DNA from: Candidatus Adlerbacteria bacterium
GTDB lineage: Bacteria; Patescibacteriota; Minisyncoccia; Phycocordibacterales; SBAW01
Assembly (NCBI GenBank): GCA_903819895.1
Contig: CAIJFH010000003.1
Location: 1-44,539 of the forward strand
Direction: 5' to 3'
Length of the DNA: 44,539 nucleotides
Below, one piece after another: positions 1 to 44,539 of the stretch (position 1 is its first letter; every line of letters starts with the position of its first letter). The position numbers and the translations under genes were made by a program. Under the pieces are notes generated by a model. It was not told the origin of the DNA. It did not search any database and was given only the letters and a program-made list of their open reading frames with translations.

Positions 1-1371
1 GCAGATGATATCCGCTTTGACCCCGAGCCGTTTGTATTCATTGGCGAGTTGGCGCTCGACGGCTCACTGCGCGCGGTGCGCGGCATCCTCCCGCTTGTTG
101 CCGAGGCAAAGAAGCAGGGCAAGCGCGCGATTTTTGTACCGAAAGAAAATGAGAAAGAGGCGGCGCTGGTTGGCGGCATCGACGTCTATGGTGTCACCTC
201 GCTGCAGGAAGTGCTCGCGCATTTGAATGAAAAGCGAACGCGAGCAGATATACAGACAGCAGCATCAGAGAAAAAAGATGGCGAAAAGCGCAACGCGACT
301 GAAAATAAAATAGGGAAGCTGACTCCTGCGCCACAGACAAAAATCACGCCGTCGACGGTCGAGACACAGTTTGCGTTCGAGGATATCCGCGGGCAAGAGG
401 GCGCCAAACGTGCCGCGATTATCGCCGCCGCAGGCGGGCACAACCTCGGGCTGTCGGGACCACCAGGGACAGGAAAGACCATGCTCGCGCGCGCACTCGC
501 ATCCATCCTGCCACCACTGTCGTTTGACGAGATGCTCGAGGTCAACGGTATCCACTCGGTCGCGGGGGTGCTGCGTGGCGAGCTCATCACCACGCCACCA
601 TTTCGTGCGCCCCATCACACCTCCTCCTATGTATCGATTGTTGGTGGTGGCGCGACACCGCGCCCGGGCGAGGCAACCTTGGCGCATCGTGGTTTACTTT
701 TTCTTGACGAGTTCCCCGAGTTCGATAGGCGAGTGATTGAAGCGCTGCGCCAACCGCTCGAAGATAGGGTGATTGCCGTCGCGCGTGCAAAAGGCACTGC
801 ATACTTCCCGGCACGGTTCACCCTCGTCGCCGCGATGAACCCGTGCCCCTGCGGCAACTACGGCCACCCCGAAATCGCCTGCACCTGCACACCACTCTCG
901 CTCGAGAAGTACCGCCGAAAGATCTCGGGCCCGATTGCCGACCGTATCGACCTGTGGACCACGATGGGCCCCGTCGACCTCACCGAGCTGGGCAAAAAGT
1001 CGCCACGCGGCACCCAAACACAAGCAGCGCGCGAGCAAGTGCTCCGCGCCCGCGCGCGGCAAGCAGAGCGATTTGCGCATGCAGAAAAAGAACGAGAAAA
1101 AGCAAACCCATCGAATCAGCAGGGTGGTGCTCGGGGCAAGTCGCCTCGAGTGAATAGCGATCTCTCGCCGCGCGAGTTGGAGGACTTGGTGCCACTCACT
1201 GCATCTGCCCGCACAACGCTCGAGAAAGCGGGGCAACGGCTGGCACTTAGCCCACGCGCATTCCACCGCGTGATCAAAGTCGCCCGCACCATCGCCGACC
1301 TCGACGACAGCCCCGACGTCAACGACTCGCACATCCTTGAGGCACTCCAGTATCGAGAACGGAAGAGTTAG
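1..1371 (+). CDS. comM: ComM/YifB-type Mg-chelatase-like AAA+ ATPase (5' partial)
   Basis: The reading frame is open from the first base, so the N-terminus lies outside the window. The visible part starts in the N-terminal (Lon S16-like) domain with the family motif FIGELALDGSLR. It continues into the Mg-chelatase AAA+ core: Walker A GPPGTGKT at 457-480, the APHHTSSY motif, Walker B LLFLDEFPEF near 695-720, and the cysteine segment NPCPCGNYGHP near 838-870. A C-terminal Mg_chelatase_C helical domain follows. ComM family members are hexameric helicases that promote branch migration during integration of imported single-stranded DNA. That would fit a cell that takes up DNA, but the role here is inferred from family only. 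The linker between the N-terminal and AAA+ domains (about 235-360) is Lys/Glu/Thr-rich and poorly conserved in type. The stop is a TAG at 1369-1371, 11 bases from the convergent TrmB-like gene. Confidence 0.95.
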   Translation, partial: ADDIRFDPEPFVFIGELALDGSLRAVRGILPLVAEAKKQGKRAIFVPKENEKEAALVGGIDVYGVTSLQEVLAHLNEKRTRADIQTAASEKKDGEKRNATENKIGKLTPAPQTKITPSTVETQFAFEDIRGQEGAKRAAIIAAAGGHNLGLSGPPGTGKTMLARALASILPPLSFDEMLEVNGIHSVAGVLRGELITTPPFRAPHHTSSYVSIVGGGATPRPGEATLAHRGLLFLDEFPEFDRRVIEALRQPLEDRVIAVARAKGTAYFPARFTLVAAMNPCPCGNYGHPEIACTCTPLSLEKYRRKISGPIADRIDLWTTMGPVDLTELGKKSPRGTQTQAAREQVLRARARQAERFAHAEKEREKANPSNQQGGARGKSPRVNSDLSPRELEDLVPLTASARTTLEKAGQRLALSPRAFHRVIKVARTIADLDDSPDVNDSHILEALQYRERKS

Positions 1372-1382
1372 TCGAAGAGTCG

Positions 1383-2126
1383 CTACGCCGACAGATCCCA
1401 CAGCGCTTTGAACCACTTGCGGTACCCATCGGCAACAATTGGATTTACAATCACGGTGAGCGGCGCATCTTCGTTGAACGTGCCGAGCTCTACCTCGGGA
1501 TACAAGATGGAGTAATTGCCAAATATGTCGATAGACATCGGGGAGGTAAAACTTTTTGGCAAGAAGCGATACCGCACATTACTGTCCTGTAGCCCACGCT
1601 CAAACCGCGTACCCTTCACTCCCGCCTCAAATAATATATGAAGCCGCATCTTCTTGCGCTTTGCCTCTTTATTAAACTGCACAAAAAATGGCACGAACCG
1701 CTCGTCCGTCCACGCGCCCTTGCCACCAATCGTGTAGACATCCTCGCCAACACGCAGCATGTCCCGGAGCGCATTCTTCCATCCCTCGATGCCGCGATAG
1801 AGAAACACCTTCTCCGAAAACGGCACACTCTTGTACTTTTGCTCGAGCGCGGGGAGCACGCGCAGTAGGGAAGTGCGCCTCTCCTCCACCAACTCAAGCA
1901 ACTTGCCAGGCTCGACCGCTTGGAATCGCCGCTCGTTCGTATCGACAATCTCGAAGACGAGTCCTTTCTCGACGAGCTTCTCGAGCGTATCGTAAATGTT
2001 GCGCCGGTTGATGCCCGAGTGCGTGGCGATACCAGAGACCGAAAGCTCGCCCTGCTCGGCAAGCGTTACATAAATCTGCGCCTCATTTTTGGCGAGCCCC
2101 AGCTCCTGTAATATTTCGATATACAT
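1383..2126 (-). CDS. TrmB-like winged-helix transcriptional regulator
   Basis: This 247-residue protein opens with a winged helix-turn-helix of TrmB type: LGLAKNEAQIYVTLAEQGELSVSGIA, recognition helix around INRRNIYDTLEKLVEKGLV (residues about 6-60). A linker/coiled stretch and a C-terminal effector-like domain rich in beta strands follow (residues about 95-247). TrmB regulators usually sense sugars or other small ligands; no ligand can be named here. I place the start at ATG 2126, where the HTH begins. A longer frame to 2165 would run through the operator-like repeat just upstream. A -10-like TATACA at 2134-2139 lies 7 nt before this ATG and inside the three-half-site operator (2128-2158), so autorepression is likely. 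The neighbouring gene at 2222 is divergent and may share the operator. Confidence 0.85.
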   Translation of the reverse strand: MYIEILQELGLAKNEAQIYVTLAEQGELSVSGIATHSGINRRNIYDTLEKLVEKGLVFEIVDTNERRFQAVEPGKLLELVEERRTSLLRVLPALEQKYKSVPFSEKVFLYRGIEGWKNALRDMLRVGEDVYTIGGKGAWTDERFVPFFVQFNKEAKRKKMRLHILFEAGVKGTRFERGLQDSNVRYRFLPKSFTSPMSIDIFGNYSILYPEVELGTFNEDAPLTVIVNPIVADGYRKWFKALWDLSA

Positions 2127-2127
2127 A

Positions 2128-2158
2128 GTGGTATGTATATACCACACCGCGGTGGTAT
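2128..2158. promoter_or_regulatory. Triple half-site operator between trmB-like gene and 2222 gene
   Basis: Three perfect 7-bp half-sites are seen: GTGGTAT (2128-2134), ATACCAC (2139-2145) and GTGGTAT (2152-2158), spaced by 4 and 6 bp. They form two overlapping inverted repeats that begin 2 bp upstream of the regulator's start codon and cover its probable -10 element. This is the expected layout for a self-regulating winged-helix repressor that may also control the divergent gene. Binding is inferred. Confidence 0.7.
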
Positions 2159-2221
2159 TTGCCACTCATATAGAATAACATATTCTTGCTACCGGGAGTA
2201 CACCACCAAACGGAGAACACC

Positions 2222-3022
2222 ATGAAGCGTCTTTTCGTCGCCTATCGTCGCAACACCCTGTTCGACACCTATGTGCCATCCTTGCTCGAAGGGCTGGACG
2301 TTGTTGGAACATTTATTGTTCCGCAAGGTGTCGCGTTTGACACCTGCAGCGAGGCAGCACTTGCCGCAGCGATTAGTGCCCAGTCGGCAGGCGCCGAGGC
2401 AATTCTTGTCGATAGCACCTGCGGAGGACTTGCGTATCGGCGGAACGAAAGAGGCCTTAGTGTTAACAGATTCCGGCCACACATCGGTCTCGACTACTGC
2501 TTCAGTCAGGAGGTGGACCGGTTGTTTCCTGTGAACACTGTCGGCGACAACCTTGCGTGGTTTGCCACGCAAGTTGTAGCAAACAGACAGGTTGCGGCGG
2601 TTGTGGTTATTGCTGACTGCATCACTGACCACAAACTTGTTGGGGTGGATACGCATCAGCAGTGGGGGTGGCACAATGCAGATCTGCCCCATCTGATTGG
2701 AGTGCATGCGCAGCGGCTGTTCCCTGCAGCAACTGTTACTGTTGTTAGGAAACTGGAGGATGCGTTGTTGGACGCCCAAGACCCGACCACCTTACTCATC
2801 CTCGATCGCCACTGTGGTATCAAGAAATTGATGCAGGCAGCATCAAGCCGCAAAGACGACGATTGTGCATATTTTTCGCTCACGAACTGGCCACATCCAT
2901 CACAGCTTATGATGCTGCCGTTCGAGACGTGCCTTGGACACTTGATTGAGTCGGGGCAGATCAATTACTCGTTCAACATCGGCATGATGCGCGCAGTGAT
3001 ACTGCGGGAATTAAACGCTTAG
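2222..3022 (+). CDS. Conserved-looking cytoplasmic protein of unknown function
   Basis: I do not recognise this 266-residue protein. I chose ATG 2222 over the upstream in-frame start at 2186 because GGAG (2216-2219) stands just before it and the sequence becomes protein-like there (MKRLFVAYRRN). It has no signal peptide or membrane segment. It reads as an alternating beta/alpha fold, with hydrophobic strands such as AEAILVDSTCGG, VAAVVVIADC and TTLLILDRHCG. Each of these strands ends in a cysteine, a pattern reminiscent of (but not proof of) Cys-based racemase-like or Rossmann-like enzymes. The gene is divergent from the TrmB-like regulator and separated from it by the triple operator, so it is the best candidate for that regulator's target. 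A strong terminator follows. Confidence 0.7.
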   Translation: MKRLFVAYRRNTLFDTYVPSLLEGLDVVGTFIVPQGVAFDTCSEAALAAAISAQSAGAEAILVDSTCGGLAYRRNERGLSVNRFRPHIGLDYCFSQEVDRLFPVNTVGDNLAWFATQVVANRQVAAVVVIADCITDHKLVGVDTHQQWGWHNADLPHLIGVHAQRLFPAATVTVVRKLEDALLDAQDPTTLLILDRHCGIKKLMQAASSRKDDDCAYFSLTNWPHPSQLMMLPFETCLGHLIESGQINYSFNIGMMRAVILRELNA

Positions 3023-3040
3023 CGCCGCCGACTCACCAAA

Positions 3041-3085
3041 AGGCCGCCCATCCCAGACAAGTTCTCTGGGGTGCGGCGGTCTTTT
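3041..3085. terminator. Bidirectional hairpin terminator
   Basis: A stem GCCGCC...CCCAGA / TCTGGG...GCGGCGGT is bounded by AAAA on the left and TTTT on the right. It lies between the 3' ends of the convergent 2222 gene and the PAP2-type gene, and overlaps the latter's stop codon. It can serve both. Confidence 0.8.
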
Positions 3086-3704
3086 ACACACCTGCGCGCA
3101 CCCAGTCGTGTTTGAAGCATATTTTGGCGATGGCGAAGATGGTGTAGGTGATAAAGAACGCCGAGGCAACGTCGATCGAGTAGTGCAAGTGCCCGAGCAG
3201 GACAACGACACCAAAAAGCGCCGAGAATGCGAGGAAGAGATAGCGCCACAGCGGATACTCCCATAGCACGAGCGCCATCAGGAAGGGGAGGCCGGTATGA
3301 CCGGAGAAGAAGAGATCGCTGCCGGTAAAGATGTTAGGGAATGCGGCGGTAAAGATGTTTGACCCGATGACCACATGCGTCGGGTAGGGGCTGATGTGGG
3401 TGAGCGATATAAAAAACGAGCGGATGAGGGTGAACATACCAATCGCCTTGAGCGCAAACGGTGCGCGATGCACCTGTACAATACACGCGAGCGCAATAAA
3501 CGCGACCAGAAGCACGGCGCCGTAGACAAAGAACCAGTCGACGTTGTAGACGCGCGTATTGCTCAGCACAATATCGGTGACGGGGTTGCTGATGTTTTGG
3601 TTCGCATAATTGACCGCATAGCCGTTGATGAGCAAGCTGCCCCACACCATAAACCCACCGAGCAGCAGCGAGAGAAGAAAAGAGCTTTTTTTAAATAGTT
3701 GCAT
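3084..3704 (-). CDS. PAP2/sphingomyelin-synthase-like membrane phosphatase
   Basis: This 206-residue integral membrane protein has about six hydrophobic segments. The first spans about residues 9-30, and others centre on VDWFFVYGAVLLVAFIALAC, FLMALVLWEYPLW and FLAFSALFGVVVLLGHLH. The catalytic signature matches the PAP2_C type: FFSGHTG (SGHT, with the catalytic His) and, later, HLHYSIDVASAF (HYSIDV). Enzymes of this family remove or transfer phosphate-linked head groups on lipids, usually with the active site at the outer membrane face. The exact substrate cannot be read from sequence. The start ATG at 3702-3704 has a -10-like TATACC 7 nt upstream and no Shine-Dalgarno. The gene stands alone, convergent with the 2222 gene. 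Confidence 0.85.
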   Translation of the reverse strand: MQLFKKSSFLLSLLLGGFMVWGSLLINGYAVNYANQNISNPVTDIVLSNTRVYNVDWFFVYGAVLLVAFIALACIVQVHRAPFALKAIGMFTLIRSFFISLTHISPYPTHVVIGSNIFTAAFPNIFTGSDLFFSGHTGLPFLMALVLWEYPLWRYLFLAFSALFGVVVLLGHLHYSIDVASAFFITYTIFAIAKICFKHDWVRAGV

Positions 3705-3711
3705 GTGTTCT

Positions 3712-3717
3712 GGTATA
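3712..3717 (-). promoter_or_regulatory. -10-like element of the PAP2-type gene
   Basis: TATACC on the minus strand ends 7 nt before the ATG at 3704. Transcription would start at or next to the start codon. No convincing -35 is seen. Confidence 0.4.
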
Positions 3718-3840
3718 TGAGCGCGGAAGCCGCAGTAGTAAGTATAGCGCGTTTTTACATACAGAGGTGTTACAAAGAGAAGTGTGCTAGTATGCGCGCG
3801 GGAATTCTTTCGTTCTCAAAGTACTCAAAAGGAGCTGCAC

Positions 3841-4167
3841 GTGGCAATAAAATCCCATTCCTGCGCGTATGTGGTAAACCACTACATGCAAGATGGCGAA
3901 TACGCAATAACAACACCAATGATACGAGAAGCTGCTCTCACTTTTGCGGCAGAGAGAAGACCGTATGGTCCCTGTACATCGGAGAGAGTCCCTATCGATG
4001 AGGCTCTTGCACGGTTACAGGAAGATCTTCGTTTCTGGAATGGAACCCTCGCGGCAATTGCTCGCGCGGGCGCCAGCGCCTCTGGGATTCAGGCGGGGGT
4101 AGATGCTCGGAGAAAATATATTGACGATCTTACGAAGGACGCCGATTCAAAAAGTTGTCGCGTATGA
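3841..4167 (+). CDS. Small protein of unknown function
   Basis: No family is recognised. The 108-residue product is read from GTG 3841, which is preceded by a clear Shine-Dalgarno (AAAAGGAG at 3827-3834, 6 nt spacing). The frame continues upstream to 3784 but without a ribosome-binding site. The protein is soluble-looking and mostly helical. The second half (EALARLQEDLRFWNGTLAAIARAG) looks amphipathic, and there is no signal peptide. It stands alone between the PAP2-type and M23-type genes and ends at a 14-bp hairpin. Its leader GGAGCTGCAC resembles that of the orphan gene at 35432 (GGAGCTGTATC), which may reflect a shared regulatory style. The moderate confidence reflects the clean RBS and terminator. 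Confidence 0.6.
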   Translation: MAIKSHSCAYVVNHYMQDGEYAITTPMIREAALTFAAERRPYGPCTSERVPIDEALARLQEDLRFWNGTLAAIARAGASASGIQAGVDARRKYIDDLTKDADSKSCRV

Positions 4168-4169
4168 TT

Positions 4170-4205
4170 CGGCGCGTACAGATGCTTTAGTATCTGTGCG
4201 CGCCG
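4170..4205. terminator. Strong hairpin terminator between convergent genes
   Basis: The arms are CGGCGCG-T-ACAGAT and ATCTGT-G-CGCGCCG, 14 bp counting one T-G wobble, with loop GCTTTAGT. It lies 3 bp after the 3841 gene's stop and about 20 bp from the end of the convergent M23 gene. The downstream U-run is weak (CTTGCTTTG). Confidence 0.7.
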
Positions 4206-4225
4206 CTTGCTTTGTCTTACGTTCT

Positions 4226-5395
4226 TTACTCACCCTCGCCGACAGAGAAATCGCCAAACGGATTCTTTGCACCGCGCACCTCAAAGTGTAGGTGCGGCCC
4301 CGTTGCCTCGCCGGTGGCACCAACCAGCGCGATGGTCTGCCCCTGCGTCACCGTGTCACCCTGCGAGACAAGCAGCTTGCTCGCGTGTGCATACAAGGTT
4401 TGCGTACCGTTGCTGTGCTGAATAACGACATAGTTGCCGTAGCCACCGTTCCATCCGTTGCCGCCACGCGCGATGATGACGGTGCCTGCCGCTGCCGCAT
4501 ACACATCGGTCCCACGGGATGCGCCAATATCCACCGCATCAAACCCATGCAGCCCTTGCGTGATGATGCCACCCTCCACCGGCCACGCGTAGTAGCCCGC
4601 AAGGTCGGGGCCACCCGCGCCATGCAGGGGCGCGGTCTGCTTGCCCTCGCGTGCCAACTGGAGCATCGACGGCTTGCCTTTCATTTTGGTGACGGTTGTC
4701 TTGGTCTTGGTTGTCTTTGTTTTACTCGACGTGCCGGCACTGGTAGCAACCGCGGGTGCAATATCTGCCTCGGCCGAGGGGATGATGATCGTGTCGCCCA
4801 CGGTGAGCGAGTCGCCATCGGCCAAATCGTTGTACTGCGCAATATCATGCACGTTGGAGCTGTAGGTTGTCGCGAGCGACGCGAGCGTCTCGCCTTTTTG
4901 CACCTTGTGTTGGATGCCGGTAATCGGGAGGATCGCGAGCGTCTGACCGGGTTGGATCACCCCACCCTTGATGTCGTTGGCCCAGATAATCGTGTTGGGC
5001 GTCACCCCAAACATGGTGGCGATACCGCTCAGCGTATCGCCCGGGCGTACGATATAGGTACTGATCTGGGAGGTCGCGGGGCGGTTGATGATGTCGGCCA
5101 CCGTGCCCGACGGGCCATCTTGCGGCAACAAAGCGGCGCCACCAACGAGCGCCATGTCGCTCCCCACCGCAGGGGACGGGTCGATGTTAATCGCCGGCGA
5201 AAGCAGCGACACCGTCTGTGAGTTTTGCGCACCATCGTCGGCACTACTCACCGAGGTCGTATTTTGGAGAAAACTAGAGAAGATACTCGCCTCCACCAAG
5301 AGTGGGGTCAGGAACGCAAACGAAGCCGTGCCAAGCACGATACCTACAAATAACGTCTTTTTGGGCATCCTTGGGCGCAGCTGCGCGGCCAACAA
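4226..5395 (-). CDS. Secreted LysM-LysM-M23 cell-wall protein
   Basis: A short N-terminal stretch leads into a signal-anchor (KKTLFVGIVLGTASFAFLTPLLV). Two LysM peptidoglycan-binding repeats follow (YIVRPGDTLSGIATMFG..., then HKVQKGETLASLATTYS...), then a Lys/Thr linker and a C-terminal M23 (LytM) domain ending in GPHLHFEVRG. The domain keeps the HxH (HLHF) and the YAHAS histidine, but the first zinc-ligand motif (HxGxD) reads GFDAVDIGA, with Phe where the first His normally stands. Catalysis is therefore uncertain. Proteins of this layout cut or bind peptidoglycan, often to make room for envelope machines such as the T4SS-like system encoded nearby. The start is uncertain: TTG 5395 as listed, or ATG 5368. 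The frame stays open to 5449 with protein-like sequence but no standard start codon. Confidence 0.85.
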   Translation of the reverse strand: MLAAQLRPRMPKKTLFVGIVLGTASFAFLTPLLVEASIFSSFLQNTTSVSSADDGAQNSQTVSLLSPAINIDPSPAVGSDMALVGGAALLPQDGPSGTVADIINRPATSQISTYIVRPGDTLSGIATMFGVTPNTIIWANDIKGGVIQPGQTLAILPITGIQHKVQKGETLASLATTYSSNVHDIAQYNDLADGDSLTVGDTIIIPSAEADIAPAVATSAGTSSKTKTTKTKTTVTKMKGKPSMLQLAREGKQTAPLHGAGGPDLAGYYAWPVEGGIITQGLHGFDAVDIGASRGTDVYAAAAGTVIIARGGNGWNGGYGNYVVIQHSNGTQTLYAHASKLLVSQGDTVTQGQTIALVGATGEATGPHLHFEVRGAKNPFGDFSVGEGE

Positions 5396-5701
5396 GGGAG
5401 CGTTTTGAGGGTCTTGTTCGATAAGCCAATTGGGCGCTCGCCCGGCAAGTCATCAGTAAATGGCTCTGTTAAGCCATTTGTATACGAACACAGTAGCAGT
5501 ACCCCTCCACTATAGCTCCCGAGCAGGGGGCGTCAACTTCACAAGCGACTCACTTTCGTGGCAGAGAAAAATCGAGCGTTGTGTACAAACACGGCTACCC
5601 CAAGGCCTGGTGTGGATAACTTTGCACCATTTCGCGACCACAAACCAAAACAGGACGTACTATAGAGACAACGTATCCGTAACGTATCTATATATTATTT
5701 T
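5396..5701. other. 306-bp intergenic region with hairpin, DnaA-box match and promoter
   Basis: No gene is seen between the divergent M23 gene and the 5702 gene. It holds an 8-bp inverted repeat (5458-5479), an exact DnaA-box 9-mer TGTGGATAA at 5611-5619, a possible early -10 (TACTAT near 5659), and a TATATT at 5691-5696 that ends 5 nt before the ATG at 5702. A TATAGT on the minus strand near 5512-5517 could serve the M23 gene with a long leader. Confidence 0.5.
5458..5479. repeat. 8-bp inverted repeat (AAATGGCT-N6-AGCCATTT)
   Basis: A perfect hairpin or operator-like palindrome lies about 60 bp upstream of the M23 gene's start. It has no U-tract, so it is more likely an operator or leader hairpin than a terminator. 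Confidence 0.5.
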
Positions 5702-7813
5702 ATGGCACCGGGAACACCAGGGGGAGCACCAACAGCAAAAAAGATTGTCGAAAAATACCGAAAAGATGGCTCGTTAAAGAGTCGGGAGATTCATGAGGGA
5801 GCAGCCGCCTCTGCGCCTGCCACACCCACAACACCCCCACCAGGAGCCGTTGCTCCAGCAGTTGCCGCCGCACCAGCAACTACACCACCCACCACAGTAA
5901 CCACACCAGCGGCTGCTGCAGCTGGAGCTCCGGGGACAGCACCGACACAACCTCGCACACTGGTAGGACTGGGAGGATTGGACACGACTTTGAACACAGC
6001 TCGAAGGACGTTGATAGAAACCGAGGCAATTACAAAAAAGGCCGAAAAAGCGTATCTGAAAGATCGAAAAGCCGCGCGAGAGCTTGGATTTAATAAGATG
6101 CCACCACTTGAGGAGCTCGCGGATGACAAAATTTTTACTGGAGATCCAAACCGCGCTCCTGTTGGAAAAATCTGGCTCAACGAAGCAGAAACGAGGTTGC
6201 GTAGTGCACGGATTGCCTACAAAAAAGCGCGCGACGAACGAGCAGCGTATATGCTCGAACAGGGAAGAAACCCAACTGCTTCCGAGCTACGCAAAATGGC
6301 CGAGTTTGTGCGTGATGAAAAAATAGCTACTCAAAGTGCCATAGCAGAGAAGCGAGGAGGTGTTTTCAAAAAGATATTTGCGGCGGCGGGACGAGGATGG
6401 ATGCGGACACCACCACTTGCTCGCGGAGCACTCATGGCAACATTCCTGGTAATGGCGCCAGCCATGACCGCAGCAGGCATTGCCGCAATCACAGCCCGCA
6501 GAATTATCGGCACGACTGCTGGTGTTGCTATTGGCGACAGAGTCGGAAAATTACTCTATGGAAAAAATGATAGGCGTTTTGAACAACGTCTCGGAGAGGC
6601 ACTGAGCACGTTTGACCCGGCGCGCTTGGATGAGTTCTTATCGAGAATAAACGTAGTATCCGAAAAATATATCAAGGGCAGCAAAAATGCGGTGCGAGCA
6701 AGGACCATCTTGGGACTCGCTGGGGGCGCAGGCCTTGGTTGGGCCGTGATGCATCCCGACACTTTTATCCATTCAGCTTCAGCGGCGACCCTTGGTCGCG
6801 GATTTACCGTACCGAGCGAGGTTACACCGCCATTCAGAGATGGTGTTGAAATTCAGGGCCACATAAGACCTCAAGTAGCTGGCGTACCCGTGGCAGGAGA
6901 TGTGGGTGGTACAAGTGTGCCAGCAACAGACGTTGCTCCTACTGCTCCCAAAGTACACATTGGCGACAGTATGCGAGAATGGTTCAGAAATTTGTTCACA
7001 TCAAAACCTCCTGTTGTAGGAAGTGGCTCGGCAGAGGCACTCGCAACAGAGCATGCAGCACAGAGTTTGTTTGGCAAAGATGTGTTGGTGCATAAAAATA
7101 CATGGAGCACCGTCGAGGAATTACTTAAACATCATGGGCTTGATACTGTGCATGACCAGTCAGCAAAAGATTTCATTCTCGACAAGAACATGCAACATTT
7201 GCGGAGCATGACTTCAGATCAACTTAAAGCAATCGGTTTTAAGAGTGGCAATATTGATATTATTTCAGATGGTGACAAACTTGATTTGAGTTCGCTTGAA
7301 GATCCAAAACTCCAGGGGGGTATTTGGGAGCAGGCGCAGAAACTATCACCAACACAACTACACAACATCGCCGAATATCGCGCCGGCAGCCATGGGGGAG
7401 GTGCTGCACACGCGTCGGGTCATGGCGGGCCACAGACACCCGACCAACTCTTCCCCAAGCAGGTGACAGGTGACATGCTCAACTTTGTATCGAAGCAGTA
7501 TGGCGCAAGTATGGCCACGGCAATGCACGATGTTCATCATCTACCCGCAAGCGCGATACTCGACCCCAGCGTGAAAGCGTCGAGCATACCCAACTTCCCT
7601 GCGGTCAAGACCATGGTGCAGCAGCTGCTCGACCAGACACACGCAGCGCCCAACACCTCTGTGCGAGACCTGATCTCATTGCAACTAGCGGCAGAAAAAG
7701 GAGTGTCGATTAGTGCAAGCGGGAGCGTTTCTGGCTCGGTAAGTACAGAACCAGCGCCTATAATAAGACCCATAGGGGGTATTCCCGCTGTTTTGCCTCC
7801 CCTAAAGAAATAG
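5702..7813 (+). CDS. Large membrane-associated protein of unknown function
   Basis: The 703-residue protein has four visible parts. The first is a Pro/Ala/Thr-rich low-complexity head (residues about 35-85). The second is a charged helical segment with coiled-coil character (about 95-225, e.g. TKKAEKAYLKDRKAARELG). The third is a hydrophobic pair around ARGALMATFLVMAPAMTAAG (about 240-270) and TILGLAGGAGLGWAVM (about 335-355). The fourth is a long, probably extracellular C-terminal half. Within that half, DVLVHKNTWSTVEELLKHHG (about 460-480) faintly resembles the LysM-like stretches seen in large CPR envelope proteins. No family can be named. A TATATT lies just before the ATG and there is no Shine-Dalgarno, which suggests a nearly leaderless mRNA. 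The DUF5663-like gene follows 37 bp later on the same strand. Confidence 0.8.
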   Translation: MAPGTPGGAPTAKKIVEKYRKDGSLKSREIHEGAAASAPATPTTPPPGAVAPAVAAAPATTPPTTVTTPAAAAAGAPGTAPTQPRTLVGLGGLDTTLNTARRTLIETEAITKKAEKAYLKDRKAARELGFNKMPPLEELADDKIFTGDPNRAPVGKIWLNEAETRLRSARIAYKKARDERAAYMLEQGRNPTASELRKMAEFVRDEKIATQSAIAEKRGGVFKKIFAAAGRGWMRTPPLARGALMATFLVMAPAMTAAGIAAITARRIIGTTAGVAIGDRVGKLLYGKNDRRFEQRLGEALSTFDPARLDEFLSRINVVSEKYIKGSKNAVRARTILGLAGGAGLGWAVMHPDTFIHSASAATLGRGFTVPSEVTPPFRDGVEIQGHIRPQVAGVPVAGDVGGTSVPATDVAPTAPKVHIGDSMREWFRNLFTSKPPVVGSGSAEALATEHAAQSLFGKDVLVHKNTWSTVEELLKHHGLDTVHDQSAKDFILDKNMQHLRSMTSDQLKAIGFKSGNIDIISDGDKLDLSSLEDPKLQGGIWEQAQKLSPTQLHNIAEYRAGSHGGGAAHASGHGGPQTPDQLFPKQVTGDMLNFVSKQYGASMATAMHDVHHLPASAILDPSVKASSIPNFPAVKTMVQQLLDQTHAAPNTSVRDLISLQLAAEKGVSISASGSVSGSVSTEPAPIIRPIGGIPAVLPPLKK

Positions 7814-7850
7814 ACGAATACACCATTAATCACGCATTGAGCAAAACCAT

Positions 7851-8156
7851 ATGGACAAAGAAACACGAGAGAAGATGGTCGCCGAGTGGGGGTTGGGCGC
7901 GTTTACGCCAGAGCAGCAAGATGAGTTTATCGACAAGATTGGGCAGGCACTGTACCAGAGCGTCGTGATGCGCGCGACCGACGAGATGTCCGACGAGGAG
8001 CAAGAGGTGTTTGAGACATTTCTCGAACAAGCGGGAGACAAGGCCGACCTCTTTACTGTGCTCGACTATTTGCATCAAAACGTGACGGGGTTTGACGAAA
8101 TGCTTGCCGAGGAGACAGAGAAGTTGAAGAAGGAGTTGCTCAACCCAGCGGCGTAA
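7851..8156 (+). CDS. Small acidic DUF5663-like protein
   Basis: The product is 101 residues, all-helical and acidic, without signal or membrane segments. The pattern LGAFTPEQQDEFIDKIGQAL...DEMSDEEQEVFETFLEQ is typical of the DUF5663-like helical proteins that are frequent in CPR genomes. Their function is unknown. I assign the family from memory of this pattern, not from a search. It lies 37 bp downstream of the 703-residue membrane protein and is probably cotranscribed with it. The helicase gene that follows has its own promoter. Confidence 0.75.
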   Translation: MDKETREKMVAEWGLGAFTPEQQDEFIDKIGQALYQSVVMRATDEMSDEEQEVFETFLEQAGDKADLFTVLDYLHQNVTGFDEMLAEETEKLKKELLNPAA

Positions 8157-8189
8157 ATCAACGCACTCCACACTGTTTCATGCATAGGA

Positions 8190-8198
8190 TGGTATAGT
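8190..8198 (+). promoter_or_regulatory. Extended -10 element of the helicase gene
   Basis: TGG-TATAGT (TGn extended -10) ends 6 nt before ATG 8205, so the predicted +1 is the A of the start codon. No clear -35 is seen, as is common with extended -10 promoters. Confidence 0.6.
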
Positions 8199-8204
8199 GC
8201 TTGG

Positions 8205-10232
8205 ATGTCACATACCGATACGTTAAACCCGGCGCAGCGCGAGGCCGTGCTGTGTACCGAGGGGCCACTCTTGGTGCTCGCGGGCGCAGGCGCGGGCAAG
8301 ACGCGGGTGATCGCCCACCGCATTTTAGAGATTGTGAAGCGCGGCACCGAGCCGGAGCATATCCTCGCGATTACTTTTACCAACAAAGCCGCCAGCGAGA
8401 TGCGCGAGCGTGTGCTTGGGCTCTTGCGCGAGCAGGGCGCGCTGCCACCTGAAACCACCTCGTACGCGCATCATGCACAAAAATCGACGCCCGGTTTTTT
8501 TGGCCGAGCGGGAGAACCGTTCGTATCCACCTTTCACTCACTCGGACTTTTAATACTAAAAGAGAATTTCAAAGCGCTGGGCTACAAGCGAACACCAGCG
8601 ATCTACGACCGCACCGACTCGATGCGCGAGATCAAAGCCGCGATGAAACAACTCGGCATCGAGGACATGGAACCAAGGACTGTTCTTAGTATTATTTCCA
8701 AAACAAAAGGGCAGGGGATGGCGCTCGAGGAGTTTATCAACCGCGGCGAGAACTTTCGCGACCGCGCGGTCGCCTCGGTATGGAACCTCTACGACCAAGC
8801 ACTGCGCAAAGATGCTGCTGTGGACTTTGACGACCTGCTGCTGCGCTCGATGCGCTTTCTGGAGATCAACGCCGAGGCACGAGCACGCTACCAAGCCCGC
8901 TGGACACATATCCACATCGACGAGTATCAAGACACCAATCGCGTGCAAGCACAGATGGCAGGGTTGTTGGTGGGCCCCGCGCGCAACATCTGCGCAGTGG
9001 GCGATATCGACCAAACCATCTATGGCTGGCGCGGCGCAGAGATTGCCAACATCATCCAATTTGAGCGGACATACCCTGGCGCCCGCGCGGTGCTACTGGA
9101 AGAGAACTACCGCTCGACACAAAAGATACTCGACGCCGCCAACACGGTGATTGCTAAAAATCCCAACCGGCCAGAAAAGAATTTGTTTACCAAAAACCGC
9201 GAGGGCGAGCAGCTGAGCGTCTATCAAGCGTTCGACGAGACAGACGAGGCCGGGTTTATCGCGCGCAAGATGGGCGAGTTGTTGCGGGAGGGCGCGCCCG
9301 ATGGCACCCCGCTGCGACCGCGCGACTTTGCGATACTCTACCGCGCCAACTTTCAATCCCGCGCGATCGAGGAGCAGCTGCTTGCCGCAGAGATCCCACA
9401 CCAAGTGCTCGGCACACGCTTTTTTGAGCGCAAGGAAGTCAAAGATACGCTGTCGTTTATCCGCGCCGCCTTACTCGACACGCCCGCCGACCTGCACCGC
9501 GTGATGCAGGTGCTGCCCGGCATCGGCAAGGTGACCGCGTTAAAAATCCTTGCAGGACAAGAGGACACTCTGCGTGGCGCGACTGCACAAAAGGTGCAGG
9601 CGATGCGCGCGCTGCTTGGCCGTATCCGCGACAAAGCGGGGCAGCTGCCACCGTCGCAACTGATACAATTTGTCGCCACCGAGTCGGGGATGGAAAAAAT
9701 GTTTAAGGAGGACAAACTCGAAGGGGCAGAGCGGCTCGAGAACCTCCGCGAGCTTGGGGTCTTGGCGGCGCGATACGACTCGCTACCAACCTACCAAGCA
9801 GACCCCTCGAATACCTCGGGGCAAGCAACCGCAAATGAGACGCGCCCGGCGCTTGAGACGTTTTTAGAATCCGCAGCGCTCGCGAGCGATCAAGATGAGT
9901 TGAAGGATGACGCAAACGCCGCACGCCTCATGACGGTGCATGCGTCCAAAGGGCTTGAGTTCCCGGTCGTGTTTATCACCGGACTTGAGGAAGGGCTCTT
10001 CCCCTATGAGCGGGAGGGGGAAAGCAAGGATGACCAGGAGGAGGAGCGGCGGCTGTGCTATGTCGCGATTACTCGTGCCGAGCGCAAGGTGTTTCTCACC
10101 TATGCGTCCTACCGCACAATTTTTGGATCCAAAAACGCGACCATCCGCTCGCAGTTTATCAGCGACATCCCCGAGCACTTGCTGGAGTGGGAATCACCCG
10201 AGCGCCTGGGCAAAACCATCTACCTGGACTAG
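8205..10232 (+). CDS. pcrA: UvrD/PcrA/Rep-type SF1A DNA helicase
   Basis: A 3'-5' DNA helicase of 675 residues, acting in repair and replication-fork clearing. The SF1A motifs appear in order: Q-motif LNPAQREAV; Walker A AGAGAGKT (residues 26-33); AITFTNKAASEMRER; Walker B DEYQDTN (239-245); GDIDQTIYGWRGA; EENYRST; VHASKGLEFPVVF; and AITRAERKVFLTYA near the end. The length is a little under the usual 720 or so, because the C-terminal Tudor-like tail of PcrA is absent. UvrD and PcrA cannot be told apart with confidence. The ATG is the first possible start and directly follows the extended -10 element, so the mRNA is probably leaderless. A perfect DnaA-box 9-mer lies 12 bp after the stop. Confidence 0.95.
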   Translation: MSHTDTLNPAQREAVLCTEGPLLVLAGAGAGKTRVIAHRILEIVKRGTEPEHILAITFTNKAASEMRERVLGLLREQGALPPETTSYAHHAQKSTPGFFGRAGEPFVSTFHSLGLLILKENFKALGYKRTPAIYDRTDSMREIKAAMKQLGIEDMEPRTVLSIISKTKGQGMALEEFINRGENFRDRAVASVWNLYDQALRKDAAVDFDDLLLRSMRFLEINAEARARYQARWTHIHIDEYQDTNRVQAQMAGLLVGPARNICAVGDIDQTIYGWRGAEIANIIQFERTYPGARAVLLEENYRSTQKILDAANTVIAKNPNRPEKNLFTKNREGEQLSVYQAFDETDEAGFIARKMGELLREGAPDGTPLRPRDFAILYRANFQSRAIEEQLLAAEIPHQVLGTRFFERKEVKDTLSFIRAALLDTPADLHRVMQVLPGIGKVTALKILAGQEDTLRGATAQKVQAMRALLGRIRDKAGQLPPSQLIQFVATESGMEKMFKEDKLEGAERLENLRELGVLAARYDSLPTYQADPSNTSGQATANETRPALETFLESAALASDQDELKDDANAARLMTVHASKGLEFPVVFITGLEEGLFPYEREGESKDDQEEERRLCYVAITRAERKVFLTYASYRTIFGSKNATIRSQFISDIPEHLLEWESPERLGKTIYLD

Positions 10233-10244
10233 CCAAAAAGGGGC

Positions 10245-10253
10245 TGTGGATAA
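10245..10253 (-). promoter_or_regulatory. Isolated DnaA-box 9-mer (TGTGGATAA)
   Basis: An exact match to the bacterial DnaA-box consensus (TTATCCACA on the minus strand), bracketed by GGGG and CCCC, so it could sit in a small hairpin. It lies about 17 kb from the dnaA region and just upstream of the promoter for the lipoprotein gene. A role is not established. Confidence 0.4.
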
Positions 10254-10270
10254 CCCCGCTTGCCGCGCAC

Positions 10271-10299
10271 TTGACAAAAAAATTAGATTGCTTTTAAAT
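10271..10299 (+). promoter_or_regulatory. Sigma70-like promoter of the small lipoprotein gene
   Basis: The -35 TTGACA (10271-10276), a 17-bp spacer and the -10 TTAAAT (10294-10299) are seen. It predicts a leader of about 78 nt before ATG 10384, in contrast to the many leaderless-type promoters in this window. Confidence 0.65.
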
Positions 10300-10383
10300 A
10301 GTGGCAGATGGTCTCTCTCTTTTAAAAGGTGCGAAGGGGGAGACGCCTGGGTTGAAAAAGCACCAAACAAATGGGGGCTAAAG

Positions 10384-10545
10384 ATGTTTAATATGTTTCT
10401 CAGGGTGGTTGCCCTGATGCTGCTGGCAGCGACGACGTTGCCGCTCGGCGGGTGCGGCATCTATGCTGACAGCATGGCCAGCGCTGTCAACGGAGGGATG
10501 GCGAAGTTGTATCCCTCCGCGTACCCGCAGCAGGCCGCGCGGTAG
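10384..10545 (+). CDS. Small lipoprotein-like peptide (53 aa)
   Basis: The product begins with a charged-then-hydrophobic signal sequence (MFNMFLRVVALMLLAATTLPLGGC) with a lipobox-like LGGC and the modified cysteine at residue 24. A mature part of only about 30 residues follows, without a recognised domain. It would be a lipid-anchored surface peptide. Support comes from its own sigma70-like promoter (10271-10299), a leader with possible secondary structure (GTCTC near 10311 can pair with GAGAC near 10341), and a very strong terminator right after the stop. This is the pattern of a short, highly transcribed monocistronic unit. The RBS is weak (GGGGG, 7 nt before the ATG). A longer frame reaching upstream covers the helicase gene and is not credible. 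Confidence 0.65.
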   Translation: MFNMFLRVVALMLLAATTLPLGGCGIYADSMASAVNGGMAKLYPSAYPQQAAR

Positions 10546-10567
10546 CAACAACACGTGCCGGTGCTTT

Positions 10568-10618
10568 AGGTCGGAGAGTATGTCTCACCAACACACTCTC
10601 CGACCTTTCGCTATTTTG
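10568..10618 (+). terminator. Rho-independent terminator after the lipoprotein gene
   Basis: A perfect 12-bp stem, AGGTCGGAGAGT (10568-10579) with ACTCTCCGACCT (10595-10606), and a 15-nt loop are followed by a T-rich stretch (TTCGCTATTTTGT). Confidence 0.8.
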
Positions 10619-10681
10619 TACATACCTAGGAAAAACAGGGTATTTGAACTAGAGTGGAGCAGCAAGAGATTATATATCGGT

Positions 10682-11515
10682 ATGCTCAAAAAGAAATCAC
10701 TCGGGCAGAATTTTTTACACACTGCGCACTATGTGCGGGCGGTTGCCGACGCGGGCGAGGTGGCCGCAGGGGACACGGTGCTTGAGGTGGGCCCCGGCGA
10801 CGGCGCGCTCACGAGCGAGCTTTTAGCGCGTGGCGCAATTGTGTTGGCGATTGAGAAGGATCATCGCCTTATCCCGCTCCTGCAAGAGAAATTTAAAGAC
10901 GCGATTGTGCGCGAGCAGCTCTATTTGGTCGAGGGCGACGCGCTGGAGCTGTTGCCCGGGCGGCTGGGCCTGCGCTCGGGCGAGTTTAAAGTGGTGGCAA
11001 ACATCCCGTACAACATCACGGGCGCCCTACTGCGCGCGCTCCTGTCGGGCGATACGCAACCAAACGTGTTGGTATTTTTAATACAAAAAGAGGTGGCGCA
11101 ACGGGTGGTTGCAAAGTCATCGTCATCTAAAGCGCGACCGCAAGAGAGCATCTTGTCGCTGTCGGTCAAAGCATATGGCACACCAACGTATGTTAAAACC
11201 GTGCCGCGTGGCGCGTTTAACCCGCCACCCAATGTCGACTCGGCGATCCTCCGCGTCGCCAACATTTCGCGCAAGAACTTTTCCTCAACCCAGCACGAGC
11301 AGCAATTTTTCAACCTCATCAAAGCCGGGTTTGCCCAAAAGCGAAAGCTCCTGCGCCGCAATATCGAACGCGTGCTTGGCGCGGAGACGCTTGCACTCCT
11401 CCACAAAGCGAGTATTGCCGAAACCGCACGTGCCGAAAACGTACCGCTCGAAAAGTGGCTTACACTTGCCGAACAAAAACAGACGCAGCCAGATTCTCCT
11501 TCAATATCAAATTAG
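10682..11515 (+). CDS. rsmA: 16S rRNA adenine-N6 dimethyltransferase RsmA (KsgA)
   Basis: The enzyme dimethylates two adjacent adenines in the 3'-terminal helix of 16S rRNA, using SAM, during 30S maturation. The 277-residue protein opens with the family start KKKSLGQNFL. It has SAM motif I EVGPGDGALT (residues about 35-44), the acidic motif II end AIEKD, and catalytic motif IV NIPYN (107-111). A C-terminal helical domain includes FAQKRKLLRRNI. The length is normal. The start is set at ATG 10682 because the conserved N-terminus begins there; the frame runs upstream through the lipoprotein gene and terminator, which cannot be coding. TTATAT (10670-10675) ends 6 nt before the ATG. Its last 4 bp overlap the convergent gene at 11512. 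Confidence 0.95.
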   Translation: MLKKKSLGQNFLHTAHYVRAVADAGEVAAGDTVLEVGPGDGALTSELLARGAIVLAIEKDHRLIPLLQEKFKDAIVREQLYLVEGDALELLPGRLGLRSGEFKVVANIPYNITGALLRALLSGDTQPNVLVFLIQKEVAQRVVAKSSSSKARPQESILSLSVKAYGTPTYVKTVPRGAFNPPPNVDSAILRVANISRKNFSSTQHEQQFFNLIKAGFAQKRKLLRRNIERVLGAETLALLHKASIAETARAENVPLEKWLTLAEQKQTQPDSPSISN

Positions 11516-11883
11516 ATAGGACTCACTTGCTCTAACTCCATACGCAGCCCCGGTAAGGCAAAAAAAGGATAGTAACTGATTACGCACATGTACGGTATAT
11601 CAAATAATCCTAAAATCTCCTGCCCAGGATGAGAAGGGGGGATACCAATAGTGCCTGGAGTCCAGATATACGGCAATGGTGCTAGATAAGGTGGTCGCGC
11701 CGAGAGCACAAGTGTGTATATGCCTCCATTCAGACAGGCGGGGTAATAATAAGAGATTCTCCCACCAAACGAATTTTCTCCCACAACGGCTTGCGCTTTT
11801 GAAGTGGGGAGACATAGCGCAACACCAAAACCAATAGCGACGATAAAAACAGCAAGGAGTTTGAAATGATGCAGGTGGCGCAT
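11512..11883 (-). CDS. Small secreted protein of CPR type (123 aa)
   Basis: The product has a signal peptide (MRHLHHFKLLAVFIVAIGFGVALCL..., cleavage near SKAQA, residues 28-32) and a mature domain of about 90 residues. The domain carries the pattern FGGRISYYYPACLNGG, then IWTPGTIGIPPS, then PGQEILG and PYMCVISYY. The two cysteines of the mature part could form a disulfide. I recall similar short FGG..C..G/WTPGT proteins in other Parcubacteria; no function is known to me. The start is ATG 11883 because the signal peptide begins there. GGAGG lies only 1 nt before the ATG, too close for normal use, and TATACT lies 8 nt before it. The gene is divergent from the T4SS-like operon and shares a symmetric promoter with it, so the two are probably linked in function. 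Confidence 0.75.
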   Translation of the reverse strand: MRHLHHFKLLAVFIVAIGFGVALCLPTSKAQAVVGENSFGGRISYYYPACLNGGIYTLVLSARPPYLAPLPYIWTPGTIGIPPSHPGQEILGLFDIPYMCVISYYPFFALPGLRMELEQVSPI

Positions 11884-11891
11884 ACCTCCAC

Positions 11892-11920
11892 AGTATATAC
11901 TAAAAATAATCCTGTATACT
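11892..11920. promoter_or_regulatory. Symmetric divergent promoter (AGTATA-N17-TATACT)
   Basis: TATACT on the plus strand (11915-11920) ends 7 nt before ATG 11928. TATACT on the minus strand (11892-11897) ends 8 nt before ATG 11883. They are separated by exactly 17 bp, so each -10 occupies the other's -35 position. Both mRNAs would be nearly leaderless, and polymerase could serve only one direction at a time. Confidence 0.6.
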
Positions 11921-11927
11921 GCTAGTA

Positions 11928-12845
11928 ATGCGCGTTCGAGAATATCTACCCAGTATGCAGTTGTCGCTTTTGTTTGCGTCTGTGTGCGTGGCGGGCGGGC
12001 TTGTATTTGCCGCACACACCATCACGACACCAGCAACTCAATCGGCAACCAACACAGACGCAGTGAGCGTCGCCTCATCCACAAACGCAGCAGCACTCCA
12101 GCATGCCAACTGGGAGGCAACACTGTATGAGATCCAAGCGCAGCAAGGGTCGAGCACGCTGCCGACCCCGGCCAACCCCGCAACGGTCGACGGTCTGCGC
12201 CAAGCGGCACAAAGCAGCAATATGACCGACACCATCGCGCGCACACTGCTGGTCAACCTCGCAAACGCCAAGACGCAAGGGCTGGGCGATGATATCCCGA
12301 CACAAAACCAACTTATCACGACGGCGGTCGAACAGGCGAGTATCGGACAAGCCGCAACAGAGTATACGCTGCGCGACCTCATCATTGTTGCTGATTCGCC
12401 AGCGACACTGCGCGCATACGGCAACGCACTCGCCACGACCCACAGCCCTAACGCCGCAAACGATATTAGAGACACATTTGTGGCAATCGACAACGCCACC
12501 GCACAAAACAACCCCGACCTACTGGCACCACTCAAAAAGGTTGCTAAGGATTATCAAACGATGGAGCAACTCCTCCTTGCGGTGCCAGTGCCACAGACGC
12601 TCGCACCGTTTCATCTCCAACTCATCAACAATTTTTCCAAAATCGCAAACACCTACCCCGACATGGAGAACTTGATTGTCGACCCGGTGCGCGGGCTCAA
12701 CGCGATCCAACAGTATAAGTCGCTGAGCGATGGCACGCTCAATGTGTTTATAAATATCGCCCGGGCATTCAATAAAGACGGTATACTTTTCTCTAAGGAC
12801 GAACCGGGCGCATCATGGGGTGTGCTCCTGTCCGCGCAGCAATAA
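11928..12845 (+). CDS. Secreted or membrane-anchored protein, first gene of T4SS-like operon
   Basis: The 305-residue protein has an N-terminal signal-anchor (MQLSLLFASVCVAGGLVFAAHTI, residues about 10-32). A long, probably extracellular helical domain rich in Ala, Thr, Gln and Asn follows (e.g. TLRDLIIVADSPATLRAYGNALA). No known domain is recognised. It is the promoter-proximal gene of an eleven-gene plus-strand block, and its stop lies 4 bp before the next start, so the two are cotranscribed and probably translationally coupled. There is no Shine-Dalgarno; TATACT ends 7 nt before the ATG. In a T4SS-like context it could be an assembly or surface component, but this is guilt by association. 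Confidence 0.8.
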   Translation: MRVREYLPSMQLSLLFASVCVAGGLVFAAHTITTPATQSATNTDAVSVASSTNAAALQHANWEATLYEIQAQQGSSTLPTPANPATVDGLRQAAQSSNMTDTIARTLLVNLANAKTQGLGDDIPTQNQLITTAVEQASIGQAATEYTLRDLIIVADSPATLRAYGNALATTHSPNAANDIRDTFVAIDNATAQNNPDLLAPLKKVAKDYQTMEQLLLAVPVPQTLAPFHLQLINNFSKIANTYPDMENLIVDPVRGLNAIQQYKSLSDGTLNVFINIARAFNKDGILFSKDEPGASWGVLLSAQQ

Positions 12846-12849
12846 CGTA

Positions 12850-15405
12850 ATGTCAAAACGAATTATATACATCGGTCTCGGCGTCCTGGGCATTGCGGCA
12901 CTTATCGCGTTGCTGTGGTGGATTTTCCGCCCCAGCCCCAGCACCACCCCACAGACCAACCTCGGCACCCCGGTGACACAAAACAACACTGGTGGAACGG
13001 GGACAGGCACCAACATTGGCTCACCCATAATCGGCAGCTCGGGCGGGAGCATTGCTGCGCCAAACGGGTCGACCGCCGCGAGCGGGTCACTGACGGGATA
13101 CAAAGGTACTGCTGGCGGGAGCGACGGCACCTACACCGGCAGCGGCGCACCCAGCAGTGCCTACCTCGCACTGTACGGCACCGGCGCTGGCGTGCCAGGG
13201 TACAGCGGAAGTGCTGCAGGAAATGGATCTATCAACACGGGTGCTGGAGGCAGCACCAACACAGGCGTGGGCGGGACACCCTATAACGGTAATGGGTCTG
13301 GGGCTGGAGTGGTCAGCGGGAGTGGCACCGGAAGCACCAAAAATGGAGGCGACACTACGTATAACGGCAACGGGTCTGGAGCGGGGGTGACCGGATATAA
13401 GGGGAACAGCGCTGGGAACGGAACAACAAACACCAATGGCGGAAGCGGGGGCAGCTCATACAACGGCAACGGTGCCGGGCAGGGCGTCCCGGGATATAAC
13501 GGAAATAGCGGAGGCAGCGGAACAACAAACACCAATGGCGGAAGTGGTGGTGGCGGGCAACTCGACACTCCTAATGTCGATTGGCTCTCGGGATCACCAA
13601 ACACATCCACCAACAGCGGGTCGGGGGGTGGCAACACTCGGGGCAACTCGGGTACGGTTTTTAATCCAACCGGTATCAACCAAGTCGCAAATGGTGGTGT
13701 CGATACCACGGGTGTTATCCCTAATTTTGGCACCGGCAACAACGGCCAACAAAAGAAAGGTGGCATCGGCCTCCTCGGCACCGCACTGGTTGCAGGCGCT
13801 GCTGGGGCGCTCACGTGTGGCGCAGTTGAGTTGTTTACCATCGCCGCTGGAGCAACAGCTGGAGCAACAGCTGCAGGGACAGCAAGTGGCGCTGCTGCGG
13901 GCGCACAAGCTGCAACATTCGCAGCACAAGGTGTTGTTGAGACCCCTCGTCTGCCAATAGCTGTCCAAACCATAGATATTGGGCCAGCTGTCGGTGTCGT
14001 AGCGGGTGCCGGAGTCCTTAATGTTGCAAAGTCAACCCAAGATGCAATGGCGCAAGGCAGCCAACACGCGTCCGACACCACCATCAACACGTTTCTCTCC
14101 TGCATCGCCCGCACCGTGGCAAAGATTGCGCTCAATCAGATTACGAACAGTGTCGTCAACTGGATTAACTCGGGCTTTAATGGATCACCATCGTTTGTGC
14201 AAAACCCCGACCAATTCTTTACTAACGTGGCCGACCAAGCAGCGGGGGAGTTTATTAAGGGTAGCGCGCTATCCTTCCTCTGTAGCCCCTTCCAGCTGCA
14301 GATAAAAATAGCCATCGCCAACAGTTATGCAAACAGGAATGCGATGTCCTGTACCCTCACGGGCGTAATCCGCAACATCAACAACTTTATGAGCGGCGAC
14401 TTTTCCTCGGGTGGTTGGCCGGGACTGCTGGCCTTTACCACCGTGCCGACCAACAACCCGTACGGCGCATTTATGTATGCCAATGTTGGGCTCACCTACT
14501 ATGTGCAGACCGCGCAGGGGACACAGCAGCGGCAACTGTCGCTCGCCAACGGATTTTTGGATTTTAAAAAGAAGGTTAATTGCACCACAACACCAACTCC
14601 ACCACCACCAAACGCAAACAGATCTGTCACACAAGACGCCAGTGCCTCATCCGACCTCGGTGGCGCCAGTGCGCAGTACCAGGTGTGCGACTTGGTCACC
14701 ACCACCCCGGGCACCGTGATCCAAAACGCGCTGGTCGGCACCGAAAATAGCTCGCTCAACGAGTTGGGGCTTGCTAAGGACTTCGACGAAATTATCAGCG
14801 CGCTCATATCGCAGTTGATGACACGCACCCTGCAAGGGCTCTCGGACCTCAGCGGGCAGGATGGCTACGCAAGCAACTTCCAAACCCCCGACCAGCAGCA
14901 GGCGATCGCTGCCGCACAAACCGTCCTCTCGGAGATGCAAGCGGACACCGGCTATGCGCAGCAGTATGGTGGCATCGAGCAGCAGAGCATTAGCGATATC
15001 CAAAACGCGCAGCAGCAACTCAACACGCTCTACAATTGTTGGAACTCGATCGCCACCGGCTCGACCACGCCCGACCGTATCCAAACAGCAACCACCAATG
15101 CCGCAGCCGCATCGACCACGCTCCGCTCGCTTCAGCCGCAGGTGGATGCACTTAACAACAACATCACCAACGCAAACTCGTCGATTATGACGCTCCAGAC
15201 GCTCGAGAGCCAGGCCGTGTCGGCACTGTCGACCGCCGAGGTAGACGCCGTAGATGCGCAGTACAACTCCGCGTTGGCAAATGGGCAGATCTACACCCAA
15301 ACCAACGTCACCACCGCGACCCAAGACCGCACCACGCTGCAGAGCCAACTGAGCGCGCTCAACCAACAAACGGCAAACGGGCTCCACCAATGCTATGCGT
15401 ACTAA
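12850..15405 (+). CDS. Giant Gly/Asn/Ser-rich surface protein with repeats
   Basis: The 851-residue protein is read from ATG 12850, where an N-terminal membrane anchor begins (KRIIYIGLGVLGIAALIALLWWIF). Three regions follow. The first is a low-complexity Gly/Ser/Asn/Thr region (residues about 38-300) with repeated units such as YNGNGSGAGV and GTTNTNGGSGG. The second is a hydrophobic Ala/Gly-rich stretch (about 305-365, GLLGTALVAGAAGALTCG and repeats of GATAGATA). The third is a long C-terminal part with scattered cysteines, ending in coiled-coil-like Gln/Asn/Leu-rich helices. The layout suggests a flexible surface fibre or scaffold. No homologue can be named. It overlaps the VirB6-like gene by 11 bp, which argues for a tightly coupled role in the same envelope complex. 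Confidence 0.8.
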   Translation: MSKRIIYIGLGVLGIAALIALLWWIFRPSPSTTPQTNLGTPVTQNNTGGTGTGTNIGSPIIGSSGGSIAAPNGSTAASGSLTGYKGTAGGSDGTYTGSGAPSSAYLALYGTGAGVPGYSGSAAGNGSINTGAGGSTNTGVGGTPYNGNGSGAGVVSGSGTGSTKNGGDTTYNGNGSGAGVTGYKGNSAGNGTTNTNGGSGGSSYNGNGAGQGVPGYNGNSGGSGTTNTNGGSGGGGQLDTPNVDWLSGSPNTSTNSGSGGGNTRGNSGTVFNPTGINQVANGGVDTTGVIPNFGTGNNGQQKKGGIGLLGTALVAGAAGALTCGAVELFTIAAGATAGATAAGTASGAAAGAQAATFAAQGVVETPRLPIAVQTIDIGPAVGVVAGAGVLNVAKSTQDAMAQGSQHASDTTINTFLSCIARTVAKIALNQITNSVVNWINSGFNGSPSFVQNPDQFFTNVADQAAGEFIKGSALSFLCSPFQLQIKIAIANSYANRNAMSCTLTGVIRNINNFMSGDFSSGGWPGLLAFTTVPTNNPYGAFMYANVGLTYYVQTAQGTQQRQLSLANGFLDFKKKVNCTTTPTPPPPNANRSVTQDASASSDLGGASAQYQVCDLVTTTPGTVIQNALVGTENSSLNELGLAKDFDEIISALISQLMTRTLQGLSDLSGQDGYASNFQTPDQQQAIAAAQTVLSEMQADTGYAQQYGGIEQQSISDIQNAQQQLNTLYNCWNSIATGSTTPDRIQTATTNAAAASTTLRSLQPQVDALNNNITNANSSIMTLQTLESQAVSALSTAEVDAVDAQYNSALANGQIYTQTNVTTATQDRTTLQSQLSALNQQTANGLHQCYAY
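13282..13560 (+). repeat. Degenerate in-frame repeats coding Gly/Asn-rich units
   Basis: A 27-bp sequence is repeated exactly at 13419-13445 and 13518-13544, with a period of 99 bp (33 codons). Related TATAACGG(T/C)AA(T/C)GG units occur near 13282, 13360 and 13459. In protein they give YNGNGSGAG, YNGNGAGQG and GTTNTNGGSG. Copy number could vary by recombination. Confidence 0.8.
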
Positions 15406-18043
15406 CCACACCAACATACTCCGCACCATCGTTGGCAAAGCAGTGCTCACCATTGCGCTGCTCATCACCTTTTTTGCACCGCTGGTGGGGATGGTGCCGA
15501 GTGTACGAGCGCAAGCGGTATTAAATTCCCAAGGGGCAACGGCGCAAAATGGGTACGGCACCGCAACCGGTGGGACAACAGGGGCAACACCTTTTAACGC
15601 AGCTGCATCAAATCAAAACGACCCGGGCGGCACTACCAAGTGGGAGTGTGATAAACAAACGAGCATATTCTTGGGCTGTATCATCTACGCCTTTACCGTG
15701 GGGTTAATGAGCGCCGTGGCGTACATCGGCGGGTTTGTGTTCGATGTGGGTGTGCACCTGTCGCTCCAGAGCACCGCATACTCGCTCGACTTTCTCACCA
15801 TGGGCTGGGCAGCGGTACGCGACATCGCCAACATGGCATTTATCTTTATCTTGGTCTACATCGCACTCACCATCATCCTCGAGGCCGAGGGCGTCAACAC
15901 CATGAAGATGCTCGCCGGCGTCGTGGTGATGGCACTGCTCATCAACTTTAGTTTTCTGCTCACCCGTGTCGTCATCGACGCGGGCAACATCCTCGCGATA
16001 CAGTTTTACAACTCAATTAATGCGCCAACCATCGGCGATAGTGCGCAAAAAGCGGGCATCAACCCGGGCGCGGGGGTTACTAATGCAATCGGCCTCAACA
16101 GTAACAGCAAGGATCTTACTGCAAGCATGATGCAGGTGGTGCAGGTGCAAAATATACTCGGAACACAATCATTCCAGACCTTTATCAAAAATAACAACGA
16201 TGCAAGCACGTTTGCATTTATTACCAATCTTATTTCTCAAGCGGTGGTGTTTATTGGCGTTGGTGTAATTTTTGCATTCCTCGCGTTTGCATTCTTTACC
16301 GTTGGGGTGAAGTTTATTCTGCGCATTATCATCCTCTGGTTTGTCATCATCGCCGCGCCGCTCGCGTTTACTGCCAAAGCACTCACTGGCAAAGGGTCGA
16401 TAACTGGATTGTTTGATGAGTGGCTGAATACATTGATTAAGTTTAGCTTTTACCCTGCAATATTTCTTTTTATTTTTCTCATTATCAACTACATATCCAA
16501 CGCGCTGGGTGCAAACAACGGTTTGGTGCCCGCAATATTTAGCGACATAAATGCAGGCACAAATGCGACCACACCAATCCTATACATTATTGGTGCCGCA
16601 ATCGCGAACGTGGCGATCCGCATGGGCATTGTGGTCGCGATGCTCTACTACGGCACACAGGTGACCGACAAACTCGTCACCCACGGCGCTGGAGTCGCGG
16701 GCAATGTCACCGCATGGGCAAGCGGCAAAGCAAACACCTTTGCCCGCCGCGCACCAGTGGTTGCCGCAGCACCACCAACACGAGGAGTACTCGGACTCAC
16801 CGGAGCAGCCGCAACCGGTGCTACGAGAAAACTTGGTTTGGAAAAGACCTGGGTTGGTTATCAAGCGCACAGACTTTCGGAGAAACTTGATACGGTAAAA
16901 GTGAATGGCAAATCACGCGCCGATATTCGTACAGCAAACAAGGAGCACAAAGAACACGCGGAGCATGAAAAGCATGCATACTACAGTAAGATCAATAACA
17001 AAGAGGACTTTGCAACACTCGTTGCGATGATCAAAAAAGAGAAGGCGGGTACTGCGCTTAATCCGAATGAGGAGAATAAGCGAGGTGAAATTATCACCCG
17101 GATGCGTGGCTACTCACAAGAAGAGGTGGACGCACTCAAGAAAGAGGACTTGGTCACCGCGGCTGCATACGTACCAGCACCGATATACAAGAAGATCGAG
17201 GCAAGCAAGAAGCACAGCGACCACGACAAGGACGAGATATTGGGCGCACGCAACAAGGCAATTGCGGAGCCATTTACCAAAAAGCTGCCAGAAAAGATGG
17301 CGGTTCTCACCGCACAAAAGGCCGACGCAGAAACAGCAAAAGCAACGCACACAGCAGCGCTTGCAGCACATGGCGCGGCAAATCCAATCACGGTCGCAGC
17401 GAAAGCAGACCTCGACACCAAGGAGGCGGAGCGCGACACAACCGCCGCCGAGGTAAAGAAGCTTGCCGACCAAATGAACCGCCTTGGCAAAGACGAGTTG
17501 GCCGCGCTCAGCAAGAATGATATCGAAAAGGTGATGACGCATGTCACCGAGCCGATGATGAAGCGCATCGAGGAGAGCGACCGCAACATCACCGAAAAAG
17601 AAGCGTTGCGTGCGCAGTGGGAGGAGCAATCAACGCATGCGCCTCTTGCAGCAGCAAACAAACAAATTGATCTGTTGCGCAAGATTGTTGATGAATTAGA
17701 CGGAACGCGTTTTGCATTAGGTGATACCGATAGTGTCATTGGTGGAGCATCGACTAGGCATCAACTAACAAATCAATCATTTGGTGCCGACTCTGTGGAG
17801 AAAATGGAGAAAGAATTCCGACAAAGAAAGGGTCAACTTGAGACAGCAATCAGGGACAAAAGCAGAGAGGCACAAACAGGCGCCCGAGATGCAGAACTTA
17901 TCTCTCTACGACAAACTCATCATCAGATTGATGCTGGCTTAAAGAAGATCGAGAAACTGGATGAGGAGCGCAAAAAAGTTGGCCCCGAGGTGGGCGGGGA
18001 ACGCGCGCCGGGTAAGTTTAAGACACGAGATTTAATGGCATAA
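15395..18043 (+). CDS. VirB6/TrbL-like T4SS inner-membrane channel protein
   Basis: The 882-residue protein has a signal-like first segment (KAVLTIALLITFFAPLVGMVPSVRAQA, residues about 15-41). A polytopic core follows, with hydrophobic segments near residues 95-120, 145-170, 175-195, 275-305, 308-325, 350-370 and 395-425. The spacing and the YIALTIILEAEG and IILWFVIIAAPLAFTAKALTG segments match the VirB6/TrbL-like proteins of CPR T4SS loci. A soluble tail of about 440 residues, rich in Lys, Glu and Ala and with coiled-coil character, completes it (e.g. KADLDTKEAERDTTAAEVKK). VirB6 proteins form part of the inner-membrane translocation pore; the long tail is not part of the classical family. 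Position between the repeat protein and the PrgI/VirB4 genes supports the call. Confidence 0.8.
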   Translation: MRTNHTNILRTIVGKAVLTIALLITFFAPLVGMVPSVRAQAVLNSQGATAQNGYGTATGGTTGATPFNAAASNQNDPGGTTKWECDKQTSIFLGCIIYAFTVGLMSAVAYIGGFVFDVGVHLSLQSTAYSLDFLTMGWAAVRDIANMAFIFILVYIALTIILEAEGVNTMKMLAGVVVMALLINFSFLLTRVVIDAGNILAIQFYNSINAPTIGDSAQKAGINPGAGVTNAIGLNSNSKDLTASMMQVVQVQNILGTQSFQTFIKNNNDASTFAFITNLISQAVVFIGVGVIFAFLAFAFFTVGVKFILRIIILWFVIIAAPLAFTAKALTGKGSITGLFDEWLNTLIKFSFYPAIFLFIFLIINYISNALGANNGLVPAIFSDINAGTNATTPILYIIGAAIANVAIRMGIVVAMLYYGTQVTDKLVTHGAGVAGNVTAWASGKANTFARRAPVVAAAPPTRGVLGLTGAAATGATRKLGLEKTWVGYQAHRLSEKLDTVKVNGKSRADIRTANKEHKEHAEHEKHAYYSKINNKEDFATLVAMIKKEKAGTALNPNEENKRGEIITRMRGYSQEEVDALKKEDLVTAAAYVPAPIYKKIEASKKHSDHDKDEILGARNKAIAEPFTKKLPEKMAVLTAQKADAETAKATHTAALAAHGAANPITVAAKADLDTKEAERDTTAAEVKKLADQMNRLGKDELAALSKNDIEKVMTHVTEPMMKRIEESDRNITEKEALRAQWEEQSTHAPLAAANKQIDLLRKIVDELDGTRFALGDTDSVIGGASTRHQLTNQSFGADSVEKMEKEFRQRKGQLETAIRDKSREAQTGARDAELISLRQTHHQIDAGLKKIEKLDEERKKVGPEVGGERAPGKFKTRDLMA

Positions 18044-18052
18044 TAGATACCT

Positions 18053-18649
18053 ATGTCAACCACAATCCATTCCGCAACAGAGGCGCAGGAGCAGTTTAAA
18101 AAGCTGCCAAAGGAGGTGCAGGAGTTGCTGTACAGCGACCAAATGCTCGCCATCATCAAACAAATTGGCGACAAAAACCATCTCCACATCGACCAGTTGG
18201 GCACACTTGAAACGACAGTGGGGCAGGTGATGCTTGGGTTTCTCGACACTGCACGTTTCCCCGCTGAGTTGGTCGAGATGCTCGGTGTCGATCGTGCACG
18301 GGCGGATGCGATTGCGCAGGATGTGAATGATTTGCTGTTTGTCCAAATCCGCGAAGCGCTCAAGGCGGTGCCGCGAGTTGCGAATGAGGGCAGCGAGGAT
18401 ACGACGGATGATGCAACAGATGGCACCGACGCGAGAATGGGGGAGGATGCACTGGTGTCAGATGCGGGGGGTACTGGTGCGATTGCTCCGGTGACCGCGC
18501 CGCCGCCAGCACCTCCCAAACCAAAACCATCGGATGTGTCGAGCGCGACCGAAGCGATGCTACACGAGACAACCACCGCAGTGGCACCCGCCACAGCAAC
18601 ACGCCCCGCAATCTACAAAGCCGACCCCTACCGCGAGCCCGTTGAGTAA
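18053..18649 (+). CDS. Helical protein of unknown function in T4SS-like operon
   Basis: The 198-residue soluble protein has two parts. The first is an N-terminal helical domain of about 110 residues (KLPKEVQELLYSDQMLAIIKQIG... to ...DVNDLLFVQIREAL). The second is an acidic, Pro/Ala-rich and probably disordered tail. I recall similar N-terminal domains in Parcubacteria next to PrgI/VirB4 genes but know no function. It lies 9 bp after the VirB6-like gene. A small cytoplasmic factor such as an assembly chaperone or ATPase partner is possible; this is inference from position only. Confidence 0.75.
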   Translation: MSTTIHSATEAQEQFKKLPKEVQELLYSDQMLAIIKQIGDKNHLHIDQLGTLETTVGQVMLGFLDTARFPAELVEMLGVDRARADAIAQDVNDLLFVQIREALKAVPRVANEGSEDTTDDATDGTDARMGEDALVSDAGGTGAIAPVTAPPPAPPKPKPSDVSSATEAMLHETTTAVAPATATRPAIYKADPYREPVE

Positions 18650-18658
18650 TACCTGCGG

Positions 18659-18664
18659 TATACT
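18659..18664 (+). promoter_or_regulatory. Possible internal -10 before prgI
   Basis: TATACT lies in the 23-bp gap and ends 8 nt before ATG 18673. It may give an internal, nearly leaderless transcript of the prgI-virB4 part of the operon. No -35 is seen. Confidence 0.35.
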
Positions 18665-18672
18665 ACAAGGTG

Positions 18673-19143
18673 ATGCAGTACCAAGTCCCGCAATTTATCG
18701 AGGTCGAGGATAAAATATTTGGGCCGCTCACGCTCAAACAGTTTATCTATGTCGCTGGCGGTGGTGGCGCCTGTTTGGCAATTTACACCTTGCTGCCGCT
18801 CTACCTCGCGATCCCCATCTCGCTCCCGATTATCGCGCTGGCACTGTCGCTCGCGTTCTACCAGATCAACGGCCGACCGTTTATCATCGCGCTCGAGCAC
18901 GCCGTCGGCTACTTCTTTGGTGCCAAGTTATATTTATGGAAGCAGCGCACACCACCATCTGCTGCGTCGCAGACACAGACCGCCGCCGACGCTGCAGCCG
19001 CCGCGTCAGAGCAACAGCTGGGGCTCACCGTGCCCAAACTCTCCGAGAGCAAACTCAAAGACCTGTCCTGGTCGCTCAACATCAAAGACAAACAAAGCAA
19101 GCGTATCGATGATACCGATCATCAACAACAGTTTCGCATCTAA
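18673..19143 (+). CDS. prgI: PrgI family T4SS membrane protein (VirB3-like)
   Basis: The 156-residue protein has the PrgI layout: a short N-terminal strand (QYQVPQFIEVEDKIFGPLTLKQFIY), two adjacent membrane segments (residues about 26-48 and 49-66, AGGGGACLAIYTLLPLYLAI and IIALALSLAFYQI), then NGRPFIIALEHAVGYFFGAKLY. A polar tail of about 60 residues is added at the C-terminus. PrgI stands in for VirB3 in Gram-positive and CPR systems and normally partners the VirB4 ATPase, whose gene follows 3 bp later. ATG 18673 is preferred over the in-frame GTG at 18670; AAGG lies 4 nt before it. Confidence 0.88.
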   Translation: MQYQVPQFIEVEDKIFGPLTLKQFIYVAGGGGACLAIYTLLPLYLAIPISLPIIALALSLAFYQINGRPFIIALEHAVGYFFGAKLYLWKQRTPPSAASQTQTAADAAAAASEQQLGLTVPKLSESKLKDLSWSLNIKDKQSKRIDDTDHQQQFRI

Positions 19144-19146
19144 CCC

Positions 19147-19815
19147 ATGACAAGCACACCCGTCAAAGCAAAACAGGCACAGGATTTCGTACCCATCAAA
19201 GAGGTGCGTGATGGCATTGTGATCCTCAAAGATGGCAGTTTGCGTGCGCTGCTCATGGTGTCGTCGATCAACCTCGCGCTCAAGTCGCAAGAGGAGCAAG
19301 AGGCGGTAATCGGCCAGTTTCAAAACTTTCTCAACTCGCTTGAGTTTACGGTGCAGTTTTTTGTCGAGTCGCGCCAGCTCGATATCCGCCCCTATATCGC
19401 CATCCTCGAAGAGCGCTACGCTGCCGAGTTGGACGACCTGATGAAGATCCAGATCCGCGAGTACATCACGTTTATCAAGGACTTTACCCAGCGCTCCAAT
19501 ATCATGTCCAAAAACTTTTTTGTCGTGGTGCCCTACGACCCAGCACTCATCGCGCGCAGCGGCGGGCTCAGCGGCGCGCTGTCGACCCTAATCCCCAACA
19601 AAGAGATGACCACCGGTGGTGTCGTGTCTGACACTCAGTTTGAGCAGTATCGCTCACAGCTGGAGGAGCGGATTTCGGTGGTCGAGCAGGGCCTCGTGCG
19701 CACCGGCGTGCGCACCGCGACACTCGGCACTGAGGAGGTGATCGAACTCTTTTATAAGTTGTTCAACCCCGGCGAGTTGGAGAAGCCGCTCCAGCTCACG
19801 CGTATGGCACAATAA
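19147..19815 (+). CDS. VirB4-like N-terminal domain protein (separate gene)
   Basis: The 222-residue soluble protein resembles the N-terminal, non-ATPase domain of VirB4/TraC/CagE proteins. It reads DFVPIKEVRDGIVILKDGSLRALLMVSSINLALKSQEEQEAVIGQFQNFLNSL..., then a helical SRQLDIRPYIAILEERY and SKNFFVVVPYDP. In most bacteria this part is fused to the ATPase domain. Here it ends with its own TAA, and the ATPase gene starts 5 bp later in another frame. The split form is, to my knowledge, usual in CPR genomes, so this is not read as a frameshift. It probably docks PrgI and the ATPase at the membrane. Confidence 0.82.
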   Translation: MTSTPVKAKQAQDFVPIKEVRDGIVILKDGSLRALLMVSSINLALKSQEEQEAVIGQFQNFLNSLEFTVQFFVESRQLDIRPYIAILEERYAAELDDLMKIQIREYITFIKDFTQRSNIMSKNFFVVVPYDPALIARSGGLSGALSTLIPNKEMTTGGVVSDTQFEQYRSQLEERISVVEQGLVRTGVRTATLGTEEVIELFYKLFNPGELEKPLQLTRMAQ

Positions 19816-19820
19816 CCACT

Positions 19821-21677
19821 ATGGGACTTCTCGACTTTCTCAAACAAAACAACACGCCCAACACGGCTTCGATTGCGCCCATTCTGCCCGAGCAGATTTA
19901 CAAACAAGGTGTGCTTGAGTTGCAAGACGTCATCGCGCCGTCGGCGCTCAAAATCACGCCGCGCGAGATCAACTTGGGCGACAAAATCGCGCGCACCTTT
20001 TTTGTCATGTCCTACCCGCGCACACTGACCGACTCGTGGTTTTCTCCCATCATCAACCTCGACCGCGTGCTTGATGTGTCGATTTACATCCAACCCATCG
20101 ACTCGGCAGACATCTTGCGCAAGTTCCAGAAAAAGGTTGCCGAGATCGAGTCGCAGATTATGACCCGCGAGCAAAAAGGGTTGGTGCGCGACCCGATGCT
20201 CGATACCGCCTACCAAGACCTCGAAAATTTGCGCGACCAGCTCCAACAAGCGCAGGAAAAATTGTTTGATGTTGGCGTATACATATCGATTTATGGCTCG
20301 ACCGTGGAGGAGCTCGACAAGGCCGAGTCGGAAATTAAATCGATGCTTGAGTCGCGACTCATTTATGTAAAGCCAGCACTCTTCCAACAAGAGCAGGGGT
20401 TCAAGAGCGTGCTGCCGCTGTCGCGCGACGAGCTCAATGTCACCTCCAAACTCAACTCCTCGCCGCTGTCATCTATCTTCCCGTTTGTCTCGTTCGACCT
20501 TACCTCCGACCGAGGAATCCTCTATGGCGTCAACCGACACAACGCGTCGCTTGTGCTGTTTGACCGCTTTTCGCTCGAGAACTATAACTCGGTGATTTTT
20601 GCCAAGTCCGGCTCGGGCAAATCGTACACCACCAAGCTGGAGATTTTGCGCACGCTCATGTTCGACACCGAGGTGATTGTCATCGACCCCGAGCGCGAGT
20701 ACGAGTTTTTGGCACAAACGGTGGGCGGCCGCTACTTCAACATCTCGCTCAACTCCGAGCACCATATCAACCCGTTTGACCTCGCACCCCCACGCGAGGA
20801 CGAAAACCCGGCCGACGTGCTGCGCTCGAATATCGTCTCGTTGGTGGGGCTCTTTCGGCTGATGCTCGGTGGACTCACACCAGAGGAAGACGCGATTATC
20901 GACAAAGCAATTACCGAAACCTACGCGCTCAAGGACATTACGGTCGACAGCAACTTTGCCGAGATCGAGCCGCCTCTGCTCTCGGACTTCGAGATGGTGT
21001 TGTCGGGGATGGAAGGCAGCGAGTCGTTGGTGCAGCGCATCTCCAAGTACACCAAGGGCACCTGGTCGGGCTTTATCAACCAGCCGACCAACGTCGACAT
21101 CAACAAAAAGTTTGTGGTCTTTTCGGTACGCGATATGGAGGATGACCTCAAGCCGGTCGCGATGTACCTAATTACCCACTACATATGGAACAACGTGCGC
21201 AAGGTGCTCAAAAAGCGCTTGCTGGTTATCGACGAGGCGTGGTGGATGATGAAGTCGGACGACACCGCATCGTTCCTCTACGGCATGGCCAAGCGCGGAC
21301 GCAAGTACTACTTGGGCCTCGCGACCATTACCCAAGACGTCGACGACTTTCTCAAATCGCCCTACGGCCTGCCAATGATCACCAACTCGTCGATCCAACT
21401 CTTGCTCAAGCAGTCGCCAACCACGATTGATAACCTACAAAAAACATTCAACCTCTCGGACGAGGAGAAGTTTCTTTTGCTCGAGTCGGATGTGGGGGAG
21501 GGGATCTTTTTTGCCGGACTCAAACATGTCGCCATCAAGGTGATTGCATCCTACACCGAGGACCAGATTATCACCTCCGACCCATCCCAAGTGTTGGCGC
21601 TGCGACAGCAACGTGCCGAGGCAAAAGAGTTGGTGGACAACGGAGTGCAAAACCCTCCCGAACCCTCGCCGAAATAG
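19821..21677 (+). CDS. virB4: VirB4/TraC-type T4SS ATPase
   Basis: The 618-residue ATPase energises the T4SS-like machine. An N-terminal part of about 230 residues (LEVQD-like region, then FFVMSYPRTLTDSWFSPIINL) precedes the P-loop ATPase. That domain shows Walker A AKSGSGKSY (from residue 261), FDTEVIVIDPEREYEFL, HHINPFDL, and Walker B LLVIDEAWWMMKS (DEAW at 471-474). MAKRGRKYYLGLATITQDVDDFL and TNSSIQLLLKQSP follow, all classical VirB4 features. The catalytic motifs look intact, so the system should be active. The start ATG has no Shine-Dalgarno but sits 5 bp after the stop of the N-domain gene, consistent with coupled translation. Confidence 0.95.
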   Translation: MGLLDFLKQNNTPNTASIAPILPEQIYKQGVLELQDVIAPSALKITPREINLGDKIARTFFVMSYPRTLTDSWFSPIINLDRVLDVSIYIQPIDSADILRKFQKKVAEIESQIMTREQKGLVRDPMLDTAYQDLENLRDQLQQAQEKLFDVGVYISIYGSTVEELDKAESEIKSMLESRLIYVKPALFQQEQGFKSVLPLSRDELNVTSKLNSSPLSSIFPFVSFDLTSDRGILYGVNRHNASLVLFDRFSLENYNSVIFAKSGSGKSYTTKLEILRTLMFDTEVIVIDPEREYEFLAQTVGGRYFNISLNSEHHINPFDLAPPREDENPADVLRSNIVSLVGLFRLMLGGLTPEEDAIIDKAITETYALKDITVDSNFAEIEPPLLSDFEMVLSGMEGSESLVQRISKYTKGTWSGFINQPTNVDINKKFVVFSVRDMEDDLKPVAMYLITHYIWNNVRKVLKKRLLVIDEAWWMMKSDDTASFLYGMAKRGRKYYLGLATITQDVDDFLKSPYGLPMITNSSIQLLLKQSPTTIDNLQKTFNLSDEEKFLLLESDVGEGIFFAGLKHVAIKVIASYTEDQIITSDPSQVLALRQQRAEAKELVDNGVQNPPEPSPK

Positions 21678-21679
21678 GG

Positions 21680-21685
21680 TACAAT
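21680..21685 (+). promoter_or_regulatory. Possible internal -10 before the 21694 gene
   Basis: TACAAT ends 8 nt before ATG 21694, the same spacing as at other genes here. No -35 is seen. Confidence 0.35.
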
Positions 21686-21693
21686 AGTGAGTA

Positions 21694-22446
21694 ATGAGTA
21701 CGCTCAACAAAACATGCATCATCATGTTTGCGGTGCTGATTGATTTCTTGCAAGCAACACTCTCTGCTGGTGTTGCTGCTATTGCTGCTTTTGCTGGCAC
21801 ACTTGGTGGCGCAGCAGCGGGCTGCTATGTTGCAAACCAAGTAATAAGCAGCGAGACCAGTTGCGCCGCTGGCGCTGCAATAGGTGCATTTTTTGGCACA
21901 GTAGCAAACCCAATTGCCTCGACCGTCGCACTGCCGCTTGGTATCGCCTTGGGTATCGCACTTACCTTGTGCATCTCGTTTACCTTTGGCACTATTTTCT
22001 ACCTCTGGTTGTGGAGCACCAAGTTGTGGTACCCCGGACAAATCTGGCTGCCAGCACTGCTCAAAACCATCCCTATCCTAAGCGACCTGCCGGCGTTTAC
22101 CTTTACCGCAGTACGCTGTGTAATACAAAAAAATCTTGAGGAGAAAAAGCTGCAGCAAAGCCCATCAAACACCTTCGGCACCATGCTCGCGCCTGGCACC
22201 ATGCTTGGCGGGGCAGCCGCGACCGCATACACTCTCAACCACTACACCCAAAGAAAAGCGGTTGCTGCGGGGCTCGCTACAGACGCGGGGCAAACCGCGC
22301 GACGCGAGGAGTTTAAAAACCGCACCACAATGGACCTGCGCCGCATGGATGGTATTTATGCAAAAACATCTCCGCAAGAGGCAAGGAGTCGTGGCACCAT
22401 CGACGAAACCGCACCAACACAACCACTCTATGTACAGCCTGCGTAA
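21694..22446 (+). CDS. Polytopic membrane protein of unknown function in T4SS-like operon
   Basis: The 250-residue protein has about four hydrophobic segments in its first 130 residues. Examples are IIMFAVLIDFLQATLSAGV, the Gly/Ala-rich AAIAAFAGTLGGAAAGCYVA, and IALGIALTLCISFTFGTIFY. A polar tail of about 100 residues, probably cytoplasmic, follows. No family is recognised. It lies 16 bp after the VirB4 ATPase gene and its 3' end overlaps the next gene by 17 bp. A second small channel or anchor subunit is plausible by position. Confidence 0.75.
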   Translation: MSTLNKTCIIMFAVLIDFLQATLSAGVAAIAAFAGTLGGAAAGCYVANQVISSETSCAAGAAIGAFFGTVANPIASTVALPLGIALGIALTLCISFTFGTIFYLWLWSTKLWYPGQIWLPALLKTIPILSDLPAFTFTAVRCVIQKNLEEKKLQQSPSNTFGTMLAPGTMLGGAAATAYTLNHYTQRKAVAAGLATDAGQTARREEFKNRTTMDLRRMDGIYAKTSPQEARSRGTIDETAPTQPLYVQPA

Positions 22447-23497
22447 TCATACACATACTGTGTGCACACTCGCCGCACTGTTGGTGGTGTGGATTATTGC
22501 CGCATACACAACACCCATCGCGCACGCCCAACTGAGCAGCACCAACCAGCCCGACCCGGTGCAGTACACCATCGCACCCGAGGTGCCGGGGCCAAACCAG
22601 AGCGTGTCTATTTTTATCGAAGGGGTTGGATCATTCTTGGGCAATGCAACGGTCACGTGGGAGAAAGATGGTGTCGTCGCTGCAACGGGTGTGGGCAAAA
22701 ACTCCTACTCGTTTACCACGGGTGGGGTAGGGCGAGTAACCGTGATCCACCTCACGATCGACTCGCCCACACAAGGCACCATTACGCACGACTTTGCTTT
22801 TAACCCATCGGTCGTCAACCTGGTGTGGGAGGCGGACACTACCGCCCCAACGTTCTACCTTGGCAAACCGCTCTACAGCGCGGGCTCGAGCGCGCGTGTG
22901 GTCGCATTCCCCACCATTTTGTCCAACGGCGCACTCGCAGCAAACAATACGCTCTCGTTCCAATGGTCGCTCAACAATACGCTCGCGCCGACACAATCGG
23001 GCATCGGGAGAAATGTATTTACCTTTACTGGTGACGAGCTCCAAACAAGCGAAAGTGTCAGTGTCGATGTCTACCTTGGCGGCACCAAGGTGGGCCACAG
23101 CGATATCACAATCCCCGTGAGCACACCACAGCTGGTGCTCTACAACCAAGACCCGCTGCGCGGCGAGGTGCTCGACCAAGCGCTGAGCGGCCCCGCGACA
23201 CTCAGCGCTAAAGAGGTGACCTTGGTTGCCGAGCCATACTTCTTCTCCACGGCAAGCAAAAAAGATGGCTCGTTGTCCTACACCTGGATGCTCAACAGCA
23301 GCGAAGTGACCGGCCCCGACTCGGCACACGGGGTACTCACCCTGCGCCAAACGTCCTCGGGGGCGGGGAGCGCACAAATTGGCGTCTCGGTACAAAACAC
23401 AAACAATACTACCTTTATGCAAGCGGCCCAAACCGGCATCTACCTCACCTTTGGCACCCAAACCGGCGCAGCGCTCTCTAACTTCTTTGGGATATGA
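22430..23497 (+). CDS. Secreted Ig/PKD-like beta-sandwich protein
   Basis: The 355-residue protein is read from ATG 22430, where a signal peptide begins (TVCTLAALLVVWIIAAYTTPIAHAQ, cleavage after about residue 32). The mature part is made of repeated beta-strand segments, e.g. APEVPGPNQSVSIFIEG, NATVTWEKDGVVAATG and SLSYTWMLNSSEVTG. Their spacing and the Trp-containing strands (TWEKDG, FQWSLN, YTWMLN) suggest three Ig- or PKD-like domains. No catalytic motif is seen. It is likely an extracellular structural or adhesive part. The longer frame to 22136 overlaps the upstream gene and is rejected. It shares the ATGA stop/start with the pilin-like gene. Confidence 0.8.
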   Translation: MYSLRNHTHTVCTLAALLVVWIIAAYTTPIAHAQLSSTNQPDPVQYTIAPEVPGPNQSVSIFIEGVGSFLGNATVTWEKDGVVAATGVGKNSYSFTTGGVGRVTVIHLTIDSPTQGTITHDFAFNPSVVNLVWEADTTAPTFYLGKPLYSAGSSARVVAFPTILSNGALAANNTLSFQWSLNNTLAPTQSGIGRNVFTFTGDELQTSESVSVDVYLGGTKVGHSDITIPVSTPQLVLYNQDPLRGEVLDQALSGPATLSAKEVTLVAEPYFFSTASKKDGSLSYTWMLNSSEVTGPDSAHGVLTLRQTSSGAGSAQIGVSVQNTNNTTFMQAAQTGIYLTFGTQTGAALSNFFGI

Positions 23498-24384
23498 AAC
23501 AGATTTTGAAATATAGTGTTTTGTTTCTATTTGCGTTAGCATTTTCGATATTTGCTATTACTTCTACCACAAAAGCAGCGACTGATAACTGCCCTGAGGT
23601 CACTGTGGCTACTTATGGCGCAACATACAACACCAACTGCAATTACCAATACAATATTTGTACACAAAATGGTACTGCTGCAGATGTGTGTGCAAATCAA
23701 GCTCAATTATATGTGCTCGATGGATACAAACTAGACCAATGTGGTGCTGGCTATCTGCAAGCCAACAATCTTCCCGCATGCACTCAGGACATGTCCCCTG
23801 TAGTATCGGAAATGACTCAGATACAGCAAGATTATCTGACCCCAGCAACAAACGGCTCGGGGAGTGGTAGCGGTAGCGGCGGAAGCGCCAGCGGATCTGG
23901 CACGGGCGGTGCGGCGGGGTCGGCAGCGGGCAGTAATGGTAATATTTCCTACGTACCCCTTGAGCCGATACCGGGAGCAAATCAAACAGGGACGGTTTCG
24001 TTTGGTTTATTGCTGACTGGATTACTCAAAACACTTATCTCGCTCGGCGGGTTGGTGGCGGTGCTCGCACTCATCTTTGGTGGCGTTGCCTACATGGTGT
24101 CGTCGGTTGGCGTCACCTTGAGTGCCGCCAAGGAGCGTATGAAGTCGGCCATTTACGGTCTACTGTTGCTCATTGCCTGTTGGCTCATCCTGAGCACTAT
24201 CAACCCACAACTCCTTTTCTTTCCCGACTCGTTTAGCCCAGTACCCAGTACCTCAATTAATACCAACAACGCCCAAACACAAACACCAGCTACAATACCT
24301 TCATCTGGAACACCCATACAAACACCTCAACCAGCGGTCCCGTATCAAAACGGTGTTCCTTTGGAGATGACACCTGCGGGATGA
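23494..24384 (+). CDS. VirB2-like T4SS pilin of CPR type, with N-terminal Cys domain
   Basis: The 296-residue protein has a signal peptide (residues about 1-28), a small Cys-rich domain (six or more Cys in residues 33-95), and a Gly/Ser linker (about 115-145). Two hydrophobic helices follow, ISLGGLVAVLALIFGGVAYMV and AIYGLLLLIACWLILSTI, joined by a short polar loop (SAAKERMKSA). The helix-loop-helix matches the VirB2/TrbC-type pilin domain seen in CPR. A Pro/Thr/Gln tail ends the protein. It is much longer than a classical VirB2 pilin (about 100 residues), and the Cys domain is an addition. The ATGA overlap couples it to the Ig-like gene. Confidence 0.82.
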   Translation: MKQILKYSVLFLFALAFSIFAITSTTKAATDNCPEVTVATYGATYNTNCNYQYNICTQNGTAADVCANQAQLYVLDGYKLDQCGAGYLQANNLPACTQDMSPVVSEMTQIQQDYLTPATNGSGSGSGSGGSASGSGTGGAAGSAAGSNGNISYVPLEPIPGANQTGTVSFGLLLTGLLKTLISLGGLVAVLALIFGGVAYMVSSVGVTLSAAKERMKSAIYGLLLLIACWLILSTINPQLLFFPDSFSPVPSTSINTNNAQTQTPATIPSSGTPIQTPQPAVPYQNGVPLEMTPAG

Positions 24385-24400
24385 TGCATAAAATAAAAAA

Positions 24401-25648
24401 ATGAACATCAATACTATCAATTGGAAACGTGTGGGGATTGTTGGGGGAGTGGTGCTCCTGTTGGTACTGCTTGTGGTGTTTTTGTTTATCAAACTCGGCG
24501 GCGGACAATCTACGAGTACAGGCGGTGGATTGTTTGGCGCGGCTGGCACACGCACCGTGAGCGGCACCGCAGCGCCAACTGATGGTGACACCAGTGGGGG
24601 AGGGAGTGCGTCGGGGAGCGCGGTGCCGATTATCTTTAAGATTGCCGATGGGCCGGTGGCGAGTGCAACCTTTTTCCAGACCGCAAACCCAACCACCACA
24701 CTCGCGCGCTATGTGATGCAGGATAACGGCCATGTGTTTGATATGCCGATGGACGTCCCCGGCGCTGCTGCGCGCGTCATATCCAATGTGACCATCCCCG
24801 GCATCGCGGGTGCTCAGTGGGAGAAGCAGGCGAGCGCTGCCGTTGGGCAATATGTCGACAGTGGTATTATGAAGACCATCTACCTTGGATTCCCCGCAGC
24901 CAGCTCGACCGCGACTACCATCCAGCCGCCAATAATTAAGTTTCTCCCCGATGGGGTGACCTCGTTTGCGCTGTCTCCCGATGGTACACAGGTGGCCTAT
25001 TTGCTTGCCAGTGGTGCCACATCGGTGGGCTACATCGCTGCGTTTGATGGATCCAAACCGGTCAAAACATTTTCGCTCCCACTCACTCAAGTGTTGCTCT
25101 CGTGGCCGAGCCCAACCATCCTGCTGGCACAATCCAAGCAAGCATCCGGCGTGCCGGGGATTGCGTTCTCGATCCAAACCAAGACGGGTGCTGTGCAGCC
25201 ACTACTCTACACGACCGGCCTCTCGGCAAATGCCAACGTTGATTTCTCTAAAGTACTCTACCAAACCATCGCTGCTGACAGTAGTTCGCGGCAAGTATAT
25301 GCACACGACGTGACGAGCGGCGGTGACACCGCACTCTCGTTCCAGCCCGCGCCAGAGCGTTGCATCTGGAGCCCCATCTCGAATGTGGTGGTGTACTGCG
25401 CCGTGCCGCTCCAGTATGTCCCACCAAACTATATGGACCTGTGGCACCAAGGCACCGCGAGCGCACCCGACAACATTGTTGGATACAACCTCAACACCCG
25501 TGTCTCGGTGGTGGTTGCAGGACCGGGCGGCACCGATGGTGGAGTGCGGTCCAATATCGCCGGTATGGCAATCTCGCCCGACATGCGCTACCTCTTGTTT
25601 ATCACCAAAAATGACCGCACCCTGTGGGGCGTGCGGCTTATGCAGTAG
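24401..25648 (+). CDS. Membrane-anchored beta-propeller (WD40/TolB-like) protein
   Basis: The 415-residue protein has one N-terminal membrane segment (RVGIVGGVVLLLVLLVVFLFI, residues about 10-30) and a Gly/Ser/Thr linker. A domain of about 330 residues built from propeller-like blades follows. Examples are VTSFALSPDGTQVAYLLASG, PAPERCIWSPISNVVVYCAVP and IAGMAISPDMRYLLFITKND. The SPDG/SPDM phrases are typical of PD40/TolB blades. No enzyme motif is seen. It is the last gene of the T4SS-like block, 16 bp after the pilin gene. It probably lies outside the membrane and could hold partners together. Its 3' end overlaps the convergent jag gene by 11 bp. Confidence 0.82.
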   Translation: MNINTINWKRVGIVGGVVLLLVLLVVFLFIKLGGGQSTSTGGGLFGAAGTRTVSGTAAPTDGDTSGGGSASGSAVPIIFKIADGPVASATFFQTANPTTTLARYVMQDNGHVFDMPMDVPGAAARVISNVTIPGIAGAQWEKQASAAVGQYVDSGIMKTIYLGFPAASSTATTIQPPIIKFLPDGVTSFALSPDGTQVAYLLASGATSVGYIAAFDGSKPVKTFSLPLTQVLLSWPSPTILLAQSKQASGVPGIAFSIQTKTGAVQPLLYTTGLSANANVDFSKVLYQTIAADSSSRQVYAHDVTSGGDTALSFQPAPERCIWSPISNVVVYCAVPLQYVPPNYMDLWHQGTASAPDNIVGYNLNTRVSVVVAGPGGTDGGVRSNIAGMAISPDMRYLLFITKNDRTLWGVRLMQ

Positions 25649-26102
25649 CAACCGGCTGTTTATAGCGCAGCACAATGTGGCGGGTCTTACCCTCGCCGTC
25701 GGAGTGCGTCTCGACTTCGGGGTCGTCGGCAAACAACTCGTGCACCACCAAGCGGTCGTACGCGGTCATCGGCTCCATGTCGACATCGTGTTTAAACAGC
25801 CGCACCCGCTGCGCGAGCATCCGCGCCTCGGCGCGCACTTTCTCTGCCTGATGTTCATGAAAATTATTGATGTCGATAAGAAAGTTTGCCGCGTCAGTGC
25901 TGTGCGCATGCTCGACCATCCGGCGGGCCAGGGTGTTGATCGCGCGCAGGGTGTCGCCGTCTTGGCCGATGAGTTGCTCACCCTCGGGGGAGGTGACCGC
26001 GACCCGCGTGCGGTGCCCCGACACCACCTCAAGCGACGTCACGTTCGCGCCTAGGGTATCAAAAAATGTTTGTGCAAAGGTCTTGAGGAGTTCGGGTGAC
26101 AT
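25638..26102 (-). CDS. jag: Jag/SpoIIIJ-associated KH-R3H RNA-binding protein
   Basis: The 154-residue protein has a KH-like domain (residues about 15-75, with the GEQLIGQDGDTLRAINTLARRMV signature in place of the GxxG loop). A C-terminal R3H domain follows (FLIDINNFHEHQAEKVRAEARMLAQRV, then MTAYDRLVVHELFADDPEVETHSDGEGKTRHIVL). The N-terminal Jag_N domain of longer Jag proteins is absent. Jag/KhpB proteins bind RNA and influence cell-wall growth. The gene stands directly after yidC, its usual neighbour, in the rpmH-rnpA-yidC-jag order. ATG 26102 fits the domain start better than the longer frame to 26138. Confidence 0.9.
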   Translation of the reverse strand: MSPELLKTFAQTFFDTLGANVTSLEVVSGHRTRVAVTSPEGEQLIGQDGDTLRAINTLARRMVEHAHSTDAANFLIDINNFHEHQAEKVRAEARMLAQRVRLFKHDVDMEPMTAYDRLVVHELFADDPEVETHSDGEGKTRHIVLRYKQPVATA

Positions 26103-26178
26103 ATCCACACAATACTCTACCCAGAGCGCTGGGCGCAACTAGACAGCACCGCAGTGGTGTTTCTTACCCGTGTGCTAT

Positions 26179-26907
26179 TTACACTTTTTGGGCTGCATTG
26201 AGTTGGCGACGGATGACCCACTCTTGCCCCAGCGACACCACGTTGCCGGCACAAAAATAGATACCCACCGCCGCGGGCAGTGAGTAAGAGATGATACCAA
26301 TGAGCGCCGGGAGAAAGTAAAGCATCATCTGCTGCTGCAGCCGTTGTGCAGCCGCCTTCTCGGGGGACAATACTTTTGAGGCGCTTCCTTTAACACGCAA
26401 TAGTGATACATAAGCGACAAAAAATTGGAGACCAAACACCACTGCCGCCAACACAATGTTGTGTTTTGCGAGCAAATCAACAAACCCAAGAAAAGAGACG
26501 CTGACCACGTGCGGCACTTGGACAAACGAATAGAGCTGCGACGCATCAATTTTGGGCAACCCTTCGCGAAAGAACGCGTAGTAGAGCGCGATAAACACCG
26601 GCACCTGGACCAAAAGTGCGAGAAAGCCGCTCAATGGTCGCACCTTATGCTCGGTAAACAGCGCCATGGTGCGGCGGGTTCGCTCCTCGGGGTTGTCTTT
26701 GTACTTCGTATTAATATCATCGAGCTCGCCCTGGATTGCCTGCATGCCCATTTGGGTACGAATCGACGAAGCAAACGCGGGGTAGAAGATGATACGGATA
26801 ATCAGCGTGAGCGCAATGATTGCAAATCCTACATCACCACCCGGCATAATGCCGATAAGGTAGATAAACGCGTTGTAGATTGGTTGGACAAGAAAAGTGT
26901 GGAACAT
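26179..26907 (-). CDS. yidC: Membrane protein insertase YidC/OxaI
   Basis: YidC inserts and folds inner-membrane proteins, alone or with SecYEG. At 242 residues this is the short OxaI/YidC2 form without the large periplasmic P1 domain, as expected for a monoderm cell. Features include YLIGIMPGGDVGFAIIALTLIIRIIFYPA (first core segment), the Arg of LIIRII in the hydrophilic groove, and the charged cytoplasmic loop ELDDINTKYKDNPEERTRR. VQVPVFIALYYAF and the C-terminal pair FLPALIGIISYSLPAAVGIYFCAGNV follow. It lies between rnpA and jag on the minus strand and is probably cotranscribed from the rpmH promoter. Confidence 0.95.
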   Translation of the reverse strand: MFHTFLVQPIYNAFIYLIGIMPGGDVGFAIIALTLIIRIIFYPAFASSIRTQMGMQAIQGELDDINTKYKDNPEERTRRTMALFTEHKVRPLSGFLALLVQVPVFIALYYAFFREGLPKIDASQLYSFVQVPHVVSVSFLGFVDLLAKHNIVLAAVVFGLQFFVAYVSLLRVKGSASKVLSPEKAAAQRLQQQMMLYFLPALIGIISYSLPAAVGIYFCAGNVVSLGQEWVIRRQLNAAQKV

Positions 26908-26916
26908 AGGTAGTAG

Positions 26917-27234
26917 TTAGTGTACCGCGCCCGCAAACAATTGGCCAAGCTCGGTGCGGAATGTTGGCGTGAGCGCACCTGGCGGCACTTTGATGACAAA
27001 TACGACAGCGCGGCCGGTGCCCGAGAGGGGGGAGAGCGCTCGGTAGCAGGCACGACGCAGGCGATTTCGATCAACGGCCTTCTTGGCGACTGCTTTAGCC
27101 ACAACAACCGAGACACGCAGTGGCTCGTTGGTTGGGATACGCTTTATCGACACATACGTCCCGCGACGCGAGCGGCCACGGGTGAGCACTTCGCGTACCT
27201 CAGCCGACACTAAGCGCTGTCGCTTGGGGAGCAT
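26917..27234 (-). CDS. rnpA: Ribonuclease P protein component RnpA
   Basis: RnpA binds RNase P RNA and helps mature the 5' ends of tRNAs. The 105-residue protein starts with the usual basic segment LPKRQRLVSAEVREVLTRG. It carries the signature AVAKKAVDRNRLRRACYRAL (residues about 48-67), which is the RNR motif that contacts the catalytic RNA, followed by VVFVIKVPPGA. It lies 6 bp after rpmH and 9 bp before yidC, the classical order. Confidence 0.95.
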   Translation of the reverse strand: MLPKRQRLVSAEVREVLTRGRSRRGTYVSIKRIPTNEPLRVSVVVAKAVAKKAVDRNRLRRACYRALSPLSGTGRAVVFVIKVPPGALTPTFRTELGQLFAGAVH

Positions 27235-27240
27235 AGCGAG

Positions 27241-27375
27241 TTACGCCGAGATTTTTGCACGGCCTTTGCGGCGGCGGCGCAGCAAGGTCTTTGCACCACC
27301 AGGAGTGCTGGCGCGTTTCAAAAAACCATGTGCTCGGGCGCGCTTGCGCTTCTTTGGTTGGTAGGTCTGCGACAT
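27241..27375 (-). CDS. rpmH: 50S ribosomal protein L34
   Basis: The 44-residue, very basic product begins [18 protein letters not shown], matching the L34 pattern TYQPxxRKRxRxHGF. It ends with [14 protein letters not shown], matching the RRRxKGRxxLSA end. The middle ([12 protein letters not shown]) departs from the common RMxTxxGRKV, as in other CPR L34 proteins I recall. The gene heads the rpmH-rnpA-yidC-jag cluster. It has a good promoter (27384-27412) whose -10 ends 8 nt before the ATG. Confidence 0.95.
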
Positions 27376-27383
27376 ACCTCAGG

Positions 27384-27412
27384 ACTATACCGTATTTGTT
27401 GCTTCTCCACAA
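27384..27412 (-). promoter_or_regulatory. rpmH promoter
   Basis: On the minus strand: -35 TTGTGG (27412-27407), 17-bp spacer, -10 TATAGT (27389-27384), then 8 nt to the rpmH ATG. The predicted leader is about 2 nt, so a GAGGT just before the ATG would lie largely outside the transcript. Confidence 0.65.
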
Positions 27413-27415
27413 CAC

Positions 27416-27431
27416 ATCCACTACGGTGGAT
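27416..27431. promoter_or_regulatory. Inverted repeat ATCCAC-N4-GTGGAT between rpmH and dnaA promoters
   Basis: A perfect 6-bp inverted repeat sits between the two divergent promoters, 4 bp from each -35. The half-sites resemble the core of a DnaA box (TTATCCACA), so DnaA autoregulation is conceivable. Confidence 0.45.
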
Positions 27432-27434
27432 ATT

Positions 27435-27463
27435 TTGACGATATGGGTAGGGTCGCGTATCCT
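27435..27463 (+). promoter_or_regulatory. dnaA promoter
   Basis: The -35 TTGACG (27435-27440), 17-bp spacer and -10 TATCCT (27458-27463) give a +1 near 27470 and a leader of about 11 nt before ATG 27481. No Shine-Dalgarno is seen (CCTCCTCCT precedes the ATG). Confidence 0.65.
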
Positions 27464-27480
27464 TACCGATACCTCCTCCT

Positions 27481-28818
27481 ATGACAACCACAAAAGAACT
27501 TTGGGAAAATGCATTGGTTGAGTTAGCGCTCACCATTTCGAAACCAAATTTTAATACCTGGTTTAAGGAGACACATATTGTGCGCGTCGAGGATGGCACC
27601 GTCTACCTTGGTGTGCCGAGCCAATTTGCCCGCGACTGGTTGTCGACAAAATTCCATAAAGATATTCTGCGCTCGCTGCGCGGTTTGTCCGACAGTGTGC
27701 GGTCGATTGAGTACATTATCTCGCGAGGGCAAAAAAAATCGGACGAACCGCGGCATGTGCCCGCAGCACCATCGGAGCTACCACTGGAAAGTGTGCATGC
27801 GAAGACCAATCTCAACCCACGCTTCTCCTTCAACACATTTGTGGTGGGGCCGTTTAATGAGCTGGCACACGCTGCGGCACAGGCCGTTGTCCGAAAGCCG
27901 GGTATCGCCTACAACCCACTCCTCATCTATGGCCCATCGGGGCTCGGCAAGACACATTTGGCGCAGGCAATCGGCAACCACTTTCGTATCAACGCACCCG
28001 ACCGAAAGATCCAGTACGTCACCTCGGAAAAATTCTCGATGGATTATGTCTCGTCGGTGCAAAGCAACAAAGTGCAGAGTTTTAAAGAGAAGTATCGCCA
28101 ATACGAGCTCCTGATTATGGACGATGTGCAGTTTTTGGCAAAGATGGAAAAAACGAAAGAGGAGTTCTTTCACCTCTTTAACTATCTCCATGATGGCAAC
28201 AAACAGCTGGTGTTTACCTCCGACCAGCACCCCAACATGATCCAAAATATTGAGGATCGTTTACAGTCGCGCTTTAGCGCCGGGATGATTGTTTCGGTGA
28301 CACCGCCCGACCACGACTCTCGGCTCGCCATCATCCGCACCAAAGCGCTCTCGCATGGGATTATCCTCCCCGACGACGTGCTCGACTACTTGGCAGCAAC
28401 GGTCGAAGGGAACGTCCGCGAACTCGAGGGCGCACTCAACCTACTCCTCATCCAATTTGAGTTGCGTGGTGGGCCGCTCACCATTAACGATGCAAAAAAC
28501 CTCCTACGTGGCGCTAGCGGTTCGACCAAAAAGTCGGTGTCGGTGCAAGAGGTGGTCAAAACCATCGCGGGTTTTTATGGCATCGAAGAGGGGAGTATCT
28601 ACGAAAAGACACGCCGCAAAGAGGTGGTGCGTCCACGGCAAGTCATCATGTTTCTCCTGCGCGAGGATTTTAAAATCTCCTTCCCAACTATTGGCGAGAA
28701 ACTTGGTGGGCGCGACCACACCACCGTCATCCACTCGTGCGAAAAAATAAAAAACGACCTCACTACCGACAGCACTCTCTCCCAAGAACTCCACCAGATC
28801 CGCCTTATGTTGAAATAG
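27481..28818 (+). CDS. dnaA: Chromosomal replication initiator DnaA
   Basis: DnaA binds DnaA boxes at oriC and melts the origin. The 445-residue protein has the N-terminal domain I (LWENALVELALTISKPNFNTWF), a short domain II, and the AAA+ domain III with Walker A GPSGLGKTH and Walker B LLIMDDVQFL. FTSDQHPNMI and EDRLQSRFSAGMIVSV follow. The C-terminal DNA-binding domain IV carries the DnaA signature GGRDHTTVIHSCEKI near the end. Length and motifs are complete. It is divergent from rpmH and followed by the origin-like spacer and dnaN, the standard bacterial arrangement. Confidence 0.98.
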   Translation: MTTTKELWENALVELALTISKPNFNTWFKETHIVRVEDGTVYLGVPSQFARDWLSTKFHKDILRSLRGLSDSVRSIEYIISRGQKKSDEPRHVPAAPSELPLESVHAKTNLNPRFSFNTFVVGPFNELAHAAAQAVVRKPGIAYNPLLIYGPSGLGKTHLAQAIGNHFRINAPDRKIQYVTSEKFSMDYVSSVQSNKVQSFKEKYRQYELLIMDDVQFLAKMEKTKEEFFHLFNYLHDGNKQLVFTSDQHPNMIQNIEDRLQSRFSAGMIVSVTPPDHDSRLAIIRTKALSHGIILPDDVLDYLAATVEGNVRELEGALNLLLIQFELRGGPLTINDAKNLLRGASGSTKKSVSVQEVVKTIAGFYGIEEGSIYEKTRRKEVVRPRQVIMFLLREDFKISFPTIGEKLGGRDHTTVIHSCEKIKNDLTTDSTLSQELHQIRLMLK

Positions 28819-29001
28819 GGTGGATAACCCCTGGAGTAGGGTGTGGAAAAGGGTGGAAAAAAGGTGCCAGACGCGGTATAAGAAAGGGGCGGGAATGGTT
28901 ATCCCCAAAAGCAACGGCAGATTATGCACATGTTGTGCCAACGAAAAACGCTAAAATACGTGGGCGAGGCAACAATTAGGCGAGTTATACACCTATCCAC
29001 A
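28819..29001. other. Probable oriC: DnaA-box cluster between dnaA and dnaN
   Basis: Seven 9-mers match or nearly match the DnaA box TTATCCACA. On the minus strand: 28819-28827 (TTATCCACC), 28842-28850 (TTTTCCACA) and 28852-28860 (TTTTCCACC). On the plus strand: 28899-28907 (TTATCCCCA), 28922-28930 (TTATGCACA), 28985-28993 (TTATACACC) and 28993-29001 (CTATCCACA). The first three face one way and the last four the other. A short AT-rich stretch (29005-29045) next to dnaN could be the unwinding element. Confidence 0.75.
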
Positions 29002-29039
29002 CCCCTAATAAGCATAGATTGTTTTAAAAAGAAGAATAT

Positions 29040-30137
29040 ATGAAATTCGAAACCAGCACAGAGGCAATGTTAACAGCGGTGGCAACTGCTGGACGATTTA
29101 CCGAGAAGCGCGCAAACCTCCCCGTGCTCTCGAGTGTCTTTTTGAGTGCTGAGGGGAATCGGTTGCTCCTGCGTGCGACTAACCTCGAATGTGGTGTTGA
29201 GATTATGATCCCCGCAAAAGTGTCCGAGGATGGGGTGGTGGCGATTCCCTCGTCAGTGCTGCTTGGTTTTTTAACCAACGCACGTAGTAAGCAGGTGACC
29301 GGCTCTCTTTCGGGTGAGTTGCTGGTTGTCGAGACCGAGCGTGCGTCGGCATCAATTAAAACCATTCCACACGATGATTTTCCCATCCTCCCTCGTGTCT
29401 CGGCAGAGAAGTCGTTTACGGTAAAGAGTGCTGATTTGTCTCGCGCGATCCGGAGTGTGGCGTACTGCGCATCAACCTCAACTATTAAGCCAGAGTTGCA
29501 GAGTGTGTTGCTCTATAGCGAGGAGGGGAAGTTTACTGCGGTTGCGACCGACTCGTTCCGTCTTGCGGAGAAAACAGTGCCGCTGCGTGGTGGTGGGAGT
29601 GTGCCGCAGTTGTTGGTGCCGGCGCGTAATGCGGCCGAGTTGATGCGTATTGTCGACACGATAAAAAGTGAGGTGGAGATTTATTACAACGACAACCAAC
29701 TCTCAACCCAGGTAGAAAATGTGTACTTTACGAGTCGGCTCATCGACGGCTCCTTCCCTAATTATCGCCAGATTATCCCCAAAACATTCTCGACCGAGGC
29801 GGTGGTGTTGCGCGAGGATGTGAGTTCGTCGCTCAAATCACTTTCAATCTTTGCCGATAAATTCTCGCAAGTGTCCCTTACTATCGACCCGGCAAAAAAA
29901 GCAGTGTTGCTGTCGTCGCGCAACCCGGATGTGGGCGAGCAAACATCCACCATGCGTGCAACCATCTCGGGCGATGGCCTCACTGTTTCGTTTAATGGCC
30001 GTTATTTGGCCGATAGTTTGCAGGCAATCTCGGGCGAGTCCGTCCGTCTCAACAGTAACGGCGCAGGCAAGCCGATGCTCATCAAAGATGCTGCCGACGA
30101 CTCCTTCTTCTACCTTGCGATGCCGATGAACCGCTAG
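29040..30137 (+). CDS. dnaN: DNA polymerase III sliding clamp (beta subunit)
   Basis: The ring-shaped clamp tethers the replicative polymerase to DNA. The 365-residue protein shows the three-domain clamp pattern. It starts MKFETSTEAMLTAVATAGRF...LPVLSSVFL, carries the domain-2 stretch TVKSADLSRAIRSVAYCAS and the FTAVATDSFRLAEK turn, and has the protein-binding cleft residues near ...RLIDGSFPNYRQIIP. It ends with the usual AMPMNR (compare the MPMRL of other clamps). A weak GAAGAA lies shortly before the ATG. Its stop is 5 bp from the convergent PBP1A gene. Confidence 0.97.
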   Translation: MKFETSTEAMLTAVATAGRFTEKRANLPVLSSVFLSAEGNRLLLRATNLECGVEIMIPAKVSEDGVVAIPSSVLLGFLTNARSKQVTGSLSGELLVVETERASASIKTIPHDDFPILPRVSAEKSFTVKSADLSRAIRSVAYCASTSTIKPELQSVLLYSEEGKFTAVATDSFRLAEKTVPLRGGGSVPQLLVPARNAAELMRIVDTIKSEVEIYYNDNQLSTQVENVYFTSRLIDGSFPNYRQIIPKTFSTEAVVLREDVSSSLKSLSIFADKFSQVSLTIDPAKKAVLLSSRNPDVGEQTSTMRATISGDGLTVSFNGRYLADSLQAISGESVRLNSNGAGKPMLIKDAADDSFFYLAMPMNR

Positions 30138-30142
30138 CGGCT

Positions 30143-32272
30143 CTACGAGCTTGTTTTAGCCCAGGTACCGACGGGGAGGTCCCAGTAGAGGTATTGCGGG
30201 TCAGAGGCCGGGTTGGTGGGTTGTGGGCCGTTTGGATTGTTTTTATCAACCCAATAGAGGATGTCGTGGATTGCTCCATCGCTGCCGGGGGTGTCCCACA
30301 CGCCGCGCAGTACCGGTTTGAGCGCGCTTTCGTCGATGGTGCCGCGCGTAAACGATTCGTTAGGGGTTTTTGCAAGCGCATAGGCCATAAACTCGTGCCA
30401 CATGGGGCCCACGATAAAGCCCGAGACTTTTTTGACCATTGGAGTGTTGTTATTGTTGCCTGCCCAGATACCAACCACAAGGTTTGGTGTGTAGCCAATC
30501 GTCCACGCGTCTTTGTAGTTGTTGGTGGTACCGGTTTTGACTGCCACATCGCGCCCAGGGAAGGTGAGTAAATCGTTTTCACCCAGTGGCGCTTTGGCGA
30601 CGGGGTCGGAGAGAATATCGTTTATTTCTTGTGCGACTGTGGTGGGGAGCACCTGGTTGCCGATGGGTTGTGTATTGTCCTCGATCGTGTTGCCGTTCTC
30701 ATCAGTAATTTTGAGCACTGACACGGGCTGCATGTGTACGCCGTTTTGTGCAAAAGCACCATAGGCACTGGTCATGTCGAGGAGTGTGGTCTCGCCACCG
30801 CCGAGCACCAAGGTCAGCCCATACTGCGACGGGTCGCCGAGCGTCGAGATACCCATCGACTTGGCAAGCTGGAGCGTGTCGGCAATCCCCGCAAGGTAGA
30901 GCACCTTGATAGCAGGAATGTTGATAGATTGTGCGATTGCGTCGCGCAGCGTCATCGGGCCGCGGAACTTGCCGTCGTAGTTGACCGGCGCATAGCAGGG
31001 TGGAGTGTCGTTGGTGGTGTCGCTCGGGCCACACGAGGTCGAGAACTGTGTCGGCACATCAAACACCACAGTGTCGGGGGTGTAGCCCTTCTCAAACGCT
31101 TCGGCATAGGCAAAAGGTTTGAAGGTTGACCCCGGTTGTCGACCTGCGAGCGTGACATTAAAGTTGCCGTCAATGGTGGTGTCGAAGTAGTTGCGCGAGC
31201 CGACCATCACTAAAATCTGCCCGTTGGTGGGGTCGAGCGCGATCATGCCGGTGTTGGATGCGTTAAATTGCGATTGATTGCTCGCTGCGTGTGCCTGCAC
31301 CACTTGCTCGGCTTTGGTTTGGAGGTCGGCGTCGAGCGAGGTGGTGACGCTCCAGCCGCCTTGCTGGAGCACGTCGGGGCCATACTTGTTCTCGAGATAT
31401 TGCTCGACATAAAACACAAAGTGTGGAGCGGTAATCGAGTTTGATTGTGGGGTGAGAAAGGTGATTTTTGTTGCTTTCGCAGTATCACGCTCGGCCGCAG
31501 TGATGTAGCCATGCTCAACCATTTTGTCGAGCACGATATTTTTTCGTACATCCAACTGTGCACGATGGCTGCCATAGGGCGAGTAGTAGGTTGGCGCGTT
31601 GATAATCGCGGCGAGGTATGCCGCCTCGGGCACCGTGAGGTCGGCCGCATGTACGCCAAAGAATGTCTCGGATGCCTCCTCGACGCCATAGATGTTGCCG
31701 CCATAGGGCACCTGGTTGAGATACAACTCAAGAATCTGATTTTTAGTGAGTACGCGCTCGAGCTTGATGGCGAGCACCCACTCCTCGATCTTGCGGGTGA
31801 TGGTTCGGCTGCTGGTGAGCAGCACGTTTTTGACCACCTGCTGGGTGATTGTTGAGCCGCCTTGGGTCACGCCGCCGGGGGTGAGGTCGGCGATGATTGC
31901 GCGCGCGATTGCTTTAAAATCGACACCACCGTGCTGGTAGAAGTTTGGATCCTCGATCGAGATCGTCGCGTCTTGGACATTGGGGGAGATCTGCGCGAGC
32001 GGCACGACGGTGCGGCGGGTGCTGCTATTGTTGAGGTCATACAAGAGCACGGTGCCGGTGCGGTCGTAGAGTTTGAGCGATTGATCAACCTTGCGGCTCT
32101 CAATCGACGACAGGTCGGGTATGTTGAGTGTGGATGCCCAGACCGCAAGCGCGCCAGCGCCAAGGAGACCAAGCCCCACCAACCACAGGAGCAACACCCG
32201 GCTATGGCGGCCAATAAAGCGCAGGGCGCGGCCAAGCGGGCTCTGAACGCGACGCTCCGAGGAGTTTCTCAT
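30143..32272 (-). CDS. Class A penicillin-binding protein (PBP1A-like)
   Basis: A bifunctional peptidoglycan synthase of 709 residues. A membrane anchor (residues about 26-45) is followed by the GT51 glycosyltransferase domain with SIEDPNFYQHGG (catalytic Glu of the ED motif), GGSTITQQVVKN, and ELYLNQVPYGGNIYGVE. The transpeptidase domain has the serine motif STFK (around residue 382, GSTFKPFAYAEAF), SIN (in QSINIPAIK) and KTGTT (around 578). All catalytic motifs are present. The presence of PBP1A shows that the organism polymerises peptidoglycan at its surface. TAGAAT ends 6 nt before the ATG, implying a leaderless mRNA. The gene is divergent from tyrS. Confidence 0.95.
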   Translation of the reverse strand: MRNSSERRVQSPLGRALRFIGRHSRVLLLWLVGLGLLGAGALAVWASTLNIPDLSSIESRKVDQSLKLYDRTGTVLLYDLNNSSTRRTVVPLAQISPNVQDATISIEDPNFYQHGGVDFKAIARAIIADLTPGGVTQGGSTITQQVVKNVLLTSSRTITRKIEEWVLAIKLERVLTKNQILELYLNQVPYGGNIYGVEEASETFFGVHAADLTVPEAAYLAAIINAPTYYSPYGSHRAQLDVRKNIVLDKMVEHGYITAAERDTAKATKITFLTPQSNSITAPHFVFYVEQYLENKYGPDVLQQGGWSVTTSLDADLQTKAEQVVQAHAASNQSQFNASNTGMIALDPTNGQILVMVGSRNYFDTTIDGNFNVTLAGRQPGSTFKPFAYAEAFEKGYTPDTVVFDVPTQFSTSCGPSDTTNDTPPCYAPVNYDGKFRGPMTLRDAIAQSINIPAIKVLYLAGIADTLQLAKSMGISTLGDPSQYGLTLVLGGGETTLLDMTSAYGAFAQNGVHMQPVSVLKITDENGNTIEDNTQPIGNQVLPTTVAQEINDILSDPVAKAPLGENDLLTFPGRDVAVKTGTTNNYKDAWTIGYTPNLVVGIWAGNNNNTPMVKKVSGFIVGPMWHEFMAYALAKTPNESFTRGTIDESALKPVLRGVWDTPGSDGAIHDILYWVDKNNPNGPQPTNPASDPQYLYWDLPVGTWAKTSS

Positions 32273-32278
32273 ACGGCA

Positions 32279-32308
32279 ATTCTACCACAGCGCCGTTTGT
32301 GTTACAGT
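32279..32308. promoter_or_regulatory. Divergent -10 elements for PBP1A gene and tyrS
   Basis: On the minus strand TAGAAT (32284-32279) ends 6 nt before the PBP1A ATG. On the plus strand TACAGT (32303-32308) ends 9 nt before the tyrS ATG. The 45-bp gap holds both; no strong -35 is visible for either. Confidence 0.45.
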
Positions 32309-32317
32309 GGTGCGTAT

Positions 32318-33532
32318 ATGGCTGATGGGGTATCAACAGATGAGCAAAAAATAGACGAATTGCTTTCGCGCAGTATTGCGGAGGTGTTGCCAACCAAAAA
32401 GGATTTTAAAGAGCTGCTTTTGAGTGGTAAACGGCTGCGTTTTTACATTGGCACGGACGCGACTGGTCCGCAGCTGCATCTCGGCCACTCGACCAACTAC
32501 CTTATCCTAGAGAAGTTTCGGCAGCTCGGGCACGAAATTATCATCTTGTTTGGTGATTACACCGCGCTCATTGGCGACCCAACCGACAAAGAGGCGGCAC
32601 GAGTGCAGCAAACACCAGAGCAAGTCGCGGGGCATATTCGTGATTGGAAGTCGCAGGTGGAGAAAATCGTCAACTTTACTGATCCAATAAATCCAGCCAA
32701 GATTTTGCAAAACAGCGAGTGGTTGTCGAAGCTCTCGTTTGAGAATCTGATTGATATCGCCTCAAACTTTACTGTGCAGCACATGCTCGAGCGTGATATG
32801 TTCGAGAAGCGCATCAACACAGGGAAGCCGGTCTATTTGCACGAATTTTTTTACCCCTTGATGCAGGGGTATGACAGTGTTGCGATGGATGTCGATGTTG
32901 AGATGGGCGGCACTGACCAAACATTTAACATGCTTGCGGGGCGTATTCTCCAAAAACGCTACTACAACAAAGAAAAATTTATTATCTCGACCACATTGCT
33001 TGCGAACCCTGCAACAGGGAAAAAGTTGATGAGTAAGAGTGAGGGGAACTACATCGCGCTCAACGATACGCCGCAGGATATGTTTGGTAAGACAATGGCA
33101 CTGCCCGATGGTGTTGTCCGCCAGATGTTTATCGACACCACCAATGTGCCACTTGCTGAAATAGAAAAAATTCTCGAAGAACACCCCAAAAAGGCAAAGA
33201 TGCGGCTGGCGCGCGAGTTGGTCACCATGTATCACTCGGCAGATGCAGCGCAGAAAGCACAGGATGATTGGCAAAACACGTTTAGCGAAGGTGGTGTGCC
33301 AGACGAGGTGCCAGAAGTTTTCGTTTTCTCTGGTACCAAATATTTAGAGACACTTGCAGATGCACTACATGAATCAAAAAGTGAAATACGACGATTGATT
33401 GATGCAGGCGCAGTGTCCGAAGTTGGTGGCGAGAAAGTTACTGATGTTGACGCAGTGATTACTCGGCCGCAGAGTTTGCGTATTGGCAAGCACCGATTTC
33501 TTAACATTTTTCTCAACATCACCAGCAAATAA
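32318..33532 (+). CDS. tyrS: Tyrosyl-tRNA synthetase
   Basis: The enzyme charges tRNA-Tyr. The 404-residue class I synthetase has the HIGH-type motif HLGH (in TDATGPQLHLGHS), the GDYTALIGDPTDK segment, the tyrosine-binding MGGTDQTFN, and the KMSKS-type motif KLMSKSEGN. A C-terminal S4 RNA-binding domain follows (LADALHESKSEIRRLIDAGAV...). It resembles the TyrZ/bacterial beta group more than the E. coli type. The start is ATG 32318; the frame runs far upstream opposite the PBP1A gene, which is not coding. A bidirectional terminator follows directly. Confidence 0.95.
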   Translation: MADGVSTDEQKIDELLSRSIAEVLPTKKDFKELLLSGKRLRFYIGTDATGPQLHLGHSTNYLILEKFRQLGHEIIILFGDYTALIGDPTDKEAARVQQTPEQVAGHIRDWKSQVEKIVNFTDPINPAKILQNSEWLSKLSFENLIDIASNFTVQHMLERDMFEKRINTGKPVYLHEFFYPLMQGYDSVAMDVDVEMGGTDQTFNMLAGRILQKRYYNKEKFIISTTLLANPATGKKLMSKSEGNYIALNDTPQDMFGKTMALPDGVVRQMFIDTTNVPLAEIEKILEEHPKKAKMRLARELVTMYHSADAAQKAQDDWQNTFSEGGVPDEVPEVFVFSGTKYLETLADALHESKSEIRRLIDAGAVSEVGGEKVTDVDAVITRPQSLRIGKHRFLNIFLNITSK

Positions 33533-33568
33533 AAAATTCCTGCACCGTGTGTGATGCAGGGATTTTTT
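33531..33568. terminator. Bidirectional Rho-independent terminator
   Basis: AAAAAATTCCTGCA and TGCAGGGATTTTTT form a stem with A- and T-tracts on the two sides, immediately after the tyrS stop and before the 3' end of the convergent acidic-protein gene. Confidence 0.85.
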
Positions 33569-33579
33569 ATCAGGTGTTT

Positions 33580-33786
33580 TTACTCTTCCTCCTCGTCGGG
33601 GAAATCTGCCCCAAACTCCTCGTCATCTTCGTCATCGCCCTCGCCGAGCTCGTCCTCGTCCACATCGGTGTCGGTCGTCTCTGTCTCCTCGGCGTCATCG
33701 CTCAACATAAACCCTTCTGTTTCAAACTCATCTCGCATAATTGGTGCGTTGCTAGTGCCCTTTTGTAATTGATGCTGGTGTAACAT
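33580..33786 (-). CDS. Highly acidic small protein of unknown function
   Basis: A 68-residue protein whose second half is almost all Asp/Glu with Thr, Gly and Phe (e.g. DVDEDELGEGDDEDDEEFGADFP), so it is probably disordered. No family is recognised. A mildly conserved-looking head, APIMRDEFETEGFML, precedes the acidic run. Acidic tails of this kind often bind basic partners such as ribosomal or DNA-binding proteins; that is a general possibility only. A promoter-like TTGCAA-N16-TACAAC stands 4 nt before the ATG and a terminator lies beyond the stop, which supports a real gene. Low-complexity composition limits confidence. Confidence 0.6.
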   Translation of the reverse strand: MLHQHQLQKGTSNAPIMRDEFETEGFMLSDDAEETETTDTDVDEDELGEGDDEDDEEFGADFPDEEEE

Positions 33787-33875
33787 CAGTGTTGTACCAA
33801 ACCTGCAAATCTTTGCAATACCTCCGCGTTCATATTGCGTGGATAACTATCGTCGGTGTGTGCAGTTTTGCAGAC

Positions 33876-34430
33876 CTAATGCCGCACCGACGCCAAACAA
33901 GTGAGCCCTACAGCGATCGCGTCGAGCTCGTCGTCGAGACGCGTGTTACTTGGCGTTTTTATTTTTTTGTTTGTGGCGGCTAGCGGGAGCACGGGTAGAG
34001 TGACGAGTCGTGCCACCATCATCGCGACCGCTTTTTTGTCGCTCTGGCCATAGCCCGTGACCGCGACTTTGACCTGGAGCGGCGTGTAGTGGAATACGGG
34101 CACTAAGTGCCTTGTGGCGAGGTAGGAGAGCATGCCGCGCACCTCGGACACCTTCATCGCGGTCTTTGCATTTTTGGCAAAATAAATATCTTCGAGCGCC
34201 ATCGCGTCGGGCTGCCACTGTGTAAGTAGTTGCTCGACCGCCGCCCCCAACTCGCCGAGCCGCGCGTCAAACGACAGTGTTGCGCTGGTGCGTATGCAGT
34301 CGGAGAAAAGTAGTGTCTCACGATTTCCAACTTTCTCCACCACCGCGACTCCAAGGCGTTCGAAACCTGGGTCGAATGCTAGTACGCGAAATGATTTTCC
34401 AGAGGTTCCTCCAGAGAGATTACTCGGCAT
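33876..34430 (-). CDS. ruvC: Holliday junction endonuclease RuvC
   Basis: RuvC cuts Holliday junctions in recombinational repair, acting with RuvAB. The 184-residue protein has the catalytic acids in place: Asp in [19 protein letters not shown], Glu in [23 protein letters not shown], and the [11 protein letters not shown] acids near the C-terminus. [19 protein letters not shown] is also typical. The start is ATG 34430, giving an 11-bp overlap with the end of yebC; the frame continues upstream inside yebC and is not needed. ruvB is encoded 2 kb away on the same strand; ruvA is not in the window. Confidence 0.92.
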
Positions 34431-34950
34431 TGGTGTAGACCTCGTTGACATCATCCTGCTCGTCGATTGCGTCGACCAGCTCCGCAAGTTTTTCCAAATC
34501 CTCATCGGAGAGATCAACCGTGGTTGTTGCGGCAAGTTCGCCCTGTTCGTTTTTGGCAAATGCCCAAATCGCAGCACCCGGGTTGGCGAGCGCGTAGCCG
34601 TTTTTGCTCAGTAGGTGTTTGATTTCCTGCACAGTGCGGTTTCGGTTGTCGGTAAACGCCTCGATGATAATCGCCACGCCGCCCGGGCCGTACGCCTCGT
34701 AGGTAACTTGCTCCAGTTCTGCCCCCGCTTGCGACGCCTTGTCGACCGCGCGGTCGATGTTGTCCGCGGGCATGTTCTCTGCACGCGCCTTCTCGATCGC
34801 AAGCCGGAGTCCTGGCGCGTTGCGGTCGCCTTTACTCTTCTTCGCCTCGACCGTGATATACCGCACCAACTTCGAAAACACCTTGCTCTTCCTTGCATCC
34901 GTCGACGCCTTCTTGTGTTTAATTTTGCTCCATTTGCTATGTCCTGACAT
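34420..34950 (-). CDS. yebC: YebC/PmpR-family protein, short form
   Basis: YebC proteins bind DNA or the ribosome; recent work on the family links some members to translation of proline stretches. The 176-residue protein starts with the signature [29 protein letters not shown]. It keeps [26 protein letters not shown] and [23 protein letters not shown]. After NPGAAIWAF it jumps almost directly to ...[22 protein letters not shown], the normal C-terminal end. About 60-65 residues of the middle domain found in standard 240-residue YebC proteins are therefore absent. GGAG stands 4 nt before the ATG. It is the middle gene of mazG-yebC-ruvC. Confidence 0.92.
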
Positions 34951-34960
34951 ATACTCCAGA

Positions 34961-35314
34961 TTACTCGCCCTTTTCTATTTTTTCAAATCGCGCGTCGATT
35001 TTGGCGATTTTGTTTGTGATGGCTTGGTTCATATCAACGCCAGTTTGCTGTGCCAAAAGGAGGGTGGTGATAATCACATCCGCACACTCGGCGCCAATGT
35101 CCTCGACCGCTTCGTGCGCCGAGTCCGCGCCGTCCAATTTTTCCTGCCGTTGCAAACGTTCTGACGCAAGGATTGCCTCGGCGAGTTCGCCCACTTCTTC
35201 AGTCAGTTTCGCTACTCTGCCAAACAGTGCTTCGCGCTTGGTCGCGACAGGGAAGTAGCGATTCAACTTATCGCTCTGCCGCTCCACCCAATCAATCAAT
35301 TCTTGAGAAATCAT
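34961..35314 (-). CDS. MazG-like nucleotide pyrophosphohydrolase
   Basis: The 117-residue all-alpha protein has the MazG metal-binding acid pattern [13 protein letters not shown] (EExxE). A second acidic helix, [35 protein letters not shown], follows; its ExxD arrangement completes the magnesium site. Such enzymes hydrolyse nucleoside triphosphates to monophosphates and clear unwanted nucleotides. The exact substrate is unknown. The start is ATG 35314; TATACT ends exactly 6 nt upstream, so the mRNA should be leaderless. It heads the mazG-yebC-ruvC cluster, with 10 bp to yebC. Confidence 0.85.
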
Positions 35315-35320
35315 ATCCAA

Positions 35321-35326
35321 AGTATA
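35321..35326 (-). promoter_or_regulatory. -10 element of mazG-yebC-ruvC
   Basis: TATACT on the minus strand ends 6 nt before ATG 35314; +1 would be the A of the start codon. The -35 is not clear. Confidence 0.55.
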
Positions 35327-35431
35327 GCCGCAGTGTCGCACAAAAGAAAACGATTTGGATTTTTAATAACAAAGTAACCAAATACAGCGCCTGCTTGTTT
35401 ACATAAAAGGGTACAAACAGGGAGCTGTATC

Positions 35432-35689
35432 ATGGCAGTCTTTCAAGCATCTTGCGTCGCTCATCGTCTGGTAGAAGGACATATGGAGACGTATCACAAT
35501 GTGTGTATGGTTCGCGGAGACACAACACAAAATGACGCACAAAAAGAATTGCTTGGTGCGTTGGAGTCGTCTCATCCAGCGGCAGACAGTTGGACGCATC
35601 ATGTCCTGGTTGAGATGCTGTCCCGTGAATATCTGTTGGATCTGCTGACAGACACGCAGGATGGCAACACAAACACAATCAGACACTGA
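35432..35689 (+). CDS. Small orphan protein of unknown function
   Basis: The 85-residue protein starts at ATG 35432 with GGGAG (35420-35424) 7 nt upstream. It is His-rich with two Cys near the start (MAVFQASCVAHRLVEGHMETYHNVC) and has no signal peptide or membrane segment. No family is recognised. A perfect 10-bp terminator hairpin follows the stop by 6 bp. A frame on the opposite strand (35399-35704) is also open but lacks a start signal and would run against the terminator. The leader GGAGCTGTATC resembles that of the 3841 gene. Confidence 0.55.
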   Translation: MAVFQASCVAHRLVEGHMETYHNVCMVRGDTTQNDAQKELLGALESSHPAADSWTHHVLVEMLSREYLLDLLTDTQDGNTNTIRH

Positions 35690-35695
35690 CGTAAC

Positions 35696-35738
35696 GCGGC
35701 GCACCTAGATATTCTTGGTGCGCCGCTCAGGTGTTTTC
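35696..35738 (+). terminator. Hairpin terminator of the 35432 gene
   Basis: GCGGCGCACC (35696-35705) and GGTGCGCCGC (35717-35726) form a perfect 10-bp stem with an 11-nt loop, followed by TCAGGTGTTTTC. Confidence 0.75.
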
Positions 35739-35756
35739 TAGTGTAGTGACAACGTG

Positions 35757-35784
35757 TTGACGTGATGCAGAAAACCACTATACT
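35757..35784 (+). promoter_or_regulatory. Promoter of the toxin-antitoxin pair
   Basis: The -35 TTGACG (35757-35762), 16-bp spacer and -10 TATACT (35779-35784) end 6 nt before ATG 35791, so the antitoxin mRNA should begin at its start codon. Confidence 0.7.
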
Positions 35785-35790
35785 TGAGAT

Positions 35791-36075
35791 ATGACTACAA
35801 CTATCCAAGTGCGTATCGACGCAAAAACAAAAGCAAAAGCAAAGAAAGTGTTTGCTGGGATGGGGCTTGATGTATCAAGTGGCATCAAGGTGTATCTTAA
35901 TCGCGTCGTCAAAGACCAAGCTATCCCGTTTGTGGTGCGCACCGAAAACGGCTACACACCCGAGCAAGAGCAGGAAATTATCCGCGAAACAGAATGGGCT
36001 AAAAAATACGCTAAACGGTATACAGACGTCGATGAAATAATGGAAGAGTTTTTTGGCACGAAACAGAAGAAATAA
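35791..36075 (+). CDS. RelB/DinJ-family antitoxin
   Basis: The 94-residue protein has an N-terminal ribbon-helix-helix (TTTIQVRIDAKTKAKAKKVFAGMGLDVSSGIKVYLNRVV, residues about 2-42), with the usual MGLDVSSGIKVYL phrase of DinJ-type antitoxins. A helical, charged C-terminal part probably wraps the toxin. It should bind and neutralise the downstream toxin and repress the shared promoter. The stop is 4 bp before the toxin's ATG. The promoter has consensus-like elements and predicts a leaderless message. Confidence 0.88.
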   Translation: MTTTIQVRIDAKTKAKAKKVFAGMGLDVSSGIKVYLNRVVKDQAIPFVVRTENGYTPEQEQEIIRETEWAKKYAKRYTDVDEIMEEFFGTKQKK

Positions 36076-36079
36076 AAGT

Positions 36080-36361
36080 ATGTACTCGGTACTTTTCTCA
36101 AACAGCGCGAGAAAATCTCTAGAAAAATATGCCCACAGTGGCGTGTTTCCACAGAAGAAATTTCGACAGGCACTGTTGTGTTTGAGAGAAGAGAAACCTC
36201 TTCCGGTATCGTTTCAAGATCATCAACTCAAGGGCAGTATGTCCATTTATCGAGAGTTCCATCTTTCATATGACCTGCTGGTACAGTATGAGCGGGATGA
36301 TGTCTTGTGTGTTGTTGCGATAAACAAAATCGGCACACATACCGAGCTGTTTGGTGGATAA
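36080..36361 (+). CDS. YafQ-like RelE-superfamily mRNA interferase toxin
   Basis: The 93-residue protein has the YafQ/RelE fold pattern: an N-terminal strand-helix (YSVLFSNSARKSLEKYAHSG), FRQALLCLREEKPLP, then the strand region SFQDHQLKGSMSIYREFHLSYDLLVQYERDDVLCVVAINKIGTHTELF. The DHQL, REFHL, DLLVQY and GTHTELF elements match YafQ's DHxL, RxCHI, DLLLIY and GSHSxLF, including the C-terminal histidine. Such toxins cut mRNA on the ribosome. The gene is complete, so the pair is probably functional. A palindrome starts at its stop codon. Confidence 0.85.
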   Translation: MYSVLFSNSARKSLEKYAHSGVFPQKKFRQALLCLREEKPLPVSFQDHQLKGSMSIYREFHLSYDLLVQYERDDVLCVVAINKIGTHTELFGG

Positions 36362-36381
36362 GCAAGGCGACGCCTTGCTTA
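36359..36381. repeat. Perfect inverted repeat at the toxin stop codon
   Basis: TAAGCAAGGCG, 1 nt, CGCCTTGCTTA: an 11-bp inverted repeat that begins with the toxin's TAA and ends 14 bp before the 3' end of ruvB. It has no U-tract on the plus side, so it may act as a terminator-like or RNA-end-protecting hairpin for both genes. Confidence 0.6.
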
Positions 36382-36394
36382 CATAAAGATAAGG

Positions 36395-37471
36395 TCACAA
36401 CAATCTCTCGTTCAAATCCTCCGGTGGCTTTTTGCCCAGGTGTTTGTAGGCGGCGCGGGTGGCGACGCGACCGCGGGGGGTGCGCTCGATGAGGCCGAGT
36501 TGGAGGAGAAAGGGCTCGTGGACTTCGGAGATGGTGTTCGGCTCCTCCGAAAGTGCGGCGCCAAGCGCGGAGACGCCTGCAGGCCCGCCATGGAATCGCT
36601 CGATGATCGTGAGCAGGATGGCTCGGTCAACAGGGGTGAGGCCAAGCTGGTCGACCTCAAGGAGCCCCAACGACGCGTCGACAGCATCTTTGGTGAGCGC
36701 GGTGCGCTTGAGCTGCGCCCAGTCGCGAGCACGCTTAAGCAGGTAGTTGGCGGTGCGTGGTGTGCTGCGGCTGCGCCGAGCGATTTCGCGCACGCCGTCG
36801 GCAGCGGTCTCGATACCAAGAATGCGCGCCGAGCGCTCGACGATTTTCGCGATCTCATCCTCGCTGTAGAACTCGAGTCGGAATACGCCACCCGAGAAGC
36901 GCGATCGCAGCGGGGCAGAGAGGTCGGCGACGCGTGTGGTCGCGGCGATCATAGTGAATGGTGGCAGTGGCAGGTCGAGTGTGCGCGCCGATGGGCCTTT
37001 GCCAATGATGATATTGAGCACGCCCGACTCCATCGCGGGGTAGAGCACCTCCTCGATGTTGCGCGAGAGTCGGTGGATTTCGTCGATAAAGAGGATATCG
37101 CCTGGTTGCAAGTTGGTAAGTATCGCGGCGAGGTCGCCAACGCGCTCGATAGCGGGGCCAGAGGTCGCGCGCAAGCTGCCGCCGAGCTCGTGGGCAATCA
37201 GGTGCGCGAGTGTTGTCTTGCCTAAGCCCGGCGGGCCGTAAAAGAGGATGTGCTCGGGCGGTGTCTGCCGCTCTTTGGCGGCAGTGATGAGTATGTGCAG
37301 ATTATTTTTGATGCTCTCTTGGCCGATGTACTCGTCCCACGACGCCGGGCGCAGTGTCTGGTCGAGAAATGCGTCGCTCCGAGCGCCAACTACGGGTGCA
37401 TGGTCAAAATCTGTTGTATCTGAAAGGTTTTCCGGTTCTGCGGGAGTGTGCTTCGGAAACGTATTTGACAT
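36395..37471 (-). CDS. ruvB: Holliday junction branch-migration ATPase RuvB
   Basis: RuvB drives branch migration of Holliday junctions with RuvA, passing them to RuvC. The 358-residue protein has [18 protein letters not shown], Walker [11 protein letters not shown], Walker [12 protein letters not shown], the sensor [14 protein letters not shown], and the arginine-finger RSR context. The C-terminal winged helix carries [30 protein letters not shown]. The length is normal. TACTAT ends 7 nt before the ATG, and a palindrome with 7-bp arms covers the region above it, suggesting repression (see 37479-37504). It is separated from ruvC by the toxin-antitoxin pair and other genes. Confidence 0.97.
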
Positions 37472-37478
37472 AAAATGA

Positions 37479-37504
37479 ATAGTATGCTAACTTTTTTGTT
37501 AGCA
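37479..37504 (-). promoter_or_regulatory. ruvB -10 element and overlapping palindrome
   Basis: TACTAT (minus strand, 37484-37479) ends 7 nt before the ruvB ATG. Immediately upstream lies the palindrome TGCTAAC-N6-GTTAGCA (37485-37504), covering the -35/spacer region. It looks like a repressor site; ruvB is SOS-controlled in many bacteria, but the motif is not a standard LexA box. Confidence 0.5.
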
Positions 37505-37509
37505 CCGCT

Positions 37510-37535
37510 CTCCCGTTCGGGGAGTTTTTATTTTT
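37510..37535 (+). terminator. Plus-strand terminator-like hairpin upstream of ruvB
   Basis: CTCCC-GTTCG-GGGAG is followed by TTTTTATTTTT. The polarity is plus, yet no plus-strand gene lies upstream (ruvB runs the other way), so it may stop antisense transcription or belong to a short RNA. Confidence 0.5.
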
Positions 37536-37545
37536 GATTTAGACA

Positions 37546-37698
37546 CAGTACACCCTCAAGCAATACGGCCCGCCCGGGTTTTGAAACTTGTTTAAGGACA
37601 CTCCGGCTTCAGTTTTTATACTCGATGCGGGGGTTATCCTCAAAACAAACTTTCGCTTCTTCGCTAGTCGAAGTTGTGTATTGCTTGATGGTGTACTG
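37546..37698. repeat. 21-bp near-perfect inverted repeat enclosing 111 bp (possible ncRNA or MITE)
   Basis: The arms 37546-37566 (starting CAGTACACC) and 37678-37698 (ending GGTGTACTG) are complementary at 20 of 21 positions. The 111-bp interior holds a smaller hairpin CTTCG-CTAGT-CGAAG (about 37659-37673) and a DnaA-box-like TTATCCTCA (37634-37642). No open frame of note crosses it. It lies in the 296-bp gap between the pilB-type gene and ruvB. Confidence 0.65.
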
Positions 37699-37767
37699 GA
37701 GCTAACTCTACACCCGCGAGCCCATCTCGCCAACGTTGACCACACTCTTTTTTGTCGTATACGTTTT

Positions 37768-39450
37768 CTACACCACCGCCTCAAGGTCGACCACGCGCTC
37801 GAGCTCGTCGAGCGAGGTGATCCCGTGCAGCACTTTGATCACGCCGTCTTCCTGCATGGTGGGGACGCCTTGTGCTCGTGCGACCGAGGCGATCTCATGC
37901 TCGCTCGGCTTGGTGCGCAGCACTTCCTCGATGTGTTTGTCCATAAAGATTGCTTCGTAGATACCGATGCGGCCTTTGTAGCCGCGGCTGTTGCATGCGG
38001 GGCAGCCGCCCTCTTTGGCAACCCACACCATCTTTGTGTTCTCGGGCACGAGCGCGCGGTCGACAATGGTGCCGAGGTGCCGGTCGACAATCGCTTGCTC
38101 GGTCGGGGTGGTGGCGCGCTCCTGTTTGCATTCTTTGCAGAGTTTGCGCACCAAGCGCTGTGCCATGGCGCAACTAACTGCGCTACTCAATACTTTTTCG
38201 CTAATACCCATGTCGATGAGGCGGGGGAATGACCCAGCAGCATTGTTGGTGTGCAGGGTCGAGAAGACGAGGTGCCCCGTGAGCGCCGCGTTGATCGCGG
38301 TCGTGGCCACCTCGCCGTCGCGGATCTCGCCGACCATGATCACGTCTGGGTCTTGTCGCAGTGCCGACCGCAACCCTTCGGCAAAGGTGTAATTTTTTTT
38401 ATCAACCTGTGTTTGCACAATGCCGGCGAGGTGATACTCGACCGGGTCCTCAATCGTGATGATTTTTGTCTCAGGGTTGTTGACTCGGCGCAAAAAGGCG
38501 TAGAGCGTCGTGGTCTTGCCGGCGCCGGTGGGGCCGGTGGTGAGGATCATGCCGTTTGGTCGCGCGATCTCTTTCTCGATCCGCTCGCGCAACTTGGGCT
38601 CCAACCCGAGCGACTCCAGCGGCACGGCGATCGACTCGGGGTTGAGGATACGCATCACAAACGTCTCGGCGTAGTTGCCGGGCAAGATGGATGTGCGCAG
38701 CTCGATCTCCTCGCCTTTGATCTTGATACTAAAGCGGCCATCCTGCGCCTCGTGGGTGATGTTGAGTTTGAGTCCCGACAGCAACTTGAGTCGCGACAGC
38801 ACGAGGCGGTACGTCTCGTGGTCGAAGGTGAGCACATCAACCAACACGCCGTCTAGGCGATAGCGCAGGCGCACCGCGTCCTCCTCTGGTTCAAGATGGA
38901 TGTCGGACGCGCTGGTCGAGAGCCCGCCTGCGAGGATAATCTCGAGAATGCGCGTGATTCGATAGGCCTTCTTCATCGTGATCGCGTCGTTGATGAGTTT
39001 GCCAATGTCCTGCAAGGACTCGACCTTGCCGAGCAGCTCCTCGACCTCCTCGCCCGAGACCTCAAACACGCCGGCCTTACTTTCTTTTGCATAGGAGAGG
39101 TCGGCGTAGTGGTCGAACGCACGTTTTAAACTTTCTTGCGAGCACATAAAGAGCGTCACGGTGTAGCCGCGCTCGGTCAGTTTTTGGAGCAGCTCTTTGA
39201 CGCGCGGGTTCTCGGGCGCGCGCGCAGCGACACTGATCTTTTTGCCCATTTCGCCAAAGGCGACCGCCTCGGTGGCGCGTGCCTCCTCCTCGGGGATGAG
39301 ACGCAATGCCTCGGAGTTGACCGCGACCAGCGACAGGTCGATGTACTCGACGCCATATTTGCGCGACAACATTTGTGCCAACTCTTCCTCCTCGCGCTTT
39401 TTGAGAAAGTCGACGCGCTTTTCTTGCTCGTTGTCGTTAAAGGTCACCAT
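37768..39450 (-). CDS. pilB: PilB/GspE-type type IV pilus assembly ATPase
   Basis: A hexameric ATPase that powers pilus (or pseudopilus) extension from the cytoplasm. The 560-residue protein has an N-terminal MshEN-like domain (SRKYGVEYIDLSLVAVNSEALRLIPEEEA) and the N2 region STSASDIHLEPEEDAVRLRYRLDGVL. Walker A GPTGAGKTTT, the Asp box IITIEDPVEY, Walker B LRQDPDVIMVGEIRD and the His box GHLVFSTLHTN follow. A zinc-binding CxxC pair completes it (CKECKQ..., then CPACNSRGYKGR). The catalytic motifs are intact. Other pilus genes are not in the window. TAGAAT lies 17 nt before the ATG. It is divergent from tsaE. Confidence 0.95.
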   Translation of the reverse strand: MVTFNDNEQEKRVDFLKKREEEELAQMLSRKYGVEYIDLSLVAVNSEALRLIPEEEARATEAVAFGEMGKKISVAARAPENPRVKELLQKLTERGYTVTLFMCSQESLKRAFDHYADLSYAKESKAGVFEVSGEEVEELLGKVESLQDIGKLINDAITMKKAYRITRILEIILAGGLSTSASDIHLEPEEDAVRLRYRLDGVLVDVLTFDHETYRLVLSRLKLLSGLKLNITHEAQDGRFSIKIKGEEIELRTSILPGNYAETFVMRILNPESIAVPLESLGLEPKLRERIEKEIARPNGMILTTGPTGAGKTTTLYAFLRRVNNPETKIITIEDPVEYHLAGIVQTQVDKKNYTFAEGLRSALRQDPDVIMVGEIRDGEVATTAINAALTGHLVFSTLHTNNAAGSFPRLIDMGISEKVLSSAVSCAMAQRLVRKLCKECKQERATTPTEQAIVDRHLGTIVDRALVPENTKMVWVAKEGGCPACNSRGYKGRIGIYEAIFMDKHIEEVLRTKPSEHEIASVARAQGVPTMQEDGVIKVLHGITSLDELERVVDLEAVV

Positions 39451-39518
39451 ACAGAATGTGTTCCTCTATTCTACAACGCTTTGCTTTTTTCTCGCACCAT
39501 TTGGTGTAGGATACTGGT

Positions 39519-39983
39519 ATGGAAAAAATTGCACTTGCCGATGTGTCGGCATACGTACAAAAACTCTTGCAGCTGCCCGTGTTTGCAGCACAGACAGAAC
39601 ACACAGAGCAAGAAAATCACGCGCTGTTGGTTACCTTGGTGGGCGATCTGGGTGCCGGCAAAACAACACTAGTGCAAGCATTGGCAAAAAAGTTGGGTAT
39701 TACTGAATCAGTATTGAGCCCAACCTATGTGATTATGAAATCGTATGACATTTCCAACAGTCGATTTAAAAAATTAGTGCACATCGATTTGTATCGCCTC
39801 GATAAACCAGAAGAACTTTCGGCACTCAAGCTGGGCGCGGTGCTTGCCGACCCCGCCAACCTGGTGTGCATCGAGTGGCCCGAGCACGCGGGCACCCTCC
39901 TCCCGCGCCCCGACCTCACCCTCTATCTCTCCTCCGACGGCGCCAGCGAAACCGAGCGGTTTGTAGAAATCATCCAAGGGTAA
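39519..39983 (+). CDS. tsaE: tRNA threonylcarbamoyladenosine ATPase TsaE
   Basis: TsaE is the ATPase of the TsaBDE complex that makes t6A at position 37 of ANN-decoding tRNAs. The 154-residue protein has Walker A GDLGAGKTTLVQALAKKLG and the switch-like SPTYVIMKSYDI. The family's HIDLYRLDKPEEL (the DxYR motif) and VCIEWPEHAGTLLP (the EWP motif) follow. The N-terminus carries a short Gln/His-containing insertion before the P-loop (AAQTEHTEQENHA). TAGGAT/GATACT elements lie only 3-5 nt before the ATG. Confidence 0.95.
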   Translation: MEKIALADVSAYVQKLLQLPVFAAQTEHTEQENHALLVTLVGDLGAGKTTLVQALAKKLGITESVLSPTYVIMKSYDISNSRFKKLVHIDLYRLDKPEELSALKLGAVLADPANLVCIEWPEHAGTLLPRPDLTLYLSSDGASETERFVEIIQG

Positions 39984-40033
39984 CCCTTGGAATAGGCGTA
40001 GCTGCACAGGCGGGAATGAGATAGAGTAAAGGT

Positions 40034-41671
40034 ATGGATGAGGCAGAACTGCGGCAAATTATTGCAAATAAAAAGGAGGATGAACACACGGAGTTTAAGA
40101 GTGCATCTGGCGAGTTTTCTGTGTTAGGTGGTGACAAGCAAGACAAAAAAAGTCTCTATGGCTACGCTGTGGCGATTGGAAACGTAGGGGGAGGTCGTAT
40201 TATTTTTGGCGTGACAGACGACAGGAATATTGTCGGTACACAAGCATTTAAGAATATAGAAGATGTGCGGTCGCAGTTGTACGATCGAATGGGTGCAAAA
40301 GTCGAAGTGCAGGAGTTCTTTTTGCCGCAGCGTGTGGTCGTGGTCACTGTGCCTGGGCGGAGAATCGGCAACCTGTTTGATTTTTATGGGCGGTATCTCA
40401 CGCGGTCTGGCGAGGAGTTGGTAGGAATGAAACAAGATGAAATGGCTTCAGTTTTAAGTGAGGCACAAGAAGATTTTTCTGCAAAATATTTGGATGTCGG
40501 CATTGATGCGCTCAATGTTGATGCAATACAAAAAATGCGTCTCTTGTATGAAGAAAAAGCGAGACGAACGGGAAATGCTTCCAAATCAGGGTTGACGAAC
40601 TCCCAGTTTCTATCAGATCTCGGATTGTTCCAAAACGGGAACATAAATAATGCTGCGCTACTTTTGCTCGGGAAAGAGGATGCGTTACGAGATAGTATGC
40701 CTGATGCAGAGATTATCTTTGAATATAGAGTAAATCCATATGAGATACACTATTCCGACCGACTAAATCTACGAGGGGCGCTTGTTTTTTCTCTGGATAT
40801 TTTGTGGGATAAAATCAATTCTCGTAACTTTGTGTCACAACTGCCAGAGCGGCTCACGCGTCGAGATATACGAGCATTTAATGAAGAGGTGATTCGTGAG
40901 GCGATCAACAATGCGGTTGTGCACAGGGATTATCAAGCAAAAAAATCAATCTTTATACGGCAAGATAATACAAAGATAGTATTTGATAATCCCGGAGGAT
41001 TTCTTCCTGGTGTCACACCAGAGAATATATATAACCAGGTCAAATACAGAAATAGACGACTTGCCGAATCTTTCGAGAAAATAGGATTTGTGGATCGTTC
41101 CGGACAAGGAGCAGATTTAATATTCGAGAACAATATTCGCGAAGGTAAGGGTATACCCAGCTATGAATCTACACGATATGACGTATTGCTTACTTTGTCG
41201 GCAGTTGTAAAAGACGAAGAAATAATCTCCTATCTGGATGAGGTGACCCAACACACAAACACTCACTTAACTGTTGAGGACTTGATACTCCTCGAACAGA
41301 TCAAAGATAGGAGTACAAACAAGAAAATTACAAAGAAGGAAGTACAGAAATTTCTGGATGCGGGGATTGTTGTTGCAGATGGAGTCGGTAGAGGCACTAA
41401 GTATTTCTTGGCAAAGCGATACTACAAAGATCACAACAGGTTGTGGGAGTATACAAAAATTAAAGGCCTGAGTCGCGACGGTGTTAAACAGTTGATACTT
41501 GAGCACCTAAGAGAAAACAAAAAAGTAACGAACAAGGAATGTCAAAAGATATCATCAAACTTAAGTCCAAAGGACATTGCTAATATACTTCAGGAATTGC
41601 GAAGAGAAAACAGAATTACTTTTATTGGTAATCGCAGAAGTGGTTACTGGGCGTTAATAGTCAAAAATTAG
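40034..41671 (+). CDS. AlbA_2/Schlafen-type protein with HATPase_c_4-like domain
   Basis: The 545-residue protein has an N-terminal AlbA_2 (Schlafen AlbA) domain: EDEHTEFKSASGEF..., YAVAIGNVGGGRIIFGVTDDRNIVGTQ (residues about 14-70). A central ATP-binding domain of the RecG-like HATPase_c_4 type follows: EVIREAINNAVVHRDYQAKK, FDNPGGFLPGVTPENIY, RNRRLAESFEKIGFVDRSGQGADLIFE (about 285-375). Two winged-helix-like segments end it (EDLILLEQIKDR..., GVKQLILEHLRENKKVTNKEC). Such proteins are often called transcriptional regulators or defence-linked factors, but the biochemical role is uncertain. The DNA is visibly AT-richer than its neighbours, it stands between tsaE and polA, and repeats mark its 3' end; horizontal acquisition is likely. 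AAAGG and TAGAGT lie just before the ATG. Confidence 0.88.
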   Translation: MDEAELRQIIANKKEDEHTEFKSASGEFSVLGGDKQDKKSLYGYAVAIGNVGGGRIIFGVTDDRNIVGTQAFKNIEDVRSQLYDRMGAKVEVQEFFLPQRVVVVTVPGRRIGNLFDFYGRYLTRSGEELVGMKQDEMASVLSEAQEDFSAKYLDVGIDALNVDAIQKMRLLYEEKARRTGNASKSGLTNSQFLSDLGLFQNGNINNAALLLLGKEDALRDSMPDAEIIFEYRVNPYEIHYSDRLNLRGALVFSLDILWDKINSRNFVSQLPERLTRRDIRAFNEEVIREAINNAVVHRDYQAKKSIFIRQDNTKIVFDNPGGFLPGVTPENIYNQVKYRNRRLAESFEKIGFVDRSGQGADLIFENNIREGKGIPSYESTRYDVLLTLSAVVKDEEIISYLDEVTQHTNTHLTVEDLILLEQIKDRSTNKKITKKEVQKFLDAGIVVADGVGRGTKYFLAKRYYKDHNRLWEYTKIKGLSRDGVKQLILEHLRENKKVTNKECQKISSNLSPKDIANILQELRRENRITFIGNRRSGYWALIVKN

Positions 41672-41690
41672 TCAAAAATTAGTCAAAAAA
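41658..41690 (+). repeat. Three tandem 11-bp repeats across the stop codon
   Basis: TAGTCAAAAAT occurs at 41658, 41669 and (with one change) 41680. The gene's stop is the TAG of the second copy. A degenerate copy of the gene's last codons (GCGTTAATAGGTACAAATTAA) occurs again near 41727-41747, suggesting slippage or a partial duplication at the end of this gene. Confidence 0.75.
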
Positions 41691-41755
41691 CACAAGAAGT
41701 ATTGCTAAATAAAGAGAAAAAGCAGGCGTTAATAGGTACAAATTAAGTCAGACAG

Positions 41756-41761
41756 TATGAT
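41756..41761 (+). promoter_or_regulatory. -10-like element of polA
   Basis: TATGAT ends 8 nt before ATG 41770. No clear -35 is seen. Confidence 0.4.
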
Positions 41762-41769
41762 ACAAGCAT

Positions 41770-44187
41770 ATGACTACTATCCTCAACAAACGGCTCGTGA
41801 TACTCGACACGCATGCGATTTTGCATCGGGCGTATCATGCGCTGCCGGACTTGTCATCGTCTAAGGGCGAGCCCACGGGTGCCTTGTTTGGTTTGGTGTC
41901 GATGCTCACCAAGATTATCGCCGACTTGAAGCCCGACTACATCGTCGCGGCGTTTGATTTGCCCAAACCCACGCACCGGCATATTGCCTACGAGGACTAC
42001 AAGGCGCATCGGGTCGCGGCAGATGATGCGTTGGTTGCGCAGATTATCCGCTCGCGCGACGTGCTCGACGCATTTGGTATCCCGCGCTACGAGTGCGAGG
42101 GGTTTGAGGCCGACGACGTGATCGGCACGATTGTAGAAAAACTAAAACACGCACGCGAATCAAACACAAAAAATAATCACGGTAAAGAAGATTCTCTTGA
42201 TATAATCATTGCATCGGGCGACAACGATTTGCTGCAGTTGGTTGATGACGACCGCGTGCAGATGTTTACGTTTAAAAAAGGTCTCTCTGACACGATTTTG
42301 TATAACGAAGAGAAGGTGGTTGAGAAGTACGGCTTTGGCCCGGCGCTCGTGCCCGACCTCAAAGGGATCATGGGCGACGCCAGTGACAACATTAAAGGAG
42401 TGCCCGGTGTCGGCGAGGGGAGCGCGCTGAAGTTGGTCAAAACATTTGGCTCGCTGGAGTTAATCTACAAAGCGCTCAAGAAAAAAGGGGTGGAGGAGGT
42501 GGCGAAAGAGGCAGGCATACAAAAACGATTTGCGCAGCTCATGCTCGACCACGAGGAGGACGCGGCGTTTTCGAAAGTGTTGGCGACCATACGGCTGGAT
42601 GCGCCGATCGCGTTTACGTTGCCAGAAAAAATATGGAAGGATGGTGTTGATCGCGAGCGACTGTACGCGCTTTTGACTGAGTTCGACTTCCGCTCGCTTA
42701 TCACCCGCGTCAAGGCGCTCTTTGGCGAGACACAACATGCGCCAACCACCGAGGGGTTGTTTGGCCCGAGCGAGGACGTGCCAGCGGAGGAGTTGGCGGA
42801 TGCGCTCTTGGCGGTGTGGGTGCTCGACTCTAACACGACGCATCCTACCTTGGAGGATGTGTATCGTGTTGGTGGTGTGCGGACGTTTGTCGAGGCAAGA
42901 AAAAACCTCTTGGCGCAGATTAAAAAAGATGAGCTCTCGTTTGTGTATGAAAAAATCGAGTTGCCGCTGCGGCCAATTTTGCGCCAGATGGAGCAGGTGG
43001 GTATCAAAGTTGATCGTGCATTTTTGCGCACCCTGTCGAGCGAGTACACGAGCGAGTTGCAAAAGATTGCAAGGCGCGTCTTTGAGCAGGCAGGTGAGGA
43101 GTTTAATATTAATTCGCCCAAGCAGTTGGGTGACGTGCTCTTTGACAAGTTGGGGCTTGGGGTGAAGAATCAAAAAAAGACCGCGGGCGGCCAACGCACC
43201 ACGCGCGAGTCGGAGTTGGAGAAGATGCGCGACCAGCATCCGATTATCGCGGACATCCTCGCGCATCGCGAGCTCTCAAAATTGCTCTCGACCTATATCG
43301 ACACGATCCCCACTATGCTCGACGAGCAGAGCCGCTTGCACACCTCGTTTATCCAAACGGGCACGACGACGGGGCGGCTGTCGTCGCAGAATCCAAACCT
43401 GCAAAACATCCCGATCAAGACCGAGCTTGGTCGCGCGATCCGTCGCGCATTTGTGGCAGAAGAGGGGATGCTCTTGGTGTCGTTTGACTACTCGCAGCTG
43501 GAGCTGCGTATCGCGGCGTTTCTCTCGGGCGACGAGGCGCTCAGCGAGATTTTTAAAAACGGGCGCGATGTCCACGCAGAGGTGGCGGCGCGTGTGTTCC
43601 ATGTGCGCGGCGGGGATGTGTCCTACGAGCAGCGACGGCGCGCAAAGGTGATCAACTTTGGCATCCTCTACGGCATGGGGGTGAGTGCGTTGCGCGAGCA
43701 GTTGGGGACGACTCGTGGCGAGGCGCAAGAATTTTACAATCAATACTTTGCCGCGTTCCCACGTCTCGCAGCATATTTGGAGGAGGTGAAGGCGGATGCG
43801 ACGCGTCGCGGCTGTACCGAGACGTACTTTGGCCGACGTCGCTATGTCGCGGGTATCAACTCGCCGATACCCTACGTGCGCGCTGCTGCCGAGCGTATGG
43901 CGATCAACGCGCCGGTGCAGGGCACCGAGGCGGATATGCTCAAGTTGGCGATGGTCGACATTGCGGCATGGATTGCTGCCGAGAACTTGGGCGACCGTGT
44001 GCGGATGCTGCTCCAAGTGCACGACGAGTTGGTGTTTGAGGTTGCAGAAAAAGATATCGCTCGTGCAGCAGAGAAAATCCGCCAGGTGATGCAAGACGTG
44101 ATCCCGCTCGATGAGGCAAACAACATTCCCTTTTTGGTCGAGGGGAAGGTGGGCGTGAGTTGGGGCGAGATGGAAAAACTCGTATGA
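41770..44187 (+). CDS. polA: DNA polymerase I, 5' nuclease plus polymerase without proofreading domain
   Basis: Pol I removes primers and fills gaps. The 805-residue protein has the N-terminal 5'-3' nuclease (LVILDTHAILHRAYHALPDL, YIVAAFDLPKPTHRH, CEGFEADDVIGTIVEKL, GDNDLLQLVDD, GVPGVGEGSALKLV; residues about 1-300). The polymerase domain shows TTGRLSSQNPNLQNIP, motif A VSFDYSQLELRIAAFL, motif B RRAKVINFGILYGMG and motif C LLQVHDELVFEV. Between them only about 80 residues remain where the 3'-5' exonuclease fold would be, and no DxE metal motif is seen, so proofreading is probably absent. The total length is roughly 100 residues below E. coli Pol I. Its stop overlaps the start of the next gene. 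Confidence 0.96.
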   Translation: MTTILNKRLVILDTHAILHRAYHALPDLSSSKGEPTGALFGLVSMLTKIIADLKPDYIVAAFDLPKPTHRHIAYEDYKAHRVAADDALVAQIIRSRDVLDAFGIPRYECEGFEADDVIGTIVEKLKHARESNTKNNHGKEDSLDIIIASGDNDLLQLVDDDRVQMFTFKKGLSDTILYNEEKVVEKYGFGPALVPDLKGIMGDASDNIKGVPGVGEGSALKLVKTFGSLELIYKALKKKGVEEVAKEAGIQKRFAQLMLDHEEDAAFSKVLATIRLDAPIAFTLPEKIWKDGVDRERLYALLTEFDFRSLITRVKALFGETQHAPTTEGLFGPSEDVPAEELADALLAVWVLDSNTTHPTLEDVYRVGGVRTFVEARKNLLAQIKKDELSFVYEKIELPLRPILRQMEQVGIKVDRAFLRTLSSEYTSELQKIARRVFEQAGEEFNINSPKQLGDVLFDKLGLGVKNQKKTAGGQRTTRESELEKMRDQHPIIADILAHRELSKLLSTYIDTIPTMLDEQSRLHTSFIQTGTTTGRLSSQNPNLQNIPIKTELGRAIRRAFVAEEGMLLVSFDYSQLELRIAAFLSGDEALSEIFKNGRDVHAEVAARVFHVRGGDVSYEQRRRAKVINFGILYGMGVSALREQLGTTRGEAQEFYNQYFAAFPRLAAYLEEVKADATRRGCTETYFGRRRYVAGINSPIPYVRAAAERMAINAPVQGTEADMLKLAMVDIAAWIAAENLGDRVRMLLQVHDELVFEVAEKDIARAAEKIRQVMQDVIPLDEANNIPFLVEGKVGVSWGEMEKLV

Positions 44188-44539
44188 TGCGTGTCTTGGT
44201 TGGCATGCCCGCGCCACGCGGCGAGGGAGCGGTTGAGGAACTTGCGTGGGAGCAGCTGACCCCCGAGGAGGTGGCGACGCTTGCGTCGACGCCGTCGCTC
44301 CTCGGCGACACGCAAACATTTTTGCTGGTCGGCGCGCTTGCGGGCGAACTTGGTGATGCGTATCTCAAGATGGCGCCGGGGTTGGTCGCATCGCCGCACA
44401 CCATTATTTTTGAAGAAGAGAAGTTGCTCAAGCGGCCAACCGAGGTTTTGACCAAAGCGGGCGCGAGTATTGAAGTAGCCCCGAAGGCCACCGCCGCTCC
44501 CGCGGCGGTGGCGGGCGGCGGCGCGGCGAGGGCCGCGCC
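44184..44539 (+). CDS. DNA polymerase III delta subunit (HolA)-like, 3' partial
   Basis: The frame starts at ATG 44184 (or the next codon, ATG 44187), overlaps polA's stop, and runs off the window end. The visible 118 residues read as the N-terminal half of a HolA-type clamp-loader subunit. LASTPSLLGDTQTFLLVGALAGE resembles the SLFxxxRLVVxxG strand of HolA, and ASPHTIIFEEEKLLKRPTEVLTKAGASIEV resembles the region of HolA that packs in its first AAA-like domain. An Ala-rich stretch follows. The P-loop region normally upstream is short or missing, so the assignment is tentative. Coupling to polA fits a replication role. Confidence 0.6.
   Translation, partial: MMRVLVGMPAPRGEGAVEELAWEQLTPEEVATLASTPSLLGDTQTFLLVGALAGELGDAYLKMAPGLVASPHTIIFEEEKLLKRPTEVLTKAGASIEVAPKATAAPAAVAGGGAARAA

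Follow-up and report, generated by a model that had tools for sequence, protein, structure and literature searches.

The window analyzed here is a stretch of 44,539 nucleotides from a Candidatus Adlerbacteria genome, in which a T4SS-like operon and the gene for a small protein, P0001, diverge from an intergenic region of 44 bp (11884-11927). Encoded on the minus strand, P0001 (11512..11883; 123 aa) comprises an N-terminal signal peptide or anchor helix followed by a predicted OB-like beta domain (approximately residues 33-123) with two invariant cysteines and the conserved core SFGG...PC...YIWTP...C. The protein matches no Pfam or NCBIfam family, and the best structural matches of its AlphaFold2 model (five strands, pLDDT 88) are OB domains (RecO, CusF, PriB and SSB), with Z scores of up to 8.8 that lie barely above the common chance level. 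Its position beside the operon suggests an accessory role in the T4SS. Small secreted, predicted OB-like proteins of this family adjoin T4SS loci across the order. To the left of P0001 lies rsmA; the two genes are convergent, and their 3′ ends overlap by four bases (11512-11515).

The operon starts on the plus strand with P0002 (11928..12845; 305 aa), a protein with an N-terminal hydrophobic segment and no Pfam or NCBIfam match, and continues on the same strand through 12850..24384, where large unnamed proteins are accompanied by several profile matches. These comprise a PrgI family protein (18670-19143; 39.8 bits, cutoff 27), a VirB4-like ATPase of the CD1110 family (19821-21677; NF045971, 387 bits, cutoff 325) and a T4SS pilin-like domain within 23494-24384, for which the T4SS_pilin match reaches an E-value of 5e-5 but, at 23.7 bits, stays under the Pfam cutoff of 26.6. 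The locus thus combines the VirB4-like ATPase and PrgI/VirB3 components by which a T4SS is recognized in Patescibacteria, and the assignment of this neighbor as a T4SS operon in a first-pass annotation of the sequence is borne out. Upstream of VirB4, a TATACT hexamer also lies 8 nt before the ATG of the PrgI gene (18659-18675) and is a possible internal leaderless promoter of the operon. The window further contains dnaA and dnaN downstream; Patescibacteria are known to carry a T4SS close to the replication origin (PMC12102498).

The intergenic region

Direct reading of the sequence places AGTATA at 11892-11897, a 17-nt spacer at 11898-11914 and TATACT at 11915-11920. The hexamer on the minus strand (TATACT, read as AGTATA on the plus strand) lies 8 nt from the ATG of P0001 (11883-11881), and that on the plus strand 7 nt from the ATG of P0002 (11928). 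The arrangement AGTATA-N14-18-TATACT is found at a single place in the window, and 100 shuffles yielded no instance of it. The hexamers, their 17-nt separation, the distances of 8 and 7 nt to the divergent start codons and the 44-bp gap had all been listed in the first-pass annotation, and every one of these coordinates checks out; the description of the arrangement as face-to-face is a misnomer, because the hexamers point apart and are therefore back-to-back.

Three further features lie in the same region. The left box forms the palindrome AGTATATACT, inside which a second, upstream TATACT is present on the plus strand (11896-11901); it is common to the nearest relative (G027) and absent from most other relatives, and could provide an additional start for the T4SS operon, in which case the transcript would carry a leader of about 20 nt rather than being leaderless. 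Between the two hexamers, the plus strand carries the A-rich tract AAAAATAA (11902-11909). Directly abutting the ATG of P0001, with a 0-nt spacer, is GGAGGT (11884-11889), which can be read as a Shine-Dalgarno sequence at too short a spacing and is probably due to chance, given its lack of conservation in most relatives.

A genome-wide promoter grammar

The spacing between hexamer and start codon at this locus recurs throughout the source genome (837 kb). In the 579 kb that were read in stretches for offset counts, an ATG follows TATACT at +6, +7 and +8 in 47, 20 and 17 cases, respectively, compared with a background of roughly 4 at each offset, and the whole genome contains 122 TATACT-N5-9-ATG sites versus 28 for the control. 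Comparable TATACT-to-ATG enrichment is present in five other members of the genus. In a class-wide sample, where the TATACT hexamer alone was tested, the TATACT-N6-8-ATG signal is strong in the order to which this genome belongs and in a few other families, and is not class-wide.

Alignment of 78 TATACT leaderless promoters of this genome reveals that G is enriched at both bases preceding the hexamer and that positions 5-10 nt before it lean weakly toward A/T; the alignment carries no -35 information. A scan with the sigma-70 consensus returned no match at the locus, and a TTGACA-like hexamer 16-18 bp upstream of the -10, as expected of a classical sigma-70 promoter, is absent here. The 7 and 8 nt that separate the two intergenic hexamers from their start codons fall within the 6-8 nt of the leaderless arrangement. 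As judged from sequence, TATACT placed 6-8 nt before ATG, with no -35, is the leaderless -10 promoter of this genome at large. Given the genome-wide signal and the conservation described below, the earlier proposal that both hexamers are -10 elements of leaderless or nearly leaderless mRNAs very probably holds. A limited literature search turned up no relevant account of leaderless genes in Patescibacteria, which is no proof of absence.

The first-pass annotation had called such a symmetric, nearly leaderless element unusual, a view that finds no support in view of the 122 sites above and several further divergent leaderless pairs in the same genome (gaps of -2, 0, 3, 14, 29 and more). Gaps between unrelated divergent genes in these genomes range from -4 to 60, and across the genus the divergent pairs as a whole showed no single favored spacing. 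Because other such pairs occur in both genome and genus, closely packed back-to-back leaderless promoters are a general feature. At two other divergent pairs of the source genome, L085:17413-17422 (G000:C24) and L063:2547-2561 (G000:C1), the TATACT hexamers overlap or are 3 bp apart, and the overlapping pair is a candidate for a true bidirectional leaderless promoter.

Conservation and geometry in related genomes

Relatives were taken from GTDB and are MAGs; the family set comprises 41 genomes, with 35 readable loci including that of the window itself. P0002 was found in 38 of the 41 genomes and relatives of P0001, at E<=0.001, in 23 of them. On the criteria of position and motif, 29 of the 35 readable loci carry a divergent ORF at the corresponding place, which usually encodes a small secreted, predicted OB-like protein. 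The divergent ORF spans about 485 aa in G032, G033 and G024; the P0001-like domain is C-terminal in the G024 protein, and the match to P0001 falls within the G032 protein.

On the T4SS side, a hexamer (TATACT, TATAAT or TACAAT) precedes the start by 6-9 nt in all 35 readable loci, including the six that have no partner gene and keep the T4SS promoter. The remaining loci adopt three layouts. In 13 loci the hexamers are 14-18 bp apart (14, 15, 17 or 18), mostly with an A-tract between them, and the partner-side hexamer is present in 12; this class includes G022, whose weak partner hexamer allows a reading of either 15 or 17. In another 13 loci the hexamers merge into one overlapping palindrome (-4 or -2), with the partner-side hexamer present in every case as TATACT, TATAAT or, once, TATATT. 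Three loci have wide spacings of 31, 59 and 64, the first of these (G001) lacking a good partner hexamer. Among the 26 spaced and overlapping loci no spacing falls between -2 and 14, a gap that could reflect either selection or history. The P0002 tree implies four changes between the spaced and overlapping layouts, many of its deep forks being weakly supported.

A separation of exactly 17 bp is found in the window and in five other clear loci of the spaced class; in the nearest relative, G027, it is 18. The first-pass annotation had itself proposed that loss of the 17-bp spacing in close relatives retaining the gene pair would speak against its interpretation, and in its strict form that interpretation fails, because relatives that keep the pair have spacings of 14-18, of -4 or -2, or of 31-64. 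Several loci from more distant families of the order also retain the gene pair, again with varied spacing. The divergent promoter pair beside the T4SS operon is conserved in the family, and the fixed 17-base geometry is not.

The A-rich tract is associated primarily with the T4SS side. The middle of the spacer in the spaced class is 61% A and 16% T on the plus strand, and AAAA lies 4-14 nt ahead of the T4SS hexamer in 9 of 13 spaced loci and in 3 of 4 same-genus loci without P0001, versus 23 of 175 sampled leaderless TATACT promoters (9/13 versus 23/175: Fisher p 2e-5, uncorrected for kinship). Its occurrence in loci without P0001 argues that the tract belongs first to the T4SS promoter. Measured from the predicted transcription starts, AAAAATAA overlaps approximately -18 to -25 for the rightward promoter and, on the opposite strand, approximately -17 to -24 for the leftward one. 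AT-rich sequence near -18 is known to compensate for an absent -35 (PMC12825309).

Interpretation of the promoter pair

The explanation that we favor, and hold with considerable confidence, is that the locus consists of two leaderless promoters lacking a -35 and placed back to back. Each would follow the pattern that appears normal for this genome: a TATACT -10, often with G at the two preceding positions, and a transcription start at or within about 2 bases of the start codon. The leftward promoter would drive P0001 and the rightward one the T4SS operon, with the A-rich tract probably assisting the rightward promoter and perhaps serving both, as an AT-rich -18 region in place of a -35 box. 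The distance between predicted starts is about 42-45 bp in the window and 21-23 bp in the 13 overlapping relatives, and in either layout two polymerases are likely to exclude each other sterically. Because a single polymerase footprint would span both promoters, one bound polymerase would probably exclude the other. The likeliest outcome would be simple co-location, with both genes expressed over time from the same short stretch and competition arising only if one side were strongly active.

A more elaborate interpretation is that selection has favored the symmetric, overlapping promoters as a built-in either/or switch, in which a polymerase bound one way silences the opposite direction and so couples production of the secreted protein to that of the secretion machine. 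Most of the genus and some further families of the order retain the gene pair, 26 of the 29 loci with a partner adopt either the overlapping (-4/-2) or the 14-18 bp layout with none in between, about four interchanges are seen on the tree, and each layout places both promoters within one footprint. We nevertheless consider the switch unlikely: the loci that have lost the partner keep the T4SS promoter, three loci are spaced at 31-64 bp, and the gaps of -4 to 60 between unrelated divergent genes indicate that close packing may simply reflect compact leaderless genomes. Moreover, the E. coli bidirectional promoters that have been tested show no competition at basal activity, which becomes possible once one side is activated (PMC12825309). 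We attach a similarly low probability to the related proposal that two discrete geometries, an overlapping palindromic -10 or -10 elements 14-18 bp apart around an A-tract, interconvert repeatedly since polymerase exclusion sets the ratio of secreted accessory protein to T4SS.

The inverted repeat CAGTATA-N17-TATACTG might instead be the operator of a dimeric regulator rather than two promoters, as its perfect 7-bp arms and a third, imperfect copy, CAGTATGCAG (CAGTATG), at 11951-11960 would allow. An operator is very improbable, however, given that the spacing between the arms varies from 14 to 18 and collapses to overlap, yet the distance from each hexamer to its own ATG holds at 6-10 nt; loci without P0001 retain the rightward hexamer only, single hexamers precede leaderless genes genome-wide, and the third copy encodes a conserved peptide (LPS-x-Q) and varies in relatives. 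Least credible of all, and rejected here, is the earlier suggestion of two classical sigma-70 promoters that each use the partner hexamer as a -35 at the optimal 17 bp, which matches the spacing here and in the five other clear spaced loci but conflicts with the lack of -35 information in the 78 aligned promoters, the agreement of AGTATA with TTGACA at 2 of 6 positions, the varied spacing in relatives and the overlapping layouts, which offer no partner hexamer at -35. Under the preferred reading of two back-to-back leaderless promoters, each hexamer would be an ordinary -10, as the genome-wide TATACT grammar without a -35 indicates, and the 17-bp separation coincidental.

Comparison with known systems

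The Patescibacteria T4SS loci, which are homologous to monoderm conjugation machinery, resemble the operon described here in their VirB4-like ATPase, PrgI/VirB3 and proximity to replication origin genes, and also in a pilin-like protein, for which the operon has a below-cutoff candidate; in the part of that account used for this comparison, the promoter and the divergent small OB-like secreted protein are not described (PMC12102498).

Leaderless genes in which a -10 motif immediately precedes the ORF have been reported in Deinococcus-Thermus (PMC12340547) and in a wider survey (PMC3160421). The genes of Deinococcus-Thermus likewise have a -10 a few bp upstream of the start, need no -35, maintain a specific spacing to the ORF and account for a large share of genes (PMC12340547), whereas here the consensus is TATACT, the setting is a genus of Patescibacteria and the starts are predicted from sequence. 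For this uncultured genus, a simple promoter grammar (TATACT, 6-8 nt, ATG, no -35) should aid in fixing start codons and transcription units.

The locus also recalls the prokaryotic bidirectional promoters of Warman and Grainger, with which it shares divergent, symmetric -10 elements, a polymerase that would bind one way at a time and an AT-rich -18 region that could replace the -35 (PMC12825309, PMC10268837). That class is defined by divergent starts 7-25 bp apart (PMC10268837), with shared or overlapping -10 elements, and the predicted starts of the window, at about 42-45 bp, lie outside this range, so that the window contains a pair of closely spaced divergent promoters and not a single bidirectional one. 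The approximately 29 orthologous divergent promoters preceding this secretion operon form a natural series of varied geometry that offers a test bed for promoter overlap and polymerase competition, and within it the 13 overlapping relatives, on their predicted starts, do fit the definition of a bidirectional promoter.
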